Below, one piece after another: positions 1-64,000 of a stretch of 64,000 bases of DNA; the stretch's first letter is position 1; the number at the start of each line of letters is the position of its first letter. Location of the stretch: NCBI RefSeq assembly GCF_000794385.1, contig NZ_JTJB01000030.1:1-64000 (forward strand), read 5' to 3'. The notes below the pieces were generated by a model. It was not told the DNA's origin. It ran no database searches and was given only the letters and a program-made list of their open reading frames with translations. Source of the DNA: Thermus sp. 2.9 (GTDB lineage Bacteria > Deinococcota > Deinococci > Deinococcales > Thermaceae). Position numbers and translations under genes: made by a program.

Positions 1-330
1 AATCCTAAGGCCAAGGGAGAGGGGTGCGGAATGTCGGCAGGAAGCAAGACCGGGGCCATAGAGTTCGTGGGCGAGTTTGACCGCTATAACGTGGCCAGCG
101 CCACCGGCTACCTGCGCTTGACCTACGCCGGCCCGTTGGACCTGGTGGCCCTCCTCTATAACGGTCCGGGGGACGCTAGCCCCCGCGCCTTGGACCCCGT
201 GATGAACTGCGCCCCTGTTTCCCCCGCCACGCTTTTGGTGGTGCGGGACCGGGGCCTGGCCCGGGCGGGGTTTGACGAGGAGGGAAGCGGCCGGTACACC
301 CTGGAGCTTTCCAGCACCCCCTGCCCATAG
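1..330 (+). CDS. 3' end of an unrecognised protein (partial)
   Basis: The frame is open from the first base and ends in TAG at 328-330, so the gene almost certainly starts upstream of the window; the ATG at 31 is probably internal. The visible 109 residues contain no motif I recognise. They alternate short hydrophobic beta-like stretches (for example LVALLYNG and LLVVRDRG) and hold two cysteines, in MNCAP and in the last residues STPCP, which could form a disulfide in an exported protein. No signal peptide can be judged because the N-terminus is missing. A strong terminator follows at once, so this is the last gene of its transcript. Function unknown. Confidence 0.55.
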   Translation, partial: NPKAKGEGCGMSAGSKTGAIEFVGEFDRYNVASATGYLRLTYAGPLDLVALLYNGPGDASPRALDPVMNCAPVSPATLLVVRDRGLARAGFDEEGSGRYTLELSSTPCP

Positions 331-386
331 GGTCTTTAAAGGAGATGAGCCTGAGCTAAAGGCCCTTAAGCAAGTTCTCATCCTAC

Positions 387-422
387 CCCGCTGAACCGGT
401 TCCCTGTTCAGCGGGCTTTTTA
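387..422 (+). terminator. Rho-independent terminator after the first gene
   Basis: A perfect 10-bp stem (387-396 with 406-415) closes a 9-nt loop and is followed by a T-rich run at 417-422. It ends transcription of the gene that stops at 330. Confidence 0.85.
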
Positions 423-525
423 AATTATGGGAACCATTGCAGGGATAGTGGGGGCGGGTTCCATGAGGGAAAGCCCTCATGGTTCTCAGCTTCCTCCAGG
501 CTTTGCCCGCATACTTGGGGGCGCT

Positions 526-951
526 ATGCGGGGTTTGACGCTTTTGCTCCTTTTCGCCCTCGCCGTTGCGGGGGGTTTCGCCCAGGAAGCGCAAAAGGTT
601 TTGCGCCTCCAGGCCACGGCCTATACCTCCAGCCTCCGGGAGACCGACGTCACCCCCTTCGTCACTGCCACGGGGATGCGCACCCGGCTTGGGGTTCTGG
701 CCGTGAGCCACGACCTCTTAAAGGTGCTACCCTACGGCACCAAGGTGCGCCTGCGCGACCTTGGGAGCGTGTACGGGCGGGGTAAGGGCCAGTTTGACTA
801 CCTCTTCCAAGGCCGCCTCTTCGTGGTGGCGGACGTGATGCACCCCAGGATGCGGGAGAAGGTGGACGTCTGGCTTCCCGACCGGGCCACGGCGGTGCGC
901 TTTGGCCGCCGTTTGGTGGAGCTCGTGGTGGTGGAATACCCCCGGCGCTAG
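526..951 (+). CDS. Secreted 3D-domain (double-psi beta-barrel) protein
   Basis: A 141-aa protein. The ATG at 526 is preferred over the in-frame ATG at 427 because it begins a clean signal peptide (MRGLTLLLLFALAVAGGFAQ) behind a G-rich Shine-Dalgarno stretch. The mature part has the marks of the 3D fold: an ATAYTS strand near residue 30, GVLAV at 56-60, YGTKV at 70-74, and aspartates in VADV (D103), VDVW (D114) and PDR (D119), followed by AVRFG. Family knowledge links 3D domains to cell-wall lytic enzymes, MltA-like or resuscitation factors; here there is no second domain. A periplasmic wall-related role is inferred, with no substrate evidence. Confidence 0.75.
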   Translation: MRGLTLLLLFALAVAGGFAQEAQKVLRLQATAYTSSLRETDVTPFVTATGMRTRLGVLAVSHDLLKVLPYGTKVRLRDLGSVYGRGKGQFDYLFQGRLFVVADVMHPRMREKVDVWLPDRATAVRFGRRLVELVVVEYPRR

Positions 952-961
952 GGACCCTCGT

Positions 962-967
962 TATCCT
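962..967 (+). promoter_or_regulatory. -10 box TATCCT, leaderless start
   Basis: TATCCT lies 6 nt before the GTG at 974, with no Shine-Dalgarno sequence between. This fits transcription starting at the start codon itself. Confidence 0.5.
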
Positions 968-973
968 GGTCTC

Positions 974-2089
974 GTGCGCTTCGCCCTTTTCCTCGCCTGG
1001 GCCCACTTGACGCGAAGACCCCTGCAGACCTCCTTGGCCCTCCTGGGGGTGGGGGTGGGGGTGGCGGTGCTCTTGGCCGCCCTTTCCCTAACCAACGGCT
1101 TCGTGAGCGGCCTGGTGCGGGCCACCCTGAAGGCCTACCCCCACCTGGTCCTCTTTAGCTTCACGGAAGACCTCCCGCTCCTCCCCTCCCACCCCGAGGT
1201 GGAGAGTGCGGCTCCCTTCGCCGCCACCAAAGCCCTCCTCACCCGGCCGGCGGAAGGGGCCCGGGGGCCGGGGGTGGACTTCGCCACCTTGGTGGGCCTG
1301 GGGGAAGGGGGCGAGGCCCTGTACCCCGAGCTCGGCCTGAGGCTTGCGCCGGGAGGGGTCTACCTGGGCGCGGCCCTGATGCAGTCCCTGGGGGCGGTGG
1401 TGGGGGACCGGGTATACGCCCTTTCCGCCACCCAGGAGCGGGTGGCGCTTCGGGTCTTGGGCTCCTTCCGCACGGGGAACTACCTTCTGGACTCGGGCTA
1501 CGCCTTCGTGGACCTGGCTTCCGTGGAAAAGCTCGCGGGCCTAAAGGCCCAGGGCTACCAGGTGCGGCTCAAAGACCCTTGGCGGGCCAAGGAGGTGGGG
1601 GTGGCCCTGGCGGGCACCCGCTTCTTCCCCCAAGCCTGGCAGGACTCCCAGCGCACCCTCTTGGAGCAGCTTACCCTGCAGAAGCGGGTGCTGGGCATCC
1701 TGGTCTTCCTCATCGTGGCGGTGGCCGCCTTGGGGGTGGCTAACCTTTTGGTGCTCAAGGTGGTGGAGAAGACCCCGGAGATCGCCCTCCTTCGGGCCAT
1801 GGGGGCCTCGAGGCTCACCGTGGGCTTGGTCTTCGCCCTGGAGGGGGTGTTCCTGGGGGTGGGGGGCGTTTTGCTGGGCAACCTTCTCGGCTACCTCCTT
1901 TGCCTCTACCTCGCCCTGCGCCCCTTGGACCTGCCGGGGGAGCTTTACTTCCTCACCCATCTGCCGGTGGAGATGCGGTTTTCGGACTTCCTGGCGGTGA
2001 GCGGGGCGAGCCTTTGCGCCACCTTCCTTTCCGCCCTCCTGCCCCTTTTCCGCGCCTTGAGGGTCCAGCCCGGGGTGGTCCTAAGGTAG
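974..2089 (+). CDS. ABC transporter permease of the FtsX/LolC/MacB type
   Basis: A 371-aa integral membrane protein. The GTG at 974 is chosen because the -10 box TATCCT sits just before it and the protein then begins VRFALFLAWAHLTRRP, the usual start of this family. The topology is typical: one N-terminal membrane helix (residues about 20-42), a periplasmic domain of roughly 190 residues, then three helices in the last 120 residues, including the EIALLRAMGAS turn that contacts the ATPase in FtsX-like permeases. No ATP-binding subunit is encoded next to it, so the partner must lie elsewhere. Family members export lipoproteins, macrolides or peptides; the substrate here cannot be told. Confidence 0.8.
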   Translation: MRFALFLAWAHLTRRPLQTSLALLGVGVGVAVLLAALSLTNGFVSGLVRATLKAYPHLVLFSFTEDLPLLPSHPEVESAAPFAATKALLTRPAEGARGPGVDFATLVGLGEGGEALYPELGLRLAPGGVYLGAALMQSLGAVVGDRVYALSATQERVALRVLGSFRTGNYLLDSGYAFVDLASVEKLAGLKAQGYQVRLKDPWRAKEVGVALAGTRFFPQAWQDSQRTLLEQLTLQKRVLGILVFLIVAVAALGVANLLVLKVVEKTPEIALLRAMGASRLTVGLVFALEGVFLGVGGVLLGNLLGYLLCLYLALRPLDLPGELYFLTHLPVEMRFSDFLAVSGASLCATFLSALLPLFRALRVQPGVVLR

Positions 2090-2118
2090 TTGCACGGGCG
2101 GGGCTTCTGCCCTAAACT
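2090..2118 (+). promoter_or_regulatory. tRNA-Thr promoter
   Basis: TTGCAC at 2090-2095 and TAAACT at 2113-2118 are separated by exactly 17 bp, a near-consensus sigma-A promoter 11 nt upstream of the tRNA. Confidence 0.8.
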
Positions 2119-2129
2119 CTTCTGGGCGG

Positions 2130-2204
2130 GCCGGTGTAGCTCAGCGGTAGAGCAACCGCCTCGTAAGCGGTAGGCCGCCGGTTCAAATCCGGCCACCGGC
2201 TCCA
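2130..2204 (+). tRNA. tRNA-Thr (anticodon CGT)
   Basis: The cloverleaf is complete: a 7-bp acceptor stem (2130-2136 with 2194-2200), an anticodon stem around the loop CTCGTAA giving anticodon CGT, a GTTCAAATC T-arm and an encoded CCA at 2202-2204. The anticodon reads ACG threonine codons. It has its own promoter and a terminator that overlaps the CCA. Confidence 0.95.
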
Positions 2205-2235
2205 GACCCCCCGCCTGCGGGTGGGGGTCTTTTTT
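2204..2235 (+). terminator. tRNA-Thr terminator
   Basis: An 8-bp stem (2204-2211 with 2223-2230) is followed at once by a run of T (2230-2235). It separates the tRNA from the ribosomal protein cluster. Confidence 0.9.
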
Positions 2236-2239
2236 GTGC

Positions 2240-2268
2240 TTGCCAAAAGGCCCGAGGCCATGTACACT
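2240..2268 (+). promoter_or_regulatory. Promoter of the str-S10-spc-alpha cluster
   Basis: TTGCCA (2240-2245) and TACACT (2263-2268) with a 17-bp spacer. Transcription should begin near 2275, leaving a leader of about 115 nt before rpsL. Confidence 0.8.
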
Positions 2269-2282
2269 AGGCAAGTTGAGGG

Positions 2283-2348
2283 CCCTCAGGGCCAGCCCCT
2301 GGCCCTGAGGGTGGTGCCCTGTGCGGGCTAAACCGGGAAACTTCCCGG
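2283..2348 (+). promoter_or_regulatory. Structured leader of rpsL mRNA
   Basis: Two hairpins lie in the leader. The first is a perfect 12-bp stem with a 5-nt loop (2283-2294 with 2300-2311). The second is a GC stem of 6 bp with a 4-nt loop (2333-2338 with 2343-2348). Neither is followed by a T-run, so they are not intrinsic terminators. Translational feedback by a ribosomal protein or mRNA stabilisation is possible but not shown by the sequence. Confidence 0.6.
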
Positions 2349-2389
2349 GTGGATCTTGAGAACACGGGGGCAAGTCCAAGAAGAAGGGA

Positions 2390-2803
2390 GTGGTGGCACT
2401 GCCGACGATCAACCAGCTGGTCAGAAAGGGCCGCGAGAAGGTCCAAAAGAAGAGCAAGGTTCCGGCCTTGAAGGGCTCGCCCTTCCGCCGGGGGGTGTGC
2501 ACGGTGGTGCGCACGGTTACCCCCAAAAAGCCCAACTCCGCCTTGCGGAAGGTGGCCAAGGTACGCCTCACCTCGGGCTACGAGGTCACCGCCTACATTC
2601 CCGGCGAGGGGCACAACCTGCAGGAGCACTCCGTGGTCCTCATCCGGGGTGGCCGTGTGAAGGACCTGCCGGGCGTGCGCTACCACATCGTCCGCGGGGT
2701 CTACGACACGCAAGGCGTGAAGGACCGGAAGAAGAGCCGCTCCAAGTATGGGACCAAGAAGCCCAAGGAAACCAAGGGCGCGGCCCCGGCCAAGAAGAAG
2801 TAG
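2390..2803 (+). CDS. rpsL: 30S ribosomal protein S12
   Basis: S12 sits at the decoding centre of the small subunit. The sequence from [10 protein letters not shown] to the lysine-rich tail matches Thermus S12 closely. The lysines in TPKKPNSA and [10 protein letters not shown], where streptomycin-resistance substitutions occur, are wild type. The annotated frame opens with GTG GTG GCA CTG, but the Shine-Dalgarno sequence GGGAG (2386-2390) overlaps the first GTG, which is too close. The CTG at 2399 lies 8 nt downstream of it and would give the standard N-terminus MPTINQL, so 2399 may be the real start. First gene of the long translation cluster. Confidence 0.97.
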
Positions 2804-2810
2804 GTGAGCC

Positions 2811-3281
2811 ATGGCGCGGAGAAGAAGAGCAGAGGTACGCCAACTCCAGCCTGACCTGGTCTACGGGGACGTGGTGGTGTCGGCCTTTATCAACAAGATA
2901 ATGCGGGACGGAAAGAAGAACCTGGCCGCCCGCATCTTCTACGATGCCTGCCGCATCATCCAGGAGAAGACCGGGCAGGAGCCTTTGAAGGTCTTTAAGC
3001 AGGCGGTGGAGAACGTGAAGCCCCGCATGGAGGTGCGTTCCCGCCGCGTGGGCGGGGCCAACTACCAGGTGCCCATGGAGGTTCCTCCCCGCCGGCAGCA
3101 GTCCTTGGCCCTGCGCTGGTTGGTGCAGGCGGCCAACCAGCGCCCCGAGCGCGGCGCCGCGGTGCGCATCGCCCACGAGCTCATGGACGCCGCCGAGGGC
3201 AAGGGCGGGGCGGTCAAGAAGAAGGAGGACGTGGAGCGCATGGCCGAGGCCAACCGCGCTTACGCCCACTACCGGTGGTAA
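2811..3281 (+). CDS. rpsG: 30S ribosomal protein S7
   Basis: A 156-aa protein, the normal bacterial length. S7 starts assembly of the 30S head and lines the exit site. The [15 protein letters not shown]-terminus, the GGANYQVP loop and the C-terminal YAHYRW match the family. A 7-nt gap from rpsL and a 3-nt gap to fusA indicate one str transcript. In E. coli S7 represses its own operon by binding the rpsL-rpsG gap; the gap here is too short for that binding site, so feedback of that kind is unlikely at this spot. Confidence 0.98.
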
Positions 3282-3284
3282 ACC

Positions 3285-5360
<2,076 letters not shown>

Positions 5361-5371
5361 GGACGCTTTTG

Positions 5372-5393
5372 GGGTGGGCCTTAGGGCCCACCC
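5372..5393 (+). promoter_or_regulatory. fusA-tuf intercistronic hairpin
   Basis: A perfect 9-bp stem with a TTAG loop (5372-5380 with 5385-5393) lies between fusA and tuf. No T-run follows, so it is more likely an RNA-processing, stabilising or pausing element than a terminator. Confidence 0.6.
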
Positions 5394-5417
5394 GTGCTTG
5401 CCGAAAGGAGAACGAGG

Positions 5418-6638
<1,221 letters not shown>

Positions 6639-6646
6639 GGTGAAGC

Positions 6647-6964
6647 ATGCCCAAGATCCGCATCAAGCTTCGGGGCTTTGACCACAAGACCCTGGACGCC
6701 TCGGCCCAGAAGATCGTGGAGGCCGCGCGGCGCTCGGGGGCGCAGGTCTCGGGCCCCGTACCCCTGCCCACCCGGGTGCGGCGCTTCACCGTGATCCGGG
6801 GTCCTTTCAAGCACAAGGACTCCCGGGAGCACTTTGAGCTCCGCACCCACAACCGCCTGGTGGACATCCTGAACCCCAACCGCAAGACCATTGAAAGCCT
6901 CATGAACCTGGACCTGCCCACCGGCGTGGAGATTGAAATCAAGACCGTGGGAGGTGGCAAGTGA
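6647..6964 (+). CDS. rpsJ: 30S ribosomal protein S10
   Basis: A 105-aa head protein of the 30S subunit. The N-terminus [12 protein letters not shown] and the loop [23 protein letters not shown] are characteristic. It follows tuf by 8 nt, joining the str genes to the S10 genes, and its stop overlaps the GTG start of rplC (GTGA), so translation of the two is coupled. Confidence 0.98.
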
Positions 6965-7581
6965 AGGGCATCCTGGGCACGAAGGTGGGCATGACCCGGA
7001 TCTACAAGGACGACCGGGCCGTTCCCGTCACCGTGATCCTGGCCGGGCCCTGCCCCGTGGTGCAGCGGCGCACCCCGGAGAAGGACGGGTACCTGGCGGT
7101 CCAGCTGGGGTTTCTGCCCCAAAAGCCCAAGCGGGTGAACCGGCCCATGAAGGGCCACTTCGCCAAGGCGGGCGTGGCCCCGGTGCGGATCCTCAAGGAG
7201 ATCCGGGACTTTAACCCCGAAGGCGACGTGGTGACGGTGGAGATCTTCAAGCCGGGGGAGCGGGTGGACGTCACCGGCACCTCCAAGGGCCGGGGCACCG
7301 CCGGTGTGATGAAGCGCTGGAACTTCGCCGGTGGGCCGGACTCCCACGGCGCCCACAAGATCCACCGCCACCCCGGCTCCATCGGTAACCGCAAGACCCC
7401 GGGCCGGGTGTACAAGGGCAAGCGCATGGCCGGCCGCTACGGGGCCGAGCGGGTCACGGTGATGAACCTCGAGGTGGTGGACGTCATCCCCGAGGAAAAC
7501 CTCCTCTTGGTCAAGGGCGCGGTGCCGGGGCCCAACGGCGGCCTCCTGGTGGTGCGCGAAACCAAGAAGGTGGCCAGGTGA
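6961..7581 (+). CDS. rplC: 50S ribosomal protein L3
   Basis: A 206-aa early-assembly protein near the peptidyl-transferase centre. [14 protein letters not shown] at the start and the [18 protein letters not shown] loop, which reaches toward the A-site region, identify it. It starts at a GTG overlapping the rpsJ stop and ends overlapping the rplD start. Confidence 0.98.
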
Positions 7582-8219
7582 AGGCAGGTAAGGAGGACAT
7601 GGTGTACCAGATCCCTGTGCTCTCCTCTTCCGGCAAGCGGGAGCTTGCCGCCGACCTCCCCGCCGAGGTCAACCCCCACCTCCTTTGGGAGGTGGTGCGC
7701 TGGCAGCTGGCGAACCGCCGCCGGGGCACCGCCAGCACCAAGACCCGGGGTGAGGTGGCCTACTCCAGCCGTAAGATCTACCCCCAGAAGCACACGGGCC
7801 GCGCCCGCCACGGGGACATCGGTGCCCCCATCTTCGTGGGCGGCGGTACTGTCTTCGGGCCCAAGCCCCGCGACTACGGCTACACCCTGCCCAAGAAGGT
7901 GAGGAAGGCGGGGCTAGCCATGGCCGTGGCCGACCGGGCCCGGGAGGGGAAGCTCCTTTTGGTGGAGGACTTCGCCGGGGTGAACGGCAAGACCAAGGAG
8001 TTCTTGGCCTGGGCGAAGGCGGCGGGACTGGACGGCTCGGAAACCGTGCTTTTGGTGGCGGAAAACGAGGTGGTCCGCCGCGCCGCCCGCAACCTGCCCT
8101 GGGTGGTCACCCTGGCCCCTGAGGGGCTCAACGTGTACGACATCCTGCGCACCGAGCGGCTTGTCATGGACCTGAAGGCCTGGGAAGCCTTCCAGGCCCG
8201 TTTGGGAGGTGAGGCGTGA
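7578..8219 (+). CDS. rplD: 50S ribosomal protein L4
   Basis: A 213-aa protein of the nascent-peptide tunnel. The extended loop [17 protein letters not shown] and the following HTGRARHGD region form the tunnel arm. The GTG at 7578 overlaps the rplC stop; the ATG at 7599 (MVYQIPVL) is an alternative that would remove seven residues. In E. coli L4 controls the S10 operon through a leader; no such leader precedes rpsJ here. Confidence 0.97.
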
Positions 8220-8506
8220 AAACCGCTTACGACATCATCCTCGCCCCCGTCCTCTCGGAGAAGGCCTACGCTGGCTTCGCCGAGGGCAAGTACACCTTCT
8301 GGGTTCACCCTAAGGCCACCAAGACCGAGATCAAGAACGCGGTGGAGGAGGCCTTCAAGGTGAAGGTGGTGGGGGTCAACACCCTGCGGGTGCGGGGCAA
8401 GAAGAAGCGCCTGGGCCGCTACCTGGGCAAGCGCCCCGACCGCAAGAAGGCCATCGTCCAGGTGGCCTCCGGGCAGAAGATTGAGGCCTTGGAGGGCCTC
8501 ATCTAG
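8216..8506 (+). CDS. rplW: 50S ribosomal protein L23
   Basis: A 96-aa protein at the tunnel exit, where it docks trigger factor and SRP. The sequence from [14 protein letters not shown] through [22 protein letters not shown] is typical. Its GTG start overlaps the rplD stop. It is followed by one of the longer gaps of the cluster. Confidence 0.97.
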
Positions 8507-8510
8507 ACCT

Positions 8511-8531
8511 GGCCGGGTGGGGTGCCCGGCC
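8511..8531 (+). promoter_or_regulatory. rplW-rplB intercistronic hairpin
   Basis: A 7-bp GC stem (8511-8517 with 8525-8531) with a 7-nt loop, not followed by T residues. It stands before the rplB ribosome-binding site. Confidence 0.5.
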
Positions 8532-8555
8532 CCGATCCGGCAAGGAGGATTGAGA

Positions 8556-9386
8556 ATGGCAGTCAAGAAGTTCAAACCCTACACCCCAAGCCGCCGCTTC
8601 ATGACGGTGGCGGACTTCTCCGAGATCACCAAGACGGAGCCGGAGAAGTCCTTGGTCAAGCCCCTGAAGAAGACGGGGGGGCGGAACAACCAGGGCCGCA
8701 TCACCGTGCGCTTCCGGGGCGGCGGCCACAAGCGGCTTTACCGCATTGTGGACTTCAAGCGCTGGGACAAGGCGGGCATCCCCGCCAAGGTGGCGGCCAT
8801 TGAGTACGACCCCAACCGCTCCGCCCGCATCGCCCTTCTCCACTACGCCGACGGGGAGAAGCGCTACATCATCGCCCCCGAGGGCCTGCAGGTGGGGCAG
8901 CAGGTGGTGGCGGGGCCCGATGCCCCCATCCAGGTGGGCAACGCCCTTCCCCTGCGCTTCATCCCCGTGGGTACCGTGGTCCACGCCGTGGAGCTGGAGC
9001 CCAAGAAGGGGGCCAAGCTGGCCCGCTCCGCCGGCACCAGCACCCAGATCCAGGGCCGGGAAGGGGACTACGTGATCCTGCGCCTTCCTTCTGGGGAGCT
9101 TCGCAAGGTGCACGGCGAGTGCTACGCCACCATCGGGGCCGTGGGCAACGCCGACCACAAGAACATCGTCTTGGGCAAGGCGGGCAGGACCCGCTGGCTG
9201 GGGCGCAAGCCCCACGTGCGCGGCGCCGCCATGAACCCGGTGGACCACCCCCACGGCGGTGGCGAGGGCCGGGCGCCCCGGGGCCGTCCCCCCGCTTCCC
9301 CCTGGGGCTGGCAGACCAAGGGCCTTAAGACCCGGAACCGGCGCAAGCCTTCCAGCCGCTTCATCCTGGCCCGGCGCAAGAAGTGA
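8556..9386 (+). CDS. rplB: 50S ribosomal protein L2
   Basis: A 276-aa primary 23S rRNA-binding protein needed for peptidyl transferase assembly. The ATG at 8556 follows AAGGAGG and gives [14 protein letters not shown]. The functional loop [15 protein letters not shown] with the conserved histidine is present near residue 229. The frame is open further upstream, but that stretch lacks similarity to L2. Confidence 0.98.
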
Positions 9387-9391
9387 GGTGA

Positions 9392-9676
<285 letters not shown>

Positions 9677-9678
9677 CC

Positions 9679-10020
9679 ATGGAAGCGAAAGCCATTGCCC
9701 GTTACGTGCGCATCGCCCCCAGGAAGGTCCGGCTCGTGGTGGACCTGATCCGGGGGAAGAGCCTCGAGGAGGCCCGCGCCATCCTGCGCTACACCCACAA
9801 GCGGGGGGCCTACCACGTGGCCAAGGTGCTGGAGTCCGCCGCCGCCAACGCGGTGAACAACCACGACATGCTGGAGGATCGGCTTTACGTGAAGGCGGCC
9901 TTCGTGGACGAGGGGCCCGCCTTGAAGCGGGTGCTTCCCCGGGCCCGGGGCCGGGCGGACATCATGAAGAAGAAGACCAGCCACATCACGGTGATCTTGG
10001 GGGAGAAGCATGGGAAATAA
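9679..10020 (+). CDS. rplV: 50S ribosomal protein L22
   Basis: A 113-aa protein whose beta-hairpin lines the exit tunnel. The [15 protein letters not shown] helix and the loop region [20 protein letters not shown] match. The end overlaps rpsC by 11 nt, so the two are translationally coupled. Confidence 0.98.
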
Positions 10021-10729
10021 AATCCACCCCATCGGGTTCCGGCTCGGCATCACCCGGGACTGGGAGTCCCGCTGGTATGCGGGGAAGAAGCAGTACCGCC
10101 ACCTCCTCTGGGAGGACCAGAAGATCCGCGAGGTCCTCACCAAGGAGCTCTACCCGGCGGGGCTTGCCCGCATTGACATTGAGCGGGCGGCGGACAACGT
10201 GGCGGTGACCGTGCACGTGGCCAAGCCCGGCGTGGTCATCGGCCGGGGCGGGGAGAAGATCAAGGTCCTGCGGGAAACCCTGTCCAAGATGACGGGGAAG
10301 AACGTGGCCTTGAACGTCCAGGAGATCCACAACCCCAACCTCTCCGCTCCCCTGGTGGCCCAGCGGGTGGCGGAGCAGATTGAGCGCCGCTTCGCCGTGC
10401 GCCGGGCCATCAAGCAGGCGGTGCAGCGGGTCATGGAATCCGGGGCCAAGGGGGCCAAGGTCATCGTCTCCGGGCGCATCGGGGGGGCGGAGCAGGCCCG
10501 CACCGAGTGGGCCGCCGAGGGCCGGGTGCCCCTTCACACCCTGCGTGCTAACATAGACTACGGCTTCGCTTTGGCCCGCACCACCTACGGGGTGCTGGGG
10601 GTCAAGGCGTACGTCTTCTTGGGCGAGGTGATCGGCGGCCAGAAGGCCAAGGCCCGGGCCGAAGGCCCCAAGGGCGAGGAGAAGCCCCGCCGCCGCCGCC
10701 CCGCCGTGCGGGTGAAAAAGGAGGAGTAG
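10010..10729 (+). CDS. rpsC: 30S ribosomal protein S3
   Basis: A 239-aa protein at the mRNA entry tunnel with mRNA-unwinding activity. The KH domain motif [14 protein letters not shown] is at about residue 73, and the C-terminal domain and a basic tail rich in arginine and lysine follow. It starts inside rplV. Confidence 0.98.
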
Positions 10730-10732
10730 GCC

Positions 10733-11158
10733 ATGCTGATGCCCAGGCGCATGAAGTACCGGAAGCAACACCGGGGCCGCATGAAGGGGGCCACGAAGGG
10801 GGGCGATTACGTGGCCTTCGGGGACTACGGCCTGGTGGCCCTCGAGCCCGCCTGGATCACCTCCCAGCAGATTGAGGCGGCCCGTGTGGCCATGGTGCGC
10901 CACTTCCGCCGCGGGGGGAAGATCTTCATCCGCATCTTCCCCGACAAGCCCTACACCAAGAAGCCCTTGGAGGTGCGGATGGGTAAGGGTAAGGGCAACG
11001 TGGAGGGGTACGTGGCGGTGGTGAAGCCGGGCCGGGTGATGTTTGAGGTGGCGGGGGTGAACGAGGAGCAGGCCCTGGAGGCCTTGCGCATCGCCGGCCA
11101 CAAGCTTCCCATCAAGACCAAGATCGTGCGGAGGGACGCCTACGATGAAGCTCAGTGA
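10733..11158 (+). CDS. rplP: 50S ribosomal protein L16
   Basis: A 141-aa protein that helps position A- and P-site t[18 protein letters not shown] and the [19 protein letters not shown] loop are characteristic; the MLMPRR start matches the Thermus form. The last 14 nt overlap rpmC. Confidence 0.98.
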
Positions 11159-11363
11159 GGTGAAGAAGGAGCTGGAGGAGGCCCGCAAGCTCTCCCCGGC
11201 GGAGCTGGAGAAGCTCATCCGGAAGAAGAAGCAGGAGCTGATGGAGCTCCGCTTCCAAGCCTCCATCGGCCAGCTTTCCCAGAACCATAGGATCCGGGAA
11301 ACCCGCAAGTCCATTGCCCGGCTCCTCACGGTGCTGAACGAGAAGAGGAGGGCCAATGCCTAA
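11145..11363 (+). CDS. rpmC: 50S ribosomal protein L29
   Basis: A 72-aa helical protein beside L23 at the tunnel exit. [20 protein letters not shown] and the motif [13 protein letters not shown] fit the family. It overlaps rplP upstream and rpsQ downstream. Confidence 0.97.
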
Positions 11364-11673
11364 GAAGGTGCTGACCGGGGTGGTGGTGAGCGACAAGATG
11401 CAAAAGACCGTCACGGTCTTGGTGGAGCGCCAGTTCCCCCACCCCCTCTACGGCAAGGTGATCAAGCGCTCCAAGAAGTACCTGGCCCACGACCCCGAGG
11501 AGCGGTACAAGGTGGGGGACGTGGTGGAGATCGTGGAGGCCCGCCCCATCTCCAAGCGCAAGCGCTTTAAGGTACTGCGGCTTCTGGAAAGCGGGCGGCT
11601 TGACCTGGTGGAAAGGTACGAGGTCCGCCGCCAAAACTACGCCAGCCTTTCCAAGCGGGGAGGTAAGGCATGA
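11356..11673 (+). CDS. rpsQ: 30S ribosomal protein S17
   Basis: A 105-aa protein binding 16S rRNA helices 7 and 11. [20 protein letters not shown] and [18 protein letters not shown] are typical; the extra C-terminal helix that makes it longer than the E. coli protein is a Thermus feature. Overlaps rpmC and rplN. Confidence 0.98.
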
Positions 11674-12038
11674 TCCAGCCCCAGACCTATCTGGAGGTGG
11701 CCGACAACACCGGGGCCCGCAAGATCATGTGCATCCGCGTCCTCAAGGGCTCCAACGCCAAGTACGCCACCGTGGGGGACATCATCGTGGCCAGCGTCAA
11801 GGAGGCCATCCCCCGCGGGGCGGTGAAGGAAGGGGATGTGGTGAAGGCGGTGGTGGTGCGCACCAAGAAGGAGGTGAAGCGGCCCGACGGTTCGGCCATC
11901 CGTTTTGACGACAACGCCGCCGTCATCATCAACAACCAGCTGGAGCCCCGCGGCACCCGCGTCTTCGGCCCCGTGGCGAGGGAACTCCGCGAGAAGGGCT
12001 TCATGAAGATCGTTTCCCTGGCGCCGGAGGTGCTCTGA
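11670..12038 (+). CDS. rplN: 50S ribosomal protein L14
   Basis: A 122-aa protein at the subunit interface where L19 and initiation factors dock. [22 protein letters not shown] and [21 protein letters not shown] are near-invariant signatures. Starts within the rpsQ stop and ends within the rplX start (TGATG). Confidence 0.98.
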
Positions 12039-12370
12039 TGCAGACCAAGGTGCACGTGAAGAAGGGGGACACCGTGCTGGTGGCCTCCGGCAAGTACAAA
12101 GGCCGCGTGGGCAAGGTGAAGGCGGTGTTACCCAAGCGCCAGGCGGTGATCGTGGAAGGGGTGAACATCGTCAAGAAGGCGGTGCGGGTGAGCCCGCAGC
12201 ACCCCCAGGGCGGGTTCGTGGAGCAGGAGGCCCCCTTGCACGCCTCCAAGGTGCGCCCCATCTGCCCCGCCTGCGGCAAGCCCACCCGGGTGCGCAAGAA
12301 GCTCCTGGAAGACGGGCGGAAGATCCGGGCCTGCGCCAAGTGCGGCGGGTCCTTGGACGTGGAGGAGTAG
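12038..12370 (+). CDS. rplX: 50S ribosomal protein L24 with zinc ribbon
   Basis: A 110-aa assembly-initiator protein. The KOW motif [20 protein letters not shown] is at the N-terminus. The C-terminal part has two CxxC pairs (C76/C79 and C99/C102) that should bind zinc; many bacteria lack this ribbon, whereas Thermus L24 has it. Its start overlaps the rplN stop. Confidence 0.98.
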
Positions 12371-12371
12371 C

Positions 12372-12920
12372 ATGCCTCTGGACGTTGCCCTGAAGAAGAA
12401 GTACTACGAGGAGGTCCGGCCCGAGCTCATCCGCCGCTTCGGCTACCAGAACATCTGGGAGGTTCCCAGGCTGGTGAAGGTGGTGGTGAACCAGGGCCTG
12501 GGCGAGGCCAAGGAGGACGCCCGCATCCTGGAGAAGGCCTCCAAGGAGCTCGCCCTTATCACCGGCCAGAAGCCGGCGGTGACCCGGGCGAAGAAGTCCA
12601 TCTCCAACTTCAAGCTCCGCAAGGGCATGCCCATCGGCCTTCGGGTGACGCTGCGGGGGGACCGCATGTGGATCTTCCTGGAAAAGCTCCTCAACGTGGC
12701 CCTGCCCCGCATCCGCGACTTCCGGGGCGTGAACCCGGCAAGCTTTGACGGCCGGGGCAACTACAACCTGGGCCTCAAGGAGCAGCTCATCTTCCCCGAG
12801 GTCACCTACGATATGGTGGACGCCCTTAGGGGGATGGACATCGCGGTGGTCACCACCGCCAGGACCGACGAGGAGGCCAAGGCCCTTTTGGAGCTCTTGG
12901 GTTTTCCCTTCCGCAAGTGA
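12372..12920 (+). CDS. rplE: 50S ribosomal protein L5
   Basis: A 182-aa 5S rRNA-binding protein of the central protuberance that touches P-site tRNA. The sequences [19 protein letters not shown] and [20 protein letters not shown] identify it. Lies 1 nt after rplX. Confidence 0.98.
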
Positions 12921-12927
12921 GGCGAGC

Positions 12928-13113
12928 ATGGCGAGAAAAGCGCTGATTGAGAAGGCCAAGCGGACCCCTAAGTTCAAGGTGCGGGCCTACACCCGGTGCG
13001 TGCGGTGCGGGAGGGCCAGGAGCGTCTACCGCTACTTCGGTCTTTGCCGGCTCTGCCTGCGGGAGCTGGCCCACAAGGGGCAGCTTCCTGGGGTGAAGAA
13101 GGCCAGCTGGTAG
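12928..13113 (+). CDS. rpsZ: 30S ribosomal protein S14, zinc (type Z) form
   Basis: A 61-aa protein of the 30S head. The short form carries a zinc knuckle with cysteines 24, 27, 40 and 43 (CVRC and CRLC), as in Thermus and many thermophiles, instead of the longer cysteine-free form. The ATG at 12928 follows a GAGGCGAG ribosome-binding site. A gap of 68 nt separates it from rpsH. Confidence 0.98.
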
Positions 13114-13181
13114 GCCGTGGCCGGTCGGGGGGGTTCCCTCGAGACCGCATGGCTTGGGAGTGAGGTAAAAGGAGAGAGGAA

Positions 13182-13598
13182 ATGCTGACGGACCCCATTG
13201 CCGACATGCTGACCCGGATACGCAACGCCACCCGGGTCTACAAGGAGAGCACCGAGGTGCCCGCCTCCCGCTTTAAGGAGGAGATCCTGAAGATCCTGGC
13301 GCGGGAGGGCTTCATCAAGGGGTACGAGCGGGTGGAGGTGGACGGCAAGCCCGTGCTGCGCATCCACCTGAAGTACGGCCCCAGGCGCCCCGGGCTTGAC
13401 CCCCGCCCCGAACAGGTCATCAAGCACATCCGGCGCATCAGCCGCCCGGGACGGCGGGTTTACGTGGGGGTGAAGGAGATCCCCCGGGTGCGCCGGGGTC
13501 TCGGGATCGCCATCTTGTCCACGCCCAAAGGGGTTCTCACCGACCGGGAGGCCCGCAAGCTGGGCGTGGGCGGCGAGCTCATCTGCGAGGTGTGGTGA
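13182..13598 (+). CDS. rpsH: 30S ribosomal protein S8
   Basis: A 138-aa protein binding 16S helix 21. [16 protein letters not shown] and the C-terminal [25 protein letters not shown] are signatures. An AAGGAGAGAGG site precedes it. S8 is the spc-operon repressor in E. coli; no obvious copy of its 16S-like binding site is seen in the 68-nt gap. Its TGA overlaps the rplF ATG. Confidence 0.98.
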
Positions 13599-14140
13599 TG
13601 TCTAGGATTGGTCGGCTTCCCATTCCCCTGCCCAAGGGGGTCAGCGTGGAGGTGGCCCCGGGCCTGGTCAAGGTCAAGGGCCCCAAGGGCGAGCTTTCCG
13701 TGGCCATCTCCCCCGAGATGCGGGTGGTGGTGGAGGAGGGTGTGGTCCGGGTGGAGCGCCCTTCGGACGAGCGCCGCCACAGGAGCCTTCACGGCCTCAC
13801 CCGCACCCTCATCGCCAACGCGGTGAAGGGGGTGTCCGAGGGGTACGCCAAGGAGCTCCTCATCAAGGGCATCGGTTACCGGGCGCGGCTTGTGGGCCGG
13901 GCGGTGGAGCTTACCGTGGGCTACAGCCACCCCGTGGTGGTGGAGCCCCCGGAGGGGATCACCCTCGAGGTGCCCGAGCCCACCAGAATCCGGGTGGTGG
14001 GCATTGACAAGCAGCGGGTGGGCCAGGTGGCCGCCGACATCCGGGCCATCAAGAAGCCCAGCGCCTACCACGAAAAGGGCATCTACTACGCGGGCGAGCC
14101 CGTCCGCCTCAAGCCCGGCAAGGCCGGGGCCAAGAAGTAG
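13598..14140 (+). CDS. rplF: 50S ribosomal protein L6
   Basis: A 180-aa protein near the sarcin-ricin loop. The ATG at 13598 ([15 protein letters not shown]) is used; two upstream in-frame codons would add only MV. The duplicated fold and the ending [17 protein letters not shown] are present. Confidence 0.97.
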
Positions 14141-14148
14141 GGGGGATT

Positions 14149-14487
<339 letters not shown>

Positions 14488-14497
14488 GGGGGGGACC

Positions 14498-14971
14498 ATG
14501 CCCGAGACCGACTTTGAAGAGAAGATGATCCTGGTGCGGCGCACCGCCAAGACCTACCAGGGCGGCCGCCGCTTCCGCTTCGGGGCCTTGGTGGTGGTGG
14601 GCGATCGGCAGGGCCGGGTGGGCCTGGGCCTGGGCAAGGCCAAGGAGGTGCCCTTGGCGGTGCAGAAGGCCGGGTACTACGCCCGCCGCAACATGGTGGA
14701 GGTGCCCATCCAAAACGGCACCATCCCCCACGAGATTGAGGTGGAGTACGGGGCGTCCAAGATCCTCCTGAAGCCCGCCGCCCCCGGCACCGGGGTGATC
14801 GCCGGGGCGGTGCCCCGGGCCATTTTGGAGCTGGCGGGCATCACCGACATCCTCACCAAGGAGCTGGGAAGCCGCAACCCCATCAACATCGCCTACGCCA
14901 CCATGGAAGCCCTGCGGCAGCTCCAGACCAAGGAGGACGTGAAGCGCCTCCGGAAGGGCGGGGAGGAGTGA
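14498..14971 (+). CDS. rpsE: 30S ribosomal protein S5
   Basis: A 157-aa protein important for decoding fidelity and mRNA entry. The dsRNA-binding-like fold with [21 protein letters not shown] and the [13 protein letters not shown] helix are seen. It is slightly shorter at the C-terminus than the T. thermophilus protein. Its TGA overlaps the start of rpmD. Confidence 0.98.
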
Positions 14972-15153
14972 TGGCTAAGCTCAAGGTCAAGTTGGTGAAA
15001 AGCCCCATCGGCTATCCCAAGGACCAGAAGGCGGCCCTGAAGGCCTTGGGACTCACCAAGTTGCAGAAGGAGAAGGTGTTGGAGGATACCCCGGCCATCC
15101 GGGGCAACGTGGCCAAGGTGGCCCACCTTCTCCGGGTGGAGGTGCTGGAATGA
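14971..15153 (+). CDS. rpmD: 50S ribosomal protein L30
   Basis: A 60-aa 23S-binding protein. The ATG at 14971 within the rpsE stop gives the family length; the GTG 3 nt earlier would add one residue. [18 protein letters not shown] is the core motif. Its stop overlaps rplO. Confidence 0.97.
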
Positions 15154-15602
15154 AGCTCACCGACCTAAAGCCCAATCCCGGGGCGAACAAGAAGCGCAAG
15201 CGGGTGGGGCGGGGCCCTGGCTCCGGCCACGGCAAGACGGCCACCCGGGGTCATAAGGGGCAGAAGTCCCGCTCCGGTGGCCTCAAGGATCCCCGCCGCT
15301 TTGAGGGGGGGCGCTCCACCACCCTCATGCGCCTGCCCAAGCGGGGCATGCAGGGGCAGGTGCCGGGGGAGATCAAGCGCCCCAAGTACCAGGGGGTGAA
15401 CCTCAAGGACCTGGCCCGCTTTGAAGGGGAGGTGACCCCGGAGCTTCTCGTGCAGGCGGGCCTTCTGAAGAAGGGGTACCGGCTCAAGGTGCTGGGGGAA
15501 GGGGAGGCCAAACCCCTCAAGGTGGTGGCCCACGCCTTCTCCAAAAGCGCCCTGGAAAAGCTGAAGGCCGCGGGCGGGGAAGCCGTCCTCTTGGAGGGCT
15601 AA
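15150..15602 (+). CDS. rplO: 50S ribosomal protein L15
   Basis: A 150-aa late-assembly protein. The glycine- and arginine-rich N-terminal extension ([20 protein letters not shown]) penetrates 23S rRNA, and the C-terminal globular part follows. ATGA overlap with rpmD. Confidence 0.98.
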
Positions 15603-15603
15603 G

Positions 15604-16920
15604 ATGCTGAAGGCCTTCCGGAGCGCCCTCCAGATCCCCGAGCTTCGCCAGCGCATCCTCTTCACGCTCCTGGTCCTGGCCGCATACCGCCTGGGGGCCT
15701 TCATCCCCACCCCGGGGGTGGACCTGGATAAGGTCCAGGAGTTCTTGCGCACCACCCAAGGGGGGGTCTTCGGCATCATCAACCTCTTTTCCGGCGGTAA
15801 CTTTGAGCGCTTCTCCATCTTCGCCCTGGGCATCATGCCCTACATCACCGCCGCCATCGTCATGCAGCTTCTGGTGAACGTGGTGCCGGCGTTGGAGAAG
15901 CTATCCAAGGAAGGGGAGGAGGGCCGCCGCATCATCAACCAGTACACCCGCATCGGCGGCATCGCTCTGGGGGCCTTCCAGGGCTTCTTCCTGGCCACGG
16001 CCTTCTTGGGGGCGGAGGGGGGGAGGTTCCTCCTCCCCGGCTGGTCCCCGGGGCCCTTCTTCTGGCTGGTGGTGGTGGTCACCCAGGTGGCGGGGATCGC
16101 CCTCCTCCTCTGGTTGGCGGAGCGCATCACCGAGTACGGCATCGGCAACGGCACCAGCATGATCATCTTCGCCGGCATCGTGGTGGAATGGCTGCCGCAG
16201 CTGGTGCGCACCGCGGGCCTCATCCGCACCGGGGAGGTGAACCTGGTGGCCTTCCTCTTCTTCCTGGCCTTCATCGTGCTGGCCTTCGCCGGGATGGTGG
16301 CGGTGCAGCAGGCGGAGCGCCGCATCCCGGTGCAGTACGCCCGCAAGGTGGTGGGCCGCAGGGTGTACGGGGGCCAGGCCACCTACATTCCCATCAAGCT
16401 GAACGCCGCCGGGGTGATCCCCATCGTCTTCGCCGCCGCCATATTGCAGATCCCCATCTTCCTCGCTGCCCCCTTCCAGGACAACCCCGTGCTCCAGGCC
16501 ATCGCCAACTTCTTCAACCCCACCCATCTTTCCGGGCTCCTCCTCGAGGTCCTCCTCATCGTCCTCTTCACCTACGTCTACACCGCGGTGCAGTTTGACC
16601 CCAAGCGCATCGCCGAGTCCTTGCGGGAGTACGGGGGGTTCATCCCGGGCATCCGCCCTGGGGAGCCCACGGTGAAGTTCCTGGAGCACATCGTCTCCCG
16701 CCTCACCCTCTGGGGAGCCATTTTCCTGGGCCTGGTGGCGGCCTTGCCCCAGATCATCCAAAACCTCACCGGGGTGAGGAGCATCGCCTTCTCAGGGATC
16801 GGCCTGTTGATCGTGGTGGGGGTGGCCCTGGACACCCTGAGGCAGATTGAGAGCCAGCTGATGCTCAGGAACTACGAAGGGTTCCTTTCCAAGGGCCGCA
16901 TCCGCGGCCGCACGCGCTAG
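15604..16920 (+). CDS. secY: Preprotein translocase subunit SecY
   Basis: The 438-aa channel subunit of the Sec translocon. Ten membrane helices can be followed from AAYRLGAFIPTPGVD to the last helix before the tail GFLSKGRIRGRTR. The plug region (VFGIINLFSGGNFERFSIFALGIMPYI) and the ribosome/SecA-binding cytosolic loop RRIPVQYARKVVGRR are present. It follows rplO by 1 nt in the usual spc order. Confidence 0.98.
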   Translation: MLKAFRSALQIPELRQRILFTLLVLAAYRLGAFIPTPGVDLDKVQEFLRTTQGGVFGIINLFSGGNFERFSIFALGIMPYITAAIVMQLLVNVVPALEKLSKEGEEGRRIINQYTRIGGIALGAFQGFFLATAFLGAEGGRFLLPGWSPGPFFWLVVVVTQVAGIALLLWLAERITEYGIGNGTSMIIFAGIVVEWLPQLVRTAGLIRTGEVNLVAFLFFLAFIVLAFAGMVAVQQAERRIPVQYARKVVGRRVYGGQATYIPIKLNAAGVIPIVFAAAILQIPIFLAAPFQDNPVLQAIANFFNPTHLSGLLLEVLLIVLFTYVYTAVQFDPKRIAESLREYGGFIPGIRPGEPTVKFLEHIVSRLTLWGAIFLGLVAALPQIIQNLTGVRSIAFSGIGLLIVVGVALDTLRQIESQLMLRNYEGFLSKGRIRGRTR

Positions 16921-16928
16921 GAGGCGGA

Positions 16929-17483
16929 ATGGGGGAAGCGGTGATCTTCTTGGGGCCGCCGGGGGCGGGCAAGGGCACCCAGGCAGCCAGGCTTGCGGCG
17001 GAGCTGGGCTTTAAGAAGCTCTCCACCGGGGACATCCTGCGGGACCACGTGGCCCGGGGCACCCCCTTGGGCCAGCAGGTGAAGCCCATCATGGACCGGG
17101 GGGACCTGGTGCCGGATGACCTGATCCTGGCCTTGATCCGGGAGGAGCTTGCCGAGCGGGTGATCTTTGACGGCTTTCCCCGGACCTTGCCCCAGGCGGA
17201 GGCCCTGGACCGCCTCCTGAAAGAGACGGGCACCCGGCTTCTTGGGGTGGTGCTGGTGGAGGTGCCCGAGGGGGAGCTGGTCCGGCGCATGCTCAAGCGG
17301 GCGGAGCTGGAGGGCCGCTCCGACGACAACGAAGAGACCATAAGGCGCCGCCTCGAGGTCTACCGGGAGAAAACCGAGCCCCTCATCCAGTATTATGAGA
17401 AGACGGGCGCCCTGAAGCGGGTGGACGGCCTGGGCACGCCCGATGAGGTCTACGCCCGCATCCGGGCCGCCTTGGGAATCTGA
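16929..17483 (+). CDS. adk: Adenylate kinase
   Basis: A 184-aa kinase converting AMP plus ATP to two ADP. The P-loop is GPPGAGKG (9-16), with LSTGDILRDHV for AMP binding and the motif IFDGFPRTLPQAEALD. The LID is the short, cysteine-free form (RAELEGRSDDNEETIRRRL), so no zinc is bound. It lies in the secY-adk-map-infA order common in bacteria; its stop overlaps the map start. Confidence 0.97.
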   Translation: MGEAVIFLGPPGAGKGTQAARLAAELGFKKLSTGDILRDHVARGTPLGQQVKPIMDRGDLVPDDLILALIREELAERVIFDGFPRTLPQAEALDRLLKETGTRLLGVVLVEVPEGELVRRMLKRAELEGRSDDNEETIRRRLEVYREKTEPLIQYYEKTGALKRVDGLGTPDEVYARIRAALGI

Positions 17484-18250
17484 TGGCCATCAAGCTGAAA
17501 AGCCCCTGGGAGATTGAGCGCATGCGGGAGGCGGGCGCCCTCCTCACCGAGGTGGTGGAGGAGGTGGCCCGCCACGTGGAGCCGGGGATCACCACCAAGG
17601 AGCTGGACCGGATCGCCCACGCCGCCATCCTGAAGCGCAAGGCCAAGCCGGCCTTCCTCGGGCTCTACGGGTTTCCCGCCACCCTTTGCACCTCGGTGAA
17701 CGAGGTGGTGGTCCACGGCATCCCCTCGGACAAGCCTCTCCGGGAGGGGGATATCCTCTCCGTGGACGTGGGCCTCTTCTACGGGGGCTTCGCCGCCGAC
17801 ATGGCCCGCACCTTTCCCGTGGGGAAGGTTTCCCCCGAGGCACAAAGGCTCATCCAAGACACGGAGGCCGCCTTCTGGGAGGGGATGAAGTACCTCAGGC
17901 CCGGCTTCCGCATCGGGGACGTGGCCCACGCGGTGCAGACCTTCTTGGAAAGCCGGGGCTACGGGGTGGTGCGGGAGTTCGTGGGCCACGGGGTGGGCCG
18001 GGAAATCCACGAAGACCCCCAGCTCCCCAACTTCGGCAAGCCGGGCACGGGGCCCAAAATCCGCCCCGGCATGACCTTGGCCCTCGAGCCCATGGTCACC
18101 TTGCGCCCGGCGCCTGTGGTAATATTGGAAGATGGCTGGACGGCGAGCGCCGGCCAAGGCAACCTCGCCGCCCACTACGAGAACACCGTCTTGGTGACGG
18201 AGGAGGGCCCGGAGCTCCTCACCGGGGTTCCCCTGGTGCGGGCGCGGTAG
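17483..18250 (+). CDS. map: Methionine aminopeptidase, type I
   Basis: A 255-aa dimetal hydrolase removing the initiator methionine from new proteins. Metal ligands can be seen in [16 protein letters not shown] (two Asp), [12 protein letters not shown] (His), LALEPMVT (Glu) and [10 protein letters not shown] (Glu). There is no N-terminal SH3 or zinc extension. Its ATG overlaps the adk stop. Confidence 0.97.
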
Positions 18251-18257
18251 GAGGGGT

Positions 18258-18476
18258 ATGGCGAAGGAGAAGGACACCATTCGGGCGGAAGGCGTGATCA
18301 CCGAGGCTTTGCCCAACGCCACCTTTCGGGTAAAGCTGGACTCGGGACCGGAGATCCTGGCCTATATCTCCGGCAAGATGCGCATGCACTACATCCGCAT
18401 CCTGCCGGGGGACCGGGTGGTGGTGGAGATAACCCCCTACGACCCCACGCGGGGCCGCATCGTCTATAGAAAGTAG
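18258..18476 (+). CDS. infA: Translation initiation factor IF-1
   Basis: A 72-aa OB-fold protein that blocks the A site during initiation. [20 protein letters not shown] and [20 protein letters not shown] are the family signature. An AGGAGGGG site precedes it and 8 nt separate it from rpmJ. Confidence 0.98.
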
Positions 18477-18484
18477 GAGGCGCG

Positions 18485-18598
18485 ATGAAGGTACGGGCGT
18501 CGGTCAAGAAGATGTGCGAGAAGTGCAAGGTGGTGCGCCGGCACGGGCGGGTCTACGTGATCTGCGAAAACCCCAAGCACAAGCAACGGCAAGGTTAG
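18485..18598 (+). CDS. rpmJ: 50S ribosomal protein L36
   Basis: A 37-aa zinc protein with ligands C11, C14, C27 and H32. [17 protein letters not shown] and the ending NPKHKQRQG match exactly what is expected. It starts after AGGAGGCG and lies in its usual place between infA and rpsM. Confidence 0.98.
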
Positions 18599-18611
18599 GT
18601 AAGGAGGCAAC

Positions 18612-18992
18612 GTGGCGAGGATTGCAGGCGTAGAGATTCCCAGGAACAAGCGGGTGGACGTGGCCCTCACCTACATCTACGGCATCGGGCCGGCCCGGGC
18701 CAAGGAGGCGTTGGAGAAGACGGGCATCAACCCCGCCACCCGGGTCAAGGACCTCACCGAGGCCGAGGTGGTGCGCCTCCGCGAGTACGTGGAGAACACC
18801 TGGAAGCTGGAAGGCGAGCTCCGGGCGGAGGTGGCCGCCAACATCAAGCGGCTCATGGACATCGGGTGCTACCGGGGGCTCAGGCACCGCCGGGGCCTGC
18901 CCGTGCGCGGCCAGCGCACCCGCACCAACGCCCGCACCCGCAAAGGACCCCGCAAGACCGTGGCGGGCAAGAAGAAGGCTCCGAGGAAGTAA
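18612..18992 (+). CDS. rpsM: 30S ribosomal protein S13
   Basis: A 126-aa head protein contacting P-site tRNA and forming bridge B1. It uses a GTG start behind [27 protein letters not shown] and the [19 protein letters not shown] region are diagnostic; a long basic tail follows. Confidence 0.98.
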
Positions 18993-19028
18993 TCCTAGGG
19001 CCAGCGGATACTCCGGTAGAGGGAGAGT

Positions 19029-19418
19029 ATGGCCAAGAAAACCACCAAGAAAAAGGTCAAGCGACAGGTCGCCAGCGGGAAGGCGTACATCCACGCCTCC
19101 TACAACAACACCATCGTCACCATCACCGACCCGGACGGCAACCCCATCACCTGGTCCTCGGGCGGGGTCATCGGCTACAAGGGGAGCCGCAAGGGCACCC
19201 CTTACGCCGCCCAGCTCGCGGCCATGGACGCCGCCAAGAAGGCCATGGCCTACGGCATGCAGAGCGTGGACGTGATCGTGCGGGGCACCGGGGCGGGCCG
19301 GGAGCAGGCCATCCGCGCCCTCCAGGCTTCGGGCCTCCAGGTGAAGTCCATCGTGGACGACACCCCCGTGCCCCACAACGGCTGCCGGCCCAAGAAGAAG
19401 TTCCGCAAGGCCTCTTAG
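19029..19418 (+). CDS. rpsK: 30S ribosomal protein S11
   Basis: A 129-aa platform protein near the E site. The motifs [20 protein letters not shown] and [23 protein letters not shown] are near-invariant. A 36-nt gap follows rpsM and contains no clear promoter. Confidence 0.98.
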
Positions 19419-19431
19419 GGAGTGAGAGAAG

Positions 19432-20061
19432 ATGGGTCGTTACATTGGACCAGTTTGCCGTCTTTGCCGCCGGGAAGGAGTCAAGCTTTACCTCAAGGGG
19501 GAGCGGTGCTACAGCCCCAAGTGCGCCATGGAGCGCCGGCCCTATCCCCCGGGCCAGCACGGGCAGAAGCGGGCCCGCCGCCCTTCCGACTACGCGGTGC
19601 GCCTGCGGGAGAAGCAGAAGCTTCGCCGCATCTACGGGATCTCGGAAACCCAGTTCCGCAACCTCTTTGAAGAGGCGAGCCGGAAGAAGGGGGTCACGGG
19701 TACCGTCTTCCTGGGGCTTCTGGAGTCCCGGCTGGACAATGTGGTCTACCGCCTGGGCTTCGCCGCAAGCCGGCGCCAGGCCCGCCAGATGGTGCGCCAC
19801 GGCCACATCACCGTGAACGGGCGCCGGGTGGACCTGCCCGCCTACCGGGTGAAGCCGGGGGACGAGATCGCCATCGCCGAGGGGAGCAGGAACCTGGCCT
19901 TCATCCGGGAGAACCTCGAGGCCATGAAGGGCCGCAAGGTGGGTCCTTGGCTTTCCCTGGACGTGGAGAACATGAAGGGCAAGTTCCTCAGGCTCCCCGA
20001 CCGGGAGGATCTGGCCCTGCCGGTGAACGAGCAGCTGGTGATCGAGTTCTACTCCAGGTGA
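19432..20061 (+). CDS. rpsD: 30S ribosomal protein S4, zinc form
   Basis: A 209-aa primary 16S-binding protein. Its N-terminus holds a zinc site with cysteines 9, 12, 26 and 31, as in Thermus. An S4 RNA-binding domain ([20 protein letters not shown]) begins near residue 100. In E. coli S4 represses the alpha operon; a GC hairpin, but no pseudoknot I can recognise, lies downstream before rpoA. Confidence 0.98.
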
Positions 20062-20067
20062 GGTTTT

Positions 20068-20090
20068 GGGGCCCGGGCGGACCGGGCCCC
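20068..20090 (+). promoter_or_regulatory. rpsD-rpoA intercistronic hairpin
   Basis: A perfect 9-bp GC stem with a 5-nt loop (20068-20076 with 20082-20090). There is no U-tract, so it probably affects mRNA processing or pausing rather than ending transcription. Confidence 0.6.
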
Positions 20091-20113
20091 CATTGCCCCT
20101 TTAGAGGAGGCCT

Positions 20114-21052
20114 ATGTTAGAGAGCAAGCTGAAAGCCCCGGTCTTCACGGTGCGAACCCAGGGGCGGGAGTACGGGGAGTTCGTCTTGGAGCCCCTGGAG
20201 CGGGGGTTTGGCGTCACCCTGGGCAACCCCTTGCGGCGCATCCTCCTTTCCTCCATCCCCGGGACCGCGGTCACCAGCGTCTACATTGAGGACGTCCTGC
20301 ACGAGTTCTCCACCATCCCCGGAGTGAAGGAGGACGTGGTGGAGATTGTTCTGAACCTGAAGGAGCTGGTGGTCCGCTTCTTGGACCCCAAGATGCAGAC
20401 CACCACCCTGGTCCTGCGGGCGGAAGGCCCCAAGGTGGTCACCGCCCGGGACTTCACCCCTTCTAGCGACGTGGAGATCCTGAACCCCGACCTCCCCATC
20501 GCCACCCTCGAGGCGGGGGGGAAGCTCTACATGGAGGTCCGGGTGGACCGCGGGGTGGGGTACGTGCCGGCGGAGCGCCACGGCATCAAGGACCGCATCA
20601 ACGCCATCCCCGTGGACGCCATCTTTTCCCCGGTGCGCCGGGTGGCCTTCCAGGTGGAGGACACCCGCTTGGGCCAGCGCACGGATTTGGACAAGCTCAC
20701 CCTGCGCATCTGGACCGACGGCTCCGTCACCCCCCTGGAGGCCTTGAACCAGGCGGTGGAGATTCTGAAGGAGCACCTTTCCTACTTCGCCAACCCCCAG
20801 GCCACCGCCTTGCCCACCCCGGAACCCGTGGCCGAGCGGGTGGAGAAGGAGGAGGACCTGGACCTGCCCCTGGAGGAGCTCGGGCTTTCCACCCGGGTTT
20901 TGCACAGCCTCAAGGAGGAGGGGATTGAGTCGGTGCGGGCCCTTTTGGCCCTCAACCTCAAGGACCTCCGCAACATCCCCGGCATCGGGGAAAGAAGCCT
21001 GGAGGAGATCCGCGAGGCCCTGGCCAAGCGGGGCTTCGCCTTGAAGGAGTGA
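20114..21052 (+). CDS. rpoA: RNA polymerase subunit alpha
   Basis: A 312-aa subunit that nucleates RNA polymerase assembly. The N-terminal domain has the motifs [21 protein letters not shown] and [13 protein letters not shown]; the C-terminal domain with its helix-hairpin-helix ([18 protein letters not shown]) follows a short acidic linker. It is preceded by TAGAGGAGG. Position between rpsD and rplQ is the standard alpha-operon order. Confidence 0.98.
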
Positions 21053-21056
21053 GACC

Positions 21057-21413
21057 ATGCGCCACCTAAAGTCTGGAAGGAAGCTAAACCGCCACTCTTC
21101 CCACCGCCTGGCCCTTTACCGCAACCAGGCCAAAAGCCTCCTGACCCACGGCCGCATCACCACCACCGTGCCCAAGGCCAAGGAGATCACCGGCTTCGTG
21201 GACCACCTGATCCACTTGGCCAAGCGGGGGGACCTGCACGCCCGCCGCCTGGTGCTCCGGGACCTGCAGGACGTGAAGCTGGTGCGAAAGCTCTTTGACG
21301 AGATCGCCCCCAAGTACCAAAACCGCCCCGGGGGGTACACCCGGGTCCTCAAGCTGGCGGAGCGCCGCCGGGGGGACGGGGCGCCCTTGGCCCTGGTGGA
21401 GCTGGTGGAGTAG
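21057..21413 (+). CDS. rplQ: 50S ribosomal protein L17
   Basis: A 118-aa tunnel-exit protein. [20 protein letters not shown] and [16 protein letters not shown] are the family signature. Last gene of the cluster; a terminator follows 17 nt later. Confidence 0.98.
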
Positions 21414-21429
21414 GGCGAACGGGAAGGCG

Positions 21430-21459
21430 TGGGGGGCGGCCACGCCCCCTAGCTTTTTT
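21430..21459 (+). terminator. Terminator of the ribosomal cluster
   Basis: An 8-bp stem including one G-U pair (21430-21437 with 21444-21451) and a run of six T (21454-21459). It overlaps the last codons of the convergent gene on the other strand. Confidence 0.75.
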
Positions 21460-21925
21460 CTTCCCCTTTGGGGGAAAGGAGCCTCAAAAGCTGGTCCTCC
21501 AGCTCGCCAATGTAGGCGGCCAAGGTGTTCCCGTGCTTCTCCAGGGTTTCGGCGATGCGGGCCTCGAGGGCCCGGATCTCCTCCTTTTCCGCCTCCTTCA
21601 AGCGGGCGAACTCCGCCTCCAGGTAGCGCCTGAGCTCCGTGTAGCGGCTTTGCTCGGCGTCTTCCGCAAGCTTCTTGTACTGGAGGACCTCCCGGGCGTA
21701 GCGGCGCACCTCCAAGAGGGCGGCCGTTTCCAGGCCGATGGTGAAGAGGAGGTAAAGGAGGGAAACCACCCCCAGGGCCACCACGAGGACGAGGCCCAAG
21801 GGGGCCTCCACCCGGGTGAGGCCCAAGGACAAGGGGGCGGGCCGGGTGATCTCCCCCCAGTTGAGCCAGGCGAAAAGGGCGAGGAGGAGAAGGAAAAAGA
21901 GGGCGAAGAGGGTACGCGCGCTCAT
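21449..21925 (-). CDS. LapA-like (DUF1049) membrane protein
   Basis: A 158-aa protein. The ATG at 21925 follows GGAGGT on the minus strand and gives MSARTLFALFFLLLLALFAWLN. Two membrane helices (about 4-22 and 42-65) enclose the short NWGEITRPAPLSLG loop typical of LapA/DUF1049 proteins, and the second half is a long charged coiled coil (about 75-150). In Proteobacteria LapA helps control lipopolysaccharide assembly; Thermus lacks classical LPS, so an envelope scaffold role is only inferred. It is convergent with rplQ. Confidence 0.65.
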   Translation of the reverse strand: MSARTLFALFFLLLLALFAWLNWGEITRPAPLSLGLTRVEAPLGLVLVVALGVVSLLYLLFTIGLETAALLEVRRYAREVLQYKKLAEDAEQSRYTELRRYLEAEFARLKEAEKEEIRALEARIAETLEKHGNTLAAYIGELEDQLLRLLSPKGEEKS

Positions 21926-21953
21926 AAGACCTCCATGAAGCACCTGGGGGGAT

Positions 21954-21959
21954 TATACT
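21954..21959 (+). promoter_or_regulatory. -10 box TATACT
   Basis: TATACT lies 8 nt before the ATG at 21968 with no Shine-Dalgarno sequence between, consistent with a leaderless transcript. Confidence 0.55.
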
Positions 21960-21967
21960 CCCTTGCC

Positions 21968-22801
21968 ATGGGCTACCTCTTTTTGCTCCTCGCCGCCTTC
22001 TTGTGGGGCCTTATTGGCCCGGTGAGCCGCCTGGCCTTCCAGGAAGGGCTTTCCCCCCTCTTGGTGGCCTTCTTCCGCGCGGGGATCGCCTGGGCCTTCT
22101 TCGCCCTCCACGCCGCGCTTTTGCGCCAGGTCAGGGTGGCGCCGCGGGACCTACCCGTCCTCCTCCTCTTCGGTTTGGTGGGGGTTTCCCTCTTCTACGG
22201 GTCCTACCAGCTGGCGGTGGGGTACGGGGGGGCGGCGTTGGCCTCGGTCCTCCTCTACACCGCCCCCGCCTGGGTGGCCCTCCTTTCCTCCTTGGTCCTC
22301 AAGGAGCCCTTGGACCGGGTGGGGGCCTTGGCCGTGGTCCTCACCCTCCTCGGGGTGGGGCTCATGGGCCTGGGCGGGGGGAGCGAGGTGCGGGCCGGGC
22401 CTTTGGCCCTTTTCTTCGGCCTCCTTTCCGGCTTCACCTACGCCCTTTACTACATCTTCGGCAAGCTCTACCTGCCCCGCTACGCCACCCCCACCCTTTT
22501 CCTTTACGCCCTGCCCGTGGGGGCGTTGGGGCTTCTGCCCTTCGTGGACTTCGTTCCCCTAAGCCCCAAGGCCCTTCTCGCCCTCCTTTTCCTCGGGGGC
22601 TTCTCCACCTATGGGGCCTACCTGGCCTACTACGCCGGGCTCAAGCGCCTTCCCGCCACCCGGGCCAGCGTGGTGGCCACCCTCGAGCCCGTGGTGGCCA
22701 ACTTCTTTGCCTTCTTCCTCTTTAGAGAGGTCCTTTCCCCCTTGGGCTACCTGGGGGCGCTTCTGGTCCTCTTGGCGGTCCTCCTTTCGGTGCGGCGGTA
22801 G
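21968..22801 (+). CDS. EamA/DMT-family transporter
   Basis: A 277-aa inner-membrane protein with two EamA repeats and about ten membrane helices. The first repeat starts MGYLFLLLAAFLWGLIGPVSRLAF; the second contains LLSGFTYALYYIFGKLYL and ends near TRASVVATLEPVVANFFAFF, the usual signature. The ATG at 21968 is set by the -10 box just upstream; the frame upstream is only antisense to the neighbour. Family members export amino acids, nucleotides or metabolites. The substrate is unknown. Its TAG stop is also the start of the -10 box of the next gene. Confidence 0.85.
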   Translation: MGYLFLLLAAFLWGLIGPVSRLAFQEGLSPLLVAFFRAGIAWAFFALHAALLRQVRVAPRDLPVLLLFGLVGVSLFYGSYQLAVGYGGAALASVLLYTAPAWVALLSSLVLKEPLDRVGALAVVLTLLGVGLMGLGGGSEVRAGPLALFFGLLSGFTYALYYIFGKLYLPRYATPTLFLYALPVGALGLLPFVDFVPLSPKALLALLFLGGFSTYGAYLAYYAGLKRLPATRASVVATLEPVVANFFAFFLFREVLSPLGYLGALLVLLAVLLSVRR

Positions 22802-22804
22802 ACT
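22799..22804 (+). promoter_or_regulatory. -10 box TAGACT built on a stop codon
   Basis: TAGACT lies 6 nt before the ATG at 22811; its first three bases are the stop codon of the upstream transporter gene. Confidence 0.5.
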
Positions 22805-22810
22805 CTTGCC

Positions 22811-24562
22811 ATGAAGCGCTTCCAAGCCCTGGCGCTCTTCCTGAGCCTGGCCCTGGCCCAGGCCCACGACCCGCAAGACCCCGCCCAGTTTTCCCGCCTC
22901 CCCGAGGGGTATTCCGTCCGCTTCCAGGCCCCGGCGGAGGAGGTGCGGGAGGCTTGGGTGGTCCAGGGAGGGCGGACCTTTCCCATGGGGCGCCAACTGG
23001 TCTTTGGGGGCCAGGAGGTGTGGCGGGGGCTCATCCCGGAGGCCGCCCCCTATACCTTGCGGGTGCGGGGCAGGGCGGGGGAGAAGGTCCTGGGCCCCTT
23101 CACCCCGCCCAAGGCTCCCTTCGCCGCCTTGGCCTGGGTGGGGCGAAAGGGGGGCTACCAGGTGTTCCCCGACCGCTTCCAAAACGGCGACCCGGGCAAC
23201 GACGCCCTGGCCCTGGAGGACGACGAGTACCGCTACAACCTGCTCTGGCAGAGCCGCGGCGGGCCCTTGCCCCACCTCTCCGCCTGGCGGGACCCGCCCA
23301 GCCCCTTGCACTGCTGCCACCAGTACTACGGGGGCGACCTGAAGGGCCTGTGGGAGCGGCTTCCCCACCTGGCGGAGCTCGGGGTGGGGCTTCTTTACCT
23401 GAACCCCATCTTCCGCTCGGGAAGCGCCCACGGGTACGACACCCACGACTACCTCCAGGTGGCCCCCCGCCTGGGGGACGAGGCCCTGTTGCGCCAGGTT
23501 TTGGACCGGGCCCACGCCTTGGGCATCCGGGTCCTCTTTGACTTCGTGCCCAACCACACGGGCCTGGGCTTTTTCGCCTTTCAGGACGTGGTGAGGCGGG
23601 GCCCCGCTTCGCCGTACTGGAACTGGTACTTCGTGCGCCGCTACCCCTTCACCCCGGGGGACGCCTCCGCCTACGAGGCCTGGTGGGGGGTGGGGAGCCT
23701 GCCCAAGCTGAACACCGGCAACCCCGAGGTGCGGGCCTACCTCCTGGGGGTGGCGGAGCGCTGGGTGCGCTTCGGCTTTGACGGGGTGCGGGTGGACGCG
23801 CCCGAGGACCTCCTCGAGGCCCCAGCCTTCTTCCGCGAGCTCAAGCGCCGCCTGCGGGCCGTGAACCCGGAGGCCTACCTGGTGGGGGAGATCTGGCGCC
23901 GGGCCCCGGGCTGGGTGGGAGACGCCTTTGACAGCCTGATGAACTACGCCATCGGCCGGGACATCGTCCTGCGCTACGCCCAAGGGCTCCACCCCGCCCT
24001 TTTCGGCGGGCCCAGGGCCCTTAGCCTCCTTGCGGAAACCTACGCCCTTTACCCGGAGGCGGCCGCCGCCATGGGCTTTAACCTCATCAGCTCCCACGAC
24101 ACCTCCCGCCTCCTTTCCGACCTGGGGGGAAGCGCCCCGAAGGCCCGCCTCGCCTGGGCTCTCCTCTTCGCCTTGCCCGGGACACCCATGGTGTGGCAGG
24201 GGGAGGAGTGCGGTCTTTTGGGGGAGAAGGAGCCTTTGGACCTCCAGCGCCGCCCCATCCCCTGGGAGGCTTGCAACCAGGATTTTCGCGCCTACCTCCA
24301 AGGGCTTTACCGCCTGAAGGCCCAAGAGCCCGCGCTAAGGGGGAGCTCCTTCGCCACCTATTTGGCGGAGGGGGGCCTCCTTTCCTTCTTCCGGGGGGGA
24401 GGGGAGGAGAGCCTCCTTTTGGCCTTCAACAACCAAAGCGCCCCCGCCACTTTGCCCCTGCCCCAGGGGAGCTGGCGCGACCTCCTCACGGGGGAGGTCT
24501 TCCAGGGGCAGGCGGAGGTGCCGGGGCTTGGAGTCCGCTACTTCAAGAGGGCTTCCAGGTAA
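22811..24562 (+). CDS. Secreted GH13 glycosidase (amylopullulanase/neopullulanase type)
   Basis: A 583-aa alpha-amylase-superfamily enzyme. A signal peptide (MKRFQALALFLSLALAQA) is followed by an N-terminal beta domain (to about 105), the catalytic barrel and a C-terminal beta domain. Catalytic residues are visible: the nucleophile Asp in GVRVDAPED, the acid/base Glu in VGEIW and the transition-state Asp in SSHDTSR. The HCCHQYYGGDLKGL stretch before the barrel resembles cyclomaltodextrinases and neopullulanases. It should hydrolyse alpha-glucans outside the membrane. The exact specificity cannot be read. It overlaps the convergent HNH gene by 25 nt. Confidence 0.85.
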   Translation: MKRFQALALFLSLALAQAHDPQDPAQFSRLPEGYSVRFQAPAEEVREAWVVQGGRTFPMGRQLVFGGQEVWRGLIPEAAPYTLRVRGRAGEKVLGPFTPPKAPFAALAWVGRKGGYQVFPDRFQNGDPGNDALALEDDEYRYNLLWQSRGGPLPHLSAWRDPPSPLHCCHQYYGGDLKGLWERLPHLAELGVGLLYLNPIFRSGSAHGYDTHDYLQVAPRLGDEALLRQVLDRAHALGIRVLFDFVPNHTGLGFFAFQDVVRRGPASPYWNWYFVRRYPFTPGDASAYEAWWGVGSLPKLNTGNPEVRAYLLGVAERWVRFGFDGVRVDAPEDLLEAPAFFRELKRRLRAVNPEAYLVGEIWRRAPGWVGDAFDSLMNYAIGRDIVLRYAQGLHPALFGGPRALSLLAETYALYPEAAAAMGFNLISSHDTSRLLSDLGGSAPKARLAWALLFALPGTPMVWQGEECGLLGEKEPLDLQRRPIPWEACNQDFRAYLQGLYRLKAQEPALRGSSFATYLAEGGLLSFFRGGGEESLLLAFNNQSAPATLPLPQGSWRDLLTGEVFQGQAEVPGLGVRYFKRASR

Positions 24563-25074
24563 GGCCGCCAGTCCTCGGGGATCTCCCGCATCTCCGCCAA
24601 AAAAAGGGGCGCCTTGGGCGCCCGGGGGGGCTTCAAGAGGCGCATGCCCGCTTCCTCCGGGGTGCGGTCCCCCTTCTTGAGGTTGCAGCTGCGGCAAGCG
24701 GCCACCAGGTTTTCCCAGGTGCGCTGGCCCCCGCGGCTTTTGGGCACCACGTGGTCCACGGTGAGGTCGCTCCCCTGGCGGCCGCAGTACTGGCAGGTGT
24801 ACCGGTCCCGCCGGAGGACGTTGCGGCGGTTTAGGGGGACGCGGCTTACGCCCCGGCGCACCATGCGCTTCAGGCGGATGACGCTGGGCACGGGGATGCG
24901 GGTGGAGGGGGTGTGGAGGTGGCGCCCGCTTTCGGAAACCATCTCCGCCCCCCCGGAAAGCACCAGGAGGACGCTCCGCTTGATGCTGGCTAGGCCCAAG
25001 ACCTCGTAGGCGGCGTTGAGGACCAAGACCTTGGGGGCGTCCAGGTCCAAGGGCCTCGAGGGGGGTGCCTCCAC
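24538..25074 (-). CDS. HNH endonuclease
   Basis: A 178-aa protein. The GTG at 25074 is chosen because TATCCT lies 7 nt upstream and because the family begins with VLVLNAAYEVLG shortly after; a longer frame from 25266 would overlap the divergent promoter. The HNH domain has CQYCG, LTVDHVVPKSRGG, WENLVAACRSCNLKKG, which give the His-Asn-His nuclease site and a four-cysteine zinc site. Such stand-alone HNH proteins are widespread in Deinococcus-Thermus; repair, restriction or mobile-element roles are possible. No restriction methylase is nearby. Confidence 0.85.
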   Translation of the reverse strand: MEAPPSRPLDLDAPKVLVLNAAYEVLGLASIKRSVLLVLSGGAEMVSESGRHLHTPSTRIPVPSVIRLKRMVRRGVSRVPLNRRNVLRRDRYTCQYCGRQGSDLTVDHVVPKSRGGQRTWENLVAACRSCNLKKGDRTPEEAGMRLLKPPRAPKAPLFLAEMREIPEDWRPYLEALLK

Positions 25075-25081
25075 GTCTTCT

Positions 25082-25087
25082 AGGATA
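25082..25087 (-). promoter_or_regulatory. -10 box TATCCT of the HNH gene
   Basis: On the minus strand TATCCT ends 7 nt before the GTG at 25074. The spacing fits a leaderless mRNA. Confidence 0.55.
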
Positions 25088-25116
25088 GCAAAGCGGGTTT
25101 GCTTTCCTTGGGCGTG

Positions 25117-25125
25117 TGCTATGCT
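25117..25125 (+). promoter_or_regulatory. Extended -10 promoter of the TPR gene
   Basis: TGCTATGCT forms an extended -10 element. Transcription should start near 25132, giving a short leader with GGAGG at 25144-25148 before the ATG at 25154. It is divergent from the HNH promoter. Confidence 0.6.
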
Positions 25126-25153
25126 TAGGGCAAAGACGGGTTTGGAGGCCCTT

Positions 25154-26503
25154 ATGATGAGACGCGTTCCCAAAGCCCTGCCGCTCCTGCTGGGGTTGGG
25201 CCTGGCCCTGGCCCAGCCTTCCTTGGAGGAGGCCGAGGCCCTTTTGCGCGCTGGAGAGTACGGCAAAGCCGCGCTGGCCTACGAGGAGATCCTGGCCCAG
25301 GACTATGGCCGCCTCGAGGCCCACCTGGGCCTGGGGGTGGCCCTGGCCAAGTCGGGCCGCTTGGAGGAGGCCCGCTTCGCCTTCTTGCAGATGACCCAGG
25401 TCTTCCCCGACCGCTACGAGGGGTACTACAACCTGGGCCAGGTCTACCTGCGCCTGGCCAAGCCCAAGGAGGCGGCGGAGGCTTTTTCCAAGGCAGTGGA
25501 GCTAAACCCCACGGAGGAGGCCTACCTGGGCCTCGCCAGTGCTTTGAGCCAAGCCGGCCAAGCCCAGGAAGCGGCGCAGGCCCTCAAGCGGGGCCTCACC
25601 CCCGAGCGCACCCCCGCCTACCGCCTGGCCTTGGCCCAGGCCCTCTACGCCGCTCAGGCCTGGGTGGAGGCCGTGCCCGTGCTCTATGGCCTTGTGAACC
25701 GGGAGCCCGGCCTGGCGGAGGCCTGGGACCTTTTGGCCCGCATCCTGGCGGAGGAGGGGCTAAAGGAAAGGGCCTTGCGGGAGCTGGACCGGGGGCTAAA
25801 GGCGGTGGAGGGTAAGGAGCGGGCCAAGCTCCTCCTGCGCAAGGCCCTCCTTTCCCCCACCCCGGAGCCCCTCTTGCGCGAGGCCTACGCCCTGGACCCC
25901 AGCCTTTGGCAGGCGGCTTACCTCCTTGGGCAAAGGCGCTTGGAGGCGGGCGACGCCCGGGGAGCTTTGGGCTTCCTCCAGGCGGCGTACCGGGTGAGCC
26001 CCGAGCCCGAGGTGGCCCTGGCCTTGGCCGCGGCCTATTTGCGCCTGGGGGACGCCCAGAACGCTTACCGCTACGCCGAGGAGGCGGGGCCCCCGGGGAC
26101 CTTCCTCAAGGCCCAGGCGGCGGTGGCCTTGGGGCGAAAGGCGGAGGCTTTGCGCCTTTTGGAGGGGTTATCCGCGCCCGAGGCCCAGGCCCTGAGGGGG
26201 GCGTTGCTCTTGGAGGCGGGCCGGGCCGAGGAGGCGGTGGCCCTCCTCCGGCCCCTTTACGAGGCGGGCCGCAACCCCGAGGTGGGGGTGAACCTGGCGG
26301 CGGGGCTTTTGGCCCTGGGGCGGTTGGGGGAGGCGGAGCTGGTCCTTCGGGAGGTGCTGGAGCGGGCGCCTCGGCAGGCCGCCGCCTGGTATAACCTGGG
26401 CCTCGCCCTCCGGGGCCTTGGCCGGCAGCAGGAGGCGGAAAGGGCCCTGCGGCAGGCGGCGAGCCTTGGTTCCAAGGAGGCCCAGGCCCTCTTGCGGAGG
26501 TAG
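25154..26503 (+). CDS. Exported tetratricopeptide-repeat protein
   Basis: A 449-aa protein. MMRRVPKALPLLLGLGLALAQ is a signal peptide behind a GGAGG site; a second ATG 3 nt later is equally usable. The rest is built almost entirely of TPR units of about 34 residues (for example AYEEILAQDYGRLEAHLGLGVALAKSGR), about ten or more in number, with no catalytic domain. It is therefore a scaffold facing the periplasm. The next gene, 1 nt away, encodes a membrane-anchored SPOR protein, so both may serve peptidoglycan or septum assembly; this link rests on gene order only. Confidence 0.8.
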   Translation: MMRRVPKALPLLLGLGLALAQPSLEEAEALLRAGEYGKAALAYEEILAQDYGRLEAHLGLGVALAKSGRLEEARFAFLQMTQVFPDRYEGYYNLGQVYLRLAKPKEAAEAFSKAVELNPTEEAYLGLASALSQAGQAQEAAQALKRGLTPERTPAYRLALAQALYAAQAWVEAVPVLYGLVNREPGLAEAWDLLARILAEEGLKERALRELDRGLKAVEGKERAKLLLRKALLSPTPEPLLREAYALDPSLWQAAYLLGQRRLEAGDARGALGFLQAAYRVSPEPEVALALAAAYLRLGDAQNAYRYAEEAGPPGTFLKAQAAVALGRKAEALRLLEGLSAPEAQALRGALLLEAGRAEEAVALLRPLYEAGRNPEVGVNLAAGLLALGRLGEAELVLREVLERAPRQAAAWYNLGLALRGLGRQQEAERALRQAASLGSKEAQALLRR

Positions 26504-26504
26504 G

Positions 26505-27278
26505 ATGCGCTGGCTTAAGGAGAACTGGCTGGACCTTTTCATCTTCCTCCTCATCGCCTTGGTGGCGGCGGGAATCGTCTTATACCTCACGGGCATCAAC
26601 CCCTTTTCCCGTCCCGCCTCCCAGGCGGTGGCCCCGTCCCCCGCGCCAAGCCCCTCCGCGGCCCCCACCCCGCCTCCTTCCCCAACGCCTCCCTCCACCC
26701 CCGCTGAGCCCGTGGTCACCGTGATCCCCCTGCCCAAGGCCCCCGAGGCCCCGGCCGCACCCCAGGCCACACCGAAGGCCACCCGGGGCCGGGAGGAAGG
26801 GGCCAAGCCTGCTCCTTCCCCGGCGCCCACCCCCACCGCAAGCGGAGCCTACCGGGTGGTGGTGGGGGCTTTCGCCAACCCGGAAAACGCCCTTAGGTTA
26901 GAACGGGAGCTGAAGGCCAAAGGATACCTGGCCCGCCTCGAGGCCGCGGGCAACCTCACCCGGGTGGTGGTGGGCCCCTACGCCACGGAGGGGGAGGCGG
27001 CCCGGGTAGCCCGGGCCCTGGCCTCCTACGGGGCCCAGGTTTACCGGGGCCAGGGGGCGGCGCCTCCCGAGGGCCAGGTGTATTTGCAGGTGGGGGCGTT
27101 TCAAAAGGAGGAAAACGCCTTGGCCTTGGCGGGGAAGCTCAAGGAGGTGGGCTTGCCGGTGGTCTTGGTCAAAAACGGCGTGTACCGGGTGCGGGTAGGC
27201 CCGGTGGCGGAAGGGGAGAAAGAGGCGGTGAAGGCCAAGGTGGAGGCCCTGGGCCTTACGGCGTTGGAGGTGCAATGA
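26505..27278 (+). CDS. Membrane-anchored SPOR-domain protein
   Basis: A 257-aa protein with one N-terminal membrane helix (WLDLFIFLLIALVAAGIVLYL), a proline/alanine/serine-rich linker (about 35-130) and two SPOR repeats (about 134-185 and 194-255), each with the sequence YRVVVGAFANPENALRL or VYLQVGAFQKEENALAL. SPOR domains bind septal peptidoglycan stripped of stem peptides, so a role in division is likely. It follows the TPR gene by 1 nt and overlaps rex (ATGA), so the three are probably co-transcribed. Confidence 0.85.
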   Translation: MRWLKENWLDLFIFLLIALVAAGIVLYLTGINPFSRPASQAVAPSPAPSPSAAPTPPPSPTPPSTPAEPVVTVIPLPKAPEAPAAPQATPKATRGREEGAKPAPSPAPTPTASGAYRVVVGAFANPENALRLERELKAKGYLARLEAAGNLTRVVVGPYATEGEAARVARALASYGAQVYRGQGAAPPEGQVYLQVGAFQKEENALALAGKLKEVGLPVVLVKNGVYRVRVGPVAEGEKEAVKAKVEALGLTALEVQ

Positions 27279-27910
27279 AGGTTCCGAGCGCCGCCATCAT
27301 CCGCCTGGTCACCTATTTGCGCATCCTGGAGGAGCTGGAGGCCAAGGGGGTGCACCGCACGAGCTCGGAGCAACTGGCCGAACTGGCCCAGGTTACCGCC
27401 TTCCAGGTGCGCAAGGACCTTTCCTACTTCGGCTCCTACGGCACCCGGGGCGTGGGGTACACGGTGCCCGTCTTAAAGCGGGGGCTCCGGCACATCCTGG
27501 GCCTGAACCGCCGCTGGGGGCTTTGCATCGTGGGTATGGGCCGTTTGGGCAGCGCCTTGGCCGACTACCCGGGCTTTGGGGAAAGCTTTGAGCTCCGGGG
27601 TTTCTTTGACGTGGATCCGGAGAAGGTGGGCCGCCCCGTGGGCAAAGGGGTGGTGGAACACATTGACCGCCTTCCCGAGAGGGTGCCGGGGCGCATAGAG
27701 ATCGCCCTCCTCACCGTGCCCCGGGAGGCCGCCCAGGAGGCGGCGGACCGCCTGGTGGCGGCCGGGATCAAGGGCATCCTCAATTTTGCTCCCGCCGTCC
27801 TCGAGGTGCCCAAGGAGGTGGCGGTGGAGAACGTGGATTTTCTCGCTGGCCTTTCGCGGCTGACCTTCTCTATACTGAACCCTAAGTGGAGAGAGGAGAT
27901 GATGGGATGA
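27275..27910 (+). CDS. rex: Redox-sensing repressor Rex
   Basis: A 211-aa dimeric regulator that binds DNA when NADH is low. The N-terminal winged helix (SSEQLAELAQVTAFQVRKDLSYFGSYGTRGVGY) and the Rossmann NAD(H) domain (IVGMGRLGSAL) are complete; the C-terminal helix FSILNPKW swaps between subunits. Family targets are respiratory and fermentative genes. It overlaps the SPOR gene before it and the lipoprotein gene after it, which is an unusual setting for Rex. Confidence 0.97.
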   Translation: MKVPSAAIIRLVTYLRILEELEAKGVHRTSSEQLAELAQVTAFQVRKDLSYFGSYGTRGVGYTVPVLKRGLRHILGLNRRWGLCIVGMGRLGSALADYPGFGESFELRGFFDVDPEKVGRPVGKGVVEHIDRLPERVPGRIEIALLTVPREAAQEAADRLVAAGIKGILNFAPAVLEVPKEVAVENVDFLAGLSRLTFSILNPKWREEMMG

Positions 27911-28353
27911 AGGGGAAGTGGTTGTTGGTTGGGTTATCGGGTGTGTTGGCTTTGCTCGTCTCGGGTTGTAGCAACTTTTTTGCAGGAGGGGTCATCTTTG
28001 GCGGTCCCACGGTCTTGGTGTCGCGGGAAAACTTCTCCTTCTCCACGGAAACGGACCAGAACGACAACACCACCTACACATATCGCTACGATATCGTTCT
28101 TTACGCTTTGCCCGGCTCTGGGGCGGGAAGCGTGGTTCTCCTGGACGCCCAGGACAATCCCTTGGACGCTCCCTTCCTGATCCCCCAGGCTTGCCCGCCT
28201 TCCAGTGCGGACCCTTGTGGCCCCTACACCCGCACTTACGAGAAAAAAGCTGCTACCCCCCTTTCGCCGGTGCAGGCGGTGAAGTACCGCACCACCTCCG
28301 CCAACGGCCAGTCCAAGGTGGTGCCCCTGCCCGCACCCATAGCGCTCTACTAG
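27907..28353 (+). CDS. Unrecognised lipoprotein
   Basis: A 148-aa protein starting inside the rex stop (ATGA) behind GGAGAGGAG. The N-terminus has a membrane stretch ending in the lipobox VSGC, so it should be lipid-anchored. The mature part is beta-rich (TYTYRYDIVLYALPGSG) and has two further cysteines in a QACPPSSADPCGP loop that could pair. Codons are more A/T-rich than in the neighbours. No family is recognised. Coupling to rex suggests shared expression, not shared function. Confidence 0.65.
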   Translation: MKGKWLLVGLSGVLALLVSGCSNFFAGGVIFGGPTVLVSRENFSFSTETDQNDNTTYTYRYDIVLYALPGSGAGSVVLLDAQDNPLDAPFLIPQACPPSSADPCGPYTRTYEKKAATPLSPVQAVKYRTTSANGQSKVVPLPAPIALY

Positions 28354-28356
28354 CCC

Positions 28357-28362
28357 TATACT
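28357..28362 (+). promoter_or_regulatory. -10 box TATACT of the prenyl synthase gene
   Basis: TATACT lies 7 nt before the GTG at 28370 and no Shine-Dalgarno sequence is present between them. Confidence 0.55.
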
Positions 28363-28369
28363 GGGGGGC

Positions 28370-29317
28370 GTGACGGTCCACGAGGCCCTCGAGGCCCCCC
28401 TCCTTCGCTTTGAGGAAGCCCTTTCCGAGCTGGTGCAGTCCGAGGTCCTCTTCATCCGCCTCATCCACCAGGACCTGGTGACCGCCGGGGGCAAGCGGAT
28501 CCGCCCCCGGCTCGTCTTTTTGGCCTCCAGGGCCTTGGGCGGGGCGCCCTTTGAGCTGGAGCTGGCCTTGGCCGTGGAGCTCCTCCACTCCGCCACCCTT
28601 CTCCACGACGACCTCATTGACGATGCCCAAATGCGCCGGGGCAAGGAGGCGGCCTTCCGCCGCTACGGAAACGCCGTTTCCGTGCTCTCCGGGGACTTTC
28701 TCCTGTCCCGGCTCCTCTACGTCATCGCCCAAACGGGGCGCATGGAGCTGGTGGAGCGCTTCGCCGAGGTGGCCAAAACCCTTTCCGAGGGAGAGGTTTT
28801 GCAGTTCCAGGTGGCGGCCTTGGAGGACTATTCCCTGGAAAACTACGAGCGCATTATCACCGCCAAGACCGCCGCCCTCATGGCCCTCTGCACCGAGGGA
28901 CCCGCCCTTTTGCGGGGGGAAGGGGAGGAGGTGCGGGAGGCTTTGCGCCGCTTCGGCCTCCTCTACGGCCAGGCCTTCCAGATGCGGGACGACTACCTGG
29001 ACCTCATGGGGACGCCCGAGGCCTTAGGCAAGCCCGTGGGCGGTGACGTGCGGGAGGGGAAGGCCACCCTCATCACCCTCCTCCTTATGGAGCGCTTTCC
29101 CGAGGCGCGGGAAATCCTGAAGCGCAAGGGGCGGGAAGAGGGGGACCTGGAGCGCCTTCGGGCCTGGGCCTGGGAAAGCGGGGTGGCGGCGGAGGTGGAA
29201 GGCCAAATCCGCGCCCGGGCGGAGGAGGCGGCGAGGGCCCTTACGCCCCTGCCGGATAGCCCCTACAAGGAGGCCCTGAAGGCGCTTGCCCTCAAGGAGG
29301 CAAAGCGGCTTTCCTAG
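28370..29317 (+). CDS. Long-chain polyprenyl diphosphate synthase
   Basis: A 315-aa trans-prenyltransferase that condenses isopentenyl diphosphate units. The first aspartate-rich motif DDLID is at 80-84 and the second is DDYLD near 205; GGKRIRPRLV binds diphosphate. The fifth residue before the first motif is a small alanine (A75), which in this family permits long products. Thermus makes menaquinone-8, so an octaprenyl product is likely; this is inference. The GTG start is set by the -10 box. It shares the menaquinone theme with mqnD further on. Confidence 0.88.
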   Translation: MTVHEALEAPLLRFEEALSELVQSEVLFIRLIHQDLVTAGGKRIRPRLVFLASRALGGAPFELELALAVELLHSATLLHDDLIDDAQMRRGKEAAFRRYGNAVSVLSGDFLLSRLLYVIAQTGRMELVERFAEVAKTLSEGEVLQFQVAALEDYSLENYERIITAKTAALMALCTEGPALLRGEGEEVREALRRFGLLYGQAFQMRDDYLDLMGTPEALGKPVGGDVREGKATLITLLLMERFPEAREILKRKGREEGDLERLRAWAWESGVAAEVEGQIRARAEEAARALTPLPDSPYKEALKALALKEAKRLS

Positions 29318-29344
29318 CGGGCGGTTTGCCCCCAAGGGGCGGGG

Positions 29345-29350
29345 TATAAT
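29345..29350 (+). promoter_or_regulatory. Consensus -10 box TATAAT of gdhA-gdhB
   Basis: A perfect TATAAT. Transcription would start near 29357, leaving about 10 nt with AGGTGA before the ATG at 29367. Confidence 0.65.
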
Positions 29351-29366
29351 CCCCCCAGGTGATGCT

Positions 29367-30626
29367 ATGAGCCTGCCCGCCTACCGTCCTCCCGAGGACC
29401 CTGGCCTTTGGGAGGCCTTCCTAGAGCGGCTAGAAAAGACCCTGAAGGTGGCCGCCGTTCACCCCACCACCTTGGAGTACCTGGCCCACCCCAAGCGCCT
29501 GGTCACGGTCTCCTTGCCCGTGGTGATGGACGACGGCAAGGTGCGGGTCTTCCAGGGCTACCGGGTGGTGCACGACATTGCCCGGGGGCCCGCCAAGGGT
29601 GGGGTGCGCCTCCACCCCAAGGTGAGCCTGGGCCAGACCGCGGGCCTTGCCGCCTGGATGACCCTGAAGGCGGCGGTGTATGATCTTCCCTTCGGTGGGG
29701 CGGCGGGCGGGGTGGCGGTGGACCCCAAGCTCCTTTCCCGGAGGGAGTTGGAACGTTTGGTGCGCCGGTATACCGCCGAGCTGGTCACCCTCATCGGCCC
29801 GGACATGGACATCCTGGGCCCCGACGTGGGGACGGACCAACAGGTGATGGCCTGGATCATGGACACCTACTCCATGACCGTGGGCTCCACCGTGCCCGGG
29901 GTGGTGACGGGAAAGCCCCACGCCCTTGGGGGCACCGAAGGGAGGGACGACGCCGCCGGGCTGGGCGTGGCCCTGGTCCTGGCGGAGCTGGCCAAAAGGC
30001 GGGGCCTGCCCCTAAAGGGGGCGAAGGTGGCGGTCCAGGGCTTCGGCCAGGTGGGGGGGAGCTTCGCTCTCCACGCCGAGCGCTTGGGCCTGAAGGTGGT
30101 GGCGGTTTCCACGAGCCGGGGGGCGCTTTACCGGGAAGAGGGGCTTGCGGTGGCTGAGCTTTTGGCCCACCACGAGGCCACGGGGGAGCTTCCCGCGTAC
30201 AACCTGGCCCCGGAGGAACTCTTTGGCCTTCCCGTGGACTACCTGGTCCTGGCTGCTCTGGAAGGGGCCTTGGATGGGGAGGGGGCTAAGGGGGTAAAGG
30301 CCCCGGTGGTGTTGGAGGCGGCCAACTTCGGCCTCACCGCCGAGGCCGAGGCCTACCTCCTGGGCAAGGGGGTCTTGGTGGTGCCCGACCTCCTCACCGG
30401 GGGTGGGGGGCTTCTGGCGAGCTACCTGGAGTGGGTGCAGGACCTCAACATGTTCTTCTGGAGCGCGGAGGAAGTGCAGGCGAGCTTCGCCAAGAGCGTG
30501 GCCAGGGCGGTGGCGGAGGTGTGCGCCAAGGCTGAGGGGCTTTCCCTGGACCTCCGCACCGGGGCCTTGGTCTTGGCGTTGGAGCGGTTGAACGAGGCCA
30601 CACGGCTTCGCGGCGTGTACCCCTAA
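29367..30626 (+). CDS. gdhA: Glutamate dehydrogenase regulatory subunit GdhA
   Basis: A 419-aa member of the Glu/Leu/Phe/Val dehydrogenase family. The glutamate-binding and Rossmann domains are complete ([11 protein letters not shown]), but the catalytic motif PYGGGKGG of active enzymes reads PFGGAAGG here (108-115): the catalytic lysine is Ala113. In T. thermophilus the homologous GdhA is a regulatory subunit that forms a hetero-oligomer with active GdhB and confers leucine activation. The adjacent gdhB keeps the lysine, so the same division of labour is expected. The ATG at 29367 follows AGGTGA. Confidence 0.93.
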
Positions 30627-30639
30627 AGAAGAGGCGGCT

Positions 30640-31914
30640 ATGAAGAGCGAACCCCTTTCCTACCTGGGCAAAGACGGCGGCCCTTGGGAGATTTTTACCG
30701 AGCAGGTGGACCGGGTGGTCCCCTACCTGGGGCGCTACGCCCCCCTGGCGGAGAGCCTAAAGCGGCCCAAGCGGGTCTTGATCGTGGACGTGCCCATCCA
30801 CTTGGACGACGGCACCGTGGCCCACTTTGAGGGCTACCGCGTCCACCACAACACCGCCCGGGGGCCGGCCAAGGGCGGGGTGCGTTACCACCCCGAGGTC
30901 ACCCTCTCCGAGGTCATGGCCCTGGCGGCCTGGATGACCATCAAGAACGCCGCCGTGGGCCTGCCCTACGGCGGGGGCAAGGGGGGGATCCGGGTGGACC
31001 CCAAGAGGCTTTCCTCCCACGAGCTGGAGCGCTTAACCCGCCGCTACACCTCGGAAATCGGCATCCTCCTGGGGCCTGACCGGGATATCCCGGCCCCCGA
31101 CGTGAACACCGGGGAGCGGGAGATGGCCTGGATGATGGACACCTTCTCCATGAACGTGGGCCGCACCGCACCCGGGGTGGTGACGGGGAAGCCCATCGCC
31201 CTGGGGGGCTCCCTGGGGCGGCGGGACGCCACGGGCCGGGGGGTCTTCGTCACCGCGGCGGCGGCGGCGGAGAAGATCGGGCTTCCCATTGAGGGAAGCC
31301 GGGTCACCTTGCAGGGCTTTGGCAACGTGGGGAACGCCGCCGCCCGCATCTTCCACGACCACGGGGCCCGGATCATCGCCGTGCAGGACCACACGGGCAC
31401 CATCTACAACGAGGCGGGGATTGACCCCTACGACCTCCTCCGCCACGTGGGGGAGTACGGGGGGGTGCGGGGCTACCCCAAGGCGGAGCCTTTGCCCAAC
31501 CCCGAGTTTTGGGCGGTGCCCACGGACTTCCTCATCCCCGCCGCCTTGGAGAAGCAGATCACGGAGCAGAACGCTTGGCGCATCCAGGCCAAGATCATCG
31601 CCGAGGGGGCCAACGGCCCCACCACCCCGGCCGCGGACGACATCCTGCAGGAGAAGGGGGTGCTGGTGGTGCCGGACGTGATCGCCAACGCCGGCGGGGT
31701 CACGGTGAGCTACTTTGAGTGGGTGCAGGACTTCAACTCCTACTTCTGGACGGAGGAGGAGATCAACCATAGGCTGGAGCGGGTCTTGAGGAACGCCTTT
31801 GAGGCGGTGTGGCAGGTGAGCCAGGAGAAGAAGATCCCCCTGCGCACCGCCGCTTACGTGGTGGCCGCCACCCGGGTCCTCGAGGCCCGCGCCCTAAGGG
31901 GGCTTTACCCCTAG
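30640..31914 (+). CDS. gdhB: Glutamate dehydrogenase catalytic subunit GdhB
   Basis: A 424-aa enzyme that reversibly deaminates glutamate to 2-oxoglutarate and ammonia with NAD(P)H. The catalytic lysine is K114 in PYGGGKGG, the substrate region is [13 protein letters not shown] and the dinucleotide fold is [11 protein letters not shown]. It follows gdhA by 13 nt with GAGGCGG as binding site, so the two subunits are co-expressed. They form the ammonia/glutamate junction of the cell. Confidence 0.95.
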
Positions 31915-31925
31915 GGGTCTTGCGC

Positions 31926-31931
31926 TAGGCT
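31926..31931 (+). promoter_or_regulatory. -10 box TAGGCT of the GNAT gene
   Basis: TAGGCT lies 7 nt before the GTG at 31939, without a Shine-Dalgarno sequence. Confidence 0.5.
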
Positions 31932-31938
31932 ATCCCTT

Positions 31939-32466
31939 GTGGACTGGCCCCGCTATGGCCGCGTGACGCTGAAGCCCTTTAGCGCGGGGCTGAGCGAGGC
32001 GGAGTGGAAGGGCCTCTACGAGACCTTCCGCGACCCCGAGGTGGCGGAGTGGAACGGCTCTAGCCCCTTGCGCTCCCCCTTTTGGCTCTTTAGGCGCTTT
32101 GTCCAAGCGGAAACACGGCGGAAGGACCGCCTGGCCTTCGCCATCTTGGACGAGGAGGGGGGGTATTTGGGTACGCTTGAGCTTTACGACCTCACCCCGG
32201 AGGAGGCCACCTTGGGCATCCTCATCGGCAAAAAGGAGCGCTGGGGCCAAGGCTACGGCACGGAGGCGGTGCGGGCGGCCTTGGCCTACGCCTTTAGGGA
32301 GCTAGGCCTTAAGCGGGTGAAGCTCCGCACCTTCGCCCACAACCACCGGGCCCGGCGGGCCTTTCAGAAGGCGGGCTTCCGCGAGGTGGGCTTAGTCCCT
32401 GGGCCCCAAGGCAAGGAAGACGTGTACATGGAGGTGCGCCGTGAGGATTTTGGCCCCGAGGCTTAG
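31939..32466 (+). CDS. GNAT acetyltransferase (RimJ/RimL type)
   Basis: A 175-aa acetyl-CoA-dependent N-acetyltransferase. The acyl-CoA loop is in KKERWGQGYGTEAVRAAL (motif A) and the C-terminal part has NHRARRAFQKAGFREVG (motif B). The RimJ/RimL group modifies N-termini of ribosomal proteins, but the family also acts on small molecules, so the substrate is open. GTG start at a leaderless-type promoter; it overlaps the next gene by 26 nt. Confidence 0.8.
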   Translation: MDWPRYGRVTLKPFSAGLSEAEWKGLYETFRDPEVAEWNGSSPLRSPFWLFRRFVQAETRRKDRLAFAILDEEGGYLGTLELYDLTPEEATLGILIGKKERWGQGYGTEAVRAALAYAFRELGLKRVKLRTFAHNHRARRAFQKAGFREVGLVPGPQGKEDVYMEVRREDFGPEA

Positions 32467-33331
32467 GCAAGAGGTCTTCGCCCTCCTGCCCGAGGGGGTG
32501 GAGGTGCGCTTTTTGGACGAGCCCTGGCCCAAGACGGCGGATTTCTTCCTCCCCCCCTTCCGCCAGGAGGAGGTGGTGCGGAAGGTGCTGGCGGAGGTGG
32601 AGGTGAAGGTGGTGCAAACCCTCTCCGCCGGGGTGGACTGGATCCTTCCCCTGGTGCCGCAAGGGGTGGTGCTTTGCGACGGCTCCGGCATCCACGACGC
32701 GCCCGTGGCGGAGTGGGTGGTGATGGCCCTCCTCGCCCTCCTCAAGGACCTACCGGGTTTCCTCGAGGCGCAAAAGGAAAGGCGCTGGGCCCCCAAGCGG
32801 CTTTTGGGCCTAGAGGGGAAGACGGTTCTTCTCTTGGGCTACGGGGCCATCGGCCGGGCGGTGGCGGAAAGGCTTAAGCCCTTTGGGGTGGAGCTTCTTC
32901 CCGTAGCCCGCCACGCCCGCCCCGGGGTCTACACCCCCAAGGACCTCCCCCACCTCCTGCCCCAGGCGGACGCCGTGGTCCTCCTCCTTCCCCTAACCCC
33001 AGAAACCCAAAGGATGGTGGACCGGGACTTCCTCGCCCAAATGAAGCCGGGGGCTTTTTTGGTGAACGCTGGAAGGGGGGCTTTGGTGGACACGGAGGCG
33101 CTCCTTGAGGCTTTAGAGGCGGGAAGGGTGCGGGCCTTTCTGGACGTCACCGAGCCCGAGCCCTTGCCGGAGGACCATCCCCTCTGGCGGGCCAAGGGGG
33201 TGGTCATCACCCCCCACGTGGCGGGGCTTTCCGAGGGGTTTCATCGGCGGGCGGCCCGCTTTTTGGCGGAGCAGGTGGGGCGGTACCTCCGGGGGGAGCC
33301 CCTTTGGAACGTGGTGCGGGAGGGGTATTAG
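32441..33331 (+). CDS. D-isomer-specific 2-hydroxyacid dehydrogenase
   Basis: A 296-aa NAD-dependent dehydrogenase. The Rossmann motif is LLLGYGAIGRAVAERL; the catalytic Arg is in VNAGRGALVD, the Glu in LDVTEPEPLPEDHPL and the His in ITPHVAG. The protein is shorter than phosphoglycerate dehydrogenase and has no regulatory domain, so it resembles glyoxylate/hydroxypyruvate-type reductases. It begins at GTG inside the acetyltransferase gene, so the two are coupled. Substrate unknown. Confidence 0.85.
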   Translation: MRILAPRLRQEVFALLPEGVEVRFLDEPWPKTADFFLPPFRQEEVVRKVLAEVEVKVVQTLSAGVDWILPLVPQGVVLCDGSGIHDAPVAEWVVMALLALLKDLPGFLEAQKERRWAPKRLLGLEGKTVLLLGYGAIGRAVAERLKPFGVELLPVARHARPGVYTPKDLPHLLPQADAVVLLLPLTPETQRMVDRDFLAQMKPGAFLVNAGRGALVDTEALLEALEAGRVRAFLDVTEPEPLPEDHPLWRAKGVVITPHVAGLSEGFHRRAARFLAEQVGRYLRGEPLWNVVREGY

Positions 33332-33350
33332 GATGCTATCCTGGAGAAGG

Positions 33351-33557
33351 ATGAGGAGCGTTGCCCTACCTGAGGACGTGGCCGAGGCTTTGGAGCGCTT
33401 CCGCCGTGCCAGGGGACGGGGTTGGCGCAAGGCGCTTATGGACCTTCTTACGCAGGAAGAACGGAAGGCCTTGGCCCAGTTGGTGTGGGAGCTCAGGGCT
33501 ACGGCTGCGTCCCAGGGGCTTACCGAAGAGGAAGTGGCCCGCCGCCTGGAAGGGTGA
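33351..33557 (+). CDS. Putative antitoxin of a PIN-type pair
   Basis: A 68-aa acidic/basic helical protein. The ATG at 33351 is chosen since TATCCT lies 8 nt upstream with GGAGAAGG between; an in-frame ATG at 33333 would place that -10 box inside the gene. The sequence RSVALPEDVAEALERFRRARG looks like a short DNA-binding strand-helix and the C-terminal GLTEEEVARRLE like a toxin-binding helix. Its TGA overlaps the GTG of the PIN gene, as is usual for antitoxin-toxin pairs. Confidence 0.65.
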   Translation: MRSVALPEDVAEALERFRRARGRGWRKALMDLLTQEERKALAQLVWELRATAASQGLTEEEVARRLEG

Positions 33558-33952
33558 GGGTGGTCTTGGACACCAATGTTTTGGTGGCGGCTCTCCTCAC
33601 CCAAGGAGTGGCGGCCCGCGTGGTGGACCTTTGGTTGGAGGGTCGCTACATCCTCCTCACCGCTGAGGTCCAGTTACGGGAGCTAAGGCGGGTGCTGCGG
33701 GATAAGTTTCCCGAGCTACCCCGGGCCAAGGTGGGTAGACTCGTCAACCTGCTGCGTCGCCAGGCGGAAGTGGTGGCCCGCTCCAAGCCGCCAGGCCTTT
33801 CCCCGGACCCCGATGACGACCTTCTCTTAGGCATCGCTTTGGCGGGACGAGCGGACTGCTTAGTGACCGGGGACAAGGCCCACCTCCTTTCCCTCAAGGT
33901 CCCTGGCCTGCGGGTTCTTCCAGTGAGGTCCTTTTTGCAGGAGGTGGGCTAA
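33554..33952 (+). CDS. PIN-domain putative toxin ribonuclease
   Basis: A 132-aa protein. The GTG at 33554 overlaps the antitoxin stop and gives MRVVLDTNVLVAALL. The acidic quartet of PIN nucleases is present: D6, E43 (in QLRELRRVL), D85-D89 (SPDPDDDLLL) and D107 (CLVTGDKAHLL). It belongs to the group of small PIN proteins often annotated as putative toxins (COG1569). As VapC relatives cut tRNA or rRNA, an RNase role is likely. Its TAA overlaps the next ATG. Confidence 0.82.
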   Translation: MRVVLDTNVLVAALLTQGVAARVVDLWLEGRYILLTAEVQLRELRRVLRDKFPELPRAKVGRLVNLLRRQAEVVARSKPPGLSPDPDDDLLLGIALAGRADCLVTGDKAHLLSLKVPGLRVLPVRSFLQEVG

Positions 33953-34161
33953 TGGAGGTTGTTCTACACGGCGATCTGCGCCGCTACGGCGAGCGCCTGC
34001 AGGTGGAGGCCAGAACCCCGAAGGAGGCCCTGGAGAAGCTGGGCGTCCCCTTGGACGAGGTGTGGCTTCTGGCGGTGGGGGACAGGGTGGTGGGCCTCGA
34101 GGAGGAGGTGGAGGGCCCCTTGGAGGTTTACCCCCCCATCGCCGGGGGATGGTATACTTGA
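33952..34161 (+). CDS. Small ubiquitin-like beta-grasp (MoaD/ThiS-type) protein
   Basis: A 69-aa protein starting within the PIN stop (TAATG). The order of short strands, the AVGDRVVGLEEEVEG segment and the end VYPPIAGG are those of the MoaD/ThiS fold. In true sulfur carriers the Gly-Gly is C-terminal; here three residues (WYT) follow, so it would need trimming or does not act as a carrier. Ubiquitin-like domains fused to Mut7-C PIN nucleases are known, which makes a functional tie to the PIN gene plausible. No adenylating enzyme is nearby. Confidence 0.65.
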   Translation: MEVVLHGDLRRYGERLQVEARTPKEALEKLGVPLDEVWLLAVGDRVVGLEEEVEGPLEVYPPIAGGWYT

Positions 34162-34237
34162 GGTCCTGCCCTAAGGAGGCAGGGGGCGCAGGAAGGGGGG
34201 AGCCGCCCAACGCCCACCCCGCGTAGAAAGGAGAAGC
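34153..34237 (+). promoter_or_regulatory. Promoter and structured leader of the DHS-like gene
   Basis: TATACT (34153-34158) lies in the last codons of the preceding gene. The leader of about 70 nt to the ATG at 34238 contains a 6-bp hairpin (34165-34170 with 34178-34183) and a further G-rich/C-rich pair, then GAAAGGAGAAG as binding site. Long structured leaders are rare in this window. It matches no riboswitch class that I can recognise. Confidence 0.45.
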
Positions 34238-35260
34238 ATGGAGAAGAAGGAACTCCTCTCTACGCCCGTGGTCCCCATTGACATCAAGGCCTTTGACGCC
34301 GGGCCCATCCTCGAGGCCATGGGCAAGACCGCCTTCCAGGCCAGGAACCTCCACAGGGCGGCGGAGATCTACCTCAGGATGCTGGAAGACGACGCCGCCG
34401 TCATCCTCACCCTGGCGGGGAGCCTGGTTTCCGCTGGCCAAGGGCTCATCATCCACGACCTGATCCGAAAGGGCCTGGTGGACGCCATCGTGGCCACCGG
34501 GGCCAACATCGTGGACCAGGACTTCTTTGAGGCCCTGGGCCACCGCCACTACCAGGGGGACCCCAAGGCCGACGACGAGGCCCTGCGCCGCCTTTGGATT
34601 GACCGCATCTACGACACCTACATTGACGAGGAAGAGCTCCGGCACACCGACTACACCATCGCCGAGATCGCCGATGGCTTGGAGCCCCGCCCCTACTCTA
34701 GCCGGGAGTTCATCTGGCACATGGGCCGCTACCTGGCGGAAAGGGGCCTGGGGGAAACGAGCATCGTCCGGGCGGCCTATGAGGAGGGGGTGCCCATCTT
34801 CGTCCCCGCCTTCTCCGACTCCTCCGCCGGCTTCGGCCTGGTCTACCACCAGGTGAAAAACCCCAAGGCCCACGTGACCATTGACTCGGTGGCGGACTTC
34901 CGCGAGCTCACGGAGATCAAGCTAAAGGCGGGCACCACGGGGCTCGTGATGCTGGGGGGCGGGGTGCCCAAGAACTTCGCCCAGGACATCGTGGTGGCGG
35001 CGGAGGTCCTGGGGCACCAGGTGGAGATGCACAAGTACGCCATCCAGATCACCGTGGCGGACGAGCGGGACGGGGGGCTCTCCGGCTCCACGCTTTCCGA
35101 GGCGCAAAGCTGGGGCAAGGTGGACGCCGCCCTTTCCCAGATGGTCTTCGCCGAGGCCACCTTGGCCTTCCCCCTCCTCGCCTCCTACGTCTACCACCGG
35201 GCCCCCATGCGGGCCAAGCGCCGCTACGCCGACCTCTTCCGCCAGGAGGTGCCCGCTTAG
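34238..35260 (+). CDS. Deoxyhypusine synthase-like protein
   Basis: A 340-aa NAD-dependent aminobutyl-transferase-family protein. The catalytic lysine that carries the aminobutyl group in deoxyhypusine synthase is present as K294 in SWGKVD, and the NAD-binding stretches TGANIVDQDF and FSDSSAGFG are recognisable. The His-His after LGGGVPK of eukaryotic and archaeal enzymes is replaced (N246 F247). Bacteria have no eIF5A, so bacterial members are expected to act in polyamine metabolism, for instance making homospermidine-like products. Thermus has many unusual polyamines. The true substrate is unknown. Confidence 0.85.
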   Translation: MEKKELLSTPVVPIDIKAFDAGPILEAMGKTAFQARNLHRAAEIYLRMLEDDAAVILTLAGSLVSAGQGLIIHDLIRKGLVDAIVATGANIVDQDFFEALGHRHYQGDPKADDEALRRLWIDRIYDTYIDEEELRHTDYTIAEIADGLEPRPYSSREFIWHMGRYLAERGLGETSIVRAAYEEGVPIFVPAFSDSSAGFGLVYHQVKNPKAHVTIDSVADFRELTEIKLKAGTTGLVMLGGGVPKNFAQDIVVAAEVLGHQVEMHKYAIQITVADERDGGLSGSTLSEAQSWGKVDAALSQMVFAEATLAFPLLASYVYHRAPMRAKRRYADLFRQEVPA

Positions 35261-35275
35261 GGTCCCGGGGTCTTG

Positions 35276-35307
35276 GGGGGGCGGCTTTACCGCCCCCCTC
35301 CCTTTTT
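35276..35307 (+). terminator. Terminator after the DHS-like gene
   Basis: A 9-bp GC stem with a 5-nt loop (35276-35284 with 35290-35298) followed by five T (35303-35307). Confidence 0.8.
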
Positions 35308-35309
35308 GG

Positions 35310-35315
35310 TACACT
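35310..35315 (+). promoter_or_regulatory. -10 box TACACT
   Basis: TACACT lies 8 nt before the ATG at 35324, directly behind the terminator T-run. Confidence 0.5.
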
Positions 35316-35323
35316 CCCGGCAA

Positions 35324-38083
35324 ATGCCCGATGAGCTAAGGCTCTACCTAAAGGAGCGTTTCGGCGTTCAGGGGCCTGTTTCCCCGGGGCGCTTTGAAGC
35401 GGAGCTGGCCAAGCGCATGGGAAGCCCCGCCCGCCGGGAGCCCCTGCTCAAGGCCTGGCGCGCCTATCTGGCCGGGGGGGGCAGGGAAGCGGTGCGAAGT
35501 TTTTACCGGGAGGTGCTCAAGGTCCCCAAGGGGGAGGCCCTGGTCTACGGGATGCACCTTCCCTTCCTGGAGTTTTACGCCAAGGAGGTGCCTTCCCGGG
35601 TGGAGGGGCGGGTCTTGGAGGTGGGGGCGTTTACCGGGGCCTTGGTGGGCTACCTGCAAAGGAAGCGGCCCGAGCTTTCCTGGCACGCCCTGGACGGGGT
35701 GGAGGAGGCCGTGGACCTGGGGCGGAAGCGGGTGCCCGAGGTGGCGTGGCACCTGGGGTGGGCCGAGGAGGTGGACCTCCCCCCCTTTGACACCCTTTTG
35801 CTCCTTTCCGTCTTCCCGGAAGGGCAGGTGGACCAGGAGCTGGAAAGCCGCCTGGAGCCCGAGGCCTTTTGGAAGCGCTTCGCCTTCTTTGAGCGCCTGC
35901 CCCTCTTCGCCCGGCTCCTGAAGCCTGGGGGGCTTTTGGTCTACGGCCACGGGCCCTTTTTGGGCAAAAGCCTCGAGGGGGTGGAGGAGGGCCTGAGGCG
36001 GCTTGGGTTCCAGGAGGTGGCGCGGGTGGGGGAGGGGGAGTACTTTCTGGTGCTGGCCAGGAGGCCCGAGGCCTTGGCCGAGGTTTCGGCGGAGGAGGCC
36101 CTTTGGGAAGCGCCCGCCTTGGAGCCGGTGGCGGTTTTGGCGGAAGGGCCGGACCTGGCCCGGGTGCGGGCGCTTTTGGAGGCGGGGCAGTACGCCGAGG
36201 TGCTTTCCCTCCTGCCCGAGGGGGTGGAAGGGGAGGCGGCCCTCCTGCGGGGCAAGGCCCTTTTCGCCCTTTCCCGTTTCGCCGAGGCGGAGGAGGCCTT
36301 GCGGCGGGCCCTTTCCGAGGAAGCGGAGGACCTTAGGGCCTTGGTCCTGGTGGAGCTTGGGGAGTACGCCCGGGCCCAGGGGCGCCTCGAGGCCCTGGCG
36401 GGGCGGGGCGGGCGGTACCGCTTGGCCCTGGGGCGGGTCTACCTGGCCCAGGGGCGGTACGCCGACGCCCTAAGGCAGTTCGTGGAATCGGGCCTGCCCG
36501 AGGCGGAGCTTTACGTGCGGGAGGCCCTGGAGCGCATCACCGAGCGCATGCGCCGCTACGCCAAGGAGGGGGAGTGGGCGGAGGTGAGCCGCCGGGCGGA
36601 GTTCGTGGAGGACCTTTCCCCGAGCCTCCTCACCCGGGAGATGCTCCGCCTCGGCCTGAAGGCGGCCCTTCTGCAGGGGCTCTTCGCCCGGGCGGAGCGC
36701 TACGCCCGGCGGCTTGCCGACCTGGACGAGGCGGAGGGGTTTTTGGGCCTGGCCTTGGCCGCCTTGCGCCTGCGCACCCCCTTGGACCACAAGGGGGAGG
36801 ACCTCAAAGGGGTGGAGCCCTACCTCACCGAGGCCTTGGCCCGGGCGGAGATCCCGGAGGCCCTCTTGCTCCTCGGGGTTTTGCGGGAGCGGGAAGGGCG
36901 CTACCGGGAAGCCCTTCACCTCCTGGAGCGGGCGGCCCGGCACGGGGAAGGGGAGGTGGCGGGGCTCGCCTACCACCACCTGGCGGAGGTGAAGCGGGCC
37001 TTAAGGCGCCCCCTTAGGGAGGTGCTGGGGGACCACAAGCGGGCCCACGCCCTGAGGGCCTACCCCGCCCCTTACCTCTTCCGCCTGGCCCAGGAGGCCC
37101 TGGCGGGGGGAGAGGAGGTCTTGGCCCGGGAGCTCCTCTCCCGGGCCCGGGACGCCGGGCTCGCCGAGGTGGCGGAGGAGGACCTAAGGGGGCTCCTTTC
37201 CCTTTTGGAGCGGCTAGAAGGCCCCTGGGCCGCCTTCCACGTCCTCTACCAGGCCCTAGGCCGCACCCCCGAGCCCCCCCTGGAGCTTCTGGCCTTGGCC
37301 TACCGCCTTTCCCGCTCCTTCCGGGAAAGCCCGGAGGCGGAGGCGGTGCGGGGGCGGTACCTGGCGGCCCTCTACGCCTCGGGGCGGGTGGGGGAGGCGG
37401 AGGCCTTGTTAAAGGCGGAGCTTGGGCAAAACCCCCAGGCCCTGGAGGTCCTCTTTGACCTGGCGGAGCACCAGGAGGCCCAGGGGAACTGGCGCCAGGC
37501 GGCGGAGTACTGGCAGAAGGCCCTGGAGGTGGCCCTTTACCGGGAGAAGGACCTGGAACTGGCCCGGGAGCTTCTCAGGAACCTCCTCTTCCTTAGGCCC
37601 CACGACGAAAGCCTCCTCCTCTACCTGGAGGAGCTAAGGGCGGTGGCCCGGGGCCTCGAGGCCTTGGGGGAGGAGGCCAAGCCCCTGCCCGAAAGTCCGG
37701 GGGAGCTAGTGGAAGAGGCCCTGCCCCGCTTCCACGGGGAGCACCTTTTGGTGGTGGGGGGGCACACGCAACTCCGGAGCCGCCTGGTGCCCTTCCTGGA
37801 GGGCCGGGGGCTCAAGGTGGACTGGTTTGACGCGGATAGCGCCGGGGTGGGGAAGGAGGCCCTAAAGCGCATCCTGAACCGGCTGGAGCGGGCCCACGGC
37901 CTCATGATCGTTTCCAGTTACGTGGGCCACGACCTTTCCGAGCCGGTGCGCCAGGAGGCCGAGCGCCTGGGCATCCCGGTCCACATCATCCCCGGGCGGG
38001 CCCGGGGGGCCACGGGTTTCCTCCGGGCCCTAAAGGGCTTCGCCCCCGAGCTCTTCAAGCGGGCCCTCAAGGGGGTACAGTAA
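35324..38083 (+). CDS. Methyltransferase-TPR-DUF2325 fusion protein
   Basis: A 919-aa cytosolic protein without signal peptide. Residues about 90-245 resemble a SAM-dependent methyltransferase (RVLEVGAFTGALVGYL, LHALDG-like second strand, then DTLLLLSVFPEG). Residues about 280-810 are TPR-like helical repeats (ALFALSRFAEAEEALRRALS and many more). The last 110 residues (HLLVVGGHTQLRSRLVPFL ... IVSSYVGHD) look like DUF2325, a small Rossmann-like domain. I know no characterised protein of this make-up. It may modify or sense a partner recruited by the TPR part. It has its own promoter and precedes mqnD by 5 nt. Confidence 0.7.
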   Translation: MPDELRLYLKERFGVQGPVSPGRFEAELAKRMGSPARREPLLKAWRAYLAGGGREAVRSFYREVLKVPKGEALVYGMHLPFLEFYAKEVPSRVEGRVLEVGAFTGALVGYLQRKRPELSWHALDGVEEAVDLGRKRVPEVAWHLGWAEEVDLPPFDTLLLLSVFPEGQVDQELESRLEPEAFWKRFAFFERLPLFARLLKPGGLLVYGHGPFLGKSLEGVEEGLRRLGFQEVARVGEGEYFLVLARRPEALAEVSAEEALWEAPALEPVAVLAEGPDLARVRALLEAGQYAEVLSLLPEGVEGEAALLRGKALFALSRFAEAEEALRRALSEEAEDLRALVLVELGEYARAQGRLEALAGRGGRYRLALGRVYLAQGRYADALRQFVESGLPEAELYVREALERITERMRRYAKEGEWAEVSRRAEFVEDLSPSLLTREMLRLGLKAALLQGLFARAERYARRLADLDEAEGFLGLALAALRLRTPLDHKGEDLKGVEPYLTEALARAEIPEALLLLGVLREREGRYREALHLLERAARHGEGEVAGLAYHHLAEVKRALRRPLREVLGDHKRAHALRAYPAPYLFRLAQEALAGGEEVLARELLSRARDAGLAEVAEEDLRGLLSLLERLEGPWAAFHVLYQALGRTPEPPLELLALAYRLSRSFRESPEAEAVRGRYLAALYASGRVGEAEALLKAELGQNPQALEVLFDLAEHQEAQGNWRQAAEYWQKALEVALYREKDLELARELLRNLLFLRPHDESLLLYLEELRAVARGLEALGEEAKPLPESPGELVEEALPRFHGEHLLVVGGHTQLRSRLVPFLEGRGLKVDWFDADSAGVGKEALKRILNRLERAHGLMIVSSYVGHDLSEPVRQEAERLGIPVHIIPGRARGATGFLRALKGFAPELFKRALKGVQ

Positions 38084-38088
38084 GGGGC

Positions 38089-38907
38089 ATGGAGGCTTTA
38101 AAGCTCGGCTACTCCCCCTGCCCCAACGACACCTTCATCTTCTACGCCTTGGTGCACGGCGAGGTGGCGAGCCCCGTGCCCGTGGAGGCGGTCTTGGAGG
38201 ATGTGGAAACCCTAAACCGCTTTGCCCTAGAGGGAAGGCTTCCCCTCACCAAGCTCTCCTACGCCGCCTACGGCCGGGTGCGGGACCGGTACGTGGCCCT
38301 AAGGAGCGGGGGGGCCTTGGGCCGGGGGGTGGGGCCCCTTTTGGTGGCCAAGAGGCCCCTAAAGCGCCTGGAAGGGGCGCGGGTGGCCATCCCCGGGCGG
38401 AACACCACCGCCTTTTTGCTCCTCTCCCTTTATGCCGAGGGCTTCCACCCGGTGGAGGTGCGCTACGACCGGATCATGCCCTTGGTGGCCCGAGGCGAGG
38501 TGGAGGCGGGGCTCATCATCCACGAAAGCCGCTTCACCTACCCCCAGTACGGCCTGGTGAAGCTTTTGGACCTGGGGGAGTGGTGGGAAGGGGAGACGGG
38601 CCTGCCCCTGCCCCTCGGGGCCATCCTGGCCCGGCGGGACCTGGGGGAGGACCTCATAAAGGCCCTGGACGAGGCGGTGCGGCGGAGCCTAGAGTACGCC
38701 TTCGCCCACCCCGAGAGGACGCTTCCCTACCTCAAGGCCCACGCCCAGGAGCTCTCCGAAGAGGTCATCTGGGCCCACGTGCGCACCTACGTGAACCCCT
38801 TTAGCCTGGACGTGGGCGAGGAGGGGGAGAAGGCGGTGGAAAAGCTCTTCGCTCTGGCGGAGGCCAAAGGGCTTATGCCGTCCTCCTCCTTACCCCTTTT
38901 TCGGTAG
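38089..38907 (+). CDS. mqnD: 1,4-dihydroxy-6-naphthoate synthase MqnD
   Basis: A 272-aa enzyme of the futalosine route to menaquinone. It converts cyclic dehypoxanthinyl futalosine to 1,4-dihydroxy-6-naphthoate. LGYSPCPNDTFIFYALVHG at the N-terminus and VRYDRIMPLVARGEVEAGLIIHE are family signatures; the fold is that of periplasmic binding proteins. It lies 5 nt behind the fusion gene. Its TAG stop forms part of the next gene's -10 box. Confidence 0.93.
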   Translation: MEALKLGYSPCPNDTFIFYALVHGEVASPVPVEAVLEDVETLNRFALEGRLPLTKLSYAAYGRVRDRYVALRSGGALGRGVGPLLVAKRPLKRLEGARVAIPGRNTTAFLLLSLYAEGFHPVEVRYDRIMPLVARGEVEAGLIIHESRFTYPQYGLVKLLDLGEWWEGETGLPLPLGAILARRDLGEDLIKALDEAVRRSLEYAFAHPERTLPYLKAHAQELSEEVIWAHVRTYVNPFSLDVGEEGEKAVEKLFALAEAKGLMPSSSLPLFR

Positions 38908-38910
38908 ACT
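38905..38910 (+). promoter_or_regulatory. -10 box TAGACT built on the mqnD stop
   Basis: TAGACT lies 6 nt before the ATG at 38917 and begins with the mqnD stop codon. Confidence 0.5.
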
Positions 38911-38916
38911 CGGGGC

Positions 38917-39540
38917 ATGTTCCAGGAACTTCCCCTCGAGGCCCGGCGGGAACTGGCCCGCATCTTCCTGCCCCTTAGGGTGCGGCGGGGGGCCACCCTG
39001 TACGCCCTGGGGGACGGGGTGGATGGGGTCTACCTGGTGCGGGAAGGGCTTCTTTGGCTGGAGGGCCCCCGCTCGGCCACGGGCGAGGCGGCGAGCCTGG
39101 GGGTGGTGGGGCCGGGGGGGCTTTTGGGGGAGGAGGCCTTGGTGGGGGAGAGGCGGCGCACCGCCGGGGCCACGGCCCTCACCTACGCCGAGCTCCTCTT
39201 CGCCAAGGCCGAGGAGCTTTCGGCCCTAAGGCGCTTCCCGGAGGTGGAGGCCTTTTTCCTCAAGGCCCTCTACAGGAGGCTCAAGGCTGCCGAGGAGGCC
39301 CTCTGGGCCGCCCGCCACCTCTCCGTGGCCCAGCGCCTGGCCCGCCTCCTCTTGGATCTGGCCCAGGAGGGGGAGGTGGCCCTTTCCCACCAGGACCTGG
39401 CCCACATGGTGGGGGCCACCCGGGAAACGGTGACCAAGCTCCTGGGGGAGTGGGCCCTGAAGGGCCTGGTGGACCTGGGCTACCGCCGGGTGGAGCTTCA
39501 GGACAAGGAAGCCCTTGCCCGCTTGGCCGAGGCGCTATAG
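38917..39540 (+). CDS. CRP/FNR-family transcription regulator
   Basis: A 207-aa protein with an N-terminal cyclic-nucleotide-binding-type barrel (LRVRRGATLYALGDGVDGVYLVREG), a dimer helix and a C-terminal winged helix (VALSHQDLAHMVGATRETVTKLLGEWALKG). No cysteine cluster is present, so it is not an FNR-type iron-sulfur sensor, and the phosphate-binding loop for cAMP is not well conserved, which suggests another ligand or none (as with Thermus SdrP). T. thermophilus has several such regulators. Target genes cannot be inferred. Confidence 0.87.
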   Translation: MFQELPLEARRELARIFLPLRVRRGATLYALGDGVDGVYLVREGLLWLEGPRSATGEAASLGVVGPGGLLGEEALVGERRRTAGATALTYAELLFAKAEELSALRRFPEVEAFFLKALYRRLKAAEEALWAARHLSVAQRLARLLLDLAQEGEVALSHQDLAHMVGATRETVTKLLGEWALKGLVDLGYRRVELQDKEALARLAEAL

Positions 39541-39543
39541 GCT
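39538..39543 (+). promoter_or_regulatory. -10 box TAGGCT built on a stop codon
   Basis: TAGGCT begins with the TAG stop of the CRP-family gene and lies 8 nt before the ATG at 39552. Confidence 0.45.
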
Positions 39544-39551
39544 TTAAAGCT

Positions 39552-41005
39552 ATGGAAGCCGCCCTTTTGGCCCGCCTCCTGGGCCTGCCCCAGGGGGAGG
39601 AGGCCCTTAAGGCGCGCCTTGGGCGGGCGGCCCACCCGGGGCTTGCCCAAGCCCTAGGGGCTTACCTGAAACGCCTGGGGGCACCCCCAGAAGCCTTGGC
39701 CGCCTTGGCGGGGCTTGCCCGGGGAGCGGTGGTCACGGGGCAGCAGGCGGGGCTTTTGGGGGGGCCTTCCCTCACCTTTTACAAGGCCCACGCCGCCCTT
39801 TCCCTGGCGGGGGGGTAGGGGGGAGCGCGGTCTTTTGGGTGGCCTCCCAGGACCACGATGTGGAGGAGGTACGCCACCTCCACCTCCTCCTGGACGAGGA
39901 GGTGAGGACCCTTTCCCTTCCTTTGCCCCCCTTGCCCGCGGGGCGCATTCCCCTGGCCCCCTACCGGGAGGACCTCAAGGCCTTCCTCGGGCCCTGGGCC
40001 AAGGACGCGCGGGTGGCCTACGCCCTGGAGGGGAAGACCCTTTCCGAGTTTTTCGCCCGCACCCTCCTGGCCTTTTTGGGGGAGCGGGGGCTCATCCCCT
40101 TTGACCCCATGGCCGAGGAGCTTGCCCCCCTTTTCCTGGAGGCGCTAGAGCGGGAGCTTTCCGACCCCCTAGCCAGCGCCGAGGCCATCAACCAGGAGGC
40201 GGAAAGGATCCGGGCCCTAGGGGGAAAGCCCCCCTTGCGGCGCAAGCCCGGGGCCACCAACCTCTTTCTGGAAACCGATGCCCGCCGCCTCCTCTTCTAC
40301 GAGGGCGGAGCCTTCACCGACGGGGTGCGCCGCTACACGGCCAAGGAGCTTGGGGAAATCGCACGACAGGACCCTTCCCGCCTCACCCCGGCTGCGGGCT
40401 TGAGGCCCGTCTTCCAGGACCTCGTCCTGCCCACGGCGGGCTTTGTGGTGGGGCCCAACGAGTTCCGCTACGTGGCGGAGCTTTCCCGGGTCTATGCCCT
40501 TTACGGCCTTCCTGTGCCCGCCCTGTTTCTCAGGCTTCAGGCGGTAGTCCTGGAGCCCCCCATCCGGCGCATTCTGGAAAACTACCGCCTTTCCCCCTGG
40601 GCCTTCCTGGAGCGGGGAGAGGAGGCCTTTTTGGAAGCGGTCCGGGGCCTTTTGGAGGGCTACCGCTCCTTGGAGGAGGAGCTTCGGGAGCTTCTGGCCC
40701 GGCTCGAGGCCTTGCAGGCCCAGGCCAAGGCCTTGGAGCCCACCCTGGAGCGCCCCTTCCGCCGCTTTAGGGTGCGGCTTGCGGGAGAGGGGGAAAGGCT
40801 TTTGCGCAAGCTCCTCAGGGCCCGCATGGGCAAGGATGCGGTGCTCATGGGGCATCTTGAGCGGCTTAAGCGCCACCTCCTGCCCTTAGGGATGCCCCAG
40901 GAGCGGGTCTACCCCTTCGCCATGTACGCCCTGCGCCACCCGGAGGCCTTGGCCCGCTTGGTGGAGGCCCCGCCCCAGGGCAGGGCCACCCTGGTCTTGG
41001 GCTAG
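39552..41005 (+). pseudogene. bshC: bshC (bacillithiol cysteine ligase), frameshifted
   Basis: Together the two frames encode a full BshC, which adds cysteine to glucosaminyl-malate in bacillithiol synthesis. The first frame (39552-39818) ends VVTGQQAGLLGGPSLTFYKA...LAGG; the second resumes as SAVFWVASQDHDVEEVRHL and runs to 41005. The break is at a run of seven G (39809-39815): one more G restores a single open frame. The two halves are otherwise well preserved. It may be a sequencing error, a recent mutation, or a gene expressed by slippage on the homopolymer. The deacetylase candidate for the same pathway (58983-59653) is also frameshifted. Confidence 0.85.
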
Positions 41006-41021
41006 GATGGAGGGGAAGGCT

Positions 41022-42068
41022 ATGGTCCGCTTCTGGCCCCTTATGTTCCTCCTTCCCCTCCTCGCCTTTTTCCCCGCCCGGGGGCAGGGGAAAGACCTCC
41101 TCCTCCGGGTGCTCCTTCGGGAGGTGCCTCCAGGGCAGGCGGTGCGCCTGGCCCTTCCTTCCGGGGAGGTACGCGCCTCTGCGGGCGGGGAAGGGGTGGT
41201 CCTGGAGGGGCGGGTTGCGCCCTCCTTTGACCTGGAGGTGCCCTACTTTAGCCTCGAGGGCCGCCCTTACCGGGGTGGGGTGCGGCTTCTCCCCCAGGGA
41301 GGCAAGCTCCTTGTGATCAACTTGGTCCTCCTGGAGGACTACCTCCTCGGGGTCCTGCCGGGGGAGATGCCCGAGGGCTTTCCCCTGGAGGCCCTGAAGG
41401 CCCAGGCGGTCCTGGCCCGCACCTTCGCCGTGAACCGCCTGAACCCCAAGGCGCCCTACGACCTCTGCGCGAGCGAGCTCTGCCAGGTCTACCTGGGCTT
41501 CGCCGCCGAGAAGCCCAAGCACGCCCAGGCGGTGGCCGCCACCCGTGGCCAGGTCCTGAGCTACGGGGGCAAGGCCATCTCCGCCCTGTACCACGCCGAC
41601 TCTGGAGGCATGACGGCGGGGAGCGAGGAGGTGTTCCAAAAGGCTCTTCCCTACCTCCGCCCCCGGCCCGACCCCTACGCCAAGGGGCCCAAGAGCGCCT
41701 GGCGGGTTTCCGTGTCCAAGGAGGCGGCGGAGCAGGCCCTCAGGGCCTTGGGCTACACCCCTAAAGGGGAAGAGGCGCCCCAGGTGTTGGAGCGTAGCCC
41801 CTCGGGCCGGGCCTGGCGGGTGCGGCTTATGGGGGTGGAGGTATGGGGTCCGGAGGCCCAGCGCCTCCTCCGCCTCATGGGCCTTCCCTCCGCCTTGGCC
41901 GAGTTCCAGGGCTTTGAGGCGGTGGGCCGGGGGGCGGGGCACGGGGTGGGGCTTTCCCAGTGGGGGGCCAAGGGGATGGCGGAGGCGGGCTTTGACCACC
42001 GGGAGATCCTGGGCCACTACTTCCCCGGCACCTTCCTCTCCGAGCTCCTCCTGGCGGGGGTGCCCTAG
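41022..42068 (+). CDS. SpoIID/LytB-domain protein
   Basis: A 348-aa exported protein. The ATG at 41022 follows GGAGGGG and starts a signal peptide (MVRFWPLMFLLPLLAFFPARG); the in-frame ATG at 41007 overlaps that site and is less likely. The SpoIID domain includes EDYLLGVLPGEMPEGFPLEALKAQAVLARTFA, YHADSGGMTAGSEEVF and GHGVGLSQWGAKGMAEAG. In spore formers SpoIID is a lytic transglycosylase; Thermus does not sporulate, so peptidoglycan remodelling during growth or division is likely. Adjoins atl directly. Confidence 0.88.
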   Translation: MVRFWPLMFLLPLLAFFPARGQGKDLLLRVLLREVPPGQAVRLALPSGEVRASAGGEGVVLEGRVAPSFDLEVPYFSLEGRPYRGGVRLLPQGGKLLVINLVLLEDYLLGVLPGEMPEGFPLEALKAQAVLARTFAVNRLNPKAPYDLCASELCQVYLGFAAEKPKHAQAVAATRGQVLSYGGKAISALYHADSGGMTAGSEEVFQKALPYLRPRPDPYAKGPKSAWRVSVSKEAAEQALRALGYTPKGEEAPQVLERSPSGRAWRVRLMGVEVWGPEAQRLLRLMGLPSALAEFQGFEAVGRGAGHGVGLSQWGAKGMAEAGFDHREILGHYFPGTFLSELLLAGVP

Positions 42069-42512
42069 GTGCTCCTTTCCACCCCCCTAGGCCCCCTTTG
42101 GCTGGCGGTTTCCCCCGTGGGGGTGGCGTGCCTAGAGCCCGCCCTTTTTCCCCGGGGCAAGGAGGCGCAAGGTCCCTTGGCCGAAAGGGTGCGGGAAAGC
42201 CTCGCCGCCTACTTCGCCGGAAAACGCCCGGACTTTTTGGACATCCCCCTAGACTATAGCGGGCTTTCCCCGGAGCGCATCCGCCTTTACGAGAGGGTAC
42301 GCCGCATCCCCTACGGCAAGACCACAAGCTACGGGGCCCTCGCCCGGGAACTGGGGCTTTCCCCCCGGGCGGTGGGGGCGGGGCTTCGGGCCTCTCCCTT
42401 CTTCCTCCTGGTGCCCGCCCACCGGGTCATCCACCAGGATGGCCGGCTTGGGGGCTTCGCCGGGCAGGAGGGGCTAAAGCTTTGGCTCCTCCGCTTTGAA
42501 GGGGCCCTTTAG
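42069..42512 (+). CDS. atl: Alkyltransferase-like protein (ATL), Cys replaced by Ala
   Basis: A 147-aa homologue of O6-alkylguanine-DNA methyltransferase. The acceptor motif PCHRV reads PAHRV (116-120), so the protein cannot take up alkyl groups. The DNA-binding helix-turn-helix (TSYGALARELGLSPRAVGAGL) is intact. In ATLs of E. coli, fission yeast and T. thermophilus the damaged base is bound and flagged for nucleotide excision repair. The same role is expected here. GTG start directly after the SpoIID gene; it overlaps the convergent glycosidase gene by 4 nt. Confidence 0.9.
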   Translation: MLLSTPLGPLWLAVSPVGVACLEPALFPRGKEAQGPLAERVRESLAAYFAGKRPDFLDIPLDYSGLSPERIRLYERVRRIPYGKTTSYGALARELGLSPRAVGAGLRASPFFLLVPAHRVIHQDGRLGGFAGQEGLKLWLLRFEGAL

Positions 42513-43936
42513 ACCTCGGTCCAGACCGCCACGGAAAAGGGCGGAAGCTCGGGGCCGCAAAGCCGCCCCCCCTTGGGGGTGCAGAGGGCGCCCGAGAGGA
42601 GGTCCACCGCCTGGGCCCCCCGGGGCAGGGCCCCATGCAGGGGGATGTCCTGGAGGAAAGGCTCGGGGGTGGCGTTCACCACCACCAGGTAGGGCCCTCG
42701 GGTGAAGGCCAGGTGCCCGTCCACGGCGTAGACTCGCCCGTAAGGAGCGGTGCGGAGCTCCGGGTGCTCCCGGCGCAGGCGGGCGAGCCGCCGCACTGCT
42801 TCCCATAGGGGTTTTTTCCAGGCCGCCTCCGCCCAGACCATGCCGCCCCGGTTTTCCGGGTCGTGCCCGCCTTCCATGCCGATCTCCTCCCCGTAGTAAA
42901 CCGTGGGGTTGCCGGGAAGGAGGAAGAGGAGGGAGAGGGCAAGCCGGGCCCGCTCCAGGCTTCCCCTAAGGAGGGTGAGGAGGCGGGGGGTGTCGTGGGA
43001 GGTGAGGAGGTTCATCTGCGCCCGCACCACCTCGGGACGGTATCGGGCGAAGAGGTTTTCCAGGCGGTGGCTAAAGGCCAGGGCTTGCAGGAGTTCTATG
43101 CGGCCCAGCCCGCTTCTTCCCGCCAGCTCCTGGTCCAGGGCCTCCCCACCCACGAAGCCTAAAACGGCCCTGCTCAAGGGGTAGTTCATGGTGGCGTCAA
43201 ACATGTCCCCCTGGAGCCAGAAGTCCGCCTCCTCCCAGATCTCCCCCACGATGTAGGCCTCGGGGTTCGCCCCCTTGACCCGCCTGCGGAAGGCCCGCCA
43301 GAACTCGGGGTCTTGGATCTCGTTGGGCACGTCCAGCCGCCAGCCGTCGGCCCCGAAGCGGATCCAGTACTCGGCCACGGACAGGAGGTACTCCCGCACC
43401 GCCGGGGTTTCCACCTTGAGCTTGGGGAGCTCGGGGTTGCCCCACCAGGCCTCGTAGTTGGGGTTGGGGCCGTAGGCGTTCAAGGGGAACCCCCGCACGT
43501 GGTACCAGTCCCGGTAGGGGCTATGCTCCCCGTTTTCCAAAAGGTGCTGGAAGGCGAAGAAGCCCCGACCCGTGTGGTTGAAGACCCCGTCCAGAATGAC
43601 CCGGATCCCGTGGGCGTGGGCCACCTCCAAGAGGTGGCGGAGTGCGGCGTTCCCTCCCAGGAGGGGGTCCACCTGGAAGTAGTCCACGGTGTGGTAGCGG
43701 TGGTTGGCGGTGGAGGCGAAGACGGGGTTGAGGTAGATGGCCTCCACCCCCAGCTCCACCAGGTAGGGGATCTTCTCCGCCACCCCCCAAAGCGTGCCCC
43801 CCTTGAAGCCCCTCAAGGTGGGCGGGGCGTCCCAAGGCTCCAGGGGCCCTGCGGGGGCGGGCTTGCCCGGGGGGCCTGCCCGGAAGAAGCGGTCGGGGAA
43901 GATTTGATAAAAGAAGGCGCCCTCGTACCAGGCCAC
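42509..43936 (-). CDS. Intracellular GH13 glycosidase (neopullulanase/cyclomaltodextrinase type)
   Basis: A 475-aa alpha-amylase-family enzyme without signal peptide. Catalytic residues are in GWRLDVPNEI (nucleophile Asp), VGEIWEEADF (acid/base Glu) and LTSHDTPR (Asp). The barrel begins MAWYEGAFFYQIFPDRFF, with no N-terminal beta domain. It shares much of the barrel with the secreted enzyme at 22811-24562, so the two probably act in series, the outer one on polymers and the inner one on imported oligosaccharides; no transporter is nearby to prove it. GTG start set by TACACT 7 nt upstream. Confidence 0.87.
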   Translation of the reverse strand: MAWYEGAFFYQIFPDRFFRAGPPGKPAPAGPLEPWDAPPTLRGFKGGTLWGVAEKIPYLVELGVEAIYLNPVFASTANHRYHTVDYFQVDPLLGGNAALRHLLEVAHAHGIRVILDGVFNHTGRGFFAFQHLLENGEHSPYRDWYHVRGFPLNAYGPNPNYEAWWGNPELPKLKVETPAVREYLLSVAEYWIRFGADGWRLDVPNEIQDPEFWRAFRRRVKGANPEAYIVGEIWEEADFWLQGDMFDATMNYPLSRAVLGFVGGEALDQELAGRSGLGRIELLQALAFSHRLENLFARYRPEVVRAQMNLLTSHDTPRLLTLLRGSLERARLALSLLFLLPGNPTVYYGEEIGMEGGHDPENRGGMVWAEAAWKKPLWEAVRRLARLRREHPELRTAPYGRVYAVDGHLAFTRGPYLVVVNATPEPFLQDIPLHGALPRGAQAVDLLSGALCTPKGGRLCGPELPPFSVAVWTEV

Positions 43937-43943
43937 GGGCTCA

Positions 43944-43949
43944 AGTGTA
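43944..43949 (-). promoter_or_regulatory. -10 box TACACT of the intracellular glycosidase
   Basis: On the minus strand TACACT lies 7 nt before the GTG at 43936, with no Shine-Dalgarno sequence. Confidence 0.5.
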
Positions 43950-43983
43950 CCACGGGCGAAAGGTGCCTACATCACAAAAATCC

Positions 43984-44013
43984 TTGCCCCCGGGCCCAGG
44001 GTTTTGGTATCCT
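43984..44013 (+). promoter_or_regulatory. Promoter of gmk-rpoZ-coaBC
   Basis: TTGCCC (43984-43989) and TATCCT (44008-44013) with an 18-bp spacer. The -10 box is 6 nt before a GTG at 44020. Confidence 0.65.
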
Positions 44014-44019
44014 CCCGGG

Positions 44020-44691
44020 GTGAAGGCCATGCGGGGCCGCCTTTTCGTCATGACCGGGGCTAGCGGGGTGGGGAAGGGCACGGTGCGGGCCAAGGTGCTG
44101 GAGCGCACCCGCCTCTTCTACTCCATCTCCATGACCACCCGCCCTCCCCGCCCCGGGGAGCGGGACGGGGTGGACTACTACTTCGTGGACCGCCCCACCT
44201 TTGAGGCCCTCCTGGACCAAGACGGCTTCCTGGAGCACGCCGAGTACGTGGGCCACCTCTACGGTACCCCTAAGGCCCCCGTGGAGCGGGCCCTGGCCCG
44301 GGGGGAGGACGTCCTCTTGGAGATTGAGGTGCAAGGGGCCTTGCAGGTGCGCAAGAAGGTGCCGGAGGCGGTCCTCATCTTCCTCCTTCCCCCATCCCTT
44401 TCCGAGCTGAAGCGCCGGCTGGTCTACCGGGGGAAGGATAGCCCCGAGAAGATCGCCAAGCGCCTGGCGCAGGCGGAGTGGGAGATCCAAAACGCCCATC
44501 TCTTTGATTACGTGGTGGTGAACGACGTTTTGGAGGAGGCGGTGGCGGACTTTTTGGCCATCCTCACCGCCGAAAGGCGGCGCACCCACCGGATGGCCTG
44601 GGCCCTGCAAAAGGCCCTGGAGCGGGACCCTGACCTGGAAAGCGAGCTGGACGAGATCCTGAGGAGGAACCATGGCGGAACCCGGCATTGA
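44020..44691 (+). CDS. gmk: Guanylate kinase
   Basis: A 223-aa enzyme making GDP from GMP and ATP. The P-loop is GASGVGKGT and the GMP-binding region [18 protein letters not shown]; both are complete. The GTG at 44020 is preferred because the -10 box ends 6 nt upstream; the ATG at 44029 ([10 protein letters not shown]) is the alternative and would remove three residues. It overlaps rpoZ by 20 nt, the usual gmk-rpoZ order. Confidence 0.95.
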
Positions 44692-44971
44692 CAAGCTTCT
44701 CGGCATGGTGGATTCCAAGTATCGGCTCACCGTGGTGGTGGCTAAGCGGGCGCAGCAGCTTTTGCGCCACCGCTTTAAGAACACGGTGCTGGAGCCGGAG
44801 GAAAGGCCCAAGATGCGGACCCTCGAGGGCCTCTTTGACGACCCCAACCCCGTGACCTGGGCCATGAAGGAGCTGCACACCGGCCGGCTGGTCTTCGGGG
44901 AGAACCTGGTCCCCGAGGACCGCCTGCAGAAGGAGATGGAACGGCTTTACCCCGTGGAAGAGGAGGCCTAG
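44672..44971 (+). CDS. rpoZ: RNA polymerase subunit omega
   Basis: A 99-aa subunit that clamps the beta-prime C-terminus. [30 protein letters not shown] is the conserved part and the length equals that of T. thermophilus omega. It begins within gmk behind GAGGAGG, and coaBC follows at once. Confidence 0.96.
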
Positions 44972-46162
44972 GTGGCCCGGGTCCTGGTGGCGGTGAGCGG
45001 AGGGGTGGCGGCCATCAAGGTGCCCCACCTTCTCCGCCTCCTCCGCCAGGCGGGGCACGAGGTGCGGGTCCTGGCCACCCCTCGGGCCTTGGCCTTCGTC
45101 ACCCCCCTCTCCCTGGCGGTGGCCGCCGGGGGGGAGGTGGCCACGGAGGAGGCCTGGTTCCAGCCCCACGGCCGGGCCCTCCACATAGAGCTCGCCCGCT
45201 TCGCCGACGTGGTCCTGGTGGCCCCCGCCACCGCCGACGCCCTGGCCAAGGCCGCCTTGGGCTTGGCGGACGACCTCCTTTCCGCCACCCTCCTGGCTGG
45301 GGTCAAGCGGGTGGCCTGGGCCCCGGCCATGAACGAGGCCATGTGGCTCGCCCCCCAGACCCAGGGCCACGTGGAGCGGCTAAAGGCCTTGGGCCACGCC
45401 TTTTTTGGCCCCACCCACGGCCCCTTGGCCGCGGTGGGGGAGGGGGAGGGCCTGGGGCGGATGTTGGAGCCCGAGGAGCTGGTGGCGCGTTTGGAAGCCC
45501 TCCTTACCCCTAAGGACCTCGAGGGCCTGAAGCTCCTCGTGTCCGCCGGACCCACCCGGGAGTACCTGGACCCGGTGCGCTTCCTCTCCAACCCCTCCTC
45601 GGGGCGTATGGGCTACGCCGTGGCCGAGGCCGCCCGGGATAGGGGGGCGGAGGTGGTCTTGGTGGCGGGCCCCACCTGCCTCCCCGACCCTTGGGGGGTC
45701 CAGGTGGTGCGGGTGGAAAGCGCCTTGGAGATGCGGGAAGCCATCCTGGCCCGCTACCCTTGGGCGGAGGCCGTGGTCATGGCGGCGGCGGTGGCCGACT
45801 ACCGCCCCGAGACCACCCTGGCCGACAAGGAGCCCAAGGTGGAGGCAAGCCGGGTCCTCCGCCTGGTACCCAACCCCGACATCCTCAAGGAGCTTGGGGA
45901 ACGTAAGGAAAAGCGGGTTTTGGTGGGCTTCGCCATGGAAACCCGGGAGGGTCTGGAGCGGGCGCGGGGGAAGATGGTGCGCAAGAACCTGGACCTCATC
46001 GTCCTCAACTGGGTGAACCGGGAGGGGGTGGGGTTTGGCAGCCCGGAAAACGAGGTGGTCCTCCTCCTACGGGACGGGCGGGTCCTAGAGCTTCCCCGGA
46101 TGCCCAAGCGCCAGGTGGCCCACCGTATACTGGATTTCGTCAGGGGGTTTTGGAAAGCCTAA
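44972..46162 (+). CDS. coaBC: Bifunctional CoaBC (phosphopantothenoylcysteine synthase/decarboxylase)
   Basis: A 396-aa fusion for two steps of coenzyme A synthesis. The N-terminal FMN-dependent decarboxylase (CoaC) has [29 protein letters not shown] and the catalytic PAMNEAMW. The C-terminal ligase (CoaB) has [24 protein letters not shown], the AAAVADYRP segment and a KTGF-like ending. GTG start directly after rpoZ, the gmk-rpoZ-coaBC order seen in many bacteria. Confidence 0.95.
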
Positions 46163-46172
46163 CGGGGTGGAT

Positions 46173-46658
46173 ATGCGCAGCAAGGCCGAGCGGCACCGCG
46201 CCATACAGGAGATCGTGAGCCGGGAGGAGATCGGCACCCAGAAGGAGTTGGTGGAGCGCCTACGGCAGCTGGGCTTTGAGGTGACCCAGGCCACGGTGAG
46301 CCGGGACATCGCCGAGCTCCGCCTGGCCCGCATCGCCTTGGGCAAGGGGCGGCACAAGTACGCCCTGCCCTCGGTGGAGCTTCCCGAGGACGTTTACGAG
46401 GAGCTCAAACGGCAGTTTGGCCTCTTCGTCAAGGACGTGGACCGGGGTGGGAACATCCTGGTGGTGAAAACCGCTGAGGGGCACGCCTCGGGGATCGCCC
46501 TCCTCTTGGACCGCCTCAAGCGGGACGAGATCGTGGGCACCCTGGCCGGGGAGGACACCATCTTGGTGGTGGCCCGGAGCGAGGAGGAGGCCAAGGCCTT
46601 GGAGGAGGAGCTCGGTGAGCTTCTCTTGGCGGGCAGGGCTATCAAGGGAGGGGCTTAG
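46173..46658 (+). CDS. argR: Arginine repressor ArgR
   Basis: A 161-aa winged-helix regulator. The N-terminal DNA-binding domain contains [43 protein letters not shown], and the C-terminal hexamer domain contains the arginine-binding [28 protein letters not shown]. The ATG at 46173 follows GGGGTGG; the GTG 6 nt before it is possible. A TATACT at 46126-46131 inside coaBC may give it a separate promoter. It would repress arginine genes when arginine is plentiful. Confidence 0.94.
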
Positions 46659-46673
46659 CGCCGCAGGCCCGAA

Positions 46674-47285
46674 GTGATAGAACTTTTCCTGAAGTCCTTC
46701 CTGACCCTCTTCGTGGTCATGGACCCGGTGGGCCTGGTCCCCGTGTTCTTGGCCCTGGCGGGGGACCGCCCCCCGAAAAAGCAGGCCCAGATCGCGGGGA
46801 GGGCGGTGCTGGTGGCGGGAGGGCTTCTCGTGGCCTTTTTCTTCTTCGGGAGGGGGCTTTTGGCCCACCTGGGGATTAGCCTCGAGGCCCTGCGCATCGC
46901 CGGGGGGATCCTCCTCTTCCGCATCGCCACCGACATGGTCTTCGCCCACCACGAGCGGGAAACCGAGGAGGAGAAGGACGAGGCCTTAGCCCGGGCCGAC
47001 ATCTCCGTCTTTCCCCTGGCCATCCCCCTCATCGCCGGGCCTGGGGCCTTGGCCAGCGTCCTCATCCTGGGGGGGGAGGCCCGGGGGGTGGTGGGGGGGT
47101 GGGCGGTGGTCCTCTTCAGCGCCTTCTTGGTCCTCCTTCTGGCCTATATCTTCCTGCGGGCCGCTTCCGGGGTGCGCCGGGCCTTGGGGCGCACGGGGGT
47201 GAACGTGGTGACCCGGGTCCTGGGCCTTTTGCTCGCCGCCCTGGCGGTGCAGTACGTGGCCGATGGGGTCAAGGGCCTCCTTTAG
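46674..47285 (+). CDS. MarC-family membrane protein
   Basis: A 203-aa protein with six hydrophobic segments, beginning MIELFLKSFLTLFVVMDPVGLVPVFLALAG, where the DPxG motif is typical of MarC/UPF0056. The motif PLAIPLIAGPGALASV marks the second repeat. The family was once linked to multidrug resistance, a role later withdrawn; the function is unknown. GTG start 16 nt after argR; the end overlaps the convergent GGDEF gene by 17 nt. Confidence 0.87.
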   Translation: MIELFLKSFLTLFVVMDPVGLVPVFLALAGDRPPKKQAQIAGRAVLVAGGLLVAFFFFGRGLLAHLGISLEALRIAGGILLFRIATDMVFAHHERETEEEKDEALARADISVFPLAIPLIAGPGALASVLILGGEARGVVGGWAVVLFSAFLVLLLAYIFLRAASGVRRALGRTGVNVVTRVLGLLLAALAVQYVADGVKGLL

Positions 47286-48435
47286 CCCGGTACATGCGGC
47301 GGTCCGCCTCCTGCAAAAGCGCCTCCAGCTCCTCCCCTTCCACCCCCACCCCGCCCGCCGCCACCCCGTAGGGGAGGCTTTGCCGCAGGCGGGCGATGAG
47401 GGCGGGGATCTCCTCCTCGCTAAGGCCCAGGTGGAGGCTCACGAACTCGTCCCCTCCCACCCGGAAAGCCAGGTCCCGGCGGCGGGAAAGGCGCTTCAGG
47501 GCCTCGGCCAGGGCCTTCAGGGCCCGGTCCCCGGCGGCGTGCCCTTCCCGGTCGTTCAGGGCCTTGAGGCTGTTTAGGTCCCAGTAGATGAGGGCCAAGG
47601 GCTCCCCCAGGGCTTTGGCCTCGGCCAGCAGCTCGGGGAAGGCCTCCTCCAGGGCCCGCCGGTTCCCCAAGCCGGTGAGGGGGTCGGTGCGGGCCGCCCT
47701 TTCCAGGGCCTGGCGCTCCTTCATGGCCTTGAGGAGGAGGGCGGCCTCCAAGGCGAAGGCCTGGGCCAGCTCCAGGGAAAGCGGGGTAAAGGCCTCGGGG
47801 TCGTGGAAGTTATCCAGGTTCATGGCCGCCAGCACCTCCCCTTCCAGGACGATGGGCAGCCCCAAGGTGGCCTGGATCTCCAGGAGGCGGCCGTGTTCAA
47901 AAAAGGCGGGGCGGGCCTCCACGGTGCTCAGGCTGGAGAGGTGGCGGATCTCCACCCCTTTGAGCACCCTGGGGCGGCCCTTAAGCCAGTTGTCCACGCC
48001 GAGCCCGTACCAGGCCAGCTCTTCCTCCAAGGAGGTGCGGGCCCCTAGGAGGGCTTCGGAAAACCCCTCCTGGGCCACCAGGTGGAAATACCCCCCCTCC
48101 CGGAGGAGGATGCTTCCCGCTTCCGCCCCCGGCACCACCGCCACCGCCTCCCGGATGAGGTCCTGCAGAAGCCCTTCCGGCTCCTCGTGCTGCAAAAGCC
48201 CCCGCAGGACCTTTAGAAGCCCGGTGTAGGCCCGGGCCTGGACGGAAAGGTCCGTGGTGTCCAGAAGGAGCAGGTAGGTGCCTTCCGGGACCCTCAGGCG
48301 GGCCACCCGGTAGGTCTTTTCCCCGAAGGCCAAGGTGTCCCCTTGCGGCACGGGGAGGCCCTGCGCCAGGGGATTGCGCTCCACGCCGGTTTCCCGGAGG
48401 AGAAAGACCGGGTAGGGGGCTTCCAAGAGGTTCAT
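47269..48435 (-). CDS. GAF-GGDEF diguanylate cyclase
   Basis: A 388-aa protein. An N-terminal PAS-like stretch (to about 70) and a GAF domain (about 75-240) precede a GGDEF domain. The active-site motif is intact (FRVGGDEF) and an RxxD inhibitory site (RRRD) stands five residues before it, so it should make c-di-GMP with product inhibition. No signal peptide or membrane helix is seen, so the sensed signal is probably cytosolic. Its start overlaps the recN stop (ATGA), an odd coupling with DNA repair. Confidence 0.85.
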   Translation of the reverse strand: MNLLEAPYPVFLLRETGVERNPLAQGLPVPQGDTLAFGEKTYRVARLRVPEGTYLLLLDTTDLSVQARAYTGLLKVLRGLLQHEEPEGLLQDLIREAVAVVPGAEAGSILLREGGYFHLVAQEGFSEALLGARTSLEEELAWYGLGVDNWLKGRPRVLKGVEIRHLSSLSTVEARPAFFEHGRLLEIQATLGLPIVLEGEVLAAMNLDNFHDPEAFTPLSLELAQAFALEAALLLKAMKERQALERAARTDPLTGLGNRRALEEAFPELLAEAKALGEPLALIYWDLNSLKALNDREGHAAGDRALKALAEALKRLSRRRDLAFRVGGDEFVSLHLGLSEEEIPALIARLRQSLPYGVAAGGVGVEGEELEALLQEADRRMYRAKGGP

Positions 48436-49994
48436 CCGGCCTCCAAGAGCAAGCGGGCGTGGGAGAGGGCGGCCTCGGTGTACTGGCCCGAGAGGAGGCG
48501 GGCCAGTTCCCGCACCCGCGCTTCCCCTTCTAGCACCTCCACCCGCACCTCGCTTCCCTCCTTCACCACCTTCAGGTGGCAGTGGGCCCGTGCGGCCACC
48601 TGGGGCAGGTGGGTCACCACCAGCACCTGGCGCTTTTCCCCCAGGCGGGCCAGGCGCTCCGCCAGCTTCCAGGCGGTTTCCCCCCCTACCCCGGCGTCCA
48701 TCTCGTCAAAGACCACGGTGGGGGCCTCGGCCCCGGTGAGGAGGGCGAGGGCCAAGGCGATGCGGGAAAGCTCCCCACCGCTGGCGGCGGAAAGGGGGGA
48801 AAGGGGCAGGTGGGGGCTTGCGGCGAAGCGGAAGGCCACCTCCTCCAGGCCGAAGGGTCCGGGCTCGGGCAAGGGGGTGAAGGCCACCTGGAAGCGGGCC
48901 TGGGGAAGCCCCAAGGCGGCGAGCTCCTCACCCATGGCCTTCTCCAGTCCCTTGGCCGCCTCCCGCCGGGCCTCGCCCAAGGCTTCCCCCGCTTGCCAGA
49001 GGGCTTCTTCCGCCGCTTTGAGGGCCTGGTCAAGGTCCTGTAGGTGCGCTTCCCCTCCTTCCAGGGCGGCCAGCTCCGCCTCGGCCCGCTCCCCGTGGGC
49101 CAGGACGTCTTCCAGGGTGGGGCCGTACTTGCGCTTGAGGCGCTCCAAAAGGGCCAGGCGCTCCTCCACCTGGGCGAGGCGGCCGGGGTCGGCCTCGAGG
49201 CCCTCCAGGTACCCCTCCAGTTCCCGCGCCACCGCTTCTGCGCCCTCTAAAGCGGCTTCCAGGTCCTTGGCCAGGGCTTCCAGGGCCGGGTCGTACCGCC
49301 CCCCTTGGCGGAGCTCCCGCACGGCGCTTTCCAAGGGGGAAAGCCCCTCGTCCGCCAGGAGGGCGTAGGCCCTACCCGCCCTCTCCCGCAGGGTTTCCAG
49401 GTGCCGAAGGCGCCGGGCTTCCTCCTCAAGGGCTAGGTCTTCCCCCGGGCGGGGTTTGGCTGCTTGGATCTCCCGCAGCTGGAAGCGCAGGAGGTCTTCC
49501 CGCTCGCTTTTCGCCCGAAGGGCCTCCTCCAGGGCTCGCTTCTCGCCGAGGAGGGTCTGGTGGTGGGCGTAGGCCTCCCGGTAGGCCTGAAGGAGGGGGG
49601 AGGGCAACAGGGCGTCCAGGAGCTCCCGCTGGCGCTTGGGGGAAAGGAGGGCCAAGGCGGCGTGCTGGGCGTGGAGGGATAGCCAGCGCTCCGCCTCCTC
49701 CTGGAGCTCCTTGAGGCTCACCACCTCCCCGTCTATGCGGGGTGTGGAGCGGGCCCCCACCCGGCGGGAAAGGACCCGCTCCTCTTCCCCCTGGAAGAAG
49801 GCGGTGACGAGGAGGCTATCCCCATAAGGACCGATAAGCCCCTCGGCCCTTTCCCCCAAAAGGAGAGCCAAGGCGTCCACCAGGAGGCTTTTCCCTGCAC
49901 CGGTTTCCCCGGTGAGGACGTTTAGGCCGGGGGCGAGCTCCAGGGTGGCCTCGCGGATGGCGGCGAGGTTCTTCACCTCGAGGCGCACGAGCAT
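48432..49994 (-). CDS. recN: DNA repair protein RecN
   Basis: A 520-aa SMC-like ATPase for double-strand-break repair. Walker A is GETGAGKS near residue 34, the signature is ASGGELSR and Walker B VVFDEMDAGVGG, with antiparallel coiled coils between them (about 150-350). Length is normal. The ATG at 49994 is preceded by AGAGGAAG and the -10 box TACAAT, so leader and start are close. No LexA-type operator is visible. Confidence 0.95.
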   Translation of the reverse strand: MLVRLEVKNLAAIREATLELAPGLNVLTGETGAGKSLLVDALALLLGERAEGLIGPYGDSLLVTAFFQGEEERVLSRRVGARSTPRIDGEVVSLKELQEEAERWLSLHAQHAALALLSPKRQRELLDALLPSPLLQAYREAYAHHQTLLGEKRALEEALRAKSEREDLLRFQLREIQAAKPRPGEDLALEEEARRLRHLETLRERAGRAYALLADEGLSPLESAVRELRQGGRYDPALEALAKDLEAALEGAEAVARELEGYLEGLEADPGRLAQVEERLALLERLKRKYGPTLEDVLAHGERAEAELAALEGGEAHLQDLDQALKAAEEALWQAGEALGEARREAAKGLEKAMGEELAALGLPQARFQVAFTPLPEPGPFGLEEVAFRFAASPHLPLSPLSAASGGELSRIALALALLTGAEAPTVVFDEMDAGVGGETAWKLAERLARLGEKRQVLVVTHLPQVAARAHCHLKVVKEGSEVRVEVLEGEARVRELARLLSGQYTEAALSHARLLLEAG

Positions 49995-50002
49995 CTTCCT
50001 CT

Positions 50003-50008
50003 ATTGTA
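50003..50008 (-). promoter_or_regulatory. -10 box TACAAT of recN
   Basis: On the minus strand TACAAT lies 8 nt before the recN ATG at 49994. Confidence 0.5.
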
Positions 50009-50021
50009 AAGAAATCCGAGC

Positions 50022-51608
50022 CTAAGCTAGAGTTATCCGGTCGCGCCCGGACTCTTTAGCCCGAAGAAGGGCGTAATCGGCTTTTAAAAACCACTCCTCT
50101 ACTTCCTCTTGTCCTTTTGGCACCTTTCCCCCCGCAATACCCGCGGAAAGGGTGAGGGGATAAGGAATGGGGTCCACCTTTTGGGTGCGGAAGCGGGACC
50201 GGATGCGCTCCACCACTTCCTTGGCGGCCTGTTCGTCCGCTCCGTACAGGAGCAGGAGGAATTCTTCCCCGCCATAGCGTACAGCTAAGTCTTCCCGGCG
50301 GATGCTTTCTTGGAGAATGCGGCCAAGGACCTCGAGCACTTTATCCCCCACGGGGTGGCCGAAGGAATCGTTGACGCGCTTAAAGTGGTCTATGTCCAGT
50401 AAAGCCACGCTTAGAGGGGTATGGTAGCGCTGTGTTAGTGCAAGAAGCTTGGGAAGCTCGGTCTCGAGGCCCCGGCGGTTCAGAAGCCCGGTGAGAGGGT
50501 CTGTAAGGGCTAAGGTCCCCCACTCCACCTGCCTGAGCACTTGGCGAAGCCGCTCACCCAAAAGAGAAAGTAGACCTTCGGGCACAGGTTCCGTGAGGGG
50601 TTTCTGCAAGAATAGGTGGGCCACCTCCCCGTTCATGGGCACTTTCACGCTATAAGGCGTGCGTTGGCCTACAAGCCCTCGCCTCCCCCGCACCTCGAGG
50701 CCCGCTGCCTCGGGGATCAAGGTGCGTGTGGCTTCCAAGGCGCTCAAGAGGGCGGCTTCAGGGCTTAGGGTCTGGGTAATTCTTGGAGAAAGGCGGGCAA
50801 GTTCGCCTAAGAACCGTATCCAGCGTGCGTGCTTTTCTTCTGTGCGAACCCGTTCTAGATGGATTGCGTAAAGTAGTCCCAAAGCCCCCACGATTCCCCC
50901 GTACACGAGCAGGATGCGGGTTCCCAGCGGGATGTTTTCCGAGAAGGATAGAAACGGAAAAATCACGAGTCCAGTGAGGGCTAGGGCTTGGGAGGGGAAG
51001 GAAATACTTTCCCAAGACCCCGCACTCATACCAATCAAAAGGTATCCCATGCTCCGGCCAAGGTGGAGAAGGGATCCACTTTGGCCTTCTGTATAGGCTG
51101 AGGCCATGGCCTCGAGGAGGATGAGAAGAAAACCCACACCCCATAAGGACGCTTCATCGGGAGCTTTGTGGAAAAGCACTTCCAAACGTGGAAGGAGCAA
51201 GAGGAAAAGAGCGATGTTCCACGCCGTGTAAAAAGAGTCTAAGCCAAGTCCCCCTTGGGCTAGGGCCTCGAGGCCCAATAACATCAGGGGAAGTAGGAGA
51301 AGCGTTAGGCGTGAAGGACGACCCGGTGTCCTTAGAACAGCGAGGGTTAGCGTTACGTACCCAAGGAAATCCAGGGTTGTACTTAGAACAAGGGTCTGAG
51401 GGCGCATCGGTGAATTTCCCAGATTCCAAAGGAGGTCGTCCAAGCTCCAAAAGAGGAGGCCAAAGCCCCATAGGGGCTTTTTCCGGATTAGAAGGTAAAC
51501 AGCAGCACCAAGTCCAATCGCAGGGGCAAGGATGCGTTCGCTCCATGGTGAGGCTGGCAACAGGCCAAGGATTACTAGCAACAGGAAGCCCAACCAGGGG
51601 TGAACCAC
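50022..51608 (-). CDS. Membrane-bound GGDEF diguanylate cyclase
   Basis: A 528-aa protein. The first 260 residues hold about eight hydrophobic segments (for example LGFLLLVILGLLP and ILLVYGGIVGALGLLYAI), a sensory membrane domain. A linker region follows and then a GGDEF domain with intact RYGGEEF, the RxxD inhibitory site RRED five residues before it, and DIDHFKRVNDSFGHPVGD for metal and substrate. GTG start with TAAACT 6 nt upstream. Third positions are clearly more A/T-rich than in recN or lysK, which, with the transposon remnants beside it, suggests acquisition by transfer. Confidence 0.85.
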   Translation of the reverse strand: MVHPWLGFLLLVILGLLPASPWSERILAPAIGLGAAVYLLIRKKPLWGFGLLFWSLDDLLWNLGNSPMRPQTLVLSTTLDFLGYVTLTLAVLRTPGRPSRLTLLLLPLMLLGLEALAQGGLGLDSFYTAWNIALFLLLLPRLEVLFHKAPDEASLWGVGFLLILLEAMASAYTEGQSGSLLHLGRSMGYLLIGMSAGSWESISFPSQALALTGLVIFPFLSFSENIPLGTRILLVYGGIVGALGLLYAIHLERVRTEEKHARWIRFLGELARLSPRITQTLSPEAALLSALEATRTLIPEAAGLEVRGRRGLVGQRTPYSVKVPMNGEVAHLFLQKPLTEPVPEGLLSLLGERLRQVLRQVEWGTLALTDPLTGLLNRRGLETELPKLLALTQRYHTPLSVALLDIDHFKRVNDSFGHPVGDKVLEVLGRILQESIRREDLAVRYGGEEFLLLLYGADEQAAKEVVERIRSRFRTQKVDPIPYPLTLSAGIAGGKVPKGQEEVEEWFLKADYALLRAKESGRDRITLA

Positions 51609-51614
51609 GAGCTC

Positions 51615-51620
51615 AGTTTA
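51615..51620 (-). promoter_or_regulatory. -10 box TAAACT of the membrane GGDEF gene
   Basis: On the minus strand TAAACT lies 6 nt before the GTG at 51608. Confidence 0.5.
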
Positions 51621-51671
51621 ACCAAGCTTTTCCCTTAGGGACTTAGCACTGCTCCTCTGTCCTGGGCTTAC

Positions 51672-52210
51672 CTAACAAATCGCCTTGTACCCCGGAGGAG
51701 GAGGGAGGGAAAAGAGCACCCTGAGGCCATAGGCCAAAAGCTCCAAGAACGCCCGCACCATCGCCGCCCTCGGCTTCCGCTCCCCACAGGGACCAAACCG
51801 CCCCAAGGCCCATGCTCCCAAAACCGTGTCGGAAGCGTACCCCGCCCCCACACTCCCCCCAAAGGGCCAAAGGAGTTTTCTTCCCCGCGCCCGCCGTACC
51901 TCCTCCCCCCCGCGTTACCGCAGTTCCTGATCCCCCCTCCGGTAGCTCAGGCCGGTGGTGTCCATGAGGTAAAGGGGGGGTCGGGGTCTTGGGGTGAGAG
52001 GTGGGCCTCCACCTCCTGGGCCAGGCGGTGGAGGAGGTCCTCCAGGAGGCTTGGGTCCAGGTGGTGGAGGGCGTAGCGGGCCAGGGACGGGTGGGAGGGG
52101 AAGGGGTCTTCCATCAGGTCTCGCAGGAGGGCCTCGGTTTGGCGGTGGGTGAGCTTGTGGAAGGCCCTTGAGGAGGTGAGCCTGGGGGTGCGGGAGGAGC
52201 GGAGGCGCGG
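51672..52210 (-). pseudogene. Decayed DDE transposase (family uncertain)
   Basis: Three pieces of one transposase can be read in order on the minus strand. The first (about 52210-51981) contains LTSSRAFHKLTHRQTEALLRD and ARYALHHLDPSLLEDLLHRL. A shift at seven G (51974-51980) leads to PLYLMDTTGLSYRRGDQELR and a TAA at 51915-51917; the third (about 51866-51672) reads GYASDTVLGAWAL and MVRAFLELLAYGLRVL. The middle of the catalytic domain is missing. The LMDTTGL strand carries the first catalytic Asp of IS4/IS5-like enzymes. The element is dead, and no terminal repeats were found. Confidence 0.65.
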
Positions 52211-52213
52211 TCA

Positions 52214-52545
52214 GGCAGCGGGGCTTTCGGTTTCTGAGGGACCCCTAGTTCTTCGCGGAGAGCGCCTTCTTGAAGCGGCTAGGGCGGGTGATGGCCTTGG
52301 GGATGGTGATGGCGGTGGACCTGGGGGAGTGGGTGTTGCGGCGGGGGCTTGGGGAGACGGGGGCGTGGGTGCCGGGCCAGGAGGGGAAACCCACGCGAAG
52401 GCCCACGTTGCGGTGGGTGTTCCAGTACTTCCCCTGGGTGCGCTTGGTCGTCCTTGGGGGAAAGCCCTTGGTGCTCAACCTTTCCCCACACCACGAAACG
52501 GTGGTCCGGCTCCTGGGGGTGGAGCGATATTATCTCCTCACATGA
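52214..52545 (+). pseudogene. C-terminal remnant of an IS1634-like transposase
   Basis: The plus strand encodes the end of a transposase: QRGFRFLRDP, then a TAG at 52246-52248, then FFAESAFLKRLGRVMALGMVM and, near the end, RPTLRWVFQYFPWVRLV and VVRLLGVERYYLL before TGA at 52543. The stop replaces a leucine codon (one-base change from TTG). The order FRFLKDP-FFAESVFLK-RPTLRW is that of IS1634-family enzymes. The N-terminal two thirds are gone; the piece abuts the other remnant head to head. Confidence 0.6.
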
Positions 52546-52595
52546 AGAAGGGTGCAGAATGTGGGCTCGAACCCCTTTTTGCCCTAAAAAGTCCC

Positions 52596-52633
52596 ATAAA
52601 AGGGCCTCCCCGCCTCGCTATCAAGGCGGGGAG
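52596..52633 (-). terminator. Terminator of the tRNA-Glu/tRNA-Val transcript
   Basis: A perfect 9-bp stem (52606-52614 with 52625-52633). On the minus strand it is followed after three bases by TTTT and further T-runs. On the plus strand TTTT also follows, so it can act both ways. Confidence 0.75.
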
Positions 52634-52649
52634 TTTTGCCTTTCCATCG

Positions 52650-52726
52650 TGGTGGGCGGCAGAGGATTTGAACCTCTGACCTCTCGCTTGTAAGGCGAGC
52701 GCTCTGACCAACTGAGCTAGCCGCCC
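52650..52726 (-). tRNA. tRNA-Val (anticodon TAC)
   Basis: Complete cloverleaf on the minus strand, 77 nt including encoded CCA: a 7-bp acceptor stem (52720-52726 with 52654-52660), AGCTCAGTTGGT D-arm, loop CTTACAA with anticodon TAC, and GGTTCAAATCC T-arm. It reads GTA/GTG valine codons. One base separates it from the upstream tRNA-Glu. Confidence 0.95.
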
Positions 52727-52727
52727 A

Positions 52728-52802
52728 TGGTGACCCCAGGGGGAATCGAACCCCCGTTTCGGCCTTGAGAGGGCCGCGTCCTGACCGCTAGACGATGGGG
52801 CC
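52728..52802 (-). tRNA. tRNA-Glu (anticodon CTC)
   Basis: Complete cloverleaf of 75 nt with encoded CCA on the minus strand. The anticodon loop CTCTCAA gives CTC, reading GAG, the dominant glutamate codon in this GC-rich genome. It shares a promoter with tRNA-Val. Confidence 0.95.
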
Positions 52803-52842
52803 CCACACCAGACCCGGAAGCCCCTTCCAGGCCCATTCACCC

Positions 52843-52871
52843 AGTGTAGGGCCTCCCCATCCACCCTTCAA
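52843..52871 (-). promoter_or_regulatory. Promoter of the tRNA-Glu/tRNA-Val pair
   Basis: On the minus strand TTGAAG (52866-52871) and TACACT (52843-52848) stand 17 bp apart, about 40 nt upstream of tRNA-Glu. Confidence 0.75.
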
Positions 52872-52937
52872 GCCCCCTCTATACTGACCTTTGTACTTTC
52901 CGCCTAGACCGCGAACGGCACCCCGAGAGGGAGTGCC

Positions 52938-53075
52938 ATGGATTTGTCAAGACTTCCCCCCTTCAAGCGGGCTTTGGTGGAGAAGGCCCTGCGGCGCGGA
53001 GACACGGCGTGGGCGGAGCGGTTGCTGGCGATGTTCGCCGCGGATGCGCCGCCCCAGGAGCAAGAAGAGGTAAGC
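52938..53075 (+). pseudogene. N-terminal stub of an unknown gene cut by an IS element
   Basis: An ATG at 52938 follows GAGAGGGAG and begins MDLSRLPPFKRALVEKALRRGDTAWAERLLAMFAADAPP, a plausible charged helical protein start. After about residue 45 the frame runs into the antisense of the IS256-like transposase, so the rest is lost. A TATACT at 52880-52885 could be its -10 box. I do not recognise the family; the exact junction lies between about 53069 and 53091. Confidence 0.45.
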
Positions 53076-53090
53076 CCAAATTCCCCCAAG

Positions 53091-53582
53091 CCCCTTCCTC
53101 AGCACCTTCAGGGAAAACCCATCCAGGTACACGAAGGCCATCTCCTCCGGCAAGGGCCTCTTCCGGAAGGCCTCCGCCTTCTCCAGCACCTCGTCCGTGA
53201 TGGCGCCCTTGGTCTCGTGGGTGTAGCGGTGGCCCAGGAGGAGGCTCATCACCTCCGCCGCCTTGCGCTGGGTGACCCCGGCGGCGTACAGGGCCACCGC
53301 CACCTCCCCCACGTCCACCTGGCGGCGGGCGTAGGGCTGGTTGACGGAGTCCCCGCGATAGCGGAGGAAGCTGGGGTAGTACCGCCCTTCCCGATCCCGG
53401 GGGATGGCCAGTTCCACCTGGCCGAAGGCGGTCTCCAACCTGCGGGGGTAGTGGCCGTTCTCGCGCCCGCCCTTTTGCCGGAGAAAGGCGTCCCGGTCCG
53501 CCTCCAGGAGAAGCTGGAGCACCTCGGTCACCGTTTCCTTCACCGCTTCCCGTAGCAGGGCTTGCAGGGTAGACGGGTCCAT
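53091..53582 (-). pseudogene. IS256-family transposase, 5' fragment
   Basis: The first 164 residues of a mutator-type transposase: MDPSTLQALLREAVKETVTEVLQ, QKGGRENGHYPRRLETAFGQV, LYAAGVTQRKAAEVMSLLLGHRY and the first catalytic region FVYLDGFSLKVLRKG. The ATG at 53582 follows AGGAGGT. Family members are near 390 residues with a DDE triad; here everything after the first catalytic Asp is missing, so it is inactive. The frame continues to 52947 only by chance through foreign sequence. Confidence 0.8.
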
Positions 53583-53612
53583 GGGGTACCTCCTGTCTGG
53601 CTCCTGTACCCC

Positions 53613-53700
53613 CCCTTTTTTACACAAACCCATATACATAATTCCTTACACGACCGCCCTTTTTGCACAAACTCATACACAGTATTCCTTACACGACCCC
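53613..53700 (-). repeat. IS256-like terminal region, duplicated 44-bp unit
   Basis: Two imperfect copies of a 43-44-bp unit stand in tandem (53613-53656 and 53657-53700) directly upstream of the transposase start. Both contain ATTCCTTACACGACC at the outer end and CCCTTTTT near the inner end, and differ at about ten positions. Read on the minus strand each begins GGTCGTGTAAGGAAT, as an IS terminal repeat would. Either the end was duplicated or one IS inserted into the end of another. Confidence 0.6.
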
Positions 53701-53934
53701 CTGGACCCCATGGACCCCATGGAAAAGGAGCTACGGGACTTTTTTCGGACCAGGAGGAAGTGCATAATCCCCTGGACGAGGCTACCCACCGCAGGCGCCG
53801 GGTAGGAAGACGCTTCCCAAGGGAAACCTTCCTGATGCTTAGGGAAAAGGAGAAGAGGCACTACGGGGAATACCGCACCCGAAAGCCTTGTCCTCGAGGC
53901 CTGGGAAAAACTGGGCTGAACCCAGAGGGGGTGC
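53701..53934 (+). other. Gene-free stretch between IS remnant and lysK
   Basis: No gene can be supported here. A short direct repeat of GACCCCATG (two copies near 53704-53721) marks the outside of the IS end. Short frames on both strands have no family resemblance. The stretch is more A/T-rich than the genes around it. Confidence 0.4.
53906..53925 (-). terminator. Terminator of lysJ-lysK
   Basis: On the minus strand, 10 nt after the lysK stop, a 5-bp GC stem (53921-53925 with 53911-53915) is followed directly by five T (53906-53910). Confidence 0.6.
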
Positions 53935-56185
<2,251 letters not shown>

Positions 56186-56195
56186 CCCCGCAAAG

Positions 56196-56238
56196 AAAAA
56201 CCCCCGGGACGGGCCCGGGAAGCCAGGCTTCCCAGGCC
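56196..56238 (-). promoter_or_regulatory. lysJ attenuator: alternative hairpins and terminator
   Basis: On the minus strand two hairpins overlap. The first pairs 56238-56228 with 56221-56211 (11 bp with one U-G pair). The second pairs 56219-56214 with 56208-56203 and is followed by five T (56200-56196), forming an intrinsic terminator just before lysJ. The 3' arm of the first contains the 5' arm of the second, so only one can form. This is the layout of transcription attenuation. Confidence 0.65.
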
Positions 56239-56241
56239 GGT

Positions 56242-56265
56242 TTAGGTTTTGCCCCGGACGGCCAT
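56242..56265 (-). CDS. Putative 7-codon leader peptide of lysJ
   Basis: On the minus strand an ATG at 56265 follows GAAGGGGAG and is read MAVRGKT before TAA at 56242-56244. It contains one Arg and one Lys codon and ends 4 nt before the antiterminator hairpin. Ribosome progress here could choose between the two hairpins. Leader-peptide attenuation is known for the main lysine cluster of T. thermophilus; whether this ORF is translated is not shown. Confidence 0.5.
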
Positions 56266-56274
56266 CTCCCCTTC

Positions 56275-56303
56275 AGGGTAGGGGGCGGGCCCCCCGGTGT
56301 CAA
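56275..56303 (-). promoter_or_regulatory. Promoter of lysJ-lysK
   Basis: On the minus strand a perfect TTGACA (56298-56303) and TACCCT (56275-56280) with a 17-bp spacer. Transcription should start near 56268, just before the leader ORF. Confidence 0.8.
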
Positions 56304-56308
56304 CGGGA

Positions 56309-56314
56309 TAGACT
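56309..56314 (+). promoter_or_regulatory. -10 box TAGACT of folK
   Basis: TAGACT lies 6 nt before the GTG at 56321; divergent from the lysJ promoter. Confidence 0.5.
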
Positions 56315-56320
56315 GGGGGC

Positions 56321-56800
56321 GTGCTGGCCTACGTGGGCTTGGGCTCCAACCTGGGGGATCGGGCGGCCTATCTCTTGGCCGCCTCCTCCCTCCTTTCCCG
56401 CCTCCCCAAGACCCATCTCCGCCGCCTTTCCCCCGTATACGAAACCGCTCCCCTTGGCCCGCCCCAACCCCCTTACCTCAACCTGGTGGCGGAGGTGGAG
56501 ACGGGCTTGGGCCCAAGGGAGCTCCTCGAGGCCCTCTTGGGGGTGGAGAGGGCCTTGGGCCGGGAGCGCAAGGAGCGCTGGGGCCCGAGGACCATTGACC
56601 TGGACCTCCTCCTCTACGGGGACCTGGTCCTGGAGGAGGAGGGGCTTCAGGTGCCCCACCCCAGGCTCCACGAGCGGGCCTTCGTGCTGGTGCCCCTTTT
56701 GGACCTCCTCCCCGAGGGGCGGCACCCCGCCTTGGGCCTCGGCTTCGCCGAGCTCTTGGCGGCCTTGGACGCCTCCGGGGTTTCGCCCCTTGTGCTATAG
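56321..56800 (+). CDS. folK: HPPK, folate biosynthesis pyrophosphokinase
   Basis: A 159-aa enzyme that pyrophosphorylates 6-hydroxymethyl-7,8-dihydropterin. The motifs AYVGLGSNLGDR, SPVYETAPLGPPQPPYLNLV, and WGPRTIDLDLLLYGD with the two catalytic aspartates are complete, and HPRLHERAFVLVPL closes the domain. GTG start set by the adjacent -10 box. No other folate genes are adjacent. Confidence 0.93.
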   Translation: MLAYVGLGSNLGDRAAYLLAASSLLSRLPKTHLRRLSPVYETAPLGPPQPPYLNLVAEVETGLGPRELLEALLGVERALGRERKERWGPRTIDLDLLLYGDLVLEEEGLQVPHPRLHERAFVLVPLLDLLPEGRHPALGLGFAELLAALDASGVSPLVL

Positions 56801-56839
56801 TGGGGGCATCGCGGGCAGGACCGCGCGAGGAGAAGGAAA

Positions 56840-57217
56840 GTGGAGATAGAAGCGGGAAGCATCGTGGAAGGCCGCGTGGTGCGGGTGACGGATTTCGGCG
56901 CCTTTGTGGAGCTTCCGGGCGGGGAGCAGGGCCTGGTGCACATCTCCCAGATCGCCCACGAGTTCGTGAAGAACGTCCGGGACTTCCTCAACGAGGGGGA
57001 CATCGTCCAGGTGATGGTGAAGGGTCGGGACGCCAAGGGCCGGCTGGACCTTTCCATCAAGGACCTGACCCCGGCCCCCGAAGGGGCGCCCCCGCCCCGG
57101 CCCCGGCGGCTCCCCAAGCAGTCCCCGGAGTTTGAGAACAAGCTCAAGAGCTTCCTCCGGGGCACCGGGGGGTTTGGCGGTGGCAAGGGCAAGAAGGGCG
57201 GCCGCAGGAAGCGTTAG
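56840..57217 (+). CDS. S1 RNA-binding-domain protein
   Basis: A 125-aa protein. One S1 domain (GSIVEGRVVRVTDFGAFVELPGGEQGLVHISQIAHEFVKNV) occupies residues 5-75; a proline-rich linker and a strongly basic tail rich in glycine, lysine and arginine follow. It resembles YugI/GSP13-type single-S1 proteins that bind RNA or ribosomes. GTG start behind AGGAGAAGG; an extended -10 element (TGCTATAGT, 56793-56801) lies upstream. Confidence 0.8.
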   Translation: MEIEAGSIVEGRVVRVTDFGAFVELPGGEQGLVHISQIAHEFVKNVRDFLNEGDIVQVMVKGRDAKGRLDLSIKDLTPAPEGAPPPRPRRLPKQSPEFENKLKSFLRGTGGFGGGKGKKGGRRKR

Positions 57218-57230
57218 CGCCCAAAAGGGA

Positions 57231-57259
57231 CCCCGGGGGGTTTATCCCTCCGGGGCTTT
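57231..57259 (+). terminator. Hairpin terminator before trxA
   Basis: A 10-bp GC-rich stem (57231-57240 with 57246-57255, one G-U pair) followed by a short CTTT. The T-run is weak, so some read-through into trxA is possible. Confidence 0.5.
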
Positions 57260-57277
57260 GCCGTAGAGTAGGGGGGT

Positions 57278-57607
57278 ATGGCGAAGCCCCTGGAGGTTAC
57301 CGACCAGAACTTTGATGAGCTCTTGGGCGGCCACCCCTTGGTCCTGGTGGATTTCTGGGCGGAGTGGTGCGCGCCTTGCCGCATGATCGCCCCCATCCTG
57401 GAGGAGTTGGCCCAGGAGTACGAGGGGAAGCTGGTGGTGGCCAAGCTGGACGTGGACGAAAACCCCAAAACCGCCATGCGCTTTCGCGTGATGAGCATCC
57501 CCACGGTGATCCTCTTCAAAAACGGCCAACCCGTGGAGGTCCTGGTGGGGGCGCAGCCCAAGCGCAACTTCCAGGCCAAGATTGAGAAGCACCTGCCCCA
57601 GGCATGA
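57278..57607 (+). CDS. trxA: Thioredoxin
   Basis: A 109-aa thiol-disulfide reductase. The active site is WCAPC (30-34), one residue different from the common WCGPC, and the cis-proline is in [12 protein letters not shown]. No signal peptide, so it acts in the cytosol. Its stop overlaps the plsX ATG (ATGA). As bacillithiol synthesis genes here are frameshifted, thioredoxin may be the main cytosolic thiol system, but that is inference. Confidence 0.94.
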
Positions 57608-58584
57608 GAATCGCCCTGGACGCCATGGGGGGGGATCGGGCCCCGGAAGTAACGGTCCAGGGGGCCCTCTTGGCGGCCCGGGAGGGGGTGGAGGTCCTTT
57701 TGGTGGGGGAGGAAGAGCGGCTTAAGGCGACCTTGGCCCGTTTTGGGGGAAGGCTTCCCATCCACCACGCCCCCGACTGGATCCCTATGGAGGAGCACGC
57801 CACCGAGGTGCGCAAGCGCCGGGAAAGCTCCATCTGGGTGGCCATGGAGCTCCTCAAGCGGAAGGAGGTGGAGGCGGTGGTTTCCATGGGGCACACCGGG
57901 GCCACCATGGCCGCCGCCCTGTTCGTTTTGGGCCGGGTCCGGGGGGTGGAGCGGCCCGCCCTCCTCGTGGAGTTCCCGAGCCTAAAGGGGCGCACCTTCT
58001 TGCTGGACGGGGGGGCCAACGCCGACTGCCGCCCCCCCTTTTTGGTCCAGTTCGCCGCCATGGGCCTGGCCTACGCCGAGGCCAGCGGGGTGGCCCATCC
58101 CAAGGTGGGCCTCCTTTCCATCGGGGAGGAGGAGGGGAAGGGAAACGCCTTGGTCCTCGAGGCCTACCCCCTCCTGCGGGCGGCCTTGGGGGAGCGCTTT
58201 TTCGGCAACGTGGAGGGGCGGGACATCTTCCTCGGCACCGCGGAGGTGGTGGTCACGGACGGCTTCACCGGGAACGTGGCCCTGAAGCTGGCGGAGGGGG
58301 AGGCCAAGGCCCTTTTCACCTGGATCAAGGAGGCCTTCGCCTCTAGCCCCTGGGCCAGGCTGGGGGCCCTGTTGGCCCGGGGGGCCTTGCGCCGGGTGAA
58401 GGCCCGGGTGGACCCCTCCCAGTACGGGGCCATGCCCCTTTTGGGGGTGGAGGGGGCGGTCTTCGTCGGCCACGGCTCGGCGGATGCCTTGGCGGTGAAA
58501 AACGCCCTCCTCCGGGCCAAGGCCTTGGTGGAGGCGGGGCTTCTTGCGCGGGTGCGGGAGGCCCTGGCCGCCCTACACGTCTAG
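57604..58584 (+). CDS. plsX: Phosphate acyltransferase PlsX
   Basis: A 326-aa enzyme that turns acyl-ACP into acyl-phosphate, the first step of membrane glycerolipid synthesis. [39 protein letters not shown] and [13 protein letters not shown] are the family motifs; length is normal. It overlaps trxA by 4 nt and the convergent archease gene by 12 nt. The usual fabD/acpP neighbours are absent. Confidence 0.94.
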
Positions 58585-58992
58585 GATCACCCGGGCCCGC
58601 CACCTCCCCCCTTCCTGGCCCACGTACAGGCCGTGGAAGGTGGTGCTCTTCACCTCCCCCTGGAAGCCAAAGGCCTCCTGGAAGGGCTCGCCTCGGAGGT
58701 GGGCTTCCAGGCGGTAGCCCCCTTCCTCCTCCCGGATGCTCACCTTGGCCTTGCCCGGCACGAAGCCCTTGGTCTGGATCAGGTAGATGAGCTCGTTTAG
58801 GTAGCGCACCAAGAGGGTGTCCAGGTCCTCGGCCCACAGGGTGAGGCGCCGCCCTTTCTTTCCCCCTTCCGGGGGGTTTTGGAACATTACCGCCAAAAGC
58901 CCTTTTAGGGCGGCCTGGAAGAGGCCCTCGAGGCTTTCCGCCTCCACCTCAAAGCCGATGTCGGCGGTGTGGTCCAATAGCCTCACCACCAT
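58573..58992 (-). CDS. Archease-family protein
   Basis: A 139-aa protein. The ATG at 58992 follows GGAGGGG and gives MVVRLLDHTADIGFEVEAES; the calcium-binding acidic residues are in that stretch and in the C-terminal RVILDV, and EDLDTLLVRYLNELIYL is the middle signature. Archease activates the RNA ligase RtcB in archaea and eukaryotes and often sits near rtcB in bacteria. No rtcB is in this window. It starts inside the end of the deacetylase gene, in a glyA operon. Confidence 0.82.
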   Translation of the reverse strand: MVVRLLDHTADIGFEVEAESLEGLFQAALKGLLAVMFQNPPEGGKKGRRLTLWAEDLDTLLVRYLNELIYLIQTKGFVPGKAKVSIREEEGGYRLEAHLRGEPFQEAFGFQGEVKSTTFHGLYVGQEGGRWRARVILDV

Positions 58993-59652
58993 GGCCCCTC
59001 CACCAAGCCCTCCCTTCCCACCACGTGGAAGGTCTCGGTCCAAAGCCGCTCCGGGTGGCGCTCCAGGAAGGAGAGGACCGAGAGGGCCTGGGTCTTGTGC
59101 TGGGCGAGGGCCCTGAGCTTCTCCTTGAGGGCCCACTCGGGCAGGCGCAGGCGGTGGGTTACGGGGTAGGGGCCTTCCGGGCGCACCATGTAGACCACCT
59201 GGGCGAGGCCCGCCGCCGCCCCTTGGGCGTAGCGGCTTGTGGCCACGTGGTCGGGGTGGCCGTTCAGGCCGTCCGGGGGGAAGGTGATCACGGAGCGGGG
59301 CCTTAGGGCGAGGAGGCGCTTTCGGATGGCCTCTTCCGCCTCGGGGTGTTCCAGGAGGCCTTCCCCCGTGGCCTTGCCCCTTTCCCCCCTTCCGCTTCCC
59401 GGGGGAGGCCGTTAGGGAAGGAGAGGACCTCGAGGAAGTCCACCCGCAGGACCTCCGCCGCCCGCCGGAGTTCTTCCGATCGCACCCTCCCTAACTCCTC
59501 CGGGGGGCAAAGGCCCAGGGTCCTCCCCGCCTCCCCCCGGGTCAGGGTGAGGATGCCCGTCCTTAGGCCCGCGGCCTTGGCCAAAAGGAGCGCCCCCCCG
59601 GCTCCGAAGCCCTCGTCGTCGGGGTGGGGGACCACCACCAGGAGGTCCAGCA

Positions 59653-59653
<1 letters not shown>
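58983..59653 (-). pseudogene. LmbE/PIG-L-type deacetylase (BshB-like), frameshifted
   Basis: The N-terminal frame (ATG 59653, overlapping the glyA stop) has the zinc motif PHPDDEGFGAGG and TRGEAGRTLG; the C-terminal frame resumes before VITFPPDGLNGHPDHVATSRYA, which supplies the remaining zinc histidine, and ends at 58983. One base is missing or extra between about 59366 and 59400, where several G/C runs lie. Family members deacetylate N-acetylglucosaminyl compounds; with bshC in the window, a bacillithiol BshB role is likely. The intact halves argue against long-standing decay. Confidence 0.78.
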
Positions 59654-60903
<1,250 letters not shown>

Positions 60904-60904
60904 C

Positions 60905-60910
60905 TAAGCT
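60905..60910 (+). promoter_or_regulatory. -10 box TAAGCT of the small membrane protein gene
   Basis: TAAGCT lies 6 nt before the ATG at 60917, divergent from the glyA promoter. Confidence 0.45.
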
Positions 60911-60916
60911 AAGGCC

Positions 60917-61173
60917 ATGAAAGGGAACGCCTTCACCATTTTGAAGTGGGGAGCCCTGCTGGCCCTCGCCGTTTTGCTCCTCGCCACCCTCCTCATCAAC
61001 TTCACCACGAGCCGCGACCTGCCCGAGCTGGTGCGGGTGCAGGTGGAGCGCTACGCCGTTTGTAGCTACTGGTTTTTCGGCTGGCACCTGGCCTCCACCG
61101 GGGCCTTCGCCTTCGCCTTCTTGGCCCTGGGCCTCGTCCTGGGGCTCGTCTTGGGGCTTTTCCTGGGGCGGCG

Positions 61174-61177
<4 letters not shown>
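60917..61177 (+). CDS. Small two-helix membrane protein of unknown function
   Basis: An 86-aa protein with two hydrophobic segments (about 8-30 and 55-83), a short polar loop in between (TTSRDLPELVRVQVERYAVCS) and an RR end. No family is recognised. It has a leaderless-type promoter, and its stop overlaps the convergent purF stop by 4 nt. The good promoter spacing and clear membrane pattern support a real gene. Confidence 0.6.
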
Positions 61178-62557
<1,380 letters not shown>

Positions 62558-62565
<8 letters not shown>

Positions 62566-64000
62566 CCAGGACCTCCCGCAAGGGGCGTTGCCAGATGGCC
62601 TTAAGCTCGGCCACCTCCCACTCTAGCACCCCCTTTGGGGTGAGGACCGTGAGGGTCTTCCCGCCCGTTTCCCCCAGGATGCGGTAGGGGAGGCCTTGGG
62701 CCTCGAGGCGGGCCGTGGCCTCCTTCAGGCGCTCCTTGGCCACGGTGAAGAGGATGCGGCTCGGCGCCTCCCCGAAGAGGGCCTCCAGGCCCTCCTCCCG
62801 CACCTCCACCGTGGCCCCGAGGCCGTGGGGGAAGGCCATCTCCGCCAACGCCACCAGAAGCCCCCCTTCCGCCAGGTCGTGGGCGGTCTGCACGAGACCC
62901 GAGGCGATCAGGTCGCGGATGGCTTCCTGCGCCGCCTTCTCCCGCTTTAGGTCCAAGGCGGGCGGGTGGCCGGCCTCGAGGCCGGTGAGGAGGTACAGGA
63001 CCTCGCTTCCCCCAAGCTCCCCCCGCTCCTCCCCCAGGAGGACCACCACTTCCCCAGGCCGCTTAAAGCCCATCTCCGCCCGGCGCCGGATGTCCAAGAC
63101 CCCCCACCACCCCCACCATGGCCGTGGGGGGGATGCGCCTTCCCCCCGCCTCGTTGTAGAGGGATACGTTGCCGCTCACCACGGGCACGCCCAAGGCGGC
63201 GCTGGCCTCCTTTAGGCCCTCTAGGGTTTCCTTGAGCTCGTAATAGCCCTCGGGGGTTTCCGGGCTTCCCAGGTTGAGGCCGTCGGTGTAGGCGAGGGGC
63301 CTCGCCCCCACCACGGAGACGTTGCGGCAGGCCTCCGCCAGGGCGTGCATGGCCCCCAGGCGGGGGTGGAGGCGGCTATAGCGGGGGTTTTGGTCCACCT
63401 TGGCGGCGATGCCGAGCTGGGTGCCCTTGACCCAGAGGATGGCGGCGTCCCCCTTCCCCGGCACCAAGGCGGTGCGGGTGCCCACCTGGTGGTCATAGCG
63501 CTCGTAGACCGCCTCCCGGCTCGCCAGGTTGGGGGAGGCGAGGAGCCTTTCCAGGACCTCCTTGGGGTCCGCCTTTAGGGGAGGAAGGGGGGTTTCCCGG
63601 AGGCGCTTCACCTCGGGGTCCTCCTGGGCCAGGCGCACGTAGGTGGGAGCCTCCGCCAGGGCCTCCGTGGGCACCTCCGCCACCACCTCTCCCCTAAAGA
63701 AGACCCTGAAGACCCGCTCTGGGATGGTGCGGGCCACGGCCACGCAGTCCAGGCCCCACCTGCGGAAGACCTCCTCTAGCGCCTTTTCCTTCCCTGGCCG
63801 GGGCACCAGGACCATGCGCTCTTGGCTTTCCGAGAGGAGGAGCTCCTCCGGGGCCATGCCCGCCTCCCGGGTGGGGACGAGGTCCAGGTGGAGCTCCACC
63901 CCGAGGCCGGACTTGTGGGCGAGCTCGGCGAGGCTGGAGGTGAGGCCCGCCGCCCCCATGTCCTGCACCCCTTCCACCAGGTCTTTTTCTATGGCCTCGA
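62558..64000 (-). pseudogene. purL: purL (FGAM synthase), 3' part, frameshifted
   Basis: The C-terminal two thirds of phosphoribosylformylglycinamidine synthase II; the start lies beyond the window end. The upstream frame contains VEGVQDMGAAGLTSSLAELA, YDHQVGTRTALVPGKGDAAI and SGNVSLYNEA, up to PTAMVGVVG; the downstream frame resumes LDIRRRAEMGFKRPGEVVVLLG and ends at 62558 with AHDLAEGGLLVALAEMA on the way. The break is a run of six C on the plus strand (63100-63105) where five would keep the frame. With purF coupled behind it, sequence error is the simplest explanation. Confidence 0.9.

Follow-up and report, generated by a model that had tools for sequence, protein, structure and literature searches.

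The trp, his and leu attenuators of enterobacteria have leaders of at least 14 codons, several of them regulatory, together with a Shine-Dalgarno site and a 1:2 pause hairpin. A leader-peptide attenuator has also reportedly been described for the main lysine cluster of Thermus thermophilus (said to be in J Biol Chem, 2005). We regard both the attenuation mechanism of the trp/his type and the lysine attenuation of the main Thermus cluster as already known. PMC9031893 cites leaderless short-ORF attenuators for cysteine in mycobacteria (Canestrari et al. 2020), which are said there to regulate the translation of the downstream genes, and PMC4633059 gives candidate leaderless short-ORF attenuators of mycobacteria.

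Here, we studied a putative attenuator upstream of lysJ-lysK in a window of 64,000 nucleotides, the whole stretch of DNA that was analyzed (genome G000, contig 30); all coordinates are window positions, and the element is read on the minus strand toward lysJ. "Thermus" denotes the window's genus in our genome collection (27 genomes, all with lysJ), and the assignment to that genus draws on the original prediction, the best lysJ family (LysJ_Th_th) and general knowledge. Leader-peptide attenuation of lysJ-lysK, as it had been proposed, gives the best fit to all of the data, with the ORF and the stems kept in 26 of 27 genomes. We consider it highly probable that the element is a ribosome-mediated transcription attenuator that tunes the transcription of lysJ-lysK to the supply of lysyl-tRNA by means of one Lys codon. 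The original prediction knew of no earlier description of attenuation at lysJ-lysK, and our search of the open-access literature, with most subscription journals outside its coverage, likewise found no description of the lysJ leader or of the main-cluster attenuator. As far as that literature shows, what is new is the lysJ leader itself, its reliance on a single codon and its conservation across the genus.

Layout of the region upstream of lysJ and lysK

Table 1. Features of the lysJ-lysK region of the window, with their variation among the 26 Thermus leaders where it applies.
Feature	Position	Strand	Observation
-35 element TTGACA	56298..56303	-	TTGACA in 26/26 leaders; spacer 17 bp in 23, 18 bp in 3
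-10 element TACCCT, TANNNT type	56275..56280	-	TACCCT 19, TAGCCT 3, TAGGCT 3, TACTCT 1 (n=26)
Discriminator / very short 5' end, holds GGGGAG with spacing 0 to ATG	56266..56274	-	-10 to ATG 9 nt in 22, 8 in 1, 7 in 3 (n=26)
Leader ORF MAVRGKT-stop, 7 codons, ATG GCC GTC CGG GGC AAA ACC TAA	56242..56265	-	7 codons in 26/26
Codon 6 AAA, invariant Lys codon	56250-56248	-	AAA in 26/26
Antiterminator hairpin GGCCTGGGAAGCCTGGCTTCCCGGGCC, 12 bp folded	56238-56212	-	written GGCCTGGGAAGCC-T-GGCTTCCCGGGCC
Segment 2, antiterminator 5' arm, GGCCTGGGAAGCC	56226..56238	-	folding; 9/12 pairs never vary in 22 distinct sequences
Segment 3, antiterminator 3' arm; its CCCGGG doubles as terminator 5' arm	56212..56224	-	folding
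Terminator hairpin (segments 3:4), TTCCCGGG-CCCGT-CCCGGGGG	56201..56221	-	8 pairs, 6 G-C
U-tract TTTTTCTTT	56192..56200	-	T5 at 56200-56196, then CTTT
lysJ, [LysW]-aminoadipate semialdehyde transaminase; start ATG 56179	54999..56179	-	best family LysJ_Th_th
lysK, [LysW]-lysine hydrolase; start overlaps lysJ end by 4 nt	53935..55002	-	family match

The predicted 7-codon ORF MAVRGKT is present upstream of lysJ at 56265-56242, and the overlapping terminator hairpin with five T was found at 56221-56201, followed by T5 at 56200-56196. The hairpin upstream of it, which had been given 11 bp, is present as well but folds with 12 bp. On the minus strand of G000, ACC lies between the leader stop TAA and the antiterminator hairpin, and CGTCCCGGGGG follows GGCCTGGGAAGCC-T-GGCTTCCCGGGCC and reaches 56201. 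Positions 56221-56212 are common to both hairpins, and antiterminator and terminator are mutually exclusive, as had been proposed. The distance from the ATG to the end of the U-tract is 74 nt, and the transcript part ends in TTTTCTTT in 25 of the 26 leaders and in TTTTTTTT in 1. Ahead of the lysJ ATG, a GGGGG stretch is found at 56189-56185.

The promoter had been called perfect, which holds for the -35 element TTGACA but not for TACCCT, where only three of six positions agree with TATAAT; a promoter scan of 54000-58000 did not list the lysJ-leader promoter. TACCCT fits the TANNNT -10 motif of Deinococcus-Thermus, and a TA[CG][CGT]CT element of this leaderless type stands 7-9 nt before the leader ATG in 26 of 26 leaders. 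Transcription is expected to start about 7 nt after the -10 hexamer; in the 26 leaders it would begin 0-3 nt before the leader ATG, and the purine stretch GGGGAG would be largely untranscribed. This stretch had been read as a Shine-Dalgarno site, but it abuts the ATG, between the -10 element and the expected start site, and is probably no such site. Because the ATG lies only 9 nt past the -10 hexamer, the mRNA of the lysJ leader is probably leaderless. In PMC12340547, TANNNT located about 6-7 bp before ORFs of D. radiodurans is described as the promoter of leaderless mRNAs, and the motif is reported across Deinococcus-Thermus. About 18 bp separate the -35 element of the lysJ promoter from the start of a divergent folK (56303-56321); judged by eye, several other species have something other than this folK end upstream of the promoter.

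We take lysJ and lysK to encode the last steps of the lysine route. In the G000 assembly, lysJ is frameshifted near 55360, where one G is missing (AAGGCGGGC at 55344-55363) and the other loci of the genus have one base more. Judged by match ends, lysJ is also broken in G003, G007, G017 and G021, which makes 5 of 27 genomes; by eye, each broken copy lacks one base, mostly in a run of G, and the breaks are likely to be assembly errors. Downstream of lysK, an ORF at 52947-53639 on the minus strand has a translation that by eye resembles a truncated mutator-type (IS256-like) transposase.

Conservation of the leader and its stems in Thermus

From one sequence alone, the stems could be chance. A simple scan of 54000-58000 found 3 terminator-like sites against 4.1 expected, and the folding z-scores of five stretches against shuffles ranged from -2.0 to -0.1. 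Neither folding energy nor the promoter and terminator scan separates the element from chance, and both were rejected as evidence. Judged by comparison of genomes, the element does exceed chance, and this rests on its genus-wide conservation: the promoter, the 7-codon ORF and both hairpins precede lysJ in 26 of 27 Thermus genomes. The comparison with relatives, which could have gone against the original prediction if they lacked the ORF or the stems, left it standing, both being kept in those 26 genomes. A covariance model with the stem in register gave one strong match in each of them (E <= 2.4e-17), all before lysJ, and the next best match in the 111 genomes of the class had E = 3.3e-5, in a search that used stricter filters and scored 44 candidates per genome. 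Many of the lower-scoring matches correspond to the same hairpin read on the opposite strand, and no promoter-leader layout was seen by eye at three weaker matches (L145, L146, L148). The exception within the genus is G010 (L092), where the promoter is followed by 9 nt and then directly by the lysJ ATG, as in a leaderless gene and as if the attenuator had dropped out. In G049 (L112), a close relative in another genus, we found a promoter-like TTGACG...TACCCT and no lysJ leader. The element is absent from both genomes and is therefore dispensable.

The 26 sequences comprise 18 distinct ORFs and 22 distinct transcripts, and all counts ignore relatedness through shared species history. In every one of them the leader ORF consists of an ATG start, six codons and a stop, with no indel (26 of 26). 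Codons 2 and 3 occur in 7 and 6 forms, respectively; codon 4 is Arg (CGG/CGC) in 19 leaders and Trp (TGG) in 7, codon 5 encodes Gly in 25 leaders and Arg in the remaining one, and codon 7 is Thr in 20, Ser in 3, Ala in 2 and Pro in 1. The search for conserved leader codons in other Thermus genomes, which had been suggested as a check, singled out codon 6, which is AAA (Lys) in 26 of 26. Just 1 of the 26 leaders has a second Lys codon (AAG at codon 2), the other 25 having one. Lys is written AAG in 67 and AAA in 5 of the 72 Lys codons in six neighboring coding stretches. Because the base following the AAA of codon 6 varies (A, G or C), AAA is preserved as a codon and not as a run of A. Averaged over all pairs of sequences, identity amounts to 0.58 for the 17-bp promoter spacer (23 sequences), to 0.71 for codons 2-3 and to 1.00 for codon 6. 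The leaders stop with TGA in 16 cases, TAA in 8 and TAG in 2, and the use of all three stop codons at one fixed place is hard to explain except by translation termination. The spacer from the stop to the stem varies in sequence and has a length of 4 nt in 20 leaders, 3 in 4 and 5 in 2. By these patterns, the leader ORF is a real reading frame under coding constraint.

The regulatory codon, Lys AAA at codon 6, matches the end product of the operon, lysJ-lysK. Stalling had been proposed at the single Lys or Arg codon or at the stop. Of these, Lys6, present in 26 of 26, appears to be the likely sensing codon, and Arg4 does not. An Arg codon was rejected as the sensor on account of the Trp at codon 4 in 7 of 26 leaders.

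A search of the stems for co-varying bases had also been suggested as a check. Almost none were found, since the stem hardly varies, and only one pair has changes on both sides. Besides the invariant pairs of the antiterminator stem (Table 1), one pair varies on one side only and one is broken once in the 22 distinct sequences. The pair with both-sided changes, 29:56, has two of them, yet it is unpaired in 8 of 22, and the observed covariation score was reached by 46 of 500 shuffles. The sequences thus back the antiterminator stem by conservation and not by covariation.

Ribosome position and the choice between the two hairpins

The RNA from the ATG to the U-tract was folded at equilibrium, with neither polymerase nor pausing, and with its first m bases blocked; the output was the terminator pair probability, P(terminator). 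The footprint, on which the outcome depends, was set to extend through base +16 from the first P-site base, a textbook value that is not from Thermus and for which a change of one base means a shift of one. An A site occupied by Lys6 corresponds to m = 28, and one occupied by the stop codon to m = 34. At 37 C, a ribosome waiting at Lys6 kept P(terminator) below 0.25 in 25 of 26 leaders, and one that had reached the stop raised it above 0.75, again in 25 of 26. Two leaders did not switch as modeled: L099 had 0.75 with Lys6, and L087 had 0.07 with the stop, in the A site. By the same thresholds, the counts for Lys6 and the stop were 25 and 25 of 26 at 65 C and 23 and 25 of 26 at 70 C. A-site codons 2 to 6 gave the antiterminator, the stop gave the terminator and codon 7 lay in between (median 0.23 at 37 C), which makes Lys6 the final sense codon ahead of the switch. 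The position of the ribosome thus chooses in silico between the exclusive antiterminator and terminator, with 20 of the 22 distinct sequences switching between Lys6 and the stop, and the computed switch spans 6 nt.

We also moved the blocked edge by -8 to +9 nt, which equals a change in the spacer, and scored 18 spacings in the 22 distinct sequences. At 37 C, 20 sequences switched at 0 and 20 at -1, 19 at +1, 18 at -2, 8 at -4, 7 at +2 and at most 2 at +/-5 or beyond, and the native spacing tied for the top score among the 18. At 65 C, spacings of 0, -1, +1, -2, +2 and -4 allowed 20, 19, 20, 14, 8 and 2 of 22 to switch, respectively. The spacing between leader and stem is constrained.

The homocitrate synthase leader of the genus was the intended positive control and proved to be a weak one. 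The same calculation gave P(terminator) of 0.10-0.78 for Lys6, 0.78-1.00 for Lys7 and 1.00 for the stop, and equilibrium folding as modeled gives no clean switch for this leader, whose attenuation is reportedly known from experiment. When nothing is blocked, the folded RNA of the lysJ leader prefers the antiterminator, and in G000 leader bases pair with segment 4; the preference for the antiterminator means that the model has read-through for ribosome-free RNA. How the leader would avoid read-through without a ribosome is left unexplained by the model, and this counts against the attenuation reading.

We infer the following course of transcription start, translation, stalling, termination and lysine response. 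RNA polymerase would start about 0-3 nt from the leader ATG, and a ribosome would load directly on the leaderless 5' end. If lysyl-tRNA is short, the ribosome would wait at codon 6, the AAA being in its A site and its leading edge only at the base of segment 2, so that the 12-bp hairpin 2:3 could form, sequester the CCCGGG needed by the terminator and let the polymerase read into lysJ. If lysine is plentiful, the ribosome would stand two codons further on, at the stop, and mask 6 more nt of segment 2; hairpin 2:3 would be lost, hairpin 3:4 would form before the U-tract and transcription would end. The predicted direction of control is that a stall at Lys gives read-through and that reaching the stop gives termination. 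In the model, a shortage of any amino acid encoded by codons 2-5 would likewise prevent termination. Several or tandem regulatory codons are usual in attenuators, though not strictly required, and the lysJ leader has one Lys codon; this difference from the several codons of classical attenuators counts against the attenuation reading.

Related leaders, alternative explanations and known systems

The homocitrate synthase gene of Thermus has a leader ORF of 14 codons with Lys-Lys (AAA AAA) at codons 6-7 in 26 of 26 genus loci read, a count that leaves out G021 (L175); in G000 it reads MLARGKKLGRRGVG-stop (G000:C1, upstream of 139887, L156). This KK leader is presumably the main-cluster attenuator published in 2005. 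It is probably also leaderless, with its ATG close to the likely -10 element. Outside the genus, KK leaders precede homocitrate synthase at 6 of 7 loci read (G049, G058, G059, G060, G061 and G064), and at the G062 locus (L205) no leader was found in the stretch examined. Among the matches listed, the lysJ model had none at E <= 0.01 on a homocitrate synthase leader.

The region upstream of lysJ was read in 51 of the 90 genomes with a LysJ match. Leaders with an R-K-P motif, that is, with Lys after Arg and before Pro, were found before lysJ in nine genomes of three other genera. They read MLPRSRKPRHRG[SL]G-stop in G027-G028, MFASSRKP[VM]QREVG-stop in G029-G030 and MK[AVT][LW]KPRKPEVRGKP-stop in G059-G062 and G064, and the Arg-Lys-Pro core CG[CT] AAA CC[TG] is conserved in all three genera (L113-L116, L180-L184). 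No R-K-P leader was found before lysJ in G049, G032, G038, G058, G065, G067, G069-G071, G050 (two loci), G053, G055, G057, G083 and G108. The end of the g13 leader, R-G-K-P-stop, resembles the R-G-K-T-stop of the window. As modeled, the switch of the other-genera lysJ leaders is not sharp. The terminator was favored at nearly every codon of the eight sequences folded, with P(terminator) of about 0.84-0.92 when the Lys of R-K-P is in the A site, rising to 1.00 one codon later. Codons 2-4 of the g13 leaders also gave 0.97-0.99 (0.52-0.61 at codon 2 of G064), and in the G030 leader P(terminator) falls to about 0.05 from codon 10 on, which is unfit for simple attenuation.

The three kinds of other-genera lysJ leader are similar in length to the homocitrate synthase leader, and that of G027/G028 shares its outline, M-L-x-R-x-[RK]-K ... 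R-G-x-G-stop. These similarities in length and outline make a common origin of lysJ and homocitrate synthase leaders plausible. The g2 and g3 genomes, four in number, have a LysX-family ligase; as no homocitrate synthase match at E <= 1e-120 was found in them, their lysJ may serve another pathway.

Several other explanations of the element were weighed. The leader might sense arginine or the general amino-acid supply, with stalling at Arg codon 4 or anywhere in codons 2-6, as would fit the CGG/CGC codons at codon 4 in 19 of 26 leaders and the read-through that the model gives for a ribosome at any of codons 2-6. The g2 and g3 lysJ leaders hold more Arg than Lys, and in these four genomes, with a LysX-family ligase but no homocitrate synthase match at E <= 1e-120, lysJ might serve arginine. 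We nevertheless find such sensing quite improbable, as TGG (Trp) stands at codon 4 in 7 of 26 leaders and only Lys6 is invariant, Lys6 comes last among the sense codons ahead of the switch point and the names given to the downstream genes assign them to lysine synthesis. In the model, the terminator forms when the ribosome is at the stop codon, and the leader keeps G-K-[TSAP]-stop (G5 in 25 of 26, K6 in 26 of 26), with g13 leaders ending in R-G-K-P-stop. This would suit nascent-peptide arrest, in which free lysine or another ligand pauses the ribosome with the finished peptide at the stop and so favors the terminator. However, the peptide has only 7 residues, four residues (Thr, Ser, Ala, Pro) occur at codon 7 and two (Arg, Trp) at codon 4, and a codon fixed to AAA is not needed for a peptide effect, all of which makes arrest of this kind very improbable.

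A fixed intergenic terminator accompanied by a short ORF, setting a low basal level with no regulation, has a smaller probability still. Such hairpins are common in the G+C-rich DNA here (3 found, 4.1 expected), and the element is absent in G010 and G049, but the indel-free ORF, the invariant AAA, the three stop codons and the constrained spacing would all be left unexplained, as would the similar leaders in other genera. Next to no probability remains for translation-independent control by a lysine riboswitch, a T-box or a protein-bound RNA. L-box and T-box regulation of lysine genes is common in other phyla; however, a permissive Rfam search at E <= 1 gave three sub-threshold matches on 55000-57500 and none on 56192-56303, and an Rfam riboswitch or T-box was rejected for lack of any match on the element. 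The distance from the ATG to the end of the U-tract would also leave little room for an L-box or T-box of the usual sizes, and the ORF signature points to translation.

Beyond attenuation through Lys6 as such, the chances seem about even for a wider proposal. The lysJ leader would be among the smallest natural attenuators, with a 70S ribosome on a leaderless 5' end, a single Lys codon, a 6-nt (two-codon) shift and a 3-5 nt spacer, and would form with the homocitrate synthase and R-K-P leaders an old leaderless lysine-attenuator family in Thermales, in which a leader of 14-15 codons was cut to 7 in Thermus. If this is true, codon-level sensing in a thermophile needs only seven codons, one of them informative, with no Shine-Dalgarno site and a 6-nt window. 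The element would then be a clean system for asking how leaderless initiation can be quick enough for coupling to RNA polymerase and how specificity can come from a single codon. The main lysine cluster and the detached lysJ-lysK pair would be under the same signal via separate leaders, completing the known lysine control of Thermus.

With the mycobacterial cysteine attenuators, as described in PMC9031893 and PMC4633059, the lysJ leader shares a very short ORF located at the mRNA 5' end or close to it, reading that is free of a Shine-Dalgarno site and control of the biosynthetic genes that follow. The mycobacterial leaders have runs of several Cys codons, in contrast to the one Lys codon and the intrinsic terminator found here, and no sequence relation is claimed. 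As in the trp, his and leu attenuators, the position of the ribosome would select the antiterminator or the terminator, but the lysJ leader would decide with a single codon and within 6 nt, and it shows no clear pause hairpin. The homocitrate synthase leader differs from it in stem sequence and has 14 codons, tandem AAA AAA and a distant stop, against 7 codons, a single Lys and a stop two codons after that Lys in the lysJ leader. These two leaders have in common the genus, the pathway, the TTGACA promoter and an ATG near the likely -10 element, and both place Lys at codon 6 ahead of two exclusive hairpins and a T-tract.
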